Assembly: GCF_000203815.1 (NCBI RefSeq)
Contig: NW_004457737.1
Location: 2,170,001 to 2,234,000, forward strand
Length of the DNA: 64,000 nt
Direction: 5' to 3'
Source of the DNA: Cavenderia fasciculata
Lineage: Eukaryota; Evosea; Eumycetozoa; Acytosteliales; Cavenderiaceae
The first letter of the stretch is position 1; the number at the start of each line of letters is the position of its first letter. Both the position numbers and the translations under genes were made by a program. This document shows positions 1-64,000 of the stretch, one piece after another. The notes below the pieces were generated by a model, which was not told the DNA's origin, ran no database searches, and saw nothing but the letters and a program-made list of their open reading frames with translations.

Positions 1-80
1 AGATCTTCTGTACTAGTAATTTAAACTTACTTTGACATTTGTTGTTATATATTATATTATATATTTCTGTATAACTAAAA

Positions 81-1730
81 ATGAATAAATTATTAATAGT
101 ATTATTAGCAGCTTGTTTGTTCTTGGCCGCAATCAATGCACACCCAGGACACAGCCATCACCACGATTCAGATGATGAAGAGGAAGAGACCGACGTCAAG
201 TCACATGTCATGAACCTCAACGAAGAGAACTTTGCTCAAACCATTGCCGAACACGACGTCGCCCTCGTCATGTTCTTTGCCCCATGGTGTGGACATTGCA
301 AGAACCTCAAGCCACACTTTGCCGAAGCATCCAACAAGTTGGCCAGCAACGAAAAGATTGCTCTCGCCAAGGTTGACTGTACCGTCGAAGAGACCCTCTG
401 TCAACTCAACAAGGTCAAGCATTACCCAACCCTCGTCATCTACAACAATGGTGTTCCAGAACCATGGGAAGGTGAAAGAACTGCCAAGGGTATTGAAGAA
501 TCTGTCTTGGCGTAAGAGAAAAAGAAAAGAAAGAAAAGAGATAGATTCAATTAGATTAGTTATTAACTTAACCTTTTGTTTCATTTTAGTGAATTATTAC
601 CACCAGTTACAAGCATTTCAAGTGAAGAAGAATTAATCAAGTTTAATGAAGCCAACCCAGTTTCAGTTGTTGGATTCTTTGACAATGATCATGACGATAG
701 ATACGCCCAATTCAAGACCATTGTTGGTAAGCTCAAGAAGTTTGCCAAGTTTGGTTCGGTCGTCAACAAGGAGTTTGCCAGCAAGTATGCCAGCAAGTCA
801 CCATCGGTTGTCGTCTTTAAGAAGGATCAAGACAAGAGCGAATTTGCCAACGCCGACTTTGAAGTCGAAGAGTTGGTCAAGTTTATCCGTTACTCTATCC
901 TCCCATTGGTCGGTGAAATCAACGGTCAAACCTACAAAAAGTACGACGGAGCCGGTCTCCCACTCGTCTACCTCTTTATCAACCCAGCCGACGCCGACGC
1001 CAAGGAAGCTGTCCTCGCCGCCGCCACCCCCGTCGCCAAAAAGGCCCTCGGAAAGGCTATCTTTTGTTGGGTCGATCACTCCAAGTACCCACAACAAGCC
1101 AAGTACATGGGCTTGAGTGGTGATGTTGTCCCATCGGCTGCCATCGAAGTTGCTGCCAAGGCACAAAAGTTCCTCAAGTCTGAGAGCGAAGAGTTCAACC
1201 TCGACACATTTGACAAGTTTATCGGCGAGTTTTTGGCCGACAAGCTCGAACCATTTGTCAAGAGTGAACCAATCCCAGAAGACAACAACGGACCCGTCAA
1301 GGTTGTCGTTGCCAAGACCTACAATGAAATCGTTCTCGACACTACAAAGGATGTCTTGGTCGAGTTTTATGCCCCATGGTGTGGTCACTGCAAGAACCTC
1401 GAACCAATCTACAAGCAACTCGGTGAACACTTTGCCACCACCGCAAAGTCTGTCGTCATTGCCAAGATTGATGCCACCGCCAACGATGTCCCATCTGAAT
1501 TGGGTATCACTGGTTTCCCAACCATCCTCTACTTCCGTGCCAACGACAAGACCCCACTCTCCTTTGAAGGTCATCGTGATTTTGACTCTCTTTCCAACTT
1601 TGTCTCTTCCAATGCATCTGTTGAAAAGCATGCTGAAACCCAAGAAACCACTCAAGAACAAGAACCAGTCAAAACTACTACCACTGAAGAAACTGCTGAA
1701 TCAAAACCATCTCATCATGATGAACTTTAA
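81..1730 (+). CDS. pdi2: Protein disulfide isomerase, ER
   Basis: Two exons, 81-511 and 590-1730, join in phase to 523 residues; the intron runs GTAAGA to TTTTAG. The protein starts with a hydrophobic signal peptide (about residues 1-20) followed by a His/acidic stretch. It has thioredoxin-type active sites CGHC near residue 72 and again near residue 430, and it ends in HDEL, the ER retrieval signal. This is the a-b-b'-a' layout of classical PDI, which forms and shuffles disulfides in secreted proteins in the ER lumen. Length and order match the family (about 500 residues). Codons are strongly C-ending, as expected for an abundant protein. Family assignment is certain; the symbol is chosen by length and domain order compared with the D. 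discoideum paralogues and is less certain. Confidence 0.95.
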
Positions 1731-2042
1731 ATAATAAATAACAAAACAATTAATTAATAATTTTAAAATATACAAAGATAGTAGTGTAGATAATACTATA
1801 GTACTAATGGGTTGTTGGAAAAAGAAAAAAAATTATACATATTAATTAAATATTTATTTTAATTAATTTCGCTTGTAATTATCATTTATATTTGGTTTAA
1901 AGTAAAGGTCAGAGTGGAAGGTATTGGGGGTATAGATTGATTGTTTGGTTGGATTGGGGGGATGGGGAAATTAAAAAAAAAAAGTTAGATGGATGGGTTG
2001 TTATATATTTCGTTATTATTATTATTATTTGGGTTTGATTGA

Positions 2043-2718
2043 TTATTCAGATGCAGTTGGCTTTGATTTTTTGATTGGTTTTGGGTTAAGTGGACCAAGT
2101 TCAGTTTCCATAGATTGAATCTTGTTTTTGTTTTCTAAAATCTTTGCCTTCATCTTTAACAAGGCAGATGGAGCACGAATGATATCAATGTGTTGATCGA
2201 TTTCCTTGAGTTGCATCATCTTTTCTCTTGCTCTAACACCTTGCATTCTGTTCTTGTAGAATGCACGTTTACGACGTTCTCTAATAACATCGAGTCTCTT
2301 CATCACCTTTATGGTTGCACTAACCAAATCTCTATCATATTTAACTGGTCTATTACGTTTCTTTTCAAAATCAAATGTCTTATCCTACAAAAAAAGTAAA
2401 TGAAACAAAAAAAAACCGACCGAGAGAGAAATAAAAATGTAAGTATACATACAAACAAACATGCAAACAAATAATCTATATCGATATCTATTTAGATATA
2501 TTCTTCTTCTTTGTGATACATACAACAGTCATTTCCTTTCCAGCCAACTTTCTGAAAGCCTTTGTCCACTTTGTCTTTCTTGGGTTATGCTTCATCTTAA
2601 AGTGAGTATGACATTTGGAACGACAGAATCTAAATATTTTACTATCGTTTCTGACAAACATGATACCATGTCCTGGGTAGACTGTACCTCCACAGAAATA
2701 ACACTTCTCTAATCTCAT
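2043..2718 (-). CDS. rlp24: Ribosome biogenesis protein RLP24 (RSL24D1)
   Basis: Minus-strand exons 2718-2524 and 2384-2043 give 178 residues; the donor is GTATGT and the acceptor TGTAG. The N-terminus reads [18 protein letters not shown], followed by FRFCRSKCH, so it has the four-cysteine zinc site of the L24e fold. After the junction comes [18 protein letters not shown], which is typical of RLP24/RSL24D1 rather than of ribosomal protein L24 itself. RLP24 occupies the L24 site on pre-60S particles in the nucleolus and recruits the AAA-ATPase that later releases it. The C-terminal half is a basic coiled region with a lysine-rich end. The start is the first ATG and begins the conserved domain directly. 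Assignment from motif order is strong. Confidence 0.92.
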
Positions 2719-3369
2719 TCTCCTTCTTTCTCTCTATATTCCTACTATACGATTACTAAAATAATAATAATAACTCACTCAAATGTTTGTCGTCTTTGTG
2801 CGATTGAAAAAAAAAAAAAAAAACGACAAACAAAAAAAAACAATTAATTATTATTTTGTCGACAGACTCCTCGTTTTATTCCAAATGCTAATATATTAAC
2901 ACTCTATTAGTATCTATACTTTTGTGATTTATTTCATAATTATGATGGACATGATATGATGAGAGATAATAAATAATATTTTTAAAAAAAATATAGTAAT
3001 ATTTAAGAGCCCAATCAAAAAAAAAAAGAGATATTTGTAAAAATCGTTGTACACTTTTTTTTTTTTAAAGATACATATTTTTTATAGAGTGTAAGGGATC
3101 GACGTCAATTATAAAGTATCGGAGTGTGTGTTTTAGATAATATCTATCCGATAGTTGGGAAATAGAAAAAGAATGATCTTTTTCAGTGTCAATTTGAACA
3201 AGTGAGAAGTTTTAAAAAAAAGCGTACATTGCACCATTATTATTTCATTTCATAGGAGTTATACTTATATAGTTGTAGGACATATAATATATACATATAT
3301 TGTATTAATACACAAAATATTTTACAAACAATCAAGAAAGAACTTATTTATATATGTATCAAATCAATC
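2719..3369. other. Intergenic, divergent promoters
   Basis: This AT-rich spacer separates the starts of the RLP24 gene (minus) and the secreted-protein gene (plus). It holds A/T homopolymer runs near 2810-2840 and 3020-3065. I see no RNA gene or open coding stretch with a plausible start. Confidence 0.6.
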
Positions 3370-4137
3370 ATGAATAGAAGTATACTATTTCTACTATTAT
3401 CAATCATCATCGCAGTCTTCATCGTAATCATCGAGGGTGTTTCATCGCAAGATCAAGCATCTTTCAATAATGATCAAAATAATAACAAGAATAATAACAA
3501 GAATATAAATATAAATAATAGAAATAATAAGAATAATAAGGATGATGATGAATATACTTCTTCTTATAGAGTTGGAGGAATGGATAATTTAGTACATTTT
3601 ACACCATTTTATAAAACAGAATCATGTTCTGGTGATATTAATGGAGTTGGATTTGGATCGATGCCATTTGAATGTTCATACAATGCAAGTGGATTGTCAT
3701 ACTCGATCGTACCGGTGTTTGGTAGTGCACAATACAACATTTCGACACATCAACCTTCACAAATAGCCTGTGCCTATGAACCAGTCTACTGGCAAGCCTA
3801 CAATGCCTACGGAAACTGTCAGTACAGTTCCAATGCCGATAGTAGCTACCAAGTATTTTGGGCACCCTTTCCTCCACCCATCCCCAAATACTCTGTCGTT
3901 CAATTGAGTCTGTACGACGCATGCTCGAGTGTATCATCGTATTGGTACGCCACCAACGGCACTGTCCTCCCCAACTATGGCACCGATACAACCACCACCT
4001 ACTATTGCGACGATCAAGGCAGACCATTCATCCAAACATGTTCTCCAAATGCTTCCTGTCAACAAGATTCTTTTGAACAAAAATGTTCATTTGAGAATCC
4101 ATTGCAAACTTTTTGTACTACTTCCTCTATATATTAA
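3370..4137 (+). CDS. Secreted Cys-rich protein of unknown function
   Basis: A single exon of 255 residues. Residues 1-26 are a long hydrophobic signal segment, followed by an Asn-rich spacer (about residues 33-58) and then a compact domain with ten cysteines, an even number that fits disulfide pairing. The domain is rich in Tyr, Trp and Ser and has several N-glycosylation sequons (for example NAS, NIS, NGT). There is no second hydrophobic segment at the C-terminus, so the product is probably secreted rather than anchored. I recognise no named domain; it looks like one of the many lineage-specific dictyostelid secreted proteins. Base composition shifts to higher GC in the domain-coding part, as in real coding DNA. 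The start is the ATG directly before the signal peptide. Confidence 0.8.
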   Translation: MNRSILFLLLSIIIAVFIVIIEGVSSQDQASFNNDQNNNKNNNKNININNRNNKNNKDDDEYTSSYRVGGMDNLVHFTPFYKTESCSGDINGVGFGSMPFECSYNASGLSYSIVPVFGSAQYNISTHQPSQIACAYEPVYWQAYNAYGNCQYSSNADSSYQVFWAPFPPPIPKYSVVQLSLYDACSSVSSYWYATNGTVLPNYGTDTTTTYYCDDQGRPFIQTCSPNASCQQDSFEQKCSFENPLQTFCTTSSIY

Positions 4138-4269
4138 TAATTAATAATAAATAAATAAATATATTTATATTTGCCCATTAATTTAATTTCATTAGTTTTA
4201 ATTAATTAATATTACAAATGTACACAAACACCTCTTGTTGTGTGACACACCATCTTTTATTATTACTTA

Positions 4270-4631
4270 TTAACTGTCATTATTAATATTAATATCATTG
4301 GCTATAATATCGTCATCATTATAATAATTTCTATCTTTGGCTTGAAAGGTGATTTTTGATTTTGGTTTCTTATTCTTTAACAGTTTATATTGTTCTCTTT
4401 TGATTTGTTTCTCTGATTTACCAGATCGATCAATAAAATCTACAGGTATGGTTGTTTTATTAAAACTTTTTTAAAAAGGAGAGGGAAACAAAGCGTCAAT
4501 ACAAATAAATAATAATACTTCTTTTAAAAGCTGTATTGATAATCCTACTTTTCATTCCTAAAACTCTTATCCTTTGATAAAGGTGTTCTATTTTCTAGTA
4601 CTAGTTTTGTTTTATTAAACAGTTTTGACAT
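4270..4631 (-). CDS. Small basic protein, 92 aa, unknown function
   Basis: Exons 4631-4549 and 4465-4270 on the minus strand join in phase to 92 residues; the 83-bp intron runs GTAGGA to AAAAAAG. The product starts MSKLFNKTKLVLENRTPLS, continues IPVDFIDRSGKSEKQIKREQ and then a Lys-rich stretch, and ends in an acidic/Asn tail. The mixed-charge, Lys-rich character suggests a nuclear or nucleolar protein, but that is inference and I recognise no family. Support comes from an uninterrupted frame over both exons, a rise in GC over the surroundings, and an ATG in a purine-rich context. An upstream open stretch near 4680-4790 on the same strand might be a further exon, but I found no consistent splice. 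Confidence 0.55.
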
Positions 4632-4970
4632 TCTCTCTCTATCTCTTGTTTACTACTTTTAAAAGGTTATATATATTGGTGGTGCAAATACATTGATATT
4701 ATTATAATTATTATTGTTACTACAACGAGTTGGTTTATATCTAAATGATGATGACGATGGTGATGACGATTGTTATAAATAGTTCATATTGCTTTTAAAT
4801 CTCTAGAAAACGAGAATTGTATCTTTCTTAAGAATGAAGAGTATTTGTTTTAAAACATATTTTTGTCCAAAGCAGACTCATTTTTTTTTTTGAATTTAAT
4901 TTATATTTATTGAGTTTGATATCAAGTATAGTATACATGTAATTGTAAGAAGAAGAGGAGGAGGCAGAGG
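4632..4970. other. Intergenic spacer
   Basis: AT-rich spacer between the small minus-strand gene and RGP1. It contains a Ser-codon-rich open stretch on the minus strand (about 4680-4790) that lacks a start. Otherwise I see nothing. Confidence 0.5.
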
Positions 4971-6893
4971 ATGACTATAGTAATAGAATGTGTATTAGAG
5001 TCAGCTGTATTCTTCCCAGGTGATACACTGTTTTGTAGAGTTTATGTTAGCAATAGATCACAACTGCAACAACAACTTCAAGGTACAAGCAAAGAACACT
5101 CTATATCATGGATCAGTGCACAGATCTATGGCAACATGAGTGTTGAACCAAAGTACTTTAAACTAAACTCTCCTAAACAAAAGAAAAAGAATGCTACTAA
5201 ACGTATCGTTGTTGGTGGTGGTAGTGGTATGATGGGGTCATCTTCATCTTCATCATCATCACATATTGGAATATCATCTGCTACATCTTTACCAAATATT
5301 ACAGATACTGGTGATAATGGTAGATCACTATTTGCTTCACCAACTACCATTTTAACATCTGATTTAAATCTATCTTCAGGTCAAACAAAATCTTGTAAGT
5401 GAGACTCAAAGATTCTTTCATAAATTGGTTCATATATATACTTATTCTAATTTGATTATTATTTCTTAATTTTTAGTTATTTATTATGTAACTTTACCAT
5501 CACCATTACCACCTTCATTTAAAGGAACTAGTATAAGATATAGTTATTTCTTATCGATTGCTGCACAATTGTTTACACATCCAGCGAGGATACTTACCAT
5601 CCCCATTCGAATATTGACACCTGCCTCATCACTTAGACAATTAAAGTTTAAATCAAATATTACCAATCAATTTGATTATGAAGAGGGATCGACTGAAACA
5701 CCTCAAGAAACATCAAAGGGCCTCGAGATTATTAGTAAATGGCCTGTATCACCCTTTAAAAAATCACAATACTTTCCAGTCCCCTATCCTCAAACCGTCT
5801 CTCAATATGATTCAAATAATACGAGGAAGTCTGTTATTGATCTTTTAAACAAATGTTCAAATCCAGGTAGGTTAAACAATTAATCAAATAATATTTAATT
5901 AAATAATTATATTTACTTACTTTTCTTTTCTTTTATTTTCTAATAGTTTCAATTATAATATCAAAAGGAAGTGAAAAATTGGTAACCTTTTCAATTAGCA
6001 GGACAGCATTTAAATTGGGTGATACAGTTTGTGGAGCATTTGATTTTTCGATTGCTACCATACCTTGTTACAAAATATTGGTGAAATTAGAATGTGAAGA
6101 GACGATTGAACCAAAGTACCAACAAGAATCTAAAATCAAACCAAATAGAAGATTGTATGGAGAGTTGCACGAGTACACTACCAATATTAGACAAACTCAT
6201 TTTATGTTTCATATTCCCGTAGAGGCAGCCCAAGAATTTAGTACCAAACATGTTGCAGTTAGATGGATACTACGATTTGAATTTGTTACACCAGTTAAGA
6301 ATCCACTCAAGGAATTACAAGTACCACCACCTCAACTAACTAGATCCAATTCAATGACGACATTTCAACCAACCAGTCCAACAAAACTATTGCCTCGAAA
6401 TGCAAGTAGTCAACAATTTTTAGATACAAGTGGGTCTCTATCCAAGGCAAATTCCTATAGTGATGATATTATTGCCAAACAACATTCTACTACAACAACA
6501 ACAACAACAACAACAACGGCATTGGCAACTTCACAATCTTCAACACCACCACATACAAGTAAAAATAGAGTGATTGCAGAGGTGCCAAGTGATAGTGAAA
6601 GTAATCTTAGTTCAGATAGTTTTAATGAAGAAACTCTTAGTAGTAGTGGTAGTGTTCGTAGTACTCCTGCTACCACTACTACCACAACATCATCAACAAA
6701 TATCAACCACAACAACAATGGTACAAGAGTCAATAGAGGAGAGAATAATCCAGTGATTGGTGCATTGAAATCTATAGATGATACATCAATTCAAACAGTT
6801 GATACACTTAGATGGAGTTTACCAATTCGGGTTCTGGTTTGTGAATCACCTCATGAATTGTTACATACTCATAAAAATGAATTGATTCTCTAA
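4971..6893 (+). CDS. rgp1: RGP1, Rab6-GEF complex subunit
   Basis: Three exons, 4971-5394, 5477-5866 and 5947-6893, join in phase to 586 residues with GTAAGT/TTTTAG and GTAGGT/AATAG boundaries. The protein follows the Rgp1 (arrestin-like) family. The N-terminal strand is followed by ISWISAQIYGNMSV, matching the family's AWASAQIH region. Then come a Ser-rich loop, LNLSSGQTKSF and LPPSFKGTSIRYSYF, which match the segment GPPSFRGQSVKYVYK of the animal protein. The C-terminal half carries the second beta-sandwich (GSEKLVTFSISRTAFKLGD) and a long Ser/Thr linker. In yeast and animals Rgp1 pairs with Ric1 to activate Ypt6/Rab6 at the Golgi for endosome-to-Golgi transport. The stop lies only 24 bp from the stop of the convergent SAM-vWA gene, and its last ~90 bp were copied in the neighbouring duplication. 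Confidence 0.85.
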
Positions 6894-6916
6894 AATAATA
6901 ATAGTAAAATAAACGT

Positions 6917-8450
6917 TTATTTGGCATAATTCATTGAACCCCCTCCAATCATTGCCATTCGATGCATCGTATCAAAATCAGACCCTTCTCCAATGGCCAC
7001 AAAAGAGAATTTGATTTTGGGATGCTTGGATCTAAATTCGATCCAATCCGTGTATCTCCTGGCAGCTTTGAAGGGGGTAACATCACCATCGCACTGAGTA
7101 ATAATCTCTTCGATATTGGGGATCTTTGAAATGGCTTGTTCCATAGCTTGCATCATATTGTTTTCACCCCTAGGCTTGAGCAATTGAATCCAGTTTTTAG
7201 CCTCATTGATCATAGCATCGGATGAATTTACATTTTTACCATTAAGACACCAATAGGTTTCTGTGTCCCAACTTGCCAATGATATGTTTTTGGTTTTATA
7301 AGTCTCTAGTATTTGGAATAGACTCTTTTTTAATCTTCCCATTTGGCCTTCGAGAGCCATGGAGCCAGAAACATCTGAAAGTACAACTACAACCGATCCA
7401 GTCAGTTTTACATTATAGGTTGTCGACTGTTCGGACAATTGTAGAGATGAGGGATCTACTTTGAGAGATTCCTCTAGGGTAGCCACTGGAGGTGGTTTTA
7501 ATACCACTGCTGAATGAGATAGTGTTCCATGTTGGTTGGTTACTTGTAGATTAATTTTAGATGGAGGTAATACGACAGAGTAGTCACCCTTTTGATCAGA
7601 TGTAGTGTTTAGTTTGATTTCATCTCTTGTTCCATCAACTATCAATGAACCCTCTACCCTTTGAGAATAAAATTAATATTTAAATACAAATTAATCAATT
7701 CAATTGCAAAAAACATACTTTGAATCAGACATTGGTAAATCTTTTAGAGAAAAGTTAAAGTTCATCAATCTTGCACCAAGGTCGATGAATTCTGGTTCAT
7801 TGTATTGCAATCTTTTAACATTGATGTTGTAAAAATAGGTACATCTCTTGAATATCCTTTTGATCTTGGGAGAATACTAAAGTTGTCATATTCAAGTGGT
7901 TAAAATTATTTCGAAGTTTAATTTAATTAAAATAAATAATTAATAAATCATTTTTACTTACAATTGAGCGGTATAGGTTCCATCTGGTAAATCAGTCAAA
8001 TCTATTTGACCTTGATGGTCCAACTGGGCAATAATTGGTTGAATACCGGGTTTGGATAGTATTATTTGAACATCTGGATGATATGGATGAAATAATGGTT
8101 TGGTAGGCTTGGCACCAACTGTAGTTGAAGACTTTGCTTCAACAATTAAACGATTAAGTGTTTTTCTCAAGCCCATTGAAAGTTTTAAATCTGAATGATT
8201 AATATTATTATTATGTCAGCTATATCGATCTAGAGATATATCAACCAATAAAACTTCATCATACCTTTAATATCATCTTCAGTAAGTTCTACAAGTGCTT
8301 TGCCATCAATATCATTTTCAAATATATATTTGCAATCTTGCTCTCGTTTTCTCCCCTCGACAATAGGTATGATTTAAGTTGAGAGGTTTGAAGGCTACCT
8401 ATTGCAACATTGTCTTGTAAAGATAGACTCGAGAAATCAATTCCTTCCAT
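6917..8450 (-). CDS. SAM-vWA domain protein, frame broken twice
   Basis: Minus-strand exons near 8450(8488)-8265, 8190-7962, 7876-7719 and 7658-6917 have consistent GT-AG borders. The first encodes most of a SAM domain (FENDIDGKALVELTEDD). The second finishes it (GLRKTLNRLI) and adds a beta-rich segment. The last encodes a von Willebrand A domain with the metal-site start VVVLSDVSGSMALEG (DxSxS). No transmembrane segment is seen. One-base frame offsets lie near 8340 (inside the SAM domain) and near 7820 (exon 3), both beside short A-runs. The vWA exon itself is intact. Either the gene is decaying or the assembly has small errors; the XPC gene shows the same kind of break. A further 5' exon may exist beyond 8488. 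Function is not known; vWA domains bind protein partners through a divalent metal. Confidence 0.6.
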
Positions 8451-8740
8451 TATTTTGATTGATTTCAACTTGATACTGTCAATCAACTCTGTTTGTAAAT
8501 ATAATTAATGGTTTATAAATTTTTTCTATTGCTATTGATATGATATAGTAAATATCAAACAATATTTCTAAAGTTAACATTGTGCACAAATGAATGAAAA
8601 GAGAAAATGATTTACATCTTTTGAGGCTAATTTTTATTTTGATCCGAGTACAATAATGATTAAAAAAAATTTTACGCAACAATGGAAGAAGAGAAGAGAA
8701 TAATCGAGAGGTTGGGGTATTGAAATATATATGATAAAAC

Positions 8741-10400
8741 AGTAGATGGAGTTTACCAATTCGGGGTTTTATTTGTGAATCATTGATTCTCTAGAATAAA
8801 TAATATTGATTCAATAATAATAGTAAAATAAATATTTATTTGACTATTCATTGAACCACCTCCAATCATTGACATTTGATGCATCTTATCAAAGTCAGAA
8901 CTACCTCCAAATGCCACAAAAGAGAATTTAATTTTGGGATCTAAATTGGCTCCATTTAATATCATCGAATGGAGTAAAATCTCCATCCCCCTGAGAAATA
9001 GTCTCTTCGATATTGGGGATATTTGAAATTATCTTGCTCAATTGCTTGCCCCATATCAGACCCTACCCAGTTTTTAGCCTACCTGAGAGTATCTTTAGAA
9101 GAATTTACATTTTTGCCAACAAGACACCAATGTTTCTGTTTCCCAACTTGCCAATGATATGTGATTGGTTTTATAGGTCTCTAGAATTTGGAATAGACTC
9201 TTTTTTAATCTTTCCATTTGGCCTTCGAGAGCCATGGAGCCAGAAACATCTGAAAGAACAACTACAACCGATCCAGTAAGATTTACATTATAGGTTGTTG
9301 ACTGTCCAGACACTTGTAGAGATGAGGCATCTACTTTTAGAGATTCCTCAAGGTTTGTCACTGGAGGTGGTTTTAATATCGCTGCTGAATGAGATAGTGT
9401 TCCATGTTGGTTGGTTTCTTGTAGAGAAATTTTCGATGGAAGTAACACGACAGAGTAATCACATTTTTGATTTGATCAGATGTAGTGTCTAGTTTGATTT
9501 CATCTCTTGTTCCACCACCTATCAATGAACCTTTTACCCTTAAAAGAAAATAATAATCCTTGTAATTAGTATTTAAATACAAATTTATCTATTTCAATTT
9601 GAAAAAAAACATACTTTGAATCAGACATTGGTAAATCTTTAAGTGAAAAGTTAAAGTTCATCAATCTTGAACCTTGCAAGGTATTTTATCACTGAAGATG
9701 TAAAAATTGGGACATCACTAGAATATCCTTTGGATTTTGGAGGAATACTAAAAGTTGTTGTAAATAAATAAAAATATTAAAATAAATCATTTTTACTTAC
9801 AATTGAGTATACTATTTGACTTGGTGATCCAACTGTGCAATAATTGGTTGAATACGTGGTTTGGATAGTATTATTTGAACATCTGGAAGATATGGATGAA
9901 ATAAAGGTTTGGTGGGCTTGGCACCAACTGTAGTTGAAGACTTTGCTTCAACAATTAATTCGTACATGATTGGGAAGGTTTCTTGAGGGGAAACGATTAA
10001 GTGTTTTTCTCAAACCAATTGAAAGTTTTAAATCTAAACGATATCAGTATGCAAGCATAGTGATAATTTCAAAATCAATCAATTAAACTTATGATCATTC
10101 CTTTAAAATCACCTTCAGTAAGTTCTACAAGTGCTTTACCATCAATGTCATTTCTAAACAATTTATTGCAATCTTGCTCTCGTTTTCTCCTCTTGCGTAC
10201 AGGTATGTTTTGATTTGAGATTTTTCAAGGTTTCCTAAATCAATAACTCCATTATTTTGATTTAAACTATTTAAATCCAAACTTAGTACAGTTGTTTTTA
10301 AACAAAATTTCTTTCAAATATGTTATCATATAAAGAGAGAATGATGAATAAATACCTTCATCATCTGAGGATATATATTTATTGAATAACTCACACTTGA
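8741..10400 (-). pseudogene. Decayed copy of the SAM-vWA gene
   Basis: This stretch matches the neighbouring SAM-vWA gene exon by exon on the minus strand: a vWA part about 8840-9530, a middle exon about 9620-9750, SAM exons about 9800-10030 and 10110-10270. It keeps recognisable pieces such as VVVVLSDVSGSMALEG and RGENESKIA. Compared with the intact vWA exon it has an internal deletion of the mid-vWA region near 9040-9100, several frame changes (for example near 9470 and 9680) and an extra segment near 9960-9995. The polypeptide cannot be read through, so this is a pseudogene. At 8741-8800 it begins with a shortened copy of the 3' end of RGP1. Some splice sites are still conserved, which suggests fairly recent decay. 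Confidence 0.8.
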
Positions 10401-10487
10401 ATTTTTAATAATTAAAGAGTAATAATATTTATATTTTAAATATATTATTATTATAGATAGGTAAAATTTTAGTTTTATTTTTAATTT

Positions 10488-12266
10488 TTAATAAACAATA
10501 ATTAAAGAAAGGGTAGAGACACCACTTGAAGAGACGTTGATAGCAAATTGAGGTCTGTACTTTGGATTGGATAATGGATTGGTAAGAATGCAAGTTGGCA
10601 TGCTGATTGGTTCATTACTGCTGAGGATGTTGTAGTATTGGTTGAGCTTCAAATCACGTTTTGCATTGGCAAAGGTGACAACAAGTTGAGAGGTTTCTGA
10701 AAAGTAAGCACCACCTTGAACTTGGACTGGGGCACTTGGTTGAGAAGATAGATCTTGGATCAAGACATTGAGGTTGCAGTCGTTTTCAAGATACAAGTGA
10801 CCACCAATGACGACGGTGCCGGTAGCGTTGACAGATGAGGATAAAGTGGCGTTGACATCATAGTTGATGTTAGTGTCTTGCAAGAGCAATGAACTGCCAT
10901 AGCTGATACCAATGGAGGTAATCAAAGTAGAGTCGAAAACTTGAACGGTGGCATTGGTGTCGGCGAGGATGGATGGGGTGTTGATGGTACTATTGTCAAT
11001 CAAGAGGAGTGCGTTCTTTTCGACGGCAAAGTATGAGTTTTCATCAGATTCAATGATCGAGTCGGTGAGATCGAGAGTGGCATTTGGGAGGACCGAGATA
11101 AGAGTGTTGTAGAGTGGCGAGCTGACGATGGAACCCAATTGGTTGGAACCTTGGTAGTTGAACTTGACATAGGTGTTGGCAGAGGAGGATGTGTAGGCGA
11201 GGATATAGGCAATGTTGGTGTTGTTCAAGTTGAGGTTGAGGATGGAGCCGTCGGCGTTGTTGACAGTGTCGACGTTGAAGATTTGGATCCAAGATGGTTC
11301 ACCGGTGAATTGGATGGTAGAGGCACCGCTGAATTCGACAGTACCGCTGCTGTTGACTTGACCAAGTGTAATAGTGTCGGCAGTACCAAACCAGGCGTAA
11401 GTGTATTCTTGGGCGGTGAGCGAGCCGACCGAGACAATGATGGGGGAGCCGTCTGGAGTGCTCAAAAGGTGTGGGTTGACAGAGATTTGACCTTGGGTGA
11501 AAATGGTGACGTTGGGAGCTTGGAAATCAAATGTGACAAAGAGAGCGGAATAGGCAGCAACGACAACAGCAACGTTGACTTGGAGATCTTCAAAGTAGGC
11601 TTGGGTGGTGATGAGTGCGCTGTCGAGTGTGGTATCACCATCAATGAAAAAGCTACCGCCGATGGTGTTTTGACCGTAGAGGTAGACAGTGGTTTGGTTT
11701 TGAATGAAAAGTGAACCGCTAAAGATGGATGGACCGGTTTGGGTTTCAAAACTACCATACGATTCTTGTCTATAGACGGAACCAGAACCGAAAAAGGCAG
11801 AGTTGGCAAAGAAATTACAGTCACCTTGGAGAAGGAGAGAGGATTCGTCGTCTAGGAGAACGGCAGCAGCACCGATATCTGAGCTTCCAACGACGTTCCA
11901 AGTGGCAGATTTTCCAAGATAGGCTTCTCCGGCAACATCACATCCAGAGAAGGTGTTAAATTCAACTTGGACAGATTCACTACCAACAATAGAGATGGCA
12001 GCAAGTGTAAGTGACTTGTATGAATAGATGGTTTGTTTTGGTGTAGATGGACGAGCATTTGTAAAATTGATTGATGCAATATAAATGTAATCACCATTGT
12101 TTGGAGAGACACCGCCAATCCAGTTGGAACCATCGTTAAAATCACATCCAGCCGATGATGAACAATCAGTTGCTATATTGAATTGAATAGTTTTATATGC
12201 TTGTTGTCCATTTACTAGTACTATTATTGTTAATAATAATATTATTATTGATGATATTATTTTCAT
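10488..12266 (-). CDS. Secreted repetitive beta-rich protein
   Basis: A single exon of 592 residues. A clean signal peptide (about residues 1-20, ending VNGQQ) is followed by TDCSSSAGCDFNDGSNWIGG and then about 560 residues of short, irregular beta-strand repeats rich in Ser, Thr, Asn, Val and Gly, with many N-glycosylation sequons. This pattern suggests a beta-solenoid or parallel beta-helix, as in extracellular adhesion or matrix proteins. The last residues (STLSLIIVY) form a strand, not a GPI signal or membrane anchor, so secretion into the sheath, coat or medium is likely. I recognise no named family. Codon use is GC-rich and C-ending, suggesting good expression. It is the same general type as the gene at 46073, though not an obvious close paralogue. 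Confidence 0.8.
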   Translation of the reverse strand: MKIISSIIILLLTIIVLVNGQQAYKTIQFNIATDCSSSAGCDFNDGSNWIGGVSPNNGDYIYIASINFTNARPSTPKQTIYSYKSLTLAAISIVGSESVQVEFNTFSGCDVAGEAYLGKSATWNVVGSSDIGAAAVLLDDESSLLLQGDCNFFANSAFFGSGSVYRQESYGSFETQTGPSIFSGSLFIQNQTTVYLYGQNTIGGSFFIDGDTTLDSALITTQAYFEDLQVNVAVVVAAYSALFVTFDFQAPNVTIFTQGQISVNPHLLSTPDGSPIIVSVGSLTAQEYTYAWFGTADTITLGQVNSSGTVEFSGASTIQFTGEPSWIQIFNVDTVNNADGSILNLNLNNTNIAYILAYTSSSANTYVKFNYQGSNQLGSIVSSPLYNTLISVLPNATLDLTDSIIESDENSYFAVEKNALLLIDNSTINTPSILADTNATVQVFDSTLITSIGISYGSSLLLQDTNINYDVNATLSSSVNATGTVVIGGHLYLENDCNLNVLIQDLSSQPSAPVQVQGGAYFSETSQLVVTFANAKRDLKLNQYYNILSSNEPISMPTCILTNPLSNPKYRPQFAINVSSSGVSTLSLIIVY

Positions 12267-13339
12267 TTTTATGTATATTAAAAATATTTATATGTGTGTA
12301 TGTGTGTGAATGTGTGTGTATCTTTATCTTATTTTATATTGATTAGATAAGAAAAGAGAATGCGTAATATTTTGTTTACATGATTTGTCGTTATTGTTGG
12401 TGTATTTATATTACTCGTTTTCATCTGCAGACGAGACTGATGGTTTGATTTTTAGGAATGAAATATCTTTCTCTAGAGGTAGATGGTCGGAAAAAATATC
12501 AAGCAAAAAATGGAATCTTGACTTTCTCTCATGGAACGTTCGATGTGCTCCATCAGAGTCGAGTCGTTTCATAATGGTCTAGTAATCGGTGGTATTCATG
12601 GAAGATGATGTCAAGTCAGGCATAGTGGAACACTATAACTCAACCTCTTATCAAATATTTACAGTACTAAAGAAAGAAAAAAGTTAGTTTAAAAGAAAGT
12701 AATACTATTCTATAGGTGAACCGAAGCAAAGTACTTATATAAGGTTCGACCTGATAATAATGAATGATTCATAGACATACCAGGTTAGTGTTGTATTATC
12801 TCTGAAGAGAGTAATATAGTAGAGAGAGGAGAGAAGAGTGGGAGGTTATTTTAAGTATATTACAACCAATCGATTGAAAATAAATCGAAAAGAATGAACT
12901 AGATTTATAATCAAATATTTATGATATTGATCATAGATTTATTAAAACTATATAGTTTGAGTGTTATAGTAGTTCTCTAGCTCTACTAGTCACTGAACCT
13001 AGGTCTTCCTGATTGTGAGGAATGTGAGTTGGTGAAATTAATTAATACAATGATCATAGTTTTTGAAAGATAAAGATTTAATTTCTTTTAATAAAGTTAA
13101 ATCAAAGATAATTAAGATTAAAAACCATTGCCAGGGAAAGTTGAATAAAATATCGCTGGACTAGTATCTAAATTAAATTGTTTTTTATTTTTTTTTATTC
13201 TCAACCCTGAACCTCCAGAGATCCTTTGGTTCTTGAGAGACGATCATTCTTTATTTTGTATAAAACACAACTCTCATAGTCATTAGTTATATCATCATAT
13301 AAACATAACAAACAAATATAAGAATAAGAATAATAACAA
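12267..13339. other. Intergenic, 1.1 kb
   Basis: Spacer between a minus-strand and a plus-strand gene, so probably two promoters. It has a TG-repeat patch at 12290-12320 and purine-rich DNA near 12810-12840. Open stretches here are short and lack an ATG start or a splice-compatible partner. I see no RNA gene. Confidence 0.5.
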
Positions 13340-14701
13340 ATGGCACCAGGAACAACAACTAAGAAAATCTTGGTTTTCGGTGAAGTGGGGTTGGGTTAGT
13401 ATTTGTAAACAAACAATACTCTATAATTTAAACATCTATATGTTAACATCATCATTGTCATCATGTGTGGGGGGTTTCTATCTATTTAAATATGATATTC
13501 TCTTTCATGATTGATTTCTTTTCTTTTCTATTTTCTTCATTTACTTTTTTTATATATATACATTACAACAGGCAAACCAACCTTTTTTAATTCACTTTCA
13601 AATTACTTTTTCAATGGATCGTTCCCTTTTAATTTAAAGATATCGATGGTGGCAAAAGATGATCAGCCCACCAACACTCAAGACAACTACCAATACACCA
13701 AGGATGGTATCACCTACCAGTTTATCGACACGCCTACCTTTTCTTGCAACCCGTGTGACGATATCATCATCGGTGATGCAACTCAAGATGTCCCCAAAAT
13801 GAACCAGATCATTGAGACAGCGGTCAACATGCAGGGGCTAAGTGCCATTGTCGCGGTTACCAACGGAAGGGGTAGTTTTGGTGATATTGGAAAGTTTCAA
13901 ACCACGTTGTACCGTATGAGAGATGTCCTCCCACAACATCTTATCGACAATGCCATCATGGTGTTTACCGATTGCACTGATCTCAATTGCGTATACGGTG
14001 ATATGACACTTGCAACACTCAAAAACAACAAAAGATTCTATATGATGAACTCTGCCTTTTTCAACAGTCCCTCCCTATACACAGTGGTTGGTGGATTGTA
14101 TTACACTCGTTACTTGAGCGAGTATAATGGAGCAATGCACACCATTGACAACATTCTCAAAACCATTATTAATAATGGTGATAATCCAAACAATAATACT
14201 ACTATCAATCCACCTCCCAAAATAACAACTCCAACTCCATCTCCTACTCCATCAACAACCAATTCTAGAAATCATCATAAAAATAATAGAGATCGAGATA
14301 ATAGGGATAATAATAACAATAATAGTGGCAATGGTATTCAACAACAAGTTGACCAACTTCAAAAACAAGTTAAAGAGCAAGAACAAGAAATTCTGCTACT
14401 TAAACATCAAGTAGCACGTCTATCAAAAATATTACCACTTGATCAACAACTACAACAACAATCTTTGGTTGAACATCAACCACCTCAACCACAACAACAA
14501 CAACAACAAAGTGGCCCAAACATAACTACACGTGTATGCAAAGGTTGTTCTACATCATTTACCATTGCACATTCAGAAAAGTCACACTACGATTCCAAAA
14601 ATTTAAGTTGGCCAAAGAAATGTCAGTCATGTCGTCAAAAGAAACCAAGAGGAGGAAGGGGATCAAGTGGAATCCCAGGTGGAGATGACTGGTGGGAATA
14701 A
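13340..14701 (+). CDS. P-loop protein with C-terminal zinc ribbon
   Basis: Exon 13340-13394 (55 nt) and exon 13572-14701 join in phase to 394 residues across a GTTAGT...ACAG intron. The join creates a P-loop, KKILVFGEVGLGKPTFFNSL, close to the septin/AIG1 type GxxGxGKST, but the Ser/Thr after the lysine is Pro. A G3-like FIDTPTF and a G4-like VFTDCTDLN follow. Beyond about residue 240 come a Pro/Asn/Gln linker and a coiled coil (about 280-315). The end is a zinc-ribbon of the zf-trcl type: CKGCSTSFTIAHSEK, then CQSCRQKK. This suggests a GTPase-like protein with altered nucleotide binding. The role is unknown; possible nucleotide binding is inference from the fold. Confidence 0.75.
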
Positions 14702-14910
14702 TTAACCAAACTAAATCAAAAAAAAAGAAAAGAAACCTTCAATATCATAATGACACAATAACCAAATAATAATAATAATTAATAACTAAACAAGAAACTG
14801 TTCTGAAATAATATTAATAACTCCTATTAAAATAAAAAAAATAATAGTTTTATAGTTATTTCTATTCTAAAACATTGACAGAACCCTAGGGTAAAAATTT
14901 GAATCAAAAT

Positions 14911-14962
14911 TGCTCTATCATAAGGTTAGTATCCTGGACTTTGAACCATTATCTGTGTTTGG
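14911..14962 (+). pseudogene. Partial tRNA-Gln copy
   Basis: The stretch TGCTCTATCATAAGGTTAGT followed by the anticodon arm and TTGAA repeats the 5' two thirds of the intact tRNA-Gln at 15149. The T-arm and the 3' acceptor strand are altered or absent, so no cloverleaf closes. It is a broken duplicate about 240 bp upstream of the functional gene. Confidence 0.75.
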
Positions 14963-15148
14963 AAAAAGATTAATTTTCCTTTTGAAAATTGATATTTACT
15001 TTGCTTATATATATATAAATGAGAATCATCTTTATGATTTATTACTTTTATTTTTCTAAAAAATTGAAAAATTTTTTTTTAAAGTGAAAAAAATTGAAAA
15101 AATTTCCTGCCCGGACAAGATCGCGAAACTTTAATTATGTACCAAAAA

Positions 15149-15220
15149 TGCTCTATCATATAAGGGTTAGTATCCTGGACTTTGAATCCAGTCATCTGAG
15201 TTCGAATCTCAGTAGAGCAA
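15149..15220 (+). tRNA. tRNA-Gln (UUG)
   Basis: A full cloverleaf can be drawn. Acceptor strands TGCTCTA and TAGAGCA pair over 7 bp. The anticodon stem CTGGA/TCCAG encloses the loop CTTTGAA, giving anticodon TTG (reads CAA, Gln). The T-stem CTGAG/CTCAG encloses TTCGAAT. The discriminator is A15220. There is no intron. A TTTTT run at 15224 fits an RNA polymerase III terminator. Confidence 0.93.
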
Positions 15221-15725
15221 AAACTTTTTGCTATTTTTTCGTGGCCCGTAGGAGCCGTTTTTTGTCTTAATCGTGTTGTTTACATCGTTTGGTAAAGGAT
15301 TTATCGATTTCGGACCAATCCAAGTGAGAAATGATGATTAATTCTAAAAAAATAATATTAATTTTCTTTTTTTAAATTACTTTTAATCCAAAACCAAAGA
15401 GAGATGATGAAATTTGTATGATCCTGCCAACTCTGTTGGAATCGTTCTAAATATTCATTCTAGATTTAAAAAAACCATCTAGTAGTAAAATATTGATATT
15501 TAAAAAATCCAAACCATATAGTTTTTGTTAACAAATCAAAACTTTGGCTTTCAATCTTTAGACACCACAATGACAGCATTTTAACGATTTGCATTTCGTA
15601 ATACATGTTGAAATTCGTATTACATGCCGTAATTCTATTCCAGAGCTCGACCGTAAAGAATAAAATGGATGATAATTTGTTCAATAAGTAGTATATTTAA
15701 AATTCCAAATTAAAGAAAAGAAAAG
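15221..15725. other. Intergenic spacer after the tRNA
   Basis: AT-rich DNA with the polymerase III terminator T-run at its start. It includes a modest GC patch at 15240-15330 with no clear structure. There is no convincing coding DNA. Confidence 0.5.
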
Positions 15726-16125
15726 ATGAAATTACTATTTGTATGTGTTGTAGTACTTGCAATGGTCATTGGTTCAATGTCCCAAAATATTCCAAACTCT
15801 GTCTATATCCGTCGATCTGGAGGATTTGCAGGCCGGCAAAAGGATTGTCAGATTGAGTGTCTATGACGGCATCATCAGTCACAATGGAAAGAGAATAGAC
15901 AATAGCCTACATCAAAGAATCGTATTTGGGTTGCATAGCCCAGCATTCCAGAAAATCAAAGACGGCCAAAATTTCAGACCAGACTACCCAGCCTACGATG
16001 TCTATGAATTCAATGCCCAAGTTGATAACCCATCCAAGAGCTTTGCATGGAACCAAGAAGCCACCAAACCAAACATCTGTCACCTATTTGAAGAGCTTGT
16101 TGAACGTTATGGTAGACAACTCTAG
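15726..16125 (+). pseudogene. Small secreted protein gene with a frame break
   Basis: The ATG at 15726 opens a good signal peptide, MKLLFVCVVVLAMVIGSMSQ, followed by NIPNSVYI. The frame then runs into a stop near 15866. From about 15810 the frame one base over is open to the stop at 16125 and has coding character (DLEDLQAGKRIVRLSVYDG, then a mixed polar domain ending in LFEELVERYGRQL). No intron of plausible size bridges the two. The simplest reading is a secreted protein of about 130 residues with a single-base break near 15810-15825, either a true lesion or an assembly error. I recognise no family. Confidence 0.55.
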
Positions 16126-16338
16126 AAACAAAAGATTGAATAAATAAAACTAAAACTGTTTTAATCAAGATAATGATTACGCGTACAGACAGTTGTTTGA
16201 ATGAATGATCATAGGGAACTTGTGTTTTTTAAAATTAATTAAATTAAATTTTATTGTCAAACGAACAATCACAATCATATATTTATATTTGAAACATTAG
16301 TTTAAGCAAATCTCTTGAATACACTATACTTTTACAAG

Positions 16339-17086
16339 ATGATTACAAAACAAATAATAACAAAATGTGTATCAACTAGAGCATTATTTAATAATGTTTT
16401 AATGACAACTTCAAGATACAACTATTCTACAGAATCCTCTTCTTCACCAAACAATAATAATGAAAGTTTAATAACATCATCACAAAGTAAAGAAGAGATT
16501 AAAAAGAGAAATAGAGAGATTATTGAAAGAATCATTAGAGTTGATCATGCAGGAGAATTTGGAGCATCAAGAATCTATGATGGTCAATTGGCAGTATTAG
16601 AAGACACCAAGGTTGGACCATTGATCAAAGAAATGGCCGATCAAGAAAAAGAACATCAAAGAAAGTTTGACCAACTCTTGTATCAACATCGTGTGAGACC
16701 AACTGCACTCTCACCCATTTGGGATGTTGCTGGATTTGGTTTGGGTTACGTATCTGCCTTGATGGGCAAAGAAGCTGCCATGGCTGTCACTGTTGCTGTT
16801 GAAACTGTCATTTCTGATCATTACAATGATCAATTAAGACAATTACATGATAATAATATTGATGATCAAGAATTAAAAGAGGTAAATAGAAAAAAACATA
16901 AATAATTATTATAGTTTCTCTAATTCATTTGAATTTTAGGTTGTAAAGAAATTTAGAGATGATGAAATGGAACATATGCATATTGGTATTGAACATGATG
17001 CAGAATTGGCACCATTATATAAACCATTATCAGAGATGGTTAAAGTTGGTACAAAAGCTGCTATTTGGTTATCAACAAGAGTGTAA
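16339..17086 (+). CDS. coq7: COQ7, demethoxyubiquinone hydroxylase
   Basis: Exons 16339-16881 and 16940-17086 join in phase to 229 residues (donor GTAAAT, acceptor TTTTAG). An N-terminal basic, Ser-rich mitochondrial targeting region of about 60 residues leads into the COQ7 domain RIIRVDHAGEFGASRIYDG. The carboxylate-bridged di-iron ligands are visible: E of HAGE, E..H in MADQEKEH, E of AVETVISDHY, and E..H in DEMEHMHIG. COQ7 hydroxylates the benzoquinone ring in the penultimate step of ubiquinone synthesis on the matrix face of the inner membrane. The start is the first ATG in frame (16339). The gene is convergent with XPC, whose alternative tail would end only about 25 bp away. Confidence 0.95.
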
Positions 17087-17140
17087 AATTAAAAAAAAAT
17101 ATATTATTTATTAAGCAAATGGATCATCGTCTGAATCTAT

Positions 17141-17171
<31 letters not shown>

Positions 17172-17252
17172 TCTTCCTCTTCTTCTTCCTCTTCCTCTTC
17201 TTCTTCAATTAATTTCTTTTTCTTTTTCTTTTTCTTTGATATATTATGAGAA

Positions 17253-19996
17253 TTATTTAGTTGAAGTTGTTTCTTCTTTAAAAGGATTATTTTCATCATC
17301 ATCTGCAAATAATTTTGAAGTACTAGTATTATCAATTGCACCACTACCATAGGTATTTTCGACATAGGTGCCTATCAATAGACCTTTTGTAAATCTTCTC
17401 CATCTCGCTATGATTTCTTCTCTTTGTTTCTTTTCTTCTTTTTCATTTCGAATTTGTTGATCTTGTATCCAAGCTTCAGTCAATGTCTTTGCATTTTCCT
17501 TTGCCACGACGACACCTTCAATCTTTGGGTGAGGTCTTCTACCCCAATTCTCCCATCCAACCAAGGCTGGACCAACCGATATATTTAGTTTACGAGCAAT
17601 ACGCATTAGACCACCCATCTTTAGATGAACGCCACCAATTGGTATCATTTCAGGTTTGAATAGATAAACATTGCCAAAAGAGTTTGTTGGCACCAATCCA
17701 TTTTTAATGATTGGTTGTTGATAAACCATGGTTTGCCATTCTCCAAACAACATGGCAGTAGGTGAAGATCCAGATTTACCCTTTACCACTTTAACTGGTT
17801 GTTCACCTTCCATAATCATTCTACCTGCTTGAATCCATTTATCTGGTACATGTAATACCTTTACCGATGACCGATGATATATAAAACTATCTTTAAATTT
17901 ACCAATTGATTTTGCATTTGGTTCTAAACTTGAATATTTTGGTATATCTTTTTCTAATATATATCTATAAAAAATTAAAATAAAATAAAATTAATAAATA
18001 AATTAAATAAATATATTTTGTTTTCTAAATATATTTACAAAGGATGAGATTTAAAAGCAGAAAAACTAGTTGGAAAGTTTTCAGATTTGATTTCTTTGTC
18101 TCTAATTAATTGTTGATCAAATTTATCTGCATTGTCTTGAATATTCATATTGGTATTATTCTTTTTATCGTTGTCTTTGGTTTCTTGTTTTTCCAATAAA
18201 TCAGTCCACCAAGATAGTTGAGCATTTGGTAGTCTTTTGATATGTGATACAACCACATTGTTTGTATATTTTGATGTAATATCTTTAAATTGATTATTAT
18301 TAAAAGATACTACATAACCAAACGGACAGTTCTGTGGTTCCATCAATTGGGGCTGATCTATTCTATTATTAATTATATCAACCGATATCCATTTGTTTTG
18401 ATTTATATCCAATATTTCAATCCAATAACCAACTATTTTTAAATCTGATTCTTCTACTTCAACTGTTATAGGATTATTATTATTATTCTTTTTTTCATCC
18501 TTTTTTTCTTTTGTTTTTTTAACTTTTTTCTTTTTTTCTTTTAGTTTCCTCTTCACTATCACTTTTGTCACTACTACTAGAATCATCAACAGTAATACTT
18601 TTTCTTTTCTTTATCAATTTCTTTTTTGGTGAAATGGTTGGAGCTGATTTTGATCTTTGAATTGCTTTTTGTCTAGAGGTTACTTTTAAAGGTGGTGTAT
18701 AATCACTTTCAATATCTGATTCTGATAAATCTGATTCCTCTTCCTCTTCCTGTTGTTTCTTTGGGGAAGAAGATTTCTTTGGGGATTGTTTTTTTTTAAT
18801 CTTTTCTGGTGCAGAAGTTGATCTTTTTAAAGTTGGTGATAGAGATGATTGTAATTTTTTTTGTTTGGTTGGTGTTTCAGGTGTTGCAAGTGGTGGATTA
18901 ATAAAAGTAACCATTCTACATGTTAATCCAATTAATTGACAAACTATATAAAATATTTGAATATAACCATATGATGATAATATTCTATTTTTTAATTGCG
19001 ATATTAAAAAATCAAATAATATATTTCTAGATTGATTATTTCTATTATTATTATTACTATCATTATCAACATCTATAACTTCTTTCTTTTTGTTATTATT
19101 ATTATTATTATTATTATTTGGATCATTTTTTGATAATTTATCCAATTGTTGATCTAATTTATATTGTTTTCTAAACCATTGAATTGTATCACTAATCATT
19201 TCGTTAAAGTTGACAGTAGTGTTTGTTTTCTTTTTTCTTGATCCATTCTCTTTTTGTTGTTGCTGTTGTGATTGAAATGAATCAACCAATTGATAGATAT
19301 CTTGTGGAATGGATGAAAAAACCAATGATTTTATCATATCATCTTCGAGTGTAGTAAGAGTATGTTTAAAGTTTAGAATAAAACATAATAATACTGATTT
19401 GTGTAGATTCATAATCTTTAGTTTTTGATGTTTTGAATATCTAACTTGATTTGAACTTGCTCTCTTTTTCTTTGTTGTATCAATTTCAATTGAACTATAA
19501 ATTAAATAGTTGTAAATATGAATTCAAAAGGTTTGAATCAATCAATCTATCAACATACATATCCATTAAACCATCATCCAAGTCCATATTATTAGATGAT
19601 ATATTGGGTGATAAACTTGATTGATTAGTTGAAGTAGTAGATGTCGTAGTAGAAGTAGTAGATAAACCAATATTCTCTCCAAATGGATTGTCGCTATCCA
19701 ATTCTTGTGTTTCCCCGTCTTGACCAAATTCTATATTCACATTAACACCATTATTATTGTTATCTTCTCCTCCTCCAACTATAATTACAAAGATTAGTAA
19801 AAAAAAAACAAAAAGATAATAATCTCTTCTTCTTTTGAGTAAAATACAAACCTTGATCCCATTCTATATCATCGTATGATTGATCATCGCCATCATCTTT
19901 ATCATTTTCATTTGTTGTGTTGTTATGATCTTGTTCTTGTTCTTGTTCAATGATCACTTCTTCAAAGATGATATCATCATCTTGACTGTCGTTCAT
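17253..19996 (-). CDS. xpc: XPC/Rad4 DNA damage recognition protein
   Basis: Minus-strand exons 19996-19852, 19778-19559, 19494-18039 and 17964-17253 have good GT-AG borders; about 844 residues. An acidic N-terminus is followed by the Rad4 transglutaminase-fold segment (NLHKSVLLCFILNF; later GYWIEILDINQNKWISVD). The beta-hairpin domains include SHPLYILEKDIPKYSSLEPN and, for BHD3, FGNVYLFKPEMIPIGGVHLK. The family's interrupted transglutaminase fold is split here by a long Lys/Ser-rich insert. XPC finds helix-distorting lesions and starts nucleotide excision repair in the nucleus. Anomaly: within the A-rich insert near 18510-18545 the frame shifts by one base, so the exon is read only if a base is added or lost there. 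An alternative Glu-rich tail in another frame reaches 17111. Confidence 0.85.
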
Positions 19997-20244
19997 TCTT
20001 TGTGTGCACAACACATAAACGAATTATTCATTCATTGTTGAAAAAGTCGAAAATGTGGTACGAGTCAGATGCTTGACAGGCTCTCAATTTCTTGGAAATC
20101 GAGTACTCTTCCTAAAAGCTTAATTAATTTTTTTTTTTGTTTTTATATTCTATAGAGTTAGTAAAATATTGGTAATCAAATATATTTGATTTGATTTCCC
20201 TATACCGTTATATTTTTTATTATTATTATTATTATTCTTATTTT

Positions 20245-21532
20245 TTATAATCCCTTATTGTAAATAAATTCCTTTATAATATTTCCATTTTTATCTTTTA
20301 AATCTCTGAATTGTGGTTCCAAGTCAGAGGCAGATATACTTGACTCTTGTGGGAACATGGCAATAGCAGCTGGAAGAGAAGAGTTGAAAATGGCAGCAAT
20401 CACAGCAAGATTGATTGGCATTTTAGCGAGTGGATACTTTTTAATAAAACTAATTTTTTCGACGACGCTCATCACCATTGGTGGAAGTAAAAGTGCTGGG
20501 AATGATGTGGCTGCACGTGATGCTGCTACCTTTAAAACTGCCTCCTTTCCTGCAACTGCACTCTTTCCATAAATATTTCCATCTTTATCTTTAATATCAA
20601 TTCCAGTACTACAAGTTTGAATAATAATAATAATAATAATAATAATTAATTAATATCCAATCAATCAATGTCTTTTTTTAAAAAAGAAATGGGGGGAGGA
20701 GACAACAACTTACATCATTTCATTACTTCTCATAACCAATACATTTGCAATACCGGCTGTTGTAACTGCTGTAAATGGTACCAACTATTAAATTGAATTA
20801 AATTAAATTGAATTAATTAATATTATGGTTGTTTGTTTGGAAGTTTGATATTTGATTTGATTGTTTGTTTGATACATTACCATTCTAATACCATTATGAA
20901 TAGAAAGATTATTAATTTTTAATTTATCTACAGCTTTACCTAAACCGACAGCTAGAGAACATGAAATACCGACGGCTGTGAGATAGGCAGTAGCTACTTG
21001 TTGGTTTGACATTGCATTGCTAGCATTTCTATTGGCATGGTTCAATGCGATATTGTATGATTGATTGATCCATTGCCAAAAGATGGTGGTACCAATCGAT
21101 GGATTGGGTAGAATCAAGCCAGCACAAATGATAACATTGATCGGTAGGAATGAACACATTCTAAATGGTAATGGAATGGTCTCACCTGTATCTGGATGCA
21201 CTGTAGCATCAATCACCTTTTTGGCTTTCCACAATGACTCTGATTCAACCTTTGCATCTATCGATCCCTTTTTAAACTTTTCCATCAATTCCTTTGCTTT
21301 TTGTAAATCAACTTGTGAAACAAACATTGATCTAGATTGATTGCAATTAGAGGTTAGTCATATGTGACTTTCAATTGAAACAAACTCTTCAGAGAGATCT
21401 AGTTGTATAATAACAAGAGAATGATATCATTGTTGTTTTGTGTATCTGTAATTCACCTTACCTTGGATCAGTTACATCTCTAAAGTTTTGGAATCTACCC
21501 ATGAATGTATTATTATTGAATCTACCAGAGTC

Positions 21533-21564
<32 letters not shown>

Positions 21565-21812
21565 AGCAGCATAGCATCATAGTCATATGATAGATAATAA
21601 TAGATAAGAATTGTTGTTTAGTTAGTAACAACGTTTAAAGATATTGATTGAACTGTCTCTTCCTCTCCTCTTCTCTTCTCTTCTTTAGACTACTTACGGC
21701 CATCGAATAGTGGTATATCAGACATTTTACTAGAGACTGTTGATGTATTATTATTATTACTGCTGTTACTGTTATTTGTTGATGTGTTTAAATTGATGGA
21801 TGGTTGTTCCAT
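20245..21812 (-). CDS. Sideroflexin, mitochondrial serine carrier family
   Basis: Five minus-strand exons, 21812-21698, 21531-21462, 21331-20881, 20784-20714 and 20608-20245, join in phase to 356 residues. After an Asn/Ser-rich N-terminus comes DIPLFDG, then GRFQNFRDVTDPR and the family signature VHPDTGETIPLPFRMCSF. The multi-pass region follows (VPFTAVTTAGIANVLVMRSNE; FPALLLPPMVMSVVEK), ending in a short polar tail. Sideroflexins sit in the inner mitochondrial membrane; SFXN1 imports serine for one-carbon metabolism. The length is slightly above the usual 320, because of the N-terminal extension. An ATG at the DIPLF methionine could serve as an alternative start and would give the standard length. 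Confidence 0.92.
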
Positions 21813-22352
21813 TGTACAATGACTCTAATACCGAATAAAACGACAACGAAAACAGACAGAGAACTGAGTGAATGATGCGGTGAATAGTGATGGAGATCAC
21901 GTCGTCGATGAGGAACAGCGTTGTGCACGAAAATTGGTTGAAAAAGTCAAACGACGAGTCAATTTCGAGTTTGAATGCTCTCTTGAATAAAAATGAATAA
22001 AAATAATAAATAAATATTCTAAAAGCTAAAAACAAATAAATAAAAAAGGGTAATGTGATTATATGTATCTAATGTATGATCGTTTGGTAAATTGTTTGAA
22101 ATTTTTTGAAATTGAATGCAAGCAAGCATTGTTTGAAAAATAATAACAAACAACAACCAGGTAGGGAAATTTCAATGGTGATATTTTAATTTAATTTTTT
22201 TTCGGATGGGATAGTCGGGTGCACCCTCTGCCCACCACTTTAAACAACACTCAGCATGATACAACCAATAGATTAAAAAAGATTAAAAGAGATTTGATAG
22301 ATGACAAATTTAAAAATCAATCATTATTATTTTGAATGATTTAATTATTGAA
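21813..22352. other. Intergenic, sideroflexin promoter side
   Basis: Spacer between the sideroflexin start and the SWIM-gene stop. It contains the perfect 10-bp palindrome GGGTGCACCC at 22217-22226 in a GC patch (22205-22245). No coding stretch or RNA gene is evident. Confidence 0.5.
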
Positions 22353-22902
22353 TTATTTATTTAATAATGATTTTGACATTAATTGAGGATTATCATTATA
22401 AATTCTATAAAGTGTATTAATTAATTCATCCTTTGAAAATGAATTTAAAATACCTTTAACATTTTGTAGAGTAATTGGTTCTGAAGGAGTTGTTGAACTA
22501 TTTGGACTCTTTGTCAAAGATGGATTAGAAATAAACCAATTTCTAACTGCATGTCCAAGTGCTGATATATGCTAATAATAAATAATAAATAGGAAAAGAT
22601 TCTATAAATTAATATTAATACTTTCTATTTTATTTATTTATTTTACATACCTTACAAGGTTGATGAGATTCTCTAAATTGATCACATTCACATAGACCTT
22701 TGAATCTTTGGTTATTGACGTTTGGATCAAACTCTATTTTAACGAGTGTGTAGTCATCTGGACCATTACACACTGACCCACTAGCTTGATTCTTTCCAAC
22801 CATTGATAATTGGCATTGACCATCTTCATACAACCACAAACCCTTGTCAAAACAAGCTTCTCCAGTATAGGTTAATATATCTTGTTTGGCTAATTTATCC
22901 AT
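22353..22902 (-). CDS. Small SWIM zinc-finger protein
   Basis: Exons 22902-22651 and 22571-22353 join in phase (GTATGT...TTAG) to 156 residues. The splice joins PCK to HISALG and so completes a SWIM finger, CECDQFRESHQPCKH (CxC...CxH), followed by a helix ALGHAVRNWF. Before it is a beta-rich segment (YTGEACFDKGLWLYEDGQ; VKIEFDPNVNNQRFKG), typical of the region leading into SWIM fingers. The C-terminal 60 residues are polar and may be helical. SWIM fingers bind DNA or proteins in transposase-, kinase- and recombination-related proteins. This one stands alone, so no role can be assigned; it does not look like SWS1/ZSWIM7. Confidence 0.78.
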
Positions 22903-23633
22903 TCTTCCCTTGCTATTGTTGTTGTTATTTAGTTTGTTATATATTTATTACCAAAACTCCGAAATGATATTATTTAACAGTCATTGAATCCAATAAAACA
23001 CAGTTCTTCAATTTCAATTGTAGATCTAGTACCATTTTCAAAATTCAATTTCCTAATTTATCGTCGTCACTCACTACCCCCTTCAACTCTAACCAACCAA
23101 TAAATATGTTGTTTTAACAACAGTCACCACTTTTTTTTTCTTTTGACAAAGTAATTGCAATTCAGTTCTTGCTTGAAGCAACCACTACTACTATTGGAAT
23201 ATTTAATATTTGTAGGGGCTGACTTGGCTGTATCTCTTTTTAAAATTGAACCATTCGAAGACAATAAAAATCTACCAACTTTTAAAAAAAGAATAAAATT
23301 AAAAGCTTCTCTTTTGCAAGGGTGCATTGCTTTCCCCAACCCATGCATGTAACCGAATATCAGCTGATTTTTTTAGTGTCTCTTTCGTCAACCCCAAATT
23401 TGTTCTGTTTAATTTATTTTATAACAACAGTCCCATCCACATACACATACACACGTTTTGTATATCTTTTTATTGAACTGCATCATCTTTTATTATTCAT
23501 TATTTATTATTCAAACAACAAACTTAACCTAACTCAAACTCACTAGTACTACTACATATATATAAATACAAAGATAACACATTGTACAATATACAACTCA
23601 TATATAAATAAATAATATATTATTACAATCATT
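22903..23633. other. Intergenic, divergent promoters
   Basis: Spacer between the SWIM gene (minus) and the aminotransferase (plus). It has a pyrimidine-rich patch at 23130-23150 and short open frames without starts. Nothing more is evident. Confidence 0.5.
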
Positions 23634-25122
23634 ATGGAGGCAAATAATTCAATCAAAGATTATAGTAAATTCTATGGAAGTTATGCAAAGTTGAGAAAAC
23701 CATCACCCATTAGAGAACTCTTTAAATATACTGTTGATCCTTCAATTGTATGTATCACACACACACACAATTGATTGTGATCATTTTGTTTATTGACATT
23801 GCGATGTTTCTGTTTCTGGTTTCTTTTTAGATATCATTAGGAGGAGGACTACCAAATCCAAATGCATTTCCATTCAAGAAAATCACGGTTGAATTAAAGG
23901 ATGGTGAACCATTGGAGATTCAAGGTGATGATCTATCAAATGCACTTCAATACACACAGACTTATGGTCTTCCAAAATTCACAGCCTGGCTTAAAAACCT
24001 TCAAATACGCAACCACAAACTGCCAGCTGCCGACAACAAAGAGAGACCATGGAATGTAGGCGTGACTTCTGGTAGTCAAGAAGGTCTTGCTTTGGTTTTC
24101 AGTAGTTTATTGGATCAAGGTGATTCCATCATTATTGAATCACCAACTTATTCGTATGTCGTCAAACCTTAAAAAAAACAAACAAGATGTTTTAAATATT
24201 AATTATTCATTGATTTTTTTTTTTTATGTTTAGAGGTACACTATCAATTTTAGGACCAATGGGATTAAATATGGCAGGTATTCAAGTTGATAAAAATGGA
24301 ATGATACCATCGCTGTTGGAAAATGTACTTGAAAATTGGGATACTTTGTATCCAGGAAAACGATTCCCAAAGTTGATTTATACCATTCCAACCGGTCAGA
24401 ACCCATCAGGTTGCAGTATGACAGTCGAACGAAAGAGAACGATTTACAAACTTTGCTCAAAGTATGATTTGTTGATTTTGGAAGACGATCCATACTTTTA
24501 TCTTCAATTTGAAATGTCCGAAGAGGACAAGGCTGAGGGATTGGTAGTCGAGCCAGGTCAACCCATCTTGGGCGTATCTTTCTTGTCGATGGATACGGAC
24601 CAGCGTGTCATCCGTTTCGACTCGCTAAGCAAGATATTGTCGAGTGGTTTGCGTATTGGGTTTGTCACGGGTCCATTCAAGTTGCTAGAGGTCATGCAAA
24701 ACGCACAACAAGCTAGTACATTGCATGCTAGCGGTGTATCTCAGACAATCGCTTTGTCACTCTTGCAAAAATGGGGAATCGACGGATTCCACCAACATAT
24801 TGTCAAGGTGCAAGCATTCTACAGAGAGCGACGTGCCGTCTTTTTAGGCCATGTAGAGACGCATCTCAAGGGGCTCGTCGAATACGTGTCGCCGTCAGCC
24901 GGTATGTTTGTATGGTTCCGTGTGCTCAATACCGACGACACCTACCAAATGATCACATCCAAAGCCATCGAGAAAAAGGTTGTCCTCGTGCCAGGCATTG
25001 CCTTTGACCCAAACCCCGAAGTCAACCTAGTGTCTCCCTATGTTCGTGCCTCCTTTTCAATTGCAACCGACGAACAAATGGAAGAGGCTTGTAAAAGATT
25101 TGCTTCCCTTTTACAAAATTAA
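23634..25122 (+). CDS. AADAT-type aminotransferase (kynurenine/2-aminoadipate)
   Basis: Exons 23634-23747, 23831-24153 and 24234-25122 join in phase to 441 residues. The product follows human AADAT closely: KPSPIRELFKYTVDPSIISL, GGGLPNPNAFPF, VTSGSQEGLALVFSSLL, SPTYSGTLSILGPMGLNMAG, TIPTGQNPSG, LEDDPYFYLQF, and the PLP-lysine segment DSLSKILSSGLRIGFVTGP. It belongs to fold-type I, class I/II aminotransferases. In animals this enzyme makes kynurenic acid and 2-oxoadipate; fungal relatives (ARO8) act on aromatic amino acids. Substrate cannot be fixed from sequence. There is no convincing mitochondrial presequence, so a cytosolic enzyme is possible. The start is the first ATG, in good context. 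Confidence 0.9.
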
Positions 25123-25761
25123 TAAATAATAAATAATAATAATAAATCCCCAACATTGAATGTGTGGGTGATATTAATATAAATATTTATATAATATTAA
25201 TTTTTACACGTAATCAAGATGAATGAACATAAAAAAAAAAATACAGAGTTGGGAATCTAAAAAAAAAAAAAAGTAGGAAGAAAAGATTTTGTTTTTTGAA
25301 AAGGTGTTTGTCGGATAAAAAAAAACAAAATCTTTTAATTTAAATTATTATTATTTTTTTGTTTTTTTTTTTTAGATTTCGCTTACTGCTACAGTTTTTT
25401 TTGAAACTCCCTCCTCTTTTAAATCAAAATATCATTATTATTGGTATTCACTTTTTTCTTTTACCACCCACCTCACTCTACTCCTTGAATTTTATTCTCT
25501 TCTCCCTATACAATCATTGCATAGCAGCTACACCCACACACATCAAAGAATAAGAGAGAGGAGTCATCACACACCACCAATTTAGCCAACAACAACAAAA
25601 TATTTTGACAGCAAGGACAACAAACAAGATTATATTATAATATAATTAATATATATTCATCTATCCATCCCCATCATCATTCACTATTTATTTCATTTCA
25701 TTTATAAAGTACAAAGAGAAATAATAATTATAATTATATAAATAGATTTCAGAGGAGAAAA
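25123..25761. other. Intergenic spacer
   Basis: AT-rich spacer with A-runs (25235-25275), T-runs (25355-25375) and a pyrimidine-rich coding-strand patch near 25410-25510 upstream of the next gene. No gene is recognised. Confidence 0.5.
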
Positions 25762-26028
25762 ATGAAGAATGCATTAAAGTTTATCAATTTAACAACTAAT
25801 CCTTTAAAGATTAGATTAAAGCCAGTAGTATATGAAGCTGATGAAGCTGGAATAGCATCAAATCCCTCACCGGTAGCTGTAAAGGTAAAATACAAACAAA
25901 TCCATAATACCTGGTATTGGAGCCCATTTGACTGACTTTTATTTTATTTTTTATTTTTTTTTTCTCTCCATCAACAGGAGTATAGAAGAAGAAATATGTT
26001 TGGAAGAGGAAAATATTATACTTCTTAA
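25762..26028 (+). CDS. Small basic protein, 57 aa
   Basis: Exons 25762-25884 and 25978-26028 (GTAAAA...CAACAG) join in phase to 57 residues. The start reads MKNALKFINLTTNPLKIRLK, the middle YEADEAGIASNPSPVAVK, and the end EYRRRNMFGRGKYYTS. The basic, amphipathic N-terminus and overall size resemble small mitochondrial ribosomal or respiratory subunits, but I recognise no family, so this is only a suggestion. Support: a GC rise over both exons, clean splice sites, an ATG in purine-rich context and 5' AT-rich DNA. Confidence 0.7.
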
Positions 26029-26518
26029 ATGGTTATTTGATAAATAAGTTTCAATTCCAAAGAAACAAATTGAGAAACAAACAAATCAAGACTCTTTCAA
26101 AACAAAAAAAACAACAAAAAATAGTCCAAAGTACTTCTTCCATTTTACTTCAAGTGTAATCCCGATTCATGGGGCGGACGGACGGTTCCTTTCTTTTTAG
26201 GTCATTCCATTCAGCGCTGGGCATGTCATGACCTACCCCATCCTTTCGCGATATTAAAAAAGTTTTCTTTTAGAATTTTCCAAGTTGCCCCCGCACACAC
26301 CCCTGGTCACAGTGGTGAACAAAAAGTCCCAAACATCATTCATTCACATCATTATTAATCGATTTAATAATAGATAATTCCCTCCAACTATTATCCCTCC
26401 CTTTTCAAAAACAATAAATGATCATCTTGTAAATAATTTTATGATTTGTTATTTTTTAAATGTACATTTGATTTATTTAATTTAATTTATTTATTTAATT
26501 TTAATTTTAATTTTGATT
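26029..26518. other. Intergenic with a GC-rich hairpin island
   Basis: Mostly AT-rich, but 26157-26320 is unusually GC-rich for a spacer. It contains the inverted repeat TAGGTCAT/ATGACCTA at 26198-26205 and 26228-26235 around a GC-rich loop. It could be part of the 3' UTRs or a small noncoding RNA; the sequence alone does not decide. Confidence 0.45.
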
Positions 26519-29500
26519 TTATTCAATTAACCATTTCAAATCATTTGAACTACATAAATCACAATCTCTTTCTTTAGCCATTTTCCAATTATCAGATTGG
26601 TTATTATTCTTTTCACGTAGCTGTACAATTTTCTCTTCAATTGTATTCTTGATGATAAAACGATGAATATAACATTCCTTTTGTTGACCAAATCGATGGA
26701 TACGGTTGATGGCTTGTGCTTCGACAGCAGGATTCAATAATGGTTCGACAATGAATACATGAGTGGCTTCGATAATATTTAGACCATTGGCACCTCTTTT
26801 AGTTGGTAAAAGTAGTACTTGAATGGTTGGATCTTTTCTAAACAATGCCACAGATGCTTGGAATTGTTGTCCACCCTTATCACCTCTTTCAAACACAATT
26901 CCATTCTCTGCCAATGCCCTAGATACAATTTCCAATACCTCTGACCATTGTGAAAAAAGAATTACTTTTTGTAATGGATCTTTATCAAAAATACAAAGTA
27001 ATGTCAATACAACAGATTCAATCTTTGTACCATATGATCCTTTTACTATAATATTTGTTATCTCTTCTTCTTCTTGTTGATTCTCTTGACCATTATCATT
27101 ATTATTATTATTATTATTTTCATCTTTGTTTGTTGTTGTTGTTCCATTACTAATATAAGATAATTCTTCAATATTGACTCTAGTTCTACAAATTGGGCAT
27201 TGAATTGTTTTAGCATTTGGTACTCTTTCAATCATAAACATGACGCATTCATAACAAAAAGAGTGTCCACAAAACATCAATACCACTTCAGATCCAGCAT
27301 GTCCAAGTTTCTCTTGACATACTGCACAAATCTCTGGTTCTTCTTCTTCTTCCTCCTCTGTAGTAGCAGTTGTAGTTGTTGTTGAAGTAGTTGTAGTACT
27401 AGTACTAGTACTAGTAATAATAGAATCCTTATCAATCATTTCATTTGATTTTAATAATTCTTGATTCTTTTTTTTCTTTTCAGAATCAACCTTTGATTTT
27501 GATTTCTTTAGATTGCGTAGATAATTTAATTGACTGTACAAGTTTTTAAAGTTATCATGGGTATTCTTTTTTTGATTGACCAAACGCTCGATAAATGAAT
27601 CCAATTCAATTGGTCTAATCGTAAAACTTTCTTCATATTCATCCAATATTTCACCATGATGTCTTAATCTAAATCTATTTTGAGCACTATTCACCTCATC
27701 ATAAGAATTTAATAAATCTTTGGATGATGAATATAAATCTCTTGCACTTCTAATTTCCTTTTTCATTGCATCAAATAATTTAATATGTTCCGTTCCTTCA
27801 TCAGATAAATCAGAATCAACAGATTTAACTAAACGAGCCAATAATTTAAGAGTAATTTCAACCTCTGAATCTACTATACTAGTTGTTTTTTCATCGACCG
27901 TAAGAAAGGTTAAATCAAATGAATCATCATCTTGACGACCTTGTTGTTTTCTCAGTCTATCCATATCTTCTGCCAAACTAGTTCTGTTTCTTGATCTTTT
28001 TGTTGCAGCTTGTCGTTCACGATCTTGTGTCTCGTCATCGTCGCCGCCACCAATACCATCGCCACCACCCATATTTTTAGATGAATACATTCTTTCTTGA
28101 TAGGCAATCATGTAGCCTCTGACTGTACAATGGCTGCATTGTCCACCACCCTTTTTCGTTCGAATGGTTCGACAGTACCCACAATGAATGGATTTGAGTA
28201 CTTGTTCATTGGTAAACTCTGTCTTTGCAATCGACTGCATATTCTTTATCATTTTAAGACGATCTTGGAATAAATCTTGGATATAGGTTGACAAGATAAA
28301 CGTCAATCCATTGAGATCTCTGTATCGGTTGAATACTATGTGTTTGGCGTTTTTAAACACCTGTGGTTGTGTCAATTCAGATGTAATCTTTTGCATCAAC
28401 TTTGACTTTTCATCAGAAGTGCTAGAGAGTGCTTCGAGTGCTTCCGACCACCACTCTCGTTTTTTCGAACGTTTATCATAATCGTCGAGCATTGTTTCCA
28501 CCTTGGTATGTGATTCCTGGTAGACGTCCAGGTCTTTGGTTACCTCTGCCACACGTCTGACCTGTTGTGTACGTTTAATCTCCTCTGCTTCGGCTGCATA
28601 GTCGTCGTCACGGGTCGTATGTATCGTCAGTTTTTTGAGTGACACGAGGTACCCCAGTTGATACAGTGAGTGCAGTTGATAGAACCAATCGATCTTGTAC
28701 AAGTGCTGGTTGCTCTCGAGAAGGTTCAGCGACTCTCTATAGAGCGTCGCAGCATCGTCAAATTGGTTGCGAATGATGTGCGTCGCAGCCAAGCAGTTGA
28801 TGCAATACACCAAGTCACGCTGTGCGTTTTTACACTCGACTGACGCATTTTCAATGAGACGGTCGAGTAATTCATCCATTGTCATTGTATTCTTTTGTAG
28901 GTTTCGGGCATTACCAAACTCCTTGTTACCAACTTGTGGATGTTGAGATATCTTTCTCAATATCAAAAGGGGGTGCAAGATCTTTGTAATCTCTGAACTG
29001 CTCGCAGTTGTCTGACCACGTGTATATTTGTTAAAGAGTAGACGTGCCTGCTGGCTGCACTCTTCTGCCATCTTTTTATAGTATACTCGCTCGACCACTG
29101 AAAAGTTTAATAGTTTGGTATCCTTGTCATGTTGAGGTGGCAGTCCCAGTTCGTCAGCCACTCGTTCCTTTGTATTTCGCAGCATGATCGATTTGGCAAG
29201 ACGTGGAAAGTACTCCTTATTATTGTTTCCACCATTATTGTTGTAATTATTGGCAATAAAATGTTTCCACCAAAATTTCGAATCAAATGGCTCGAAATGA
29301 AGAAACTGAACCAGTGCAAAGAGATCGTCTAGTCCACGTTGGATGATTGTGCCAGACAATCCCCAGCTATGTACACGAGACAGAGCAGTGGCCATCAACA
29401 ACGATTTCGATGATGTCGACTCGACCATTTGCACTTCGTCAAGACACACCCTCCACCAGCGTACCGACAACAATGGGCTTTTGGGTGCTTCCAACTTTGA

Positions 29501-30985
29501 GAATCGTAACTTTGTATGTGTGCTAGGTGGATCAATACAATGTGACTCACCACTCAGCACATCATACGTCGTCAACACAATATCATACGATGCCAAGTCC
29601 CATGGTCCAACATTATCCTTGTAAATACCAGAATACTCGTACACTTTTAATCCTTTGGTATGTTTTTCAATCTCTTCTTTCCATTGTGCAAAAATGGGTG
29701 ATGGTGCCACAATCAATGTTGTCTTGCATTCTATCATTGTGTTTCTTGACCAATATCTATTATTATTATTATTTTGATTATTTTGATTATTTTGTTTTTG
29801 ATTTCTTCTATCAAGATAAGCTTGATATAATTTTCGTTTAGTGTCACTACAATAGTTGCAAAAGTAAAGGTCTTTACTTGATTTGTATCTTGTACCAACA
29901 CATGAAACATTTTGCCATCTTTCACAACTATCGCATTGTACCCACAGACCAAACCCATGATCTGCTTCATTTCTTTGACAAATACATGCTATAATATCAC
30001 CATTTTGTGATATATATTCCATAATGGCAGCTGGTTTTTCTGGTTCCTCTTCAGAGTCTGACTCTAATTTCATTTCCTCTTTATCATCAATTTGTTTTGG
30101 TAAATCCTTTTGATTGTTTTGATTGGCCAATAATAATCCCAAAAACTCTACTGTTTTACCAATACCTGGTTCATCAGCCAAGATACCTCCACGAATAGGT
30201 ACTTTAGATGTTAAAAGAACAGGTGATCGTGACAGTCTTCCAGTATATTCGTTAAAATAAAATACAACTGATGATGATTGGTTGTCATCAGTTTGAATTG
30301 ATATTCTTCTCCAAAATGGATGAATCGATTGATCTTTTGTTGTTGTTGGTGCAGATGATGAGATATCAATATCTGGTGATAATTCTCTATTGAGCATCCA
30401 AGAAACAGTTTTTAATTGATATTTCTTTAATGTTGATAACATTCCTTTACCACTCAACTCTTGTTGACTATACTCTTGTAGATCGTCAGTTGGAACAATT
30501 TGATCATAAATATGTTTTGGATTAAATTCTTCCACTTGATTCAACTCTTTTGTTAAATCATCATTTAATATCATCATCATTTCTTCATCTTGTAATTCAT
30601 CTTCCACTACTTCAAATTGGTCAATATCCATTGATGACATAATGGATGATGGTTGAGTAGTAGTAGTAGTACTGGTTGTAGAAGTTGAAGTGGTAGAGGT
30701 TGTTGAAGTTTCCAAATTTAAATTGGAGGATGATTGTAATGAAGGAGTTGCAGATAATGAAGAAGTGGATGGAGTAGACATATTATCAATATCAATTGGA
30801 TCATCATGACCATCCAAAGATTGAGTTTGTGATTGATCTACTACCGATTCATTTCTTAGGAAATAATTGACAATACTTTTAAATGCCTTGTTTTGTTTCT
30901 TTTGATTACCAACTTGACATGGATCTTCAATCTCTTCAAATGACTTTTCAATTAAATATACTTGAATTGACATATTTAAATGTTG

Positions 30986-31036
<51 letters not shown>

Positions 31037-32034
31037 TTGATTTTGATTGTTATAGGTAAATAAACATTGTATAAAATGATTATTATAAAGGTATAATATA
31101 TCATTAATCACTTGATCTTTGCATTGAATGATAACATTTTCAAAGAGTCTATTGTTATTATATTGATTTACAATAAATCCCATAGTACTTCTTTCCTGTG
31201 TTTGCTCAGGATTAATATAAAGATATAGATTTTGATTATAATTAACTATAGTACAATAAAATAAATTTAGTTAATAATGATATCATTATAGTTATAATCA
31301 AAATAAAACAACATACAATTATTTGGAATAGGATCATGAGAGTAAATAGTGATATCACCAATTAAAATTGAACTATCTGGTTTGGTCAATGGTTCATTTG
31401 GTTTGACAATATAGCCAGTCAATAACTTTCTACTTGTTAATTTCCATTTAGCTGTTTTATCATTTAAATTGAATGGTGATGTTGATGATCTCTTTAACTT
31501 TGTTTTACTAGTAGTAGTTGTTTGTTGTTTCTTCTTTGTAGTAGGAGGAGTAGTAGTATTACTACTTTCATCTTCCAAATCAATAATTTCAATATCATTA
31601 TTTGTTGTAGATGTTGATGTTGATGATGTTGTAACTTGTCGTTGTTGTTCAACAACATCTTCAATATCTCTACTACTCGATTGATGTCTTTTTAAAAGTG
31701 TAACCTCTTCCTCTTCTTCTTCATCCTCTACCATCCCCACTTGTTGTTGTGGTTGTACATCATTTCCTTGCAACACCTCTTCTTCATCATCTTGATTATC
31801 AAGAGTAGGCTTGACTTTCTTTTGACTAGTCCAACTTTGTTGAGCTTGTTTGGTGATGGTCAACTTTTTAGGAGGAGCTGATTTTCTCTTTCTACGATCA
31901 CTCGATGATGAGGGTGTAGTATCATTGTTTGTATGATCACCATTACTCTGTTGTTGTGTCTCTACATTACTATTTTCTTTTAGTTCTTTCTCTTTCTCTT
32001 GTTGATTATTATTATATTCTATGTCTGCTTCCAT
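26519..32034 (-). CDS. shprh: SHPRH, SNF2-PHD-RING ubiquitin ligase
   Basis: Exon 32034-31317 and exon 31245-26519 join in phase to about 1814 residues. An acidic, Gln/Ser/Thr-rich N-terminus precedes a split SNF2 helicase. Walker A is GGILADEPGIGKT (about residue 590). A PHD finger follows (CICQRNEADHG...CDSCERW, about 660), then the DEVQ box (about 840) in place of DEAH. A long insert precedes a RING (CAVCQEKLG...CGHSFC...CPICRTRV, about 1550) and the C-terminal helicase lobe with INRIHRFGQQKE. This order is diagnostic of SHPRH/Rad5-like enzymes that ubiquitinate PCNA during replication stress. The length is near the human 1683. The start is the first ATG (MEADIEY); the in-frame triplets before it contain none. 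Confidence 0.93.
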
Positions 32035-32570
32035 TGAAAGAGATATAGATTCACGCAAATCGAGTCGTGTGTGAACAAATTAAATTAAATATTTGTTTTT
32101 TACTTTTTTGTGCTGCGGAAAAGAAATAAATTAAAATATTAATATAAATAAATAATAAAGGAAATAGAATAGTTGATGGGATTGACCAATGTCAATATTG
32201 ATTTAATTTATCATTACCCATTGGTAATTAATAATAATAATATAGGGGGAGGGTTGGTTTATTATGGTATTTTGTTGATTATTATACAATGGTGATAGAT
32301 TGTTGGTTGACGGTTCTTACAATGTTTAAAGATACGATTTGATTTGATATCAAACTCTTTTAATTATACTGATAGTGATATAATCTAATAAAGATATTTC
32401 GAAATAAATATCAAATCTCTACTTGTATCAATAATTGCCAAACAAATCTGGTCAACAACTTTCTTCTTTTTTTTTTTCTTGGTTCTTATTACTACTACTA
32501 CAATGATGTTGTTATTATCTGTTATTATTATTATTATTGCTACTGGATGGGAAAAAAGTCATTGATCTAA
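32035..32570. other. Intergenic spacer
   Basis: SHPRH promoter and the 3' flank of the next gene. The DNA is AT-rich with a G-rich spot GGGGGAGGG at 32245-32253. No gene is seen. Confidence 0.5.
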
Positions 32571-33586
32571 TTAACAATCATTATTTTGTCCACTTGAATT
32601 GTTGTCAAAATTATGGGATGACGGGGGAGATGATGACGAAGAGGATGATGATTGAATCATTTCAATATCAGCAGTGCTGCTGGGTGGGCAATTGCCCATT
32701 AACTCATCAACCAAATTAGAGGACGATGATGGTTTTGTGGTGGGTGTTGTCGCAGCAGAGGATGATGAAGTGACAGTTCCCAGTGTTGAGCTGTTTGATG
32801 ATGAAGAAGATGATGGAGCCGATTCTAAATGTACACTACCAATGGGGATAGGAAGAGGTTCAGAAGGGAGTGGTAGGGGTATGCCAGAGAGGGGTTGTGG
32901 TTTGAATAGACTCAGTTTAGATGATTCTTCGAGGAATACTGATCGGTGAAGGTGATGATGACTCGTTGACATCAACATGGGCGAGCCAATAGGTGTGCTG
33001 TTACCCGATACAGTTGTGCTTCCATTGCTCTCAGTGTCGCTCGAATTTGAAAAACCAGATATAAATGGGTCTCCAATCGAAGGAGATGACGTTAATGACG
33101 ATGAAGATGATGTCAAATTGCTTCTTCCACTACCAATACTACTGTTACTTTCGCCCAATAAACTTTTAAGTTTGAATCCCAATTTAAATGCTTCTGCTAC
33201 TCTTTTTTCCATATTACTACTGTTGATGTTGTTGTTGTTGTTGCTGCTGTTATTATCAAATGATAATGATGGTGAAATGATTGGTGATAATCTGTTACTA
33301 CTATTGTCATATTCATCCTCTTCAGGATTAAAACTGGGGTATCGAGAGAGTGGTTGACGGAACGATGCTGACCTGCTACTGATACCATGGCCTCGTAGAC
33401 TATTACTGCCGCTACTACTACTATGTGCATGTCGTCGCTTCAAAGAGTGAAACGATGAAGTTATATCCAATGGTTTGGATGGTAACAATTCCTCACTGTT
33501 TCTTCTAATATGCTTTGCAACATGAATTGGATTATCATTCCAATTTAAATTATTATTATTATTATCTTGTGTTGTTGTTGTTGAAG

Positions 33587-33620
<34 letters not shown>

Positions 33621-36018
33621 GGATGAGGATGATGGTAACAATGTCATTGAGTGTTTTAATGAAGAGGAAGAAGAGGATGAAGATTGTGATTGATGATCAG
33701 GAAATAAACTTGATTGTGGTGGTTTGATGCTAAGGGTTATATCTTTTTCCTTTTCCATTTCTCTTGCAGTACCGCTACTTGTAGCACCACCCTCTTCCCT
33801 CGATTTATAGAGTTGAACAAATTGTTTTGGCGTCAATGCTCGAACAGGCTTGTATGTTACATTGGTAGTGCGTCCATTTTGATGGACACTCCCATTTATG
33901 CTGTTAGTGTTGCCCGACGCCAACTGCACAAGTTGTGACTGAGCAGTGTTGTTGGAGAGCGATAGGTTGATGAATTTGACCAAACTGGCAATCTTTTTTT
34001 GTGACCGTTCTCTCTTTTCTTCATTGTGTATAAAACTGTTAAATGAATTGATAAAATAGTCGTCTTTGTTTGATTCATCTTGGTATTGTGGCCATACAAA
34101 AAAGTGTTGTGTGTTTTGTCCTCCACCACCACCAACACTACTCTTTCCAGTAATGATTTGATTCGCTCTTTCATTTGATGATTCAGTCGATGATGTTGAT
34201 GATGATGAGTTGGTTTCACCACTACCACCATTACTACTAACTTGACCATTCATATTAAATTTAAAATAAAACATTCTGTCATTTGTAAATTGTTTATCAA
34301 CTTTTAATAAATCAACTTCATTATATGATAATACATATGACTAAGGTAAAGTAGAGAAAGAAAGAAGAAAGATATATATATTAGATATATAGATGATTAT
34401 TAAGATATCCAATATGATTCTACATACATTATCAATTTTCATTGTTGATAGATTTCTCCAAATCAAATGGAAATGCACTATTCCCACTTTTAAAAGTGCA
34501 ATGACACCCTTTTGTGGAAATGGTACAACTAGATTATTTTTATATTCACATTTACCTGCTGGAAATTCCATTAATATTTTCTAGAATTGATAATATTAGT
34601 TAGTTTGTACCAAAAGTAAGATATATTTGTTTTTTGTCAATGTACATACACTATTTTTGTACAAAAACAACATTTCTCTATGTGCATTTAAATGTAGAGA
34701 TGGTTGTTGTGATGGAGGTGGTGATGTTGATGATGATGATGTTGAAGTTGTTGTCGTAGTAGTTGTTAAACTTTTACTATTACTGTTATTTTTATATTTT
34801 TCTTGATTCTCTATTTGACTATCATCAACCATATTTGATTCAGTATCCATTTTATCAAAATGCTTATTATTAGAAGGAGGAGGGGGAGGAGGTGGAATAT
34901 CAACAGGTTTTCTTTGTATGGTTAGATCTAGTACAATATTGTATTTTGATTTTGGAGAATAATATCTAGACTCTATTGCTGACTTTTTACATATACCATT
35001 GCTCACAATCGATGGACCACGACCAACACTACCTGGCGTTGGTACCAGTTGATGTTGATGATGGTGATGTTTAGTGGTTTCCTTTGGTAGTGGGAACGTT
35101 CTTCTATAGACAATGATCCAATGTAATTTTAAAAGATTTTGTACAATCAATGTATTCATACCATTAGCCTCAATAAAATGTGTATAACTAATAAAGATAA
35201 AGTTTAATTAATATCTAATTTAATTCATTTGTTTGTTCTATATAATTATAAATACCAAGGATTTTCAAATATATTTGCCGATTGATACAAAGCATTCATA
35301 ACTTTCAAATCACTATCACCAAAATTAATGATTTCCAATGATATTTGATTAGAGAACAAATCCAATCCTTCCTTTTTCATGTCGTCTTCACTACAATAAA
35401 TAAGAGAGAGTAACTTGATTAGTATCTTTTACCTCTTTTGTCTAGAAAATTCTACAAACATACGTTGCTCTGGTTGGACTTCCGGAAAAGATGATCAACT
35501 TTTTGATATAGTTGGGAGAGTCTCTTTTCTTGAACAAAAGATGAGCCAATGTTAGAGAATCTACTATATTACAATTATGACCCAAACCAATTTTCTTTAA
35601 ACTTGAACAAGATGTATTCTCTTTTGATAAAACACTATGTACTTTTGGGCTGTGATTGAAAGGTGAAAGGTGAAAGAGAGAGAGAAGAGTATAAGTGACT
35701 CCATCTTGTTATATATATATACTAAAATAACATACTTTTCTCCAGCCATTGTTACGACATAGATCGTAAAGGGTAGACTCGCAGTCAACAAACAATTGAG
35801 TTGTTGAACCACTGCCATACACTGTGATGTCCAACGATCTGTTGGTGAATAATCTCCATTGATTGTGAATTTAGAGTTGTCCAAACTAAAGATATAGATA
35901 GATCATAGATAGATAGATAGATAGTAGATGTATGATATCATTATTAATTTGTCTTCTTGGTCAATAATAATAACCAAACATACCATATAGTGATTATAAT
36001 CTCTTCATTCTTTTTCAT
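32571..36018 (-). CDS. Rpn10-type vWA fused to Rpn13-type Pru domain
   Basis: Seven minus-strand exons (36018-35984, 35885-35736, 35649-35464, 35390-35256, 35187-34650, 34580-34428, 34340-32571) all join in phase to 988 residues. Residues 1-190 form an Rpn10-like vWA domain: ITICLDNSKFTINGDYSP, VVTMAGENPKVHSVLS, KKLIIFSGSP, ISLEIINFGD and HFIEANGMNTL align in order with Rpn10. After a Pro/Thr linker, about 350-500 form a Pru (PH-like) domain as in Rpn13: MEFPAGKCEYKNNLVVPF, KGVIALLKVGIVHFHLIW, MFYFKFN, and after a low-complexity insert HFFVWPQYQ. The remainder is Ser-rich and disordered. I see no UIM and no clear DEUBAD domain. Both parents are separate 26S proteasome ubiquitin receptors. Whether this protein is a proteasome subunit or a divergent paralogue is unknown. 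Confidence 0.85.
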
Positions 36019-36960
36019 TACTAGTACAATATATAGCCTGCCTTCTTATCTAAAAGAAGAAAGAAGAAGAAGAAGAGGAAAGAAGGAAGGTTGGGGGAGG
36101 GTGGGTAGGGAGGGTGGAGGGAGCGAGCGAGAAGGATAAAGTCTATGATTTCTTTCTTTATTTCACTCTCTCTCTTTTCTCTTTTGTCTTTATTATCTAT
36201 CTCTCTATCTCTTGTGATCTATTATAGTAGTATCAAATTGATCAATAGATTTACTATGATGATGATGATGATGTGTAGGTTTTGGATGATGTTTGTATTA
36301 AATTTTGATGGAGGATCGCGACTCTTCATGTTTTTTTATTTTATTTTTTGACAAGAGAGAGCTCTCTTCTTTTTTTGGACATCAGAGTATCCTCTCAAAT
36401 AAAGTATTAATGGTATAATATAATTTTTATCAGATAAAATATATTCATTATTTCAAACAACTTTCATTTTTCCTTTAGTTTGTTGTTTCCAACTTTATTA
36501 TTAAAAATTATTTTTTTTAGTTTTATATTAGTTGACAACAAAATCCAATAACTAAACTAAAAATGGATAAATAAAGTTATAAAACTTTCTTTCAGTCATT
36601 AGATGTTTAAACAAAAAATTGGTGAAGTTTCTAAAATTTGGTGGTAGTGGTGTGAGAGGAGTGGAGTGTATACTAGGTTTTTAGTTTTATATGGAAAGAG
36701 GATCAAGGAATTATCATTGAAGAGCAAATACCACTAGTTAAAGTTACCACTACCACTACCACCTGGTTCAATGAACAATAAAAGTACTCTCAGATATAAA
36801 TTTAAAAATCATATGAATTCTTGAAGCTGATTTATAAAACTAGTTTAATTAATTCTCATCTTTGCTTATAGTTATAGATAGTATTATTATTATTACTACT
36901 ATTATTATTATTTGTATTCATTCACTTCATTTCAAAAGTATTCAAATCTTTGTTGAAAAA
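36019..36960. other. Intergenic, divergent promoters
   Basis: Spacer between the vWA-Pru gene (minus) and a secreted-protein gene (plus). It contains a 75-bp purine-only tract (36057-36135) with G-runs, a following pyrimidine-rich stretch (36150-36215), and a GAT repeat at 36258-36275. I see no gene. Confidence 0.55.
36093..36121 (+). promoter_or_regulatory. G-run tract able to form a G-quadruplex
   Basis: Five G-runs of three or more bases are separated by loops of 1-2 bases: GGGGGAGGGTGGGTAGGGAG and onward. It lies about 75-100 bp upstream of the vWA-Pru start, with the G-rich strand opposite to the transcribed message. Confidence 0.5.
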
Positions 36961-37841
36961 ATGTATAGATTTTTAGCATTATTATTATTCCTTGTAATAT
37001 CTCTTCGTCCATCTTATTCAATTGATTCGGCTGAATGTATGTATCCAACCAACTATTTATTTTTTGAAGATTCTTAATACTAATCATTTTATTTATTTAT
37101 TTATTTATAGTATACTCCTTAAATAGAATTTCTCAACAATTTGAATATGGATGGAAATTTGATTATGATTCTTGCAATACTCCATCTACTCATTGGGAAT
37201 GTAAAGATGGACATGTAACAAAGTTGGATTTACCATCACCTGGATTTGCCATTGCATTGCCACAAGTTGAAGATATCAAATACCTTACAGACATCAAGTT
37301 GGGTGAACATATCTACATTCAACATTATATTTGGTACCATTTTTCAAAGTTGAACCTTACTTCATTGTTTGTATTCCCAACCGTTCATCCACCCTTTTCC
37401 ACAATATACTAATTATTTTTACTTTAAACTTTGTAGAGAATGTAAAGGTGAATGTGTTGGATCTTTACCAGATGATTGGGCAAAATTATTACCAAAATCA
37501 TTATTGAAAATGTATGATTTATAATCAAATAATGGATATAATACATTCTAACACCACTATTTATTATTATTATTATTTAATTATTTATAGTACAATGGGA
37601 TCTTTTATCATTCCAATTCCACATTCAATCTTCCAAACTGGTGTTAAAACCATTAAATTCCGTACTAGTTCAGGTTTTGTACCAAAATATCCAGGGTATG
37701 ATTTAGATAGATATAATCATTCTTTTTTTTCTAATTCTTTTTTTTCTTTTTCTTTTTTCTTCTCTTTTTAGTGTAGCAGCATGTGAAAATCAAGGAGATG
37801 GTTTTAAATGGGCAACTACTGGGCCATTGTAAGTATATATA

Positions 37842-37924
<83 letters not shown>

Positions 37925-38309
37925 GAGCTGTAAATAATAATATTAATATTAATATTAATCCAATTTGTTTTGAAAAAAAACTAGAACTATTGAATTGGTA
38001 AAGGATTATCTCGCCAAGGATGGAGTGATGAAGATTAAGGAATATGATATTACCATGGGTAATGCAACTTGGAGAGTCGCACAAATGGGAGAGAGACAAG
38101 AAAAGTGTCTCAGAGGACCAAATGGATCTGAAAAGACCATCGAAGAGGAACCATACACTCAAGAATCCATCTCGAGTACTGGTGCTGCTCTTCCAAGTGA
38201 GGTAGCTGAACATAAAAAGCAGGATAATCCAGCATCCACCATCATGGCTCCCATCTACCTTTGTACCATTATCTTTTCATTTGCAATGATATTGGTTGGT
38301 CAATTTTAA
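36961..38309 (+). CDS. Secreted or surface-anchored protein, unknown family
   Basis: Likely exons: 36961-37036, 37111-37302 (or -37333), 37439 (or 37437)-37511, 37591-37695, 37772-37828 and 37985-38309; about 275-286 residues. A signal peptide (MYRFLALLLFLVISLRPSYS) begins a luminal domain with several cysteines (DSCNTPSTHWECKDGH; ECKGECVGSLPDDW). The C-terminus, ASTIMAPIYLCTIIFSFAMI, is hydrophobic with only four residues after it, which fits a GPI signal or a single membrane anchor. The natural-looking donor at 37334 would make an in-frame TGA at the exon 2-3 junction. Using GTGAAC at 37303 with the acceptor ending at 37438 keeps the frame open. The exact splice is therefore unsettled. I recognise no family. 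Confidence 0.7.
37846..37923 (+). repeat. (GA)n microsatellite in an intron
   Basis: About 39 uninterrupted GA units lie within the fifth intron of the surface-protein gene, close to its donor (37829). It is the longest simple repeat of this kind in the window and likely to vary in length between isolates. Confidence 0.95.
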
Positions 38310-38595
38310 ATCTATCCATCTATCAATAGTAGTATTATTATCATCATTATAATTAATCCAAAAAAAAAAAAAAAAAACTTTTATCTTGAAACATTCGTTT
38401 GTTGGTTTGTTGGTTCATTCATCCATCCATTCATTCATCGTACAATATTAATGTGTAATAAATATTTATGATGTGGATAATAAATAATTCATTATTATCC
38501 CCCCAAAAAATACACCATCATCCATAGTTTGTTTTTGGTTGATTGATTGATTGATTCTTTATATATATACAATTGTTGTTTTGTTTGTGTCTATT

Positions 38596-38924
38596 CTATT
38601 CTTCTTTCTTATAGTCTCTACCAGGAACAGACTTTGCTTCCCATTTTGAAAGATCAATCTTTTTAGTCATTTTCTATAACAACAACAATACAATACAAGT
38701 GTTAATAATTCTCCTCTACAGTATTCTCTATCTCACTCTTTTATATATACTTCATATTCTTCTTCCAAGGTGGGAGTAGTCTTGTTTGGGTCACCTAAAC
38801 TCTTTTGATCCCATCGTTCGTACTTGTGTTCCATGAAATGATGTAATGCAAAGAATGAAACTGCTGTTACTCCCAACATGGGAATAATAGTATACATCAA
38901 AGATGATCTAGATCCCTTTCTCAT
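38596..38924 (-). CDS. cox16: COX16, cytochrome c oxidase assembly factor
   Basis: Exons 38924-38751 and 38673-38596 join in phase (GTATAT...TATAG) to 83 residues. A short basic N-terminus is followed by one membrane span (YTIIPMLGVTAVSFFALHHF) and the COX16 tail. The splice restores LEEEYEKMTKKIDLSKWEAK, followed by SVPGRDY, matching the family pattern LExEYEK...dWExxrvPRp. COX16 is an inner-membrane factor that helps insert copper-bearing COX2 into complex IV. Family size is about 100 residues, so this is a compact version. The first ATG starts the protein. Confidence 0.82.
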
Positions 38925-39127
38925 CTTTGTTTCTATATCTATCTATCTCTTTGTATCTCTTTTATATCTAGATATCTATTTGAATGATTCAATTTAGAAG
39001 GTTTGATGGCCATCTAATAATTTGCTGTTTTTCGTTTAAACATTTCATTGTCAAACTTTCGTCTTTACACTGCAGTCATTAATATAATTAATTTATACAT
39101 ATATAGATATATCTAAAGTAGTATAGA

Positions 39128-40508
39128 ATGATAACAAGTTTATTATATAAACAAAGTATCAATGTACTTTCAAAAAGATGTTTATCATCAACATTTAATA
39201 CTTTGACAAAAGGTATAACTTCATCTTGTTCATCTTTGTCTTCGTCATCATCATCACCTGCTTGGTATAGTAGTAGTAGTAGTTCAAGTGGAAAGAAAAG
39301 GAATAGTGATAGAGTAAGATCATCGATGATCAAAGAACATAAAGTAGATGAATTACAACAATTCATCAAACAACAAGCCAACCCAGAAACTATAAACTCT
39401 ACCAAACCAAGTGAAGCTAAACCAATGAATAGAAAAGAAAAGAGATCAATGCAACTCAAGTTGAATCGTAGTGCCAATAACCTTATCGTTGCTGGCACCG
39501 TATCACCAAAATCACATGTACCAACTCATATTACTGTTCCTCCATATGGTAAATATAAATATCAATATAAATACAAATACAAATATATATTGGTCAAAAC
39601 TAAACCTAAACCTCTTTTTGTTTTATAGTAAATGGAGAACCTGTAATTGAATATGATTTGGAAGATGATATTACAATTCACAATGATGAATCTATAAAGG
39701 CAATGAGAGAATCATGCAAGATTGCAGGCGAAGTATTACAGTATGCTGGTAGTTTGGTGCGTCCAGGTATAACAACCGATGAAATCGATAAATTGGTGCA
39801 TGCAGAGATTATCAAGCGTGGCGCATACCCTTCACCCTTGGGATACAAGGGATACCCCAAATCACTGTGCACCTCGATCAACGAGGTCATCTGTCACGGT
39901 ATTCCAGACAATAGACCATTGTATGAAGGTGATATTATTAACCTCGACGTTACCATCTACTACAATGGATACCATGGAGACACATCGGCCACATTTTTAG
40001 TTGGTCAAGTTGATTCAGCTGCCTCTAAATTGGTTGAAGTTGCTAAACTAGCTTTGGAAGCTGGTATTAAAGCTGTTAAACCTGGTAGACCATTCTCTGA
40101 TATTGGTAATGCTATTCAGTATGTATAAATGTATACAAAAAAAAAATCATTATTATTTATCATCATCATCATCATCATCATCATTTCTTATTCTTTTTCT
40201 TTTTCTATAGAACATTGGTACATAAACATTCATTTGGTATCCCAGCACATTTAGTAGGTCATGGTATTGGAAAGGAATTCCATACAGCACCATTTATATT
40301 CCACGTTAAAAATGATCTATCGCATGTCATGGAACCTGGTATGATATTTACGATTGAACCAATCATTGCAGAATCTACAGAACCATATACCGAATGGAAA
40401 GAGTGGGATGATAAATGGACAATGTCGACATTGGGAGGAGGATGGTCCGCTCAGTTTGAACACACTGTCTTGGTTACAGACACTGGTGTTGACATTTTAA
40501 CAAAATAA
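39128..40508 (+). CDS. metap1d: Methionine aminopeptidase, mitochondrial type
   Basis: Exons 39128-39548, 39629-40118 and 40211-40508 join in phase to 402 residues. A Ser-rich basic N-terminus of about 60 residues looks like a mitochondrial presequence. The MetAP1 fold follows: RESCKIAGEVLQYAGSLVRP, CHGIPDNRPLYEGDI, and the metal ligands D of NLDVTIYYNGYHGDTS (two Asp), H of HGIGKEFHTAP, E of FTIEPI and E of QFEHTVLVT. All five expected ligands are present. The enzyme removes initiator methionine from newly made organelle proteins. There is no N-terminal zinc-finger domain, which fits the MAP1D rather than the cytosolic MetAP1 type. Confidence 0.92.
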
Positions 40509-41197
40509 TAAATCGTCTCGTCACTATAGTACCATTTTTTTTATTACACATACACATACACATATTATAAGTTGTAACCTCACGTAAATCAGACCAAAAC
40601 TTACCCAAATAAGGAGGTGGAGAAGAAGAGAAAACTGGTTCAAACCCCCACACATATTTAATTTTAAATTTTGAGCCAATGGAAATCATTTTCATTCATT
40701 GACAATGAATTGGACCTAATTCATTAGTAAATCATTTATCATATGACACTATAATAATATGGGTTGAGGGATGCTTCCCTTTGAGAAATGTATTTAATAG
40801 ATAGATGATTAATAATACATTATAACAAACAAACAAACAAATACACACTTTTAATATTTTAATCTTTACATCTTCACAGTTGGCCCAATAATATTTAATT
40901 TAATTATTTAATTTTTAATTTGTGTGTGTATGTGTGTGTCTCTTGTGGGAATAGAGTATTCAAATTCAATTTTATTCTTCATTTCTTTCATCATCATCAA
41001 TCCACCAATCAATCATCATTGTACATAGTAGTTAGTTATTGATTTATTTATTTATTGAATAAACAGAAAAGAAAAGAAAAGAACTTTTAGAACATATTTT
41101 TGGGAAAACAAGCAAAAGAAAACTGGGTTGTTGGTGCAGCAAATCAATCGAGAGGGGAGGTTATAGTCCGGCAACAGCAGCAGCAGCAGCAGGCATA
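40509..41197. other. Intergenic and possible 5' exon region
   Basis: AT-rich spacer. The reading frame of the next gene stays open upstream to about 41030 but without an ATG, so a 5' exon may lie here. A possible acceptor, AATAAACAG, ends at about 41066. A TG-repeat lies at 40921-40940. Confidence 0.45.
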
Positions 41198-41869
41198 TTG
41201 TTGAACGATCGCCATCACTCTTCCTCTTCGAAAAAGACATTCAAGTTTTTCAAGTTATATCAGTCTTCATCATCATCATCATCAACATCGACCTCATCGT
41301 CTGCTGCTGCATCATCATCGCCGTTGGGTCGTACGAATGGAGACAACAACAACAATAATAATAGTCAAAGGGTAGCCACACGATTCGAAACCAACAATAA
41401 CAATAACAAAAAGAAACAAGAACGTCGTCAGCGTAATCGTCATCGTCATCGTCATAGCCCGTCTTCTACATCCACCACTTCATCATCCATCACTACATCA
41501 CCTTCATTGTCTTCGCTTTCGTCGTCAACGTCGTCTCTGACAAACGGATACCAACCACTTCACAGAGACACCACCACCTCTTTTACTGTAAATAACATTG
41601 TACCTACGACGACGACAACGAGCAATGACAATGCATTCAATAGTCATCATCATCATCATCAACTCCATTCATCCTCAATATTGGCATCATCGACGGCAAT
41701 GGGTGGAAGCAAAGCACCATTGTCATCCATGAGTAATGGAAGCGATAGTGTCTACACCATGTCACCCGTGATTGGTAGTGCGGTCATGAGTGATCCAATG
41801 GGTAGACAATCAATTCAAAATTCACCATTATTACAACAACAAAAATTCAATGTACACAACAACAACAAC

Positions 41870-41909
<40 letters not shown>

Positions 41910-43792
41910 TAAATAGTCAAACCGTATCACATTCATTTATGATCGGTAATAATAATAATAATTCTACTAATCAAAATAATCAACAAATCAATAATGTAAA
42001 TAATAATAATAATAACAATCATGGAATATATAATAGACAAAGGAGTAATACAAAGGAAACCATGAAAGTTCAAACTGGGAGAGATATAGATGGATTTAAA
42101 ATTGTAAATGAATATGTGTTTGTCAGGAAATTGGGTACTGGATCACATAGTAAAGTTCATCTTTGTTATCATCAAGATAACAATATGTTATATGTATGTA
42201 GTAGTAGTAGTAGTAGTAGTACATATAGATATTATTTAATTGTCATTATTTTTATCAACAAACTAACCATAAATATTTATTATTTAGGCTGTAAAAGTTT
42301 ATAACAAAATTAGATTGAAAAAGAAAACATTGGGAGCAAAGGGTTTATCATACGATGAAGTAATCAAGGAAATCGCAATAATGAAAAAAATTAATCATCC
42401 AAATGTTGTAAGGATGTATGAAGTAAGTGTAGATAAGTTTAAACAATTTAATCCTATAATATTAATTTAAAACCCTTTAAGGTTATCAATGATCCAAATG
42501 AAGATAGGATTTATGTAGTTATGGAATATATAGAAGGAGGATCAATAATGAGTACATGTGATATTACTCAAAACCATTGTATGTCTGAAAATTTGGCAAG
42601 AAAATATTTTAGAGATATTGTTTATGGTTTGGAATATTGTATGTCAATCAAAATCAAGTTTGATAACATTTAGAAAAATATTAATAGATTTTGTAAAAGT
42701 ACATGAACAAAAGATTATACATAGGGATATTAAACCAGAAAATTTATTAGTAAATAAGGATGGGCAAGTCAAGATTACAGATTTTTCTGTTTCACATATA
42801 TTTGACAACAATGATTATTTAAACTGTTCAAAGGGTAGTCCTGCCTTTTTAGCTCCAGAACTTTGTAAAGAGAATCCAGGTAAATATATTATTCTAATGG
42901 ATTGTACAAACCTATGTGTTTTCTAATTTATTTTTTATTTATTTAGATATAAATTCAATTTCAGGTAAAGCAATTGATATATGGGCTTTAGGAATTAGTC
43001 TATATTGTTTAATTTTTGCAAATGTTCCATTTAATAGTGATAGTTTAATTGATATGTTTGATAAAATTCAATGTCAAGAGTAAGATTAATTTTAATAATG
43101 ATCATCATTATTCTTTTATTAATTTTGTTGTTTTTTTTAGAATTCAATTCCCAAGAGAAATATCAATTGAATTAAAAGGATTAATTCAACGATTACTTGA
43201 TAGAAATCCATTAACAAGAATTACATTGATGGAAATCAAGAATCATCCATGGACGACTGTAAATGGAACATTGACAATGAAAGAAATGCAACATTTAATT
43301 TTAAATGTCACAGATCAAGAAGTAAACAATGCAATCACTCTAGATTCACTTCACTCTATGTACTATGAGTCATTGGATACATCTAGTGAGAGTAGTAGTC
43401 TAGTCGGAAAGCAATCAGCACCATCCTCCATTTTCAACAGTCCCAACCTATCACAACAAAATTTCCATTATAACGCCCAATACTTTACCCCTGGTGGATT
43501 AACTACACCAACTCATCAACAACAACAACAGCAACAACAACAACAAGAAATGATGAACCTTGGTGGAGTATGCAGTACTTTTCAAGATGAATATTATGAT
43601 GACGATGATGATGAAGATGGATCTAGTTATGATTATGATGATGGTGATTCTACCTCTAGCAATAGTAGTGATGAAGATTTACAACAAGTCAACGATTTCC
43701 CATCAAGATCATCCAATACATCCTTACCAGATTTTCTATCATACTTTGTTAAACCATTGACACGATCCTATTCAACCAGATCAATTGTTTAA
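41198..43792 (+). CDS. CaMKK-like serine/threonine kinase
   Basis: Exons to 42193, then 42288-42422, 42482-42638, 42700-42879, 42947-43079 and 43141-43792 join in phase to at least 750 residues. A long Ser/Asn-rich N-terminus leads into the kinase: KLGTGSHSKVHLC, AVKVYNK (ATP-binding Lys), YLHEQKIIHRDIKPENLL, and DFS in place of DFG (TDFSVSHIF). Then come APELCKENPDINSISGKAID and IWALGISLYCLIF, close to CaMKK. The segment after the kinase (LNVTDQEVNNAI) also matches CaMKK. An acidic, Gln-rich tail follows. CaMKK/LKB1-group kinases activate AMPK-like kinases. Anomaly: there is no ATG at the left end of the open frame, so either an upstream exon supplies it or translation starts at 41699. The DFS motif could alter activity. 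Confidence 0.82.
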
Positions 43793-43965
43793 TTTAATAA
43801 TTAATAATAACATTAATGGTTCTTTTTCAACAAAACTCCAACAACAACAAATAATAATAACATAATAATAATAATAATTTTTTTACCAACCATTTTTAAC
43901 TATTTATACGTTTTTAATAATATTATTAAAATTGTTTAAAAATACATATTTTATTTTTATCCAAA

Positions 43966-44569
43966 TCAAAACTCTCTATCTCTTTTAAATTCTGTACCGA
44001 CACGTAATTTTAAACACTTTGTAACATATTCTTTAATCACATCATCATCATCACCATCGACAATCAAATTAATTTCTTGATTAGATTTGGATCATCACCA
44101 TCATGGAATTATTAATCAATCAATCTATCTAAAAAAAAGTTGGGAAAATCAAAATCGATTGTCATCAAATATTTTTACTTTCTTTGATTTTCTAAATATT
44201 GATTGTACATGGTTGCTATAACCAATAATTGAGGAAGTGATTTTCTATTGGATACAATTGTTTAGGGGGGAAAACGAATTAAAATATTTGTAAAAGATAG
44301 AGTATCGATGAATTGGTAAACTCTAGCAAGTTATAAAGGAAAATTGTCAACTATTTTGGAAATTTAACTTGTGTAAACAAGAAACATCATCATCGTTTTT
44401 TGGATTGATCAGACTAAACATTTATGATGTGAGAGAGAAACCACAACATCTATGGTATAGTTGATGATAACTTGAATCATCTTTATGAGCTACCACTTTT
44501 GGAATTTTATATTCCAAAACCCTTTCTATTTGGTGATTGGTCATCCAATCCATATCATGCAACGATTGA
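43966..44569 (-). pseudogene. Fragments of an unidentified gene
   Basis: Three open stretches on the minus strand look coding but sit in different frames. 44569-44422 follows an ACTATAG-like acceptor and reads QSLHDMDWMTNHQIERVLEY onward. 44263-44179 reads SNRKSLPQLLVIATMYNQYL. 44086-43966 reads NQEINLIVDGDDDDVIKEYV and ends in a stop. I could not find a set of splice sites that joins them in phase. They could be relics of a dead gene or exons of a gene I cannot model. No family is recognised. Confidence 0.35.
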
Positions 44570-45463
44570 CTATAATATAAACGTCAGTTAAAATATAATA
44601 TAATAATATAATAAATATTAATTGATTGGATTCGTTATTGATTTTTTACAATATTTTGATGATGTATGATGTGGGTGGAAAAACGTTGATGAGAGTGGTG
44701 GTAAGAGTGGGATAACCATTCACTCATATAGATTTATCAACTCACACACACACGTATCAATTGATTGTGTATACTCCCTTGTTATTGATAATACAATAAA
44801 CATCTATTTTTGTTTAAAATCATTATCCCTATCCCTACCCCATATTCATTCATTATACACTTTGATTGTGTTATTCTTAAACACAAAAGTTGTTTTATCA
44901 ATTTGTGGTATTTTTTGTGGATAGAGTGTAGAATAAAATAGGATAATAATAAACCAATATATGGTGATGATATTAATTTAAATTAATATGTAACCAACCC
45001 CCTTAATTAAAAGATAAATCAGTGTATTGTTTTCAAGCACTAGTGATTTACAATTTGATTTAAATTCTGGCTTTTTTTCCTGTTTCCAGATGACAGATAC
45101 CAATCTATTTTTATATCTGTAGAAATGACCATTAAAATACAAACATTCAACCGGTTTGCATACTCCACCCTAAAAGAGGAGCGATCCCTCCCTTGTCCAC
45201 TCGACTGGTCGATATGGATATGGTTACATTGGTATGGTTGTACATACGTATTCGCTTTGCTCTCCACCCGTCAATTTCTCCCCCCTAATAAAGTTTACTG
45301 TTTTCTTTCTTCTTTTGATCGTGTACATCAATTCCATACATGTTCGAATTTGTTTCCAGGTTTTAAAAACCAATAATAGATCCATCATATGATTATGTAC
45401 GGGTAATTTATTTTATTAAAAATCCTCATCATCAGCATCATCATCAACACATCAACAATAATC

Positions 45464-45491
45464 CAGACGTCTGCTCACCAGCATATGCTGG
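45464..45491. promoter_or_regulatory. Two adjacent perfect palindromes
   Basis: CAGACGTCTG (45464-45473) and CCAGCATATGCTGG (45478-45491) are both perfect dyads, 4 bp apart, about 590 bp upstream of the secreted-protein start at 46073. The second contains the E-box CATATG. They may be binding sites for dimeric transcription factors; this is inference. Confidence 0.4.
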
Positions 45492-45862
45492 ATAACTGCT
45501 CTACCCAAAAATTTAACTATGAATTAAAAGATCATACCTTTTTGTCATGCACCGATACACCCTAATATTTCCCATCACCACCATTCATTTATCAACACGG
45601 TTTATCATCATCATCATAGTTGTAGTTGTTCTTTACAAACCCCTTCTACTTCTCCACTTCCTGCTACTACTCCAAATGGATTCCATTCATTCTCCCCCTT
45701 CCACCTCCTCTTCCTCTTGTTTTCCTCAACCACCAGTATATACTCTCAGGCAATCATGGTCATAATCAAATATCATCATCACTAAACTAAATCTAATCCA
45801 CTTTTTACTTATCAGACATCTCATTCAGCATCATCAACAAACGAATCAAGTTTTATCAGCAT

Positions 45863-45915
45863 GGGTGGGGGGTTCGTTGGGATTGTAAAGAGACACTCCG
45901 ACCCGTCTATTTAAA
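45863..45915 (+). promoter_or_regulatory. G-rich box and TATA-like element
   Basis: GGGTGGGGGGTTCGTTGGG (45863-45881) resembles the G-boxes bound by G-box-binding factor in dictyostelid developmental promoters. A TATTTAAA motif follows at 45908-45915, about 160 bp before the ATG of the gene at 46073. The position and strong codon bias of that gene make a promoter role plausible. Confidence 0.4.
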
Positions 45916-46072
45916 CTCTGTCCAGACATGCTTTTCAAAACAGAATTCATTTGATTTCCAACACAACAACAACAAACAAATAATTATATAATTAATATCC
46001 ATCATTTAATCATATAATTATTGTTTTATAACACTACCAACTGTAACACCAACAACAAAAACAACAAAAACA

Positions 46073-48590
46073 ATGTATTTACAACGTTTCTATTTTGCAT
46101 TTATTGCATTACTCTTACTCTCTGGCGGAGCATATGCCAGAACAGTCAAACTCGACAAATGCAGCAGCACATGTAGATTGGACTCAATGTTGGCTTTGGT
46201 CGGCGGTGCACTCACCCGTGCCGACGATGTAGTCATCCAAGGAACTCAAAGCGCCATTTATAATATTGCACAACCAATCACCTGTCGTGCCTTGTCCATC
46301 GCCACTGGTACCGTCAATCTCAACTCCAATGTTAATATCCTCGGCGACCTCCGTGTCGACGCTGGAGCCAAGCTCGTCATCAATGGTGCTCTCTCTGCCA
46401 CCGGTCTCATCAAGGTCGATGGTGAATTAATCGTCCTCGGTGGTATCTCCTCGATCGGAAACATGGCCTGTGCCGGTAAGGTACTCGTCCAAGGTGGTAC
46501 CCTCAACATCAATGGTTTGCTCTTTGCCGACACCTCTGCCTTGACTGTCGCCGGTGGTATCGTCAAACACTCTGGAAACTGTGCCTACAACACCTTGCCA
46601 ATCGTCAAGGGAACCGGTCAAATCTTTGTCAACACTGGTGCCAACATTGACCTCAACAAGGGTATCAAGTGTCTCGACCAATCCATCCTCAACCTCGCTG
46701 CCAACGCCAAGGTCAACCTCAACGCTGACTCGCAATTCCTCACCCCAATCATCGTCAATGCTGGTGCCAACGTTCTCGTCAACAAGGGTAAATGCGACTT
46801 TACTGGTGGTATCAAGGGTACTGCTGGTTCCATCTTGACCATCCTCAACGGTGCTGCCAACGTTGCCGGTGACCTCAACACCTGTCACAAGATCGACCTC
46901 ACTGGTGCCGGTTCACTCAATGTCAACGCCGGTGCTCTCACCTGTGCCGACCTCAAGGCCATCGCCACCTCCAAGATCAACCTCTCTGGCAACGGTGCCC
47001 TCCTTCTCGACGCCAACGCCAACGTTGTCGGTAAGATCAACCTTTCTGACCTCTCCAACATCGTCGTAAAGGCCGATTGTGATGCCAAGATCTTGGGTGG
47101 TATGACCTGCTCTGGAAACTCTGTCGTCCAAGTCCTCGACAACGCCAAGCTCGACCTCGCCAAGGACTGTCACTTTGTCAACCCACTTACCATCGGTTCG
47201 CAATCCACCGTCACCCTCACCAACGGTATCACCAACTGTGCCAAGGGTATCAACTCCAAGCCAGACTCGACCTTTATCATTGACGACAAGGCCACCTGCA
47301 ATATTGCCCACAACTCCAACGTCGGTGACATCAAGGTCAACGCCAACGGTGCTCTCAACGTCAACGGAGGTATCACCAACGTCAACGGTATCTTCCACAC
47401 TGCCGACAAGTCAACTGCCGCCATTACCAACGCCATCCTCAACTTAAAGAGCGACGCTGAAATCAACAGCAAGTTGCTTGCCCTCGCCAACTCCAAGATC
47501 TCCCTCGAAGGTCTTACCAACCTCAACGCCGGTATCCAAGCCGACACCACTGCCAAGATCGACATTGCCAAGACCTGTAACATCAATGCCGCCTCTACCC
47601 TCAACTGTCACACCAACCTCAATGCCAACGCCATCCTCAACATGAACGGTAACAAGGTCACCCACTCTTGCGGAAAGATCACCACTGCCCCAACCTCTAC
47701 CCTCAACCTCAACAAGGGTTGCAACCTCAACATCGTCGGAGCTGCTGATATCAACGGTGCCACCAAGCTTTGCGATGGTTCCAACATTAAGATCCATGGT
47801 GTTGCCAATATTAACAGTGGTATCCAAACCGTCGGAAATATCCAATCTATTGTCAATGGTAAATAATAATTAATAATTAATCATTCATAATAATATTCAT
47901 TCTAACATACTTTTTTCTTTTTTTCTTTTTCTTTGACTTATTTTAGTTGCCAAGGCTGGTACTTGCAAGCTTGCATCTGATACCTCAATCAACGGTAAGA
48001 TTTTGATTGATGCCGGAGGTAACCTCATCGTCAACGGTAAATGTGCTGTCAATGACCTCCAAAACGCTGGAAAGGTTATCGTCACCAAGCCAATCACCAT
48101 CACTGGTGACAAGTTCATCCACGCCAACGCTGATGCCTCTATTGATTTGAACGGTGATGGTATGATCTCTTGTAAGGAAATCAACTTTGCCAAGGGTGCC
48201 CTCAACGGTGTCGGTAAGATGGCCTGTACCAAGTGTACTTTTGGTAACAACATCGATGCCAACCTCAACGTCCAAGGTGATGTCGTCATCCAACCAACTG
48301 CCAACCTCATTGCCCGTGTCCACGCCGATGCCACCGGTGCCATCCAAGCCGTCCCAGTCATCATTGCCTCTGGTGCTGCCAACATTGCCGGTAACGTAAA
48401 CATCATCTGTGACGCTGCCACCAAGATTGCTGCTGGTCACGTCATCAAGCTCGTCTCTGCCGCCAACGTCTCTGGTAACCTCAACGTCGTTGCCAACGCC
48501 AGTGCTGCTGCCAATGCCAACATTGCTGCCAATGCCTGGAACATGGTATACCCCAAGTGTGCATGTGAATGTTACCTCCAAAAGAAGTAA
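46073..48590 (+). CDS. Secreted beta-solenoid protein, highly expressed
   Basis: Exons 46073-47858 and 47947-48590 join in phase (GTAAAT...TTTTAG) to 809 residues. A signal peptide (ending SGGAYA) and KLDKCSSTCRLDSM precede about 38 irregular repeats of roughly 20 residues with the flavour N-x-hydrophobic-x-hydrophobic-x-G-G, for example LVINGALSATGLIKVDGELI, and Cys at recurrent positions. It ends in a Cys cluster (CACECYLQKK). The protein is nearly free of charged clusters and rich in Asn, Ala and Ile, which strongly suggests a right-handed beta-helix. Codons are almost entirely C-ending (AAC, ATC, GTC, AAG, GCC), much more than in neighbouring genes, so expression should be very high. It may be a matrix, sheath or spore-coat component. 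I recognise no named family. Confidence 0.85.
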
Positions 48591-48878
48591 ACAACAACAA
48601 CAAGTTAGTTTGTTACTTACTTACTCTTTTCGTTCGTGTCTAATTCATATCTCTTTCATCTTATTCATATTACTCCTCCTTTTAATATATGTATATTTAT
48701 TTATATGTATTTTATCAACAATATATTTACAACATCCAACAAACAAACAAACAAACAAATTAAATAAATTAAATTCTTTTCGTTTTGAAACATTACATCT
48801 TCAGCATTCGTCTTTAGCATTAAAACTATTTATATTAATTTAGATTTATCAAGTTCAATAGACAAGACAAGACAAGAT

Positions 48879-50537
48879 ATGTCAGATACTAACAACGATA
48901 TATATCATGAAGATCATTATCAATATCAATACAATAATAATAGCAATAGTTTAAATACTGATTCAAATAATAATAATAGTTATAATCCTTCAGACCAACA
49001 ACAACAACAACAACAATCATATAATAATCATAACCAACAACCTCAACAACAACAATACCAACCTCAACAATATAACAACAATAATAACAATAGTTATAAT
49101 GTAGAACAACCATATAATAATAACAATAATTATAGAGGAAGAGGAGGAGGAGGAGGTTATAATAACTATAATAATAATAATAGAAGAGATTATAATAATA
49201 ATGATAATAATAGAAGAGATTATAACAATGATCATAATAATAGAGGTGGTGGTGGATATAGAGGAGGAGGTAGAGGAGGAGGTAGAGGAAGAGGAGGTGG
49301 AGGTGGTAATAATAGATATAATCCATATGGCAATAACCAACAACAAAATCATCACCAACATCAATATCAACAAAACAACAATAATGAACCATATGGTACA
49401 ATTAACAAATCGATATCAGAACATTATGGACAAAGAACCAATATACCATTACATATTAGAGATCAAAGTCGTATATTGAATATGAAGAATACAAATAATT
49501 GGGTCAAATCTGTGATGATTCAAAAGTATGTCAATCGAGATGACAGTGTATTTGATATCTGTGGTGGTAAATTAGGAGATCTTCAAAAATGGATAAAGGC
49601 ATCAATCTCTACTCTTTACATTGCCGACGTTGCTTTGGATTCTTTAAAGGATGGAGTAGAACGTCACAATGAAAGAATCAAAAACATTCAGTTCAACACC
49701 ACCTTTATCTGTTGTGATTGTTTCTCTCCAAAACTACTTCAAGCTATTCCTCCAACCGTCAAGTTTGATCTTGTCAGCTGTCAATTTGCCATTCATTATT
49801 CTTTCCGTTCAGAGGAGAGTGTACGTAATTTCCTTCAAAATGTTTCCTCTGTCTTGAAAGATGGTGGTTATTTTATTGGTAATTTCCCAGACTCTCAATA
49901 TATAGTGTAAGTTGATCACAAATCAAAATATATATATATATTTATATATGTAATACTGATTGGACTGTTTATTTATTAATTTAGTGAAAAATGTAAAGAA
50001 AACAATTCAAACAAATTTGGAAATTCAGTATTTAATATTAAATTTAAAGAGGATGAACCAAAGTTTGAAGAATTTGGGTGCGCATACCAATTCTTTTTAG
50101 AGGATGCCATTGATGGCTTGGATGAATATTTGGTCGATCCAACGGTATTGTCGAGAGTTGCCAAGGAATACGATTTGGAGATGGTACAGGATGAAGATTT
50201 CCATACTTTTATTGAAAGAGAAAGAGATGCCTCTGACGGTAACAAATCTCTTTACCATAAAATGCATTGTCTCAATGATCAAGGTACCATTTCCAAAGAG
50301 GAATGGGAAGCATTAAGAATTTACAGAGTTTTTGCTTTCAAAAAACTTAAAAAAGAACAACAACAAGATGATCAAACTTCAACATCGACAAATAATGATA
50401 ATAATAATAATAATAATGATAATGGTGATGGCGATGATAAAAAAGATAATCAAAATAATAATAATAATTATCAAAATAGAAGAAATAGAAATAGAATTCC
50501 ATTTATCAACATCAACGATATAATAATAATAAATTAA
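48879..50537 (+). CDS. rnmt: mRNA cap guanine-N7 methyltransferase
   Basis: Exons 48879-49906 and 49985-50537 join in phase (GTAAGT...TTTAG) to 526 residues. The N-terminal 165 residues are Asn/Gln-rich with RGG-type repeats, often RNA-binding. The catalytic domain follows: ISEHYGQR, NWVKSVMIQKYV, the AdoMet loop VFDICGGKLGDLQKW, CDCFSPKLLQ, and FDLVSCQFAIHYSF, the cap-methyltransferase signature. After the splice come YQFFLEDAIDGLDEYLVDP and the family-typical end EEWEALRIYRVFAF. The enzyme methylates the cap guanine N7 on nascent mRNA in the nucleus. A polar Asn/Asp tail closes the protein. The first ATG is used. Confidence 0.92.
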
Positions 50538-50756
50538 TTGGAGAGATAAATCAATCACATCATGTGACATGATGACAACATAATGATGATGATGAATATA
50601 TATAATAGGATCGTCTAAATACAAGTGTTATTATATTATTTAATTTTAAAATCTATACAAATTCGGAAAAGGTTTGAAACTCGATCGAGAGTAGTCTTTG
50701 TGTGAATATTATTTATGCGTTTGTTGTTGTTGTCGTCGTCGTTGCCACAATTGTCC

Positions 50757-51474
50757 TTATAGACTTTGTTCTAATGCCTGGTTTAGTAATAAATATCGAT
50801 CATAACTTTCACCTTCTATAATTGAATTCAAAACAATCTTTGAACTAGTTTCCTGCATTTCTCCTCCAATTAAAAATTCATCCAATAATAAATATGCCTA
50901 AATATATATATATATATAGATTAATTAGATTGATTTCCATACCATATTGGTAACATTATTCATCATTAAATATACCTTTTCAAAACCATAAATCAAATCC
51001 AATTCGCAAACATTTTCAAATGCTTGATCTAATATGACAACTATAAAAAAAAGAATATATCAAAGTGGTTAGTTTGTGTACCAATCATATGATATATATA
51101 TCTATATTGTTCTGTGTCTGTCATACCAAGTTTATGTATAACTTCCAATGTAATGAGTTCATTGTCTTTGTTATCAACAATCATAGCAAAAAAGAGAGAA
51201 GCATAACGTTTATATACGACGGTGTATTCTCTCCATATGATAAAATTACAATCCTTTTCACGTCTTCTTAGTACCTGTCCAGTGATCTCTCGAAGATATC
51301 TATCTTTTTCTTTTTGTGTATAGGTAGAGTACCACCGAGATAGTCTCATCCTTCCTTGTCTATTAAATGTAAATACTCCATGAATCTAAATCGTTGTTAT
51401 AGTTAGTTAAGTTCCTCTTTACAATATAAAATCTATCTATCTCTATATCTCTCTATCTCTATATCAAGTACCAT
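50757..51474 (-). CDS. ap1s1: AP-1 complex sigma subunit
   Basis: Four minus-strand exons, 51474-51472, 51385-51127, 51040-50976 and 50897-50757, join in phase to 155 residues. The first coding exon is just the ATG: ATG followed directly by GTACTT, then TTTAG and ATTCATGG, giving MIHGVFTFNRQGRMRLSRWY. The longin fold continues with YASLFFAMIVDNKDNELITL, FENVCELDLIYGFEKAYLLL, DEFLIGGEMQETSS. This is AP-1 sigma, the small subunit of the clathrin adaptor at the trans-Golgi and endosomes, which helps bind dileucine signals. Length matches the human 158. A likely partner, an aftiphilin homologue, lies 5 kb away. Confidence 0.93.
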
Positions 51475-51925
51475 TTTATATCTATGTTTGTATGTGTCAG
51501 GTGATCGTTCACTTGATGCGTTGTTGTGGGTAGTTCTATTCGAATCTAAAAAGTAGTGACTAAATGGGATATATAGAGTTTATGAATGATACAGAGAAAT
51601 CAATCCAAAGTAGTGTTACAATAATAATGAATATAATTAAAGTTTATTCGATTCTCCCCTGCTCGTGATGTTATTTACACTAAAATTATAAATAATTCTG
51701 ATTTGTCCATTCGTTTTTCACATACCCAACCTTTTTTGGGTTTGTCATCTAAAGAGAGACATGTCCCTGGGATATTGTTCTTCAAATAAATAAATAATAA
51801 TAAATAAATCAATAAATCAATACAGTTTAATAAATAAATAAATAGGGTAGGGGTTTTTTGTTTTATTGTTACGATACTCAAATCCAAAGTGTACTGTTGT
51901 TGGATTGTAATTTAATTTTCCGACA
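51475..51925. other. Intergenic spacer
   Basis: Holds the 5' UTR and promoter of AP-1 sigma (with a TCTATC-repeat tract in its first intron and 5' flank) and the 3' flank of the homeobox gene. No further gene is seen. Confidence 0.5.
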
Positions 51926-52512
51926 TTAAGGATATTGTTCGGTGTGTTGTTGTTGTTGTTGATGGTGATGATGAAGTGGAAACTGTAATCCTTTTTTGAA
52001 TTGTTGGTGTTGGTTTTGACGTGGAAGAATACGACGACGGGCATTGGTGAACCAATTATTGATTTGACTGGAAGAGAGTAGGGTCTTTTGGGAGAGATCT
52101 ACCTTTTCATCTTCGGTTGGGTATGGATTGTTGTTGTGTTGGTACAACCAATTTTTGAGAATTGATGTGGCTTCTCCTGGTAGTTTGCCTCGTTTCTTTT
52201 TCAGCATCTGTGCTGCTGATTGTTGTTGTTGTTGTTGTTGCTGGTCGTTGCTTATTGGACTGCCAACGCAGCTGCTGCTTGCCTTTGATTTGTCTGGTGA
52301 TAGTACGGATTCGGTTGTTTGGTCATCTTCGAATGAATTGTCAGGTGATAAATAGTTGTTGGAATTGTCAACACCATCAGATTGTTGTTGTTGTTGTTGT
52401 TGAAAGTGATCTTGATCAAGATCAATTACTTCTGATGGAATCAATTTCTTATTTTCATTTGGTGTAAATTGATAAAAGACAAATTGTTTACTATTATTAT
52501 TATTATTCATCA

Positions 52513-52545
<33 letters not shown>

Positions 52546-53845
52546 GTATGTTTGATATTGATTGTGGAGGTGAATTGGGTTGTGATAGATATGACTGTGG
52601 AGGTGGTGGAGGTGATGGGATTAATTGGTTCGGTTGATTTGGTTGTTGATATGGTCTGGATGATGATGATGATGATGGTTGATATTGATGGAAAACTTTT
52701 GGATTTCTATTAATAGAATCATCCCTGTGAATTTTTAATTGATGTTGTTGTTGTTGTTGTTGTTGAAATTGTTGATGTTGTTGTTGGAGTTTCATTAATT
52801 GGAATGGGTTTGGAGCTATTGGTTGGTATTGAGCAGTTGGAGAAGAGGAGGGTACTACACCAGAGATTGGTTTTGATTTTGTATTGGCAAGAGTAGTACA
52901 ATCAATTGAAGGAGGAGGGGTTGACGATCTTGATGATTTGGGCTGATGATGTGCATGTTGATCAGTGAGTGTCATGAGCATCTGTGTAACCCATTCAGTA
53001 TTTGGATTTCCACCATTTGTAGTAGAACTACTAGAAGAGGATTGAGTAGACTGCAATGGTGACGGACAAGGAGATGGACCAACTGCCTTATGATATTTAA
53101 ATGGTCGAGAGGTCTCTTCCTCATCTTGAGAGTCTGGAAAATCATCAAAATCGGCATCACTAAAATCAGAACAAATAAATTGATCTCTTGACGATTGACT
53201 ACTATAACTCTGAACCTCTGTATCTGGTGTAATCAATGAACTAATTGAATATTCTAAAATAAACAAATAATAATAATTAGTTAATAAATGAAACAACAAT
53301 CATCAACTCCAAAAAATAAATAAATAATTAAATCCATTACCCTTTGAAAGTGAAGGAACTTTTTGTGAATCCTTATCCTTGTTTTTAAATAATCTATACA
53401 TATTCATTTCAATTGATTCAATTTCATCTTGAATTGATGCCAAAAATAATTTATATTCTAAAGTGACCGAAATTAATAAATATTATTATTATTTGTTATT
53501 TGTTATTTGTTATTATTAATTTTACATACCATATTTTGTCATTGTTGATGGATGATTTAATTTTAGACCCATATCATTTACCAATTGTTGAGCAGTATTA
53601 AAATATTCTGCCCCATCCCAATAATTTAGAGTTGGTGATGGAGTAGGAGACGACGAAGTAGATGATGTCCTACTACTGTGAATCAAAGATTGTACGGGTT
53701 CATGAGAGTGTTGGGTGTATCTCCCTTGTTGGTGAATATCCGTTGGATATCTATAATAATTTTGAATACTTCCTTTGGAATGATGATGATGATGAGATGG
53801 TTGCATTGGCAATTCTCTATTTGGCCAAGTATTAAAAGACGACAT
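51926..53845 (-). CDS. TALE-class homeobox transcription factor
   Basis: Exons 53845-53530, 53457-53341 and 53253-51926 join in phase to 586 residues. The first two exons encode a His/Ser-rich start, a helical segment AQQLVNDMGLKLNHPSTMTK and EYKLFLASIQDEIESIEMNM, which may be a dimer or cofactor interface. Exon 3 has acidic, Gln- and Asn-rich linkers and, near the C-terminus, a homeodomain: GEATSILKNWLYQHNNNPYP, then DLSQKTLLSSSQINNWFTNA and RRRI. The three extra residues PYP between helices 1 and 2 mark the TALE class (Pbx/Knox/Meis). It is a nuclear DNA-binding regulator, probably developmental. An unusually long upstream spacer (2.4 kb) fits complex regulation. D. discoideum hbx numbering cannot be assigned from here. 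Confidence 0.9.
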
Positions 53846-56236
53846 GTTGATTATAAAATCCAAAAAGTTTAAAAAAAAAGATTGGATGGAAAAAAAACAA
53901 AAGAAAGTGAAATGAAATATTGGCGGGATAATATAATAAAATATAATAAATAATTATTTAAATTTGAGAGTAATATATATTATGTGTAAATGGATAGATA
54001 TGGATATAAAGATAATATAATAGATAGAATTAAAATTAATATATATCAAAAAATATATATATATATAAAGTATGCTTTATAAATAATAAAAAGTGTAGAT
54101 TGGATTGGAATGAATGGCAAAAGTGTAGTACTATAAAACAGTATTAAGTAAATAAAATATTTGTAATCTTTGATTATTATTGTTGTTGTGTTGTTGTTGT
54201 TGCTGTTGTTGGTTTTGTTTTGTTTTGTTTTGTATGTTTGCTTGTTTGGATTTAGATTGATGATATATTATATATATAAGAGGGGGTGATGTATGACAGA
54301 CACATGTTGACACAACCAAACACGCACACACAAAGTTTATATTAATATTTATCTCTGCTGCGATACACTATAGTAGTAGTAGTAGTAATAATAATTAAGA
54401 GAGTAGTGAGTGCTATGGATGGCAGAACCCACCCAAGAATTTTGTCATTCTTCTGATCTGCCAGTCTTTGAGTTTGAGAGCAAACAAGCATATACTACTC
54501 TCCTCATCACACTCCTCTTCATTCCCTAATCACTACTCACGTCCCCCTACCCCCACACACAAACACTCACTCAAACACATTACGATGGTGGGCTATCTAT
54601 CCAAGTTGATCTGAAATGGCAGAAGCACATCAAACCTGAAAACCAAACCAAAATCAGTCCAGTCCTCTTCCCAACCAAACCATATTAAACAATCAGATAA
54701 CAACAACAACAACACAACACTCTGTGTCAATCAATCATTGATTTGTTTCTCTCTCTCTCTTTCTCTTTTAACGTTCATAAACACACCATTGCAGAGAGAA
54801 AGAGGGGGTTGAAAACAGATGGATTGAAATGATTGTTTGATTGTTTGATTGATTGATATGATGGATTTATCGATGATGTAATGTTGTATTCATACGGTTA
54901 GTGGGTGGGTGAGAGAGATCAGGTGGTAGACCAAACTTGTCAAAAAAGGATGATGAGGAAGGAATGTACTTGATGATGATGATGATGATGCAGACAACAC
55001 CACCATCTTTAGAGAGAGTGTGGGAGAGAGCGACCAACAGTACTGTTTAAGGAGGGATGCTGCGAGAATCATGTACTCTAGTCATAATCTGAAAGTACTC
55101 TGTTTTGTTCTACAATGACTCTGTTTGGGTGGGGGGGTTTGTTTTTGATTGATTTTGTATTGTTTGAGCTGTTGATCCTCCCACCCCCTACGGTTCATAA
55201 ATAAATATTTATAAATCTTTAAGGAAGGGTGGCGGTTGGTGATATTATTAACCCATTGACTCTTCTATGCGATATGACGACGCCGTCGTCTCTACACAAT
55301 GATACGTTGACCGGTTATTCGAATCATCCATTTCAATCTATTCTTTCTCCTCTCTACAACTACTACTTGAATCTGTATGCATGTTATAAATGGAATAGTA
55401 GTGTCCATTCTAATGATAGCCTTTTAAACCTATGAATAGAATACAATATGATAATATAATACAATATCTCTTTATCTAATTGTGTCTCTTTTCTCTGTCC
55501 TCTTTGCAAATGTTTTTTTTTTTGATGACCCACCCAAAATTAAATTAAATCAACAATTAATTTAAATACTATTAATTATGGACTTGGTGATGGAGTTTGT
55601 GTAGATTTTATTGATTATTTATTTAAAATAATGTGTATTATCTATCTATCATTCAAGCAAATATATATTATATTTTAATCTTTAAAAATATTTATTTGGT
55701 TGTGTTGGTATTTGATTGAGGTACCTATGACATTTTTGACCAAGCCAGCCCTTCATATTAATTAATTTAAAAAAAATACACCTCACGGCCTTTGGAACGC
55801 GACAACTTCCCGCCGCACCGAATGAGTACCAGACCAACATTGTGACACCATAAGAACTGGTCCTGACCATCATTTTCATTTAGTGTGAGACATTCCTTTT
55901 TAAGTTCATTGGATTGGTGACATCATTTTCATTAATTCCAAGGATGAAATAGATATAAACATTCATAATAATATGTCATTCCAAAGTGAAACCTGTGATA
56001 AACAAGTTGGATTAAAAGAGGTTCAACAAAACAGGATTGTTAACAATCAAAAATTAATTTTGATATTTTTGGTGTGTGTGTAGAATGTTTTTTCACTGTT
56101 CAAGTTTATTTTTACTTTCTTCTTGCAACTACAATCATACAGATACAACCGTTTATATATTTATATATATATATATTATATTTGCCTATAACATCCAAGC
56201 ACAAAGAAAGAGAAGAGAAGAGAAGAGAGAACACAC
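53846..56236. other. Long regulatory spacer, 2.4 kb
   Basis: Divergent promoter region between the homeobox gene and the aftiphilin gene. It contains triplet repeats (TAG near 54371, GAT near 54974), C-rich boxes near 54545, a G-run near 55130 and a small GC island at 55780-55875. An open frame at 55229 lacks an ATG. No RNA gene is recognised. Confidence 0.5.
54541..54570 (-). promoter_or_regulatory. C-rich (G-box-like) element
   Basis: GTCCCCCTACCCCCACACAC on the plus strand reads as GTGTGTGGGGGTAGGGGGAC on the homeobox-gene strand. It resembles the dictyostelid G-box and lies about 700 bp upstream of the homeobox start. Function is inference from resemblance. Confidence 0.35.
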
Positions 56237-57161
56237 ATGTCCGATACTAATGACGAGTTTGGAGACTTTGAAGCTACTCCCCCTCCTCCCCTTCCTCCTC
56301 TTACCTCCTCCTCTGATATCATAGATACAACTCAACAACACAAGCAAGATAATGATGATGAGTTTAACTTTGGTGACTTTACCACCACCAATAATGATAA
56401 CAACAATAGTACATTCAACTCCATGTCAGTGAATAATGATGATGGTTTCTCTTCATTTCAACAAACTACATCACTAGACAGTACTCTACAACAACAACCA
56501 CATCAACAAGATCTCTTTGATTTTGATGCTCCACATCCTCCTCCTATTCCATCATCCAGTTCAAACAACCTCAACAACAAAGACTCAGCCTTTGATTTTG
56601 GTGACTTTGAATCAACACCTCCTCTTCAATCTACAAACAACATTATCAACGATCAAATAAGATTCGATACATTTGAGACTTCATCTCCTCCACTCAGATC
56701 ATCTTTATCACTATTAGATGATTTGGACTTTGGTGATAGCAGCAGTATTAGTAACAACAACAATACAAGTAGTTTCGGAACATCTGATGCTTTTACCTTT
56801 GATAACAAACCAACTGCAACAACAACAACAACAGCAACATCAACAACCACAGGATCAGAATCATTTGGTGACTTTGATTTTGACTATTCATCTAAAATCA
56901 CCTCCTCCTCTAATCCTACGTCGGATCCATTCTATGACCTCAATAGTAATAATAATATTGAACAACAAGCCAAGCTAGCAACAGTGGAATCAGATTCATT
57001 TGACTTTGGAGTAGAAGAACCTAGAAAGATAACAGCAACACCACCAACATCATTTGCAAGTGATGCCAATAACACACAAGATGAATTTAGTTTTGAAGGA
57101 GAAACAAACAACAAAAAGGAAACTGAAGATTTTTCATTTGATGGTTTTGGATCATCAAAGG

Positions 57162-57202
<41 letters not shown>

Positions 57203-59713
57203 CCATCGTTTGATGATTTTGGTGATTTTGGTGATGGAACAAATGATACAACAACATCCAACAACAATGACTTTGACTTTAATAGTAATAGTAATAATGA
57301 TAGTTTGACAGTAAATAAGCAACTCGATGAACAACCATCGTTTGAAGATTTTTCAAATACTTCTTCCTCCTCTTTGACTCAACAACCACAAGAAGAAGAA
57401 CCAAAAATAGAATTAGAGTCATTTGAAGAAGAGATCAAATCATCATCATCAACATCACCACCACAAAAGGCAACTGAACAATCATCTTTATCTGGAGATC
57501 ATTTTGGTGACTTTGGAAGTTCTGATAATATTAAATTGGAGGAACCAACAACAACAACAATATCACATTTTGAGGAACCAAAGCAACAAGAACAAGAACA
57601 ACCATCCTTTGAAGAATTTATTGAACAACCAACCATAAACGAGCCATCATCATCTTTGCCAATTGTAGATGATATTGAAAAGAAGGAAGAACAATCAAAA
57701 TCAGAGTCAGAATCATTTACATTTGATGATGAACCAAAACAAGAACCTCCTAAAATTGAAGATGAATCATCATTTGATGATTTTGAAAATACCAATAATA
57801 ATAATAATATACAACAAGATGATATACCATCATTAGAAGAAGAATTACGTGGATTCAATCAACCATCAATAATAACAGATACCATTAACAACAGCAGCAG
57901 CAGTAGTAGTAATCAACAACCAACCGAAACCGCCGAGGTTAGCTTTGATGATTTTATTAATAATAATAATAACAAAAAAGAAGAAGAAGAACAAGAAGAA
58001 AAGAATAATAATAATGTCAATTTTAATTTGGACAATAATCAAAATAACGATGTAATACTACAACAAACAAATAATAATAATAATAATAATGACTTTGATT
58101 TTCAAGAAAGTAATAAGAATAATATAGAAGAAGAAGAGGAAGAAAAAAATGTACAGGATTCATTTAATTTTGAAGAAGAAAACAAATTGTCAACACCACC
58201 TATCAATTCGGATAGTTTCGAGGATAGTCCATTACCAGTTAGAAAAATTATTAATTTTGATTTATCTTCTGGTATTCAACAACAATCACAACTACAAAAA
58301 GATTCTTCTTCATCTTCTTCTTCAACAAAAGAACAACCACAAATTGAAGAGGATGATTCATTTGAAAGTTTCTCGGAACCAATCAAATCAAGTTCTGAAA
58401 TTGACATTAACCAATTTATAACAAAAAAGGAAGAAGAGGAAGAGCAAAAAGAAACAAAAGATCAAAAGCAAGTAAAGGATCATGACTATCAAGAGGAAGA
58501 TTTTGAAAATGATGAAGTCAAGAGTCGACCATTGGAATTGTCACTTGATCCTCAACTTCGACACCTTTCTCACTCTCGACAGGCATCAAGAGACTTTGTA
58601 CCAACCAACAATAGTATATTCCAAGAGGCAATAGACGAGGAAGACAATGACGACAAGATGTTTAACATTCCACCTCCATCGTCATCGGCTTCAAACAAGG
58701 ACCAAGACCAAGACGATGATTTTGGTGACTTTGGTGATTTCAAAGATGATTCTGGTGCTGCCACTGGCAATGACCAAGACTTTGGTGATTTTGGAGACTT
58801 TAACGAAAATCAATCAACATTGAAAAGTGACAATGGCGACGGTGATGATTTTGGTGACTTTGGAGATTTTAGTGCAACAACATCAAATAATAATAATAAT
58901 AACAATTTTACAAATGCAACCACTACTACATCTACACCACTTTCATTTTCCTCATCGACAGCTTTCACCTCTTCTAAAGCAACTACTGTTGAAAGTGTCA
59001 AAGATTCAATCAACAAAATACTAAACCAAAACAAAAATTGTTTCATTGTATATGAGAAAGATTCAATGGAAATAGAAAAAGAAGAAAAAGTAAAAGAAAA
59101 TGAAAAAGAAAAGAAAACAACAACACTAGACACTATATTAAAATCATCGGAAATGGATCAAACCATCTATCAAAAATCTGATCAATCATCCTTCAACGCA
59201 CCACCTTCACCATTTGTATTTAAAAATTCTCATATTGAGAAACAATTTATTCATTCATTACAATTAAATGAACAATCAATGGAATTGGTAAGTAATAATT
59301 AAATTAATAATAGAGCAAAAGAAAATTAAATATTAATATTATAATTAATTTAGTTGAGAAAAATAGAACAAGAAAGAATTTCACAACCATTGAAACCACT
59401 TACAAGTATTTTGACAACAGGAACTCAATCGACAGTTACTACATTGGATTTTATGGATTCTCCTGTTACTGGAATGGACTCTACAGGTAGTAGCTCTACC
59501 AGTAAAATGATAAACATTGGAACAACGGTGGAACCATCGGCACTATTGGGTGTTGACCCTGCTCCCAAACAAAGTATTTTGCCAAATTCATTAAACGATG
59601 TCATGTCTCGTATCCCAGACCTAACATTTATGTTATCCAACAAACTATCGATTCCAGTCAAAGGTTCAAAACATAACTCGAAAATAACTACTGTTCCATT
59701 AAAATTAAATTAA
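56237..59713 (+). CDS. Aftiphilin/synergin-like AP-1 accessory protein
   Basis: Exons 56237-59287 and 59354-59713 join in phase (GTAAGT...TTTAG) to 1136 residues. About 15 acidic-Phe motifs of the form DFGDF or SFDDF recur along a disordered, Asn/Gln/Glu-rich chain, including FGDFGDF pairs near residues 330, 825, 850 and 870. Such motifs bind the ear domains of AP-1 gamma and GGA. The C-terminus matches aftiphilin in order: LDFMDSPVTGMDSTGSSS (family LDFFGPVDDSSSSS), SALLGVDPAP (SALGVDP), and IPDLTFMLSNKLSIPV (LPDLTFMHAKVLMFP). Aftiphilin helps AP-1 and clathrin act at the trans-Golgi and endosomes. The chain has no folded domain beyond this short C-terminal module. Confidence 0.8.
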
Positions 59714-60148
59714 TCAAATATCTCGCAAAAAGTAATAAAAGAATAAACACACGTGAATATTCATATTTTAAACATATAATATATAATAATAATTTAGTTG
59801 GTAAAGTTTATTATAACTGGAACAACTAAATAAATTAAACTACAAATTTGGATTGATTGAAAAAAATATTATTATTATTATGATTTGTTATTATTACTGT
59901 TGTTATTATTATTATTAAATATATATATTTGTATTTCTTTCTTCGCAATAAAATGTTAATAACATAATTGTTTTTGTGTTGTAGTAGTAGTAGTCAACAA
60001 CAATAACAATAATAAAATACAAATAATCAATGATTTTTAAAAATATATATACTGGATCTCTTCTTCTTCTCTACCTTCTTCTTCTTCTTCCTCTTGTTTC
60101 TTTTGTTTGTTTGTTTCATTCTTTGTTTGTTTGTAATTTAAATTAAAT
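59714..60148. other. Intergenic between convergent genes
   Basis: 3' flanks of the aftiphilin-like gene and the prolyl hydroxylase. AT-rich, with TTC repeats at 60060-60100. No gene is seen. Confidence 0.5.
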
Positions 60149-60999
60149 TTATGGTGCAGATGATCCTGATGGAGTTGGATTTGTATTTGAAGTTGGGTTC
60201 GATGTTGTTGCTGGAGTGGTGGTAGCTGGAGGAGGTGGGCTATTCTTTTGGTTGATTAATTTAATGGCAACCCACTTTGTACCCTTGATGACTGGATCGC
60301 CTTGATGAAGAGACAATGGATCGACCTCTCCATTTGGCTTGCAATTGTAAAACAATACAGCATCACCCTTTACAGGCTTCACCTTGACACCAACCTCTGG
60401 GAATGATGTCTCTCCACCTTCCTCAACCTCTGAGAGATACATTAAAATGGTACAAACACGTTGTCCATACAATCCAATTTTCATCGCTCCATTTGTTGTC
60501 AATGGATTAAAATAATCATAATGTGCTGATGTTTCTTCACCTGGATGGTATCTAAATAAATTGAAAATAAATAAATATAATTAATTAATAACTGATAATC
60601 AATATTGTATTGGGTTTTGTCACACGTGATAATGATGAATCAATGATCGTCATAATTAGGAACATACCTAATAACTTGCATTACTTCACAATTTTCAGTT
60701 AAATTTACAAGCATTTTCATTCTTTGGAATATTTTCTTTACTACATCGTGATCTTCCTCGCCCTCTTTCATAAACAGGCCCCAACCACTACGATGGACGC
60801 CCGATGAAATTTCGTTGCATGGTCTGAGCTTGTTCTTGGATATGTCGATAAGATGTTCGCATTCAGCGGGTGACAAGAAATCTGGAACTCGGTATACTCT
60901 TGGACATTGAGACATCTCAATCAATTTTGGCAACTTTTCAGTCTCGCATTTCTCTCCACTGACAACTTCGTTGTCATCATTACTAAGTGTCATCATCAT
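60149..60999 (-). CDS. Prolyl 4-hydroxylase, 2-oxoglutarate dependent
   Basis: Exons 60999-60668 and 60551-60149 join in phase (GTATGT...TTTAG) to 244 residues. The double-stranded beta-helix has the iron ligands H and D in the motif GEETSAHYDYFNP and a distal His in LHQGDPVIKG, followed by the 2-oxoglutarate Lys in KWVAIK. The N-terminal part reads CPRVYRVPDFLSPAECEHLI and ISSGVHRSGWGLF, typical of P4H. There is no signal peptide, so the enzyme is probably cytosolic. Dictyostelids use a cytosolic P4H (PhyA) to hydroxylate Skp1 in oxygen sensing, but they also have other P4Hs, so I do not assign that role. The Pro/Thr-rich tail (about 35 residues) is unusual. Confidence 0.87.
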
Positions 61000-62230
61000 T
61001 TTCTACTTTGCTTTCTTTCCTTTTGTAAAATAAGAGGGTTATTAATAAATGTAAATGTAAAAATGAAAATGATTGTATATTGTATTGTATATATGTGTAT
61101 AAGAATGAATGAATGAAATAAAGAACACGTGAATATTAATGCAAAAAAGTTGCTTTGCTTACTACTCAATCCACAAGCATCACATCATCAATATAATATT
61201 GATTTTGATCTGCACTCAATCTCATTCACATTTAAAAAAAACCAAAACAAAATAGATGGCGATTCTGTGCAAAAATAGAACCAAGTTAAGTAAAGTATGG
61301 TACAGACACATTATTACTATTACAATGAAGAGGAGGAGGAAGGAAGGAAGGAAGGAAGGAGATAGATGTAATAGAAGGAGGAACAAACTAATGAATCCAT
61401 TCCTCTTTTTAGACAAGTTGACTGACTGTCAGTCCAACCAACCAAAACAAAATTTACTTACTTGTTAAATAAATAATCTATAAAGATGTGCGTTCTGTAG
61501 TAGTCCTACTTTCTAATTCTAATTCTAAAATAATAATAATTTTAATAAAATTTAATATAAATATTAATTATGAACGATGAGATTGTTTATGTTGTAGTAA
61601 CTGAGGTTTGTAGTAGTAGTAGTATGTGGTTGTTGGTGTACTTACAGGTTTTGTTCTTTTTCTTTCTTATTCAATTTTGGAACTCAACAACAATTTAATA
61701 AAAAAGAAGTGTGTGGGGGTGGGATCAATCGAAGTCAACACACCAATACCACCAAAACATAAAGGATTGTTCTTTCTCTCTCTCTCTCTCTCTCAAATCT
61801 CTGCATAATAGTCTTGTATTATATATGTTCGTCTGTCGGTTCATTATAGTCTCTCTCTGTGTCTCTCTGACTTTGCTGTCTTTGAAATAGATAATAACAG
61901 ACCACAGTACTATAGTCTCTTTGGTTGGTTGGATGACTATAGTCTTGAGACTCTATATAGCTATTTTTGATGTATGAAATATCAAATAGTTGTTGTTTCT
62001 ACATGAAGTGAAGCAACTCTCCTTTCATTCATTTCATTGTACAACCTATTGATCCCTAATTTATCTGTATCAATCATTCTTCTTGCAAACTGCGTACTCT
62101 GTTGCTCAAGTCCAAAGAAAAAAAAATGAATTTTTTTGATTTTTCTTGTGGTGATCATTGAGTGAGCAACAGAGAATGAAAAGAGACTATTCGTATATTA
62201 TATCCATTACAGTAGATTATATATATAAAG
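61000..62230. other. Intergenic, divergent promoters, 1.2 kb
   Basis: Spacer between the prolyl hydroxylase start and the small mitochondrial gene. It contains GGAA repeats (61340-61360), TC repeats (61775-61797) and AT-rich DNA. Short open frames here have no supporting features. Confidence 0.5.
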
Positions 62231-62708
62231 ATGGCTTTCAAACAACAACCATTCGGTCAATGGGCCGCTTACCAAACTAAACACTTCTGGCCATTCATGG
62301 TCGGTGCTCTCGTATGGGGTGCTCTCATCACCAAGGTACACATTGGTATCACTGGTACGTAGTTTATCTCTCTCTCTTAACATAACATCATCTTGATGTA
62401 TACTACAAATATATTAACTGTTTCACTACTACTACTATTACATCTTTATCAATATATACAGATAAGAACAGAGCTGAATCAGGTAAATAACAGATAAGAA
62501 CAAGAATTATGCATATGATTGATGAAATGCGAAAAGAATCGATATTGAAAAAGAGAAGATAGAATAAGAAAGAATAATTATTGACACATTTATCTTCATA
62601 TCTATCTATTATATATCTCTATCTATCTATCTATTAGCCTACTATGAAAAGACTCAAAGACTTACTCACCCAGAGAAGTTCCAAGGTCACGGTCACGGTC
62701 ACCACTAA
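62231..62708 (+). CDS. Small mitochondrial membrane protein (ATP synthase j-like?)
   Basis: Three exons, 62231-62354, 62462-62482 (only 21 nt) and 62638-62708, join in phase to 71 residues. The N-terminus reads MAFKQQPFGQWAAYQTKHFW, then one membrane span PFMVGALVWGALITKVHIGI, then DKNRAESAYYEKTQRLTHPE and a His/Gly end. The pattern of a short matrix head, WPF, one span and a polar tail resembles ATP synthase subunit j (Atp18) and other small respiratory subunits. This is suggestive only. Codons are C-ending, implying high expression, as expected for a respiratory subunit. The microexon borders are GT...CAG and ...AG|GTAAAT. Confidence 0.75.
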
Positions 62709-63497
62709 ACTTGGTAGATTTCATATTCCATTCATATAAATATCATGTTTGCTGAGAAACGACAAACAACAACAGTATTATTAGTAATGCACCGATTAAT
62801 CAAGCAATACAATATGATAATATCAAAGCAAGCTGGTATTTAATAGAACTAATAAACAGTGTATCAAAAAATTATATATCAAAACAATCAGCAACAATAT
62901 TAGTCAGTAATAACAATGTGGATAAATAACATCGACAGAAGAAAGAAAGAAAGACATGGAATTTACAAAAGAAAAATGTTTAATCTAAAAAGTTAAATTG
63001 ATAATGAATATATATATGAACATCAACCAAAAGAGGAGAAGACAAGATCACGACATTGCCATCATGTGATACTCTCTCTTTTGTTTCATATGATATTTTC
63101 AATCAACTCTTCCTTTTTAGATAAGAAAATTTATGTATATGTGTATCTGTACGTCTTTTTTTTGAAAAGGGTGCCTTGTTTTATCTATCTCTTTTCATCC
63201 AATCCATGAATCCAATTTAAAATGGTTATTATTATTTGTTGTTGTTGTTGTTGTGTGCTTGTGTTATTTCATCCATTTATGTACATAATAACAATAATAT
63301 TTTTAAAAGATTGGTAATATGTAATTCCCATTTGTTGTTGTTGTTGTTTGTTGTTGTTTGTTGTTGTTTGTTGTTAAATCCCTCCCCCACCTTTGATAGA
63401 TAGATATTGTTACTATCCATCCAATCCATAATACACTATTATTATTCCACAACGTTCATTATATATCTACTATTATTATTATTATTATTATTATTTT
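62709..63497. other. Intergenic between convergent genes
   Basis: AT-rich 3' flanks. Includes GTT repeats at 63238-63255 and 63330-63372. Nothing else is recognised. Confidence 0.5.
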
Positions 63498-64000
63498 TTA
63501 AACTGCCATCGCCAATACACTAACAACGATTAAAACCAAAAATAATACACAAATAATGATCCAATAGGGAGTTGTCTTTGCATCTTGAGTTAAACGAACC
63601 AAACTCTTGTTTGCATTCCTTAGTCTACCATGAGTGCTATCTACATGTGAATTCAAATCATCCAACATTATACTCTGTGATTCTGCTTCAGAGCCTATAC
63701 CAATTGCCAATTCCTTTTGTCTTGTGACACTATATGATAATGAATCCAACAATTGATCTTGTTCTATAAAAAGTGAACATTATATAATGTTATGTGTTAA
63801 CAAGATTTATAATATAATATCTATCACTTGAGTCGACATACCTTTCATAACTTGAGTATTTCTATCTAATATTTGATTGTTTGAATATGATGAAGACTCT
63901 TCTGTCTCTTTTACTCCCCACTTTCTATTACCATTGTTATTATTATTGTTTGTTGCACCTTCGAATAATAGAGCACTCCTTAAAGTATAGGTAATTAAGT
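63498..64000 (-). CDS. Syntaxin-8-like Qc-SNARE (partial, 5' end outside)
   Basis: Exons 64000(edge)-63842 and 63763-63498 join in phase (GTATGT...TATAG). The Qc SNARE motif starts EQDQLLDSLSYSVTRQKELA and continues IGSEAESQSIMLDDLNSHVD with the expected zero-layer Gln. It ends in a single C-terminal membrane anchor (WIIICVLFLVLIVVSVLAMA). The order matches syntaxin-8, which acts in early-to-late endosome fusion with syntaxin-7, Vti1b and VAMP8. The N-terminal Habc part lies beyond the right edge. The frame is open to base 64000. Confidence 0.87.

Follow-up and report, generated by a model that had tools for sequence, protein, structure and literature searches.

A single gene within the window, the whole stretch of 64,000 nucleotides of Cavenderia fasciculata DNA analysed here, almost certainly encodes both a vWA and a Pru domain. 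Judged by its sequence, its product is a chimera that combines two docking domains known from the proteasome, and the same genome has ordinary genes for both. Rpn10 (PSMD4, S5a) is the lid-associated ubiquitin receptor of the 26S proteasome, and Rpn13 (ADRM1) is the Pru-domain ubiquitin receptor on Rpn2. A natural chimera of both docking domains would test the effect of docking once ubiquitin reading is removed, and its presence alongside both ordinary genes would test whether cells specialise proteasomes by receptor swapping. We tentatively propose that a duplicated Rpn10 fused to a Pru became a ubiquitin-blind paralogue that might dock on the 19S particle via its Pru, perhaps spanning the seats of both receptors.

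Gene model and the junction between the two halves

The gene runs on the minus strand from position 36018 to 32571 of the window, and its seven exons join in phase to 988 residues. Rebuilding the model reproduced the coordinates, strand, exon number, phase and protein length of the original prediction. The features that matter for the argument are the following.

Exon 1, 35984..36018, minus strand: start codon and MKKNEEIIITI, GT donor; joins exon 2 within the Cys codon preceding the DNS motif
Intron 1, 35886..35983, minus strand: phase 2; codon and phase identical to intron 1 of the ordinary Rpn10 of this genome
Exon 2, 35736..35885, minus strand: Rpn10-type vWA, DNS motif
Exon 3, 35464..35649, minus strand: vWA, GSP motif
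Exon 4, 35256..35390, minus strand: vWA, IINFG motif
Intron 4, 35188..35255, minus strand: phase 2; aligned codon and phase identical to intron 4 of the ordinary Rpn10
Exon 5, 34650..35187, minus strand: end of the vWA, near residue 200, then the linker as far as residue 348; the predicted frame has the top codon score
Intron 5, 34581..34649, minus strand: phase 0; sole junction of the vWA part and the Pru part
Exon 6, 34428..34580, minus strand: first half of the Pru, residues 349-399
Intron 6, 34341..34427, minus strand: phase 0; within the Pru
Exon 7, 32571..34340, minus strand: second half of the Pru, interrupted by an insert of about 45 residues, then a Ser/Asn-rich tail and the stop codon

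Intron 5 had been placed at 34650-34580; the intron is present, and those two positions are the flanking exon bases, so that the intron itself covers 34649-34581. All six introns are of the GT..AG type, five of them beginning with GTATGT, and they measure 68-98 bases. GC content is mostly higher in exons (0.23-0.40) than in introns (0.13-0.31), with overlapping ranges, intron 2 exceeding exons 1, 4 and 6. A codon model built from seven other long open reading frames of the window was applied to eight coding stretches, two of them overlapping and none covering exon 1. The predicted frame came out best of the six in 7 of the 8; exon 6 gave a near tie, with 0.034 against 0.082 on the opposite strand. 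The same model returned negative scores in every frame for all six introns. Exon 7 by itself sits inside an open frame of 589 codons, the C-terminal part of which contributes the tail of about 450 Ser/Asn-rich residues after the Pru. A Pfam scan of this tail gave no family above cut-off, the best match being DUF5715 at E 0.036, below cut-off.

Introns 1-4 and 6 fall inside the domain alignments, and the joins made there are therefore backed by homology. Intron 5 is the only junction outside them, and this is where a vWA gene and a neighbouring Pru gene might have been falsely merged, all the more as a Met sits just within the start of the Pru. If exon 5 is read onward, the first in-frame stop comes at 34598-34596 and the first ATG of the Pru at 34571, which would leave 24 bases between two genes on one strand. 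AATAAA is absent from the gene strand within 36018-32571, and none of the four ATTAAA in that span (35224, 35208, 34308, 33660) is located after exon 5 and before the Pru start. The splice sites and phase of intron 5 fit, and the codons of the linker score as coding in frame. On these features a fusion gene appears far more likely than two genes, and a false merger is very improbable.

Domain identity, ordinary paralogues and descent

Residues 10-200 form a diverged Rpn10-type vWA. Over residues 10-118, PF13519 (VWA_2) matched with E 9e-6 and 26.7 bits when the whole protein was scanned, just below the curated cut-off of 27, and with E 2.3e-6 and 28.6 bits, above the cut-off, when only the first 303 residues were used. 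When residues 1-200 were compared with all PDB chains, ten distinct sequences were found at E <= 10, with E from 2e-17 to 5e-9; nine bear the name Rpn10, PSMD4 or S5a; the remaining one, 8amz_W, is labelled only 'VWFA domain-containing protein' and is presumably a plant Rpn10. Profile and PDB sequence searches thus agree with the N-terminal Rpn10 vWA predicted earlier. NCBIfam gave no match for the vWA part. A vWA of the TFIIH p44 type was also considered and rejected: with the ordinary Rpn10 as query, five such PDB sequences rank after Rpn10, and with the chimera none appears.

The divergence of this domain is considerable. The chimera shares 21-25% identity with three ordinary Rpn10s (from this genome, human and plant), which share 51-53% with one another, and it retains 26 of the 71 residues invariant among the three and loses 45. 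What is retained consists mostly of fold motifs (DNS, GSP, I-NFG); of the four invariant positions H-R-Q-K that make up the HRQ-K stretch, the Arg alone is still present.

The Pru half is recognised by PF04683 (Rpn13 Pru) over residues 351-432, with E 6.9e-10 and 39.7 bits against a cut-off of 25, covering profile positions 1-84 of 102. ADRM1 chains make up eight of the ten PDB sequences found with the Pru stretch at E <= 10 (E 1e-4 to 3e-3), the other two being UFL1 at E of about 1. The Rpn13 Pru domain that had been proposed for the middle of the protein is thereby borne out. The last strand, HFFVWPQ, pairs with human RLFFWMQ and is placed by alignment only, past a long insert; a second HMMER piece gives the same pairing and is on its own not significant. 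The insert, earlier put at about 47 residues, does exist, with a size nearer 45 (about residues 431-476); it begins shortly past the position of human F98 and lies ahead of the last strand. Identity to two ordinary Prus is 22-23%, compared with 32% between those two, and 16 of the 36 residues common to them are retained. Single-sequence structure prediction of the Pru stretch gave a mean pLDDT of 42, too poor for use. A Pfam match to TRM13 at residues 329-404 (E 0.041) fell below cut-off.

The assembly searched for paralogues comprises 31.0 Mb in 21 contigs. Contig C5 carries an ordinary Rpn10 of 351 residues with a vWA (E 2.8e-23) and two UIM stretches, as well as an ordinary Rpn13 with a Pru (E 1.7e-23) and a DEUBAD (E 2.3e-17); the splice sites of both models were picked by eye. 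The gene in the window is thus a third gene alongside these two, which lie on another contig, and is an extra paralogue and no replacement. Family searches of the genome gave one Pru candidate, the ordinary Rpn13, and 20 vWA rows, and both missed the gene in the window, as did searches that used the two ordinary proteins as queries. Diverged copies could therefore escape such searches, and a single ordinary gene for each receptor is the minimum count. The ordinary Rpn10 query matched only itself. The ordinary Rpn13 query found itself and six weak matches (E 4e-4 to 0.4), most of them located in the Thr/Ser-rich region that separates the two Rpn13 domains; a further weak match in the genome lies at C17:833757-834041 (E 0.22).

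Intron positions inform on how the chimera arose. Within its vWA the ordinary Rpn10 carries four introns, and two of these coincide with those of the chimera in aligned codon and phase. Both are in phase 2: intron 1 splits the Cys codon preceding the DNS motif, and intron 4 splits the aligned codon following Glu/Asn-Pro. By a hand calculation, the chance that two of four introns coincide exactly within about 570 bases is about 3e-4 if placement is uniform. Because of this match, the vWA half most likely descends from an intron-bearing Rpn10 gene and not from a retrocopy. On the other side of the junction, intron 5 is in phase 0 and lies 4 codons ahead of the Pru Glu-Phe, and a phase 0 intron likewise occurs in the ordinary Rpn13, 11 codons ahead of its Pru Glu-Phe. 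That the halves were joined through introns would be a natural guess.

Searches beyond this genome were of limited reach. In the protein database, no match at E <= 10 was found for any of three queries: the whole chain (7979 candidates scored), its residues 1-200 (361 candidates) and the first 200 residues of a 474-residue piece (278 candidates). The length range of this last search should admit ordinary Rpn10s, yet none was returned; the database is therefore poor in eukaryote proteins or its shared-word filter too strict for a diverged query, and these negatives carry no information on other dictyostelids. Searches of viral contigs yielded 33 and 97 pattern-matching stretches, none of which was confirmed, and PADLOC gave no match for the exon 7 frame. 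Among the titles and abstract openings listed from an open-licence library for fusions or for dictyostelid Rpn10 and Rpn13, none describes a vWA-Pru fusion, which is weak evidence of its being unpublished; no paper of that library contains both Pfam accessions, and the portions drawn on here of PMC4453063 and PMC2691004 mention no such fusion.

Ubiquitin-binding and docking residues

Neither of the accessory modules of the two receptors was found in the chimera. A scan with PF02809 at E <= 10 detects no UIM in it and two stretches in the ordinary Rpn10, in keeping with the earlier statement that a UIM is lacking; the single match resembling a UIM core falls inside the vWA. Likewise, PF16550 detects no DEUBAD in the chimera at E <= 10, and the identical scan gives E 2.3e-17 in the ordinary Rpn13. 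Budding-yeast Rpn13 is also reported to be without a DEUBAD (PMC7344625). Mice that lack every Rpn10 UIM do not survive embryonic development (PMC7344625), so in at least some settings these motifs are needed. Arabidopsis Rpn10 trimmed to its vWA part was reported to rescue the mutant, with expression undetected in some lines (PMC11546751), and docking without UIMs can therefore be functional.

Human Rpn13 contacts ubiquitin through S55, L56, I75, F76, D79 and F98 (PMC11546751). At these positions the chimera has V, H, L, S, E and F, in an alignment that could move by one or two residues near L56 and F76. In the genome's ordinary Rpn13, five of the six read L, I, F, E and F, and the alignment has a gap at the S55 position. 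One of the six residues of the chimera is thus identical to human, and two are if the ordinary Rpn13 is counted, D79 being replaced by Glu in both.

For the Rpn2 dock, a list of contacts was taken from PMC5494190 and PMC11546751. The chimera equals human Rpn13 at 5 of 16 positions (V38, P40, V85, W108, Q110) and the ordinary Rpn13 also at 5 of 16 (V85, M, Y, W, Q), where Met and Tyr occupy the V93 and V95 positions in both proteins; the strand with W108 is aligned beyond the long insert. Altogether 7 of the 16 match one or the other and 9 match neither. The changed residues include C88 to Phe, E111 to Tyr and M31 to Cys; M31, C88 and E111 have been described as critical for Rpn2 in human Rpn13 (PMC11546751), and the ordinary Rpn13 retains C88 and E111. 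The genome's Rpn2 has the C-terminal end PEPKTPQPFEFTD, in which the Phe known from the human dock for its strict conservation (PMC4605517) is present and, in our own alignment, an aromatic residue occupies the Y950 position.

Counted in this way, the Rpn2 face (7/16) and the ubiquitin face (2/6) show no clear difference in conservation. The weight would rest instead on which residues are concerned, L56 and F76 being changed and W108 together with V38 and V85 retained. From this pattern the chimera has probably lost ubiquitin reading; whether its Pru docks on Rpn2 appears evenly balanced. In Arabidopsis, F67 and F88, the Phe residues that contact ubiquitin and by numbering correspond to human F76 and F98, are reported to be required for RPN2 binding as well (PMC11546751), and the change of F76 to Ser could thus weaken Rpn2 docking too.

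Within the vWA, the Asp of the DxS motif is present (D14, aligned to the Asp of the three ordinary Rpn10s). Its replacement by Ala in Arabidopsis Rpn10 excluded the protein from 26S proteasomes (PMC11546751). Owing to the heavy loss of Rpn10-invariant residues elsewhere in the domain, the contacts to the Rpn10 seat may nevertheless be gone.

Possible roles at the 19S particle

In the reading we favour, a duplicated Rpn10 gene, represented by its vWA part with introns retained, would have been fused in phase 0 to a set of Pru exons. The protein would not read ubiquitin. Its Pru would grip the C-terminal tail of Rpn2 on the 19S particle and so compete with Rpn13, its vWA would occupy the Rpn10 seat or the vicinity of it, and its linker would span the roughly 100 A between the seats, so that one molecule could fill both. 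A proteasome with both seats filled would be without the usual Rpn10 UIMs and Rpn13-Uch37 module, and the Ser/Asn-rich tail might extend from the particle as an arm that serves regulation or binds partners.

The original prediction had the chain either bridge the two 19S sites or act as a soluble shuttle or decoy receptor. As to the bridge, the distance between Rpn10 and Rpn13 in the 19S particle is given as about 100 A (PMC7344625). About 155 residues separate the end of the vWA (193-200) from the start of the Pru (349), and a disordered chain of that length has, by a very rough hand estimate, an end-to-end distance of 85-110 A. Spanning both seats is hence geometrically feasible; the loss of 45 of the 71 invariant vWA residues speaks against it, and we consider it rather unlikely that both ends are docked. 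The shuttle or receptor role is weakened, with no UIM found and His and Ser at the L56 and F76 positions. The protein may act as a decoy or competitor. In a stronger version, the chimera would be a dedicated variant subunit of the 19S particle whose single chain clamps both the seat of Rpn10 and the tail of Rpn2, displaces both receptors and creates a ubiquitin-blind class of 26S proteasomes, perhaps serving some stage of the social-amoeba life cycle; we regard this as improbable.

Other explanations accept the fusion and read its divergence differently. The vWA could have left the proteasome as a repurposed scaffold for another client, which the Pru alone would carry to Rpn2. Such a course would agree with the loss of so many Rpn10-invariant residues while fold motifs persist, and with a Pru that is closer to normal divergence; the retention of the DxS Asp and of two Rpn10 introns argues against it, no partner is known, and the Rpn2 dock of the Pru is itself just partly retained, which leaves this account unlikely. 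It is still less likely that the fusion serves as a ubiquitin receptor or shuttle off the proteasome, binding ubiquitin through diverged Pru loops or through the vWA. The equivalent of human F98 is retained, Glu replaces D79 as in the ordinary Rpn13, and the vWA of yeast Rpn10 has itself been reported to bind ubiquitin (PMC5059453), but a UIM was not found, the L56 and F76 positions are changed and the insert of about 45 residues follows shortly past the F98 position. Equally improbable is a decaying or unexpressed pseudogene in which divergence reflects neutral drift following fusion: both domains are indeed highly diverged, but 988 codons are free of stops and frameshifts, six introns are intact, codon use is of the coding type and the fold motifs have been retained.

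A docking, ubiquitin-blind paralogue, as we favour it, would differ from each known system in a specific way. Like Rpn10, the chimera has an N-terminal vWA with DxS, GSP and INFG motifs and two intron positions in common with the Rpn10 gene of this genome; unlike Rpn10, it has no detected UIM, keeps 26 of 71 invariant vWA residues and continues into a Pru and then into a tail of about 450 residues. With Rpn13 it shares a PF04683 Pru and the dock residues V38, P40, V85, W108 and Q110, and it differs from Rpn13 in having no detected DEUBAD, in the changes at L56, F76, M31, C88 and E111, in the insert of about 45 residues and in the vWA that precedes the Pru. The reduced Rpn10 of Giardia is similarly a protist Rpn10 with a non-standard vWA (PMC4352536). 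Unlike the chimera, the Giardia protein has a ubiquitin-binding UIM, no Pru is mentioned in the part of that source drawn on here, and it is the species' own Rpn10 and not an extra chimera.

Two Pru-domain genes: a repeat and an intron

The last exon of the chimera gene (exon 7) contains a simple repeat, which encodes poly-Ser in the chimera protein and is possibly length-variable.

33589-33634, GAT on the plus strand: trinucleotide repeat, about 15 copies, inside chimera exon 7

In the gene model of the ordinary Rpn13, which lies at locus L031 of contig C5, a predicted intron of 461 bases (L031 2678-2218, minus strand) separates Pru from DEUBAD. As modelled, retention of this intron would introduce a stop within three codons and yield a Pru-only Rpn13 without DEUBAD.

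The SHPRH-like neighbour

The immediate downstream neighbour of the chimera gene is an SHPRH-like gene.

26522-32079, minus: SHPRH-like gene (domain scan of 26522-31270 only)

Within the scanned part, SNF2 and both SHPRH helical domains exceed the cut-off, RING lies barely above one RING cut-off, and a PHD-like stretch scores below the cut-off. Our guess is that the ORF at 31267-32079 represents the first part of this gene. The neighbour is another ubiquitin-pathway gene.

Other parts of the window

The block 46001-48000 reaches a GC content of 0.49, compared with 0.27-0.42 in the remaining 2-kb blocks; a Pfam scan of its 618-codon ORF gave no match at E <= 0.001. Pfam domains were found in three other ORFs:

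51929-53299, minus: KN-type homeodomain
48789-49907, plus: mRNA cap (guanine-N7) methyltransferase domain
567-1727, plus: two thioredoxin-type domains

The last of these we label protein disulfide isomerase-like.
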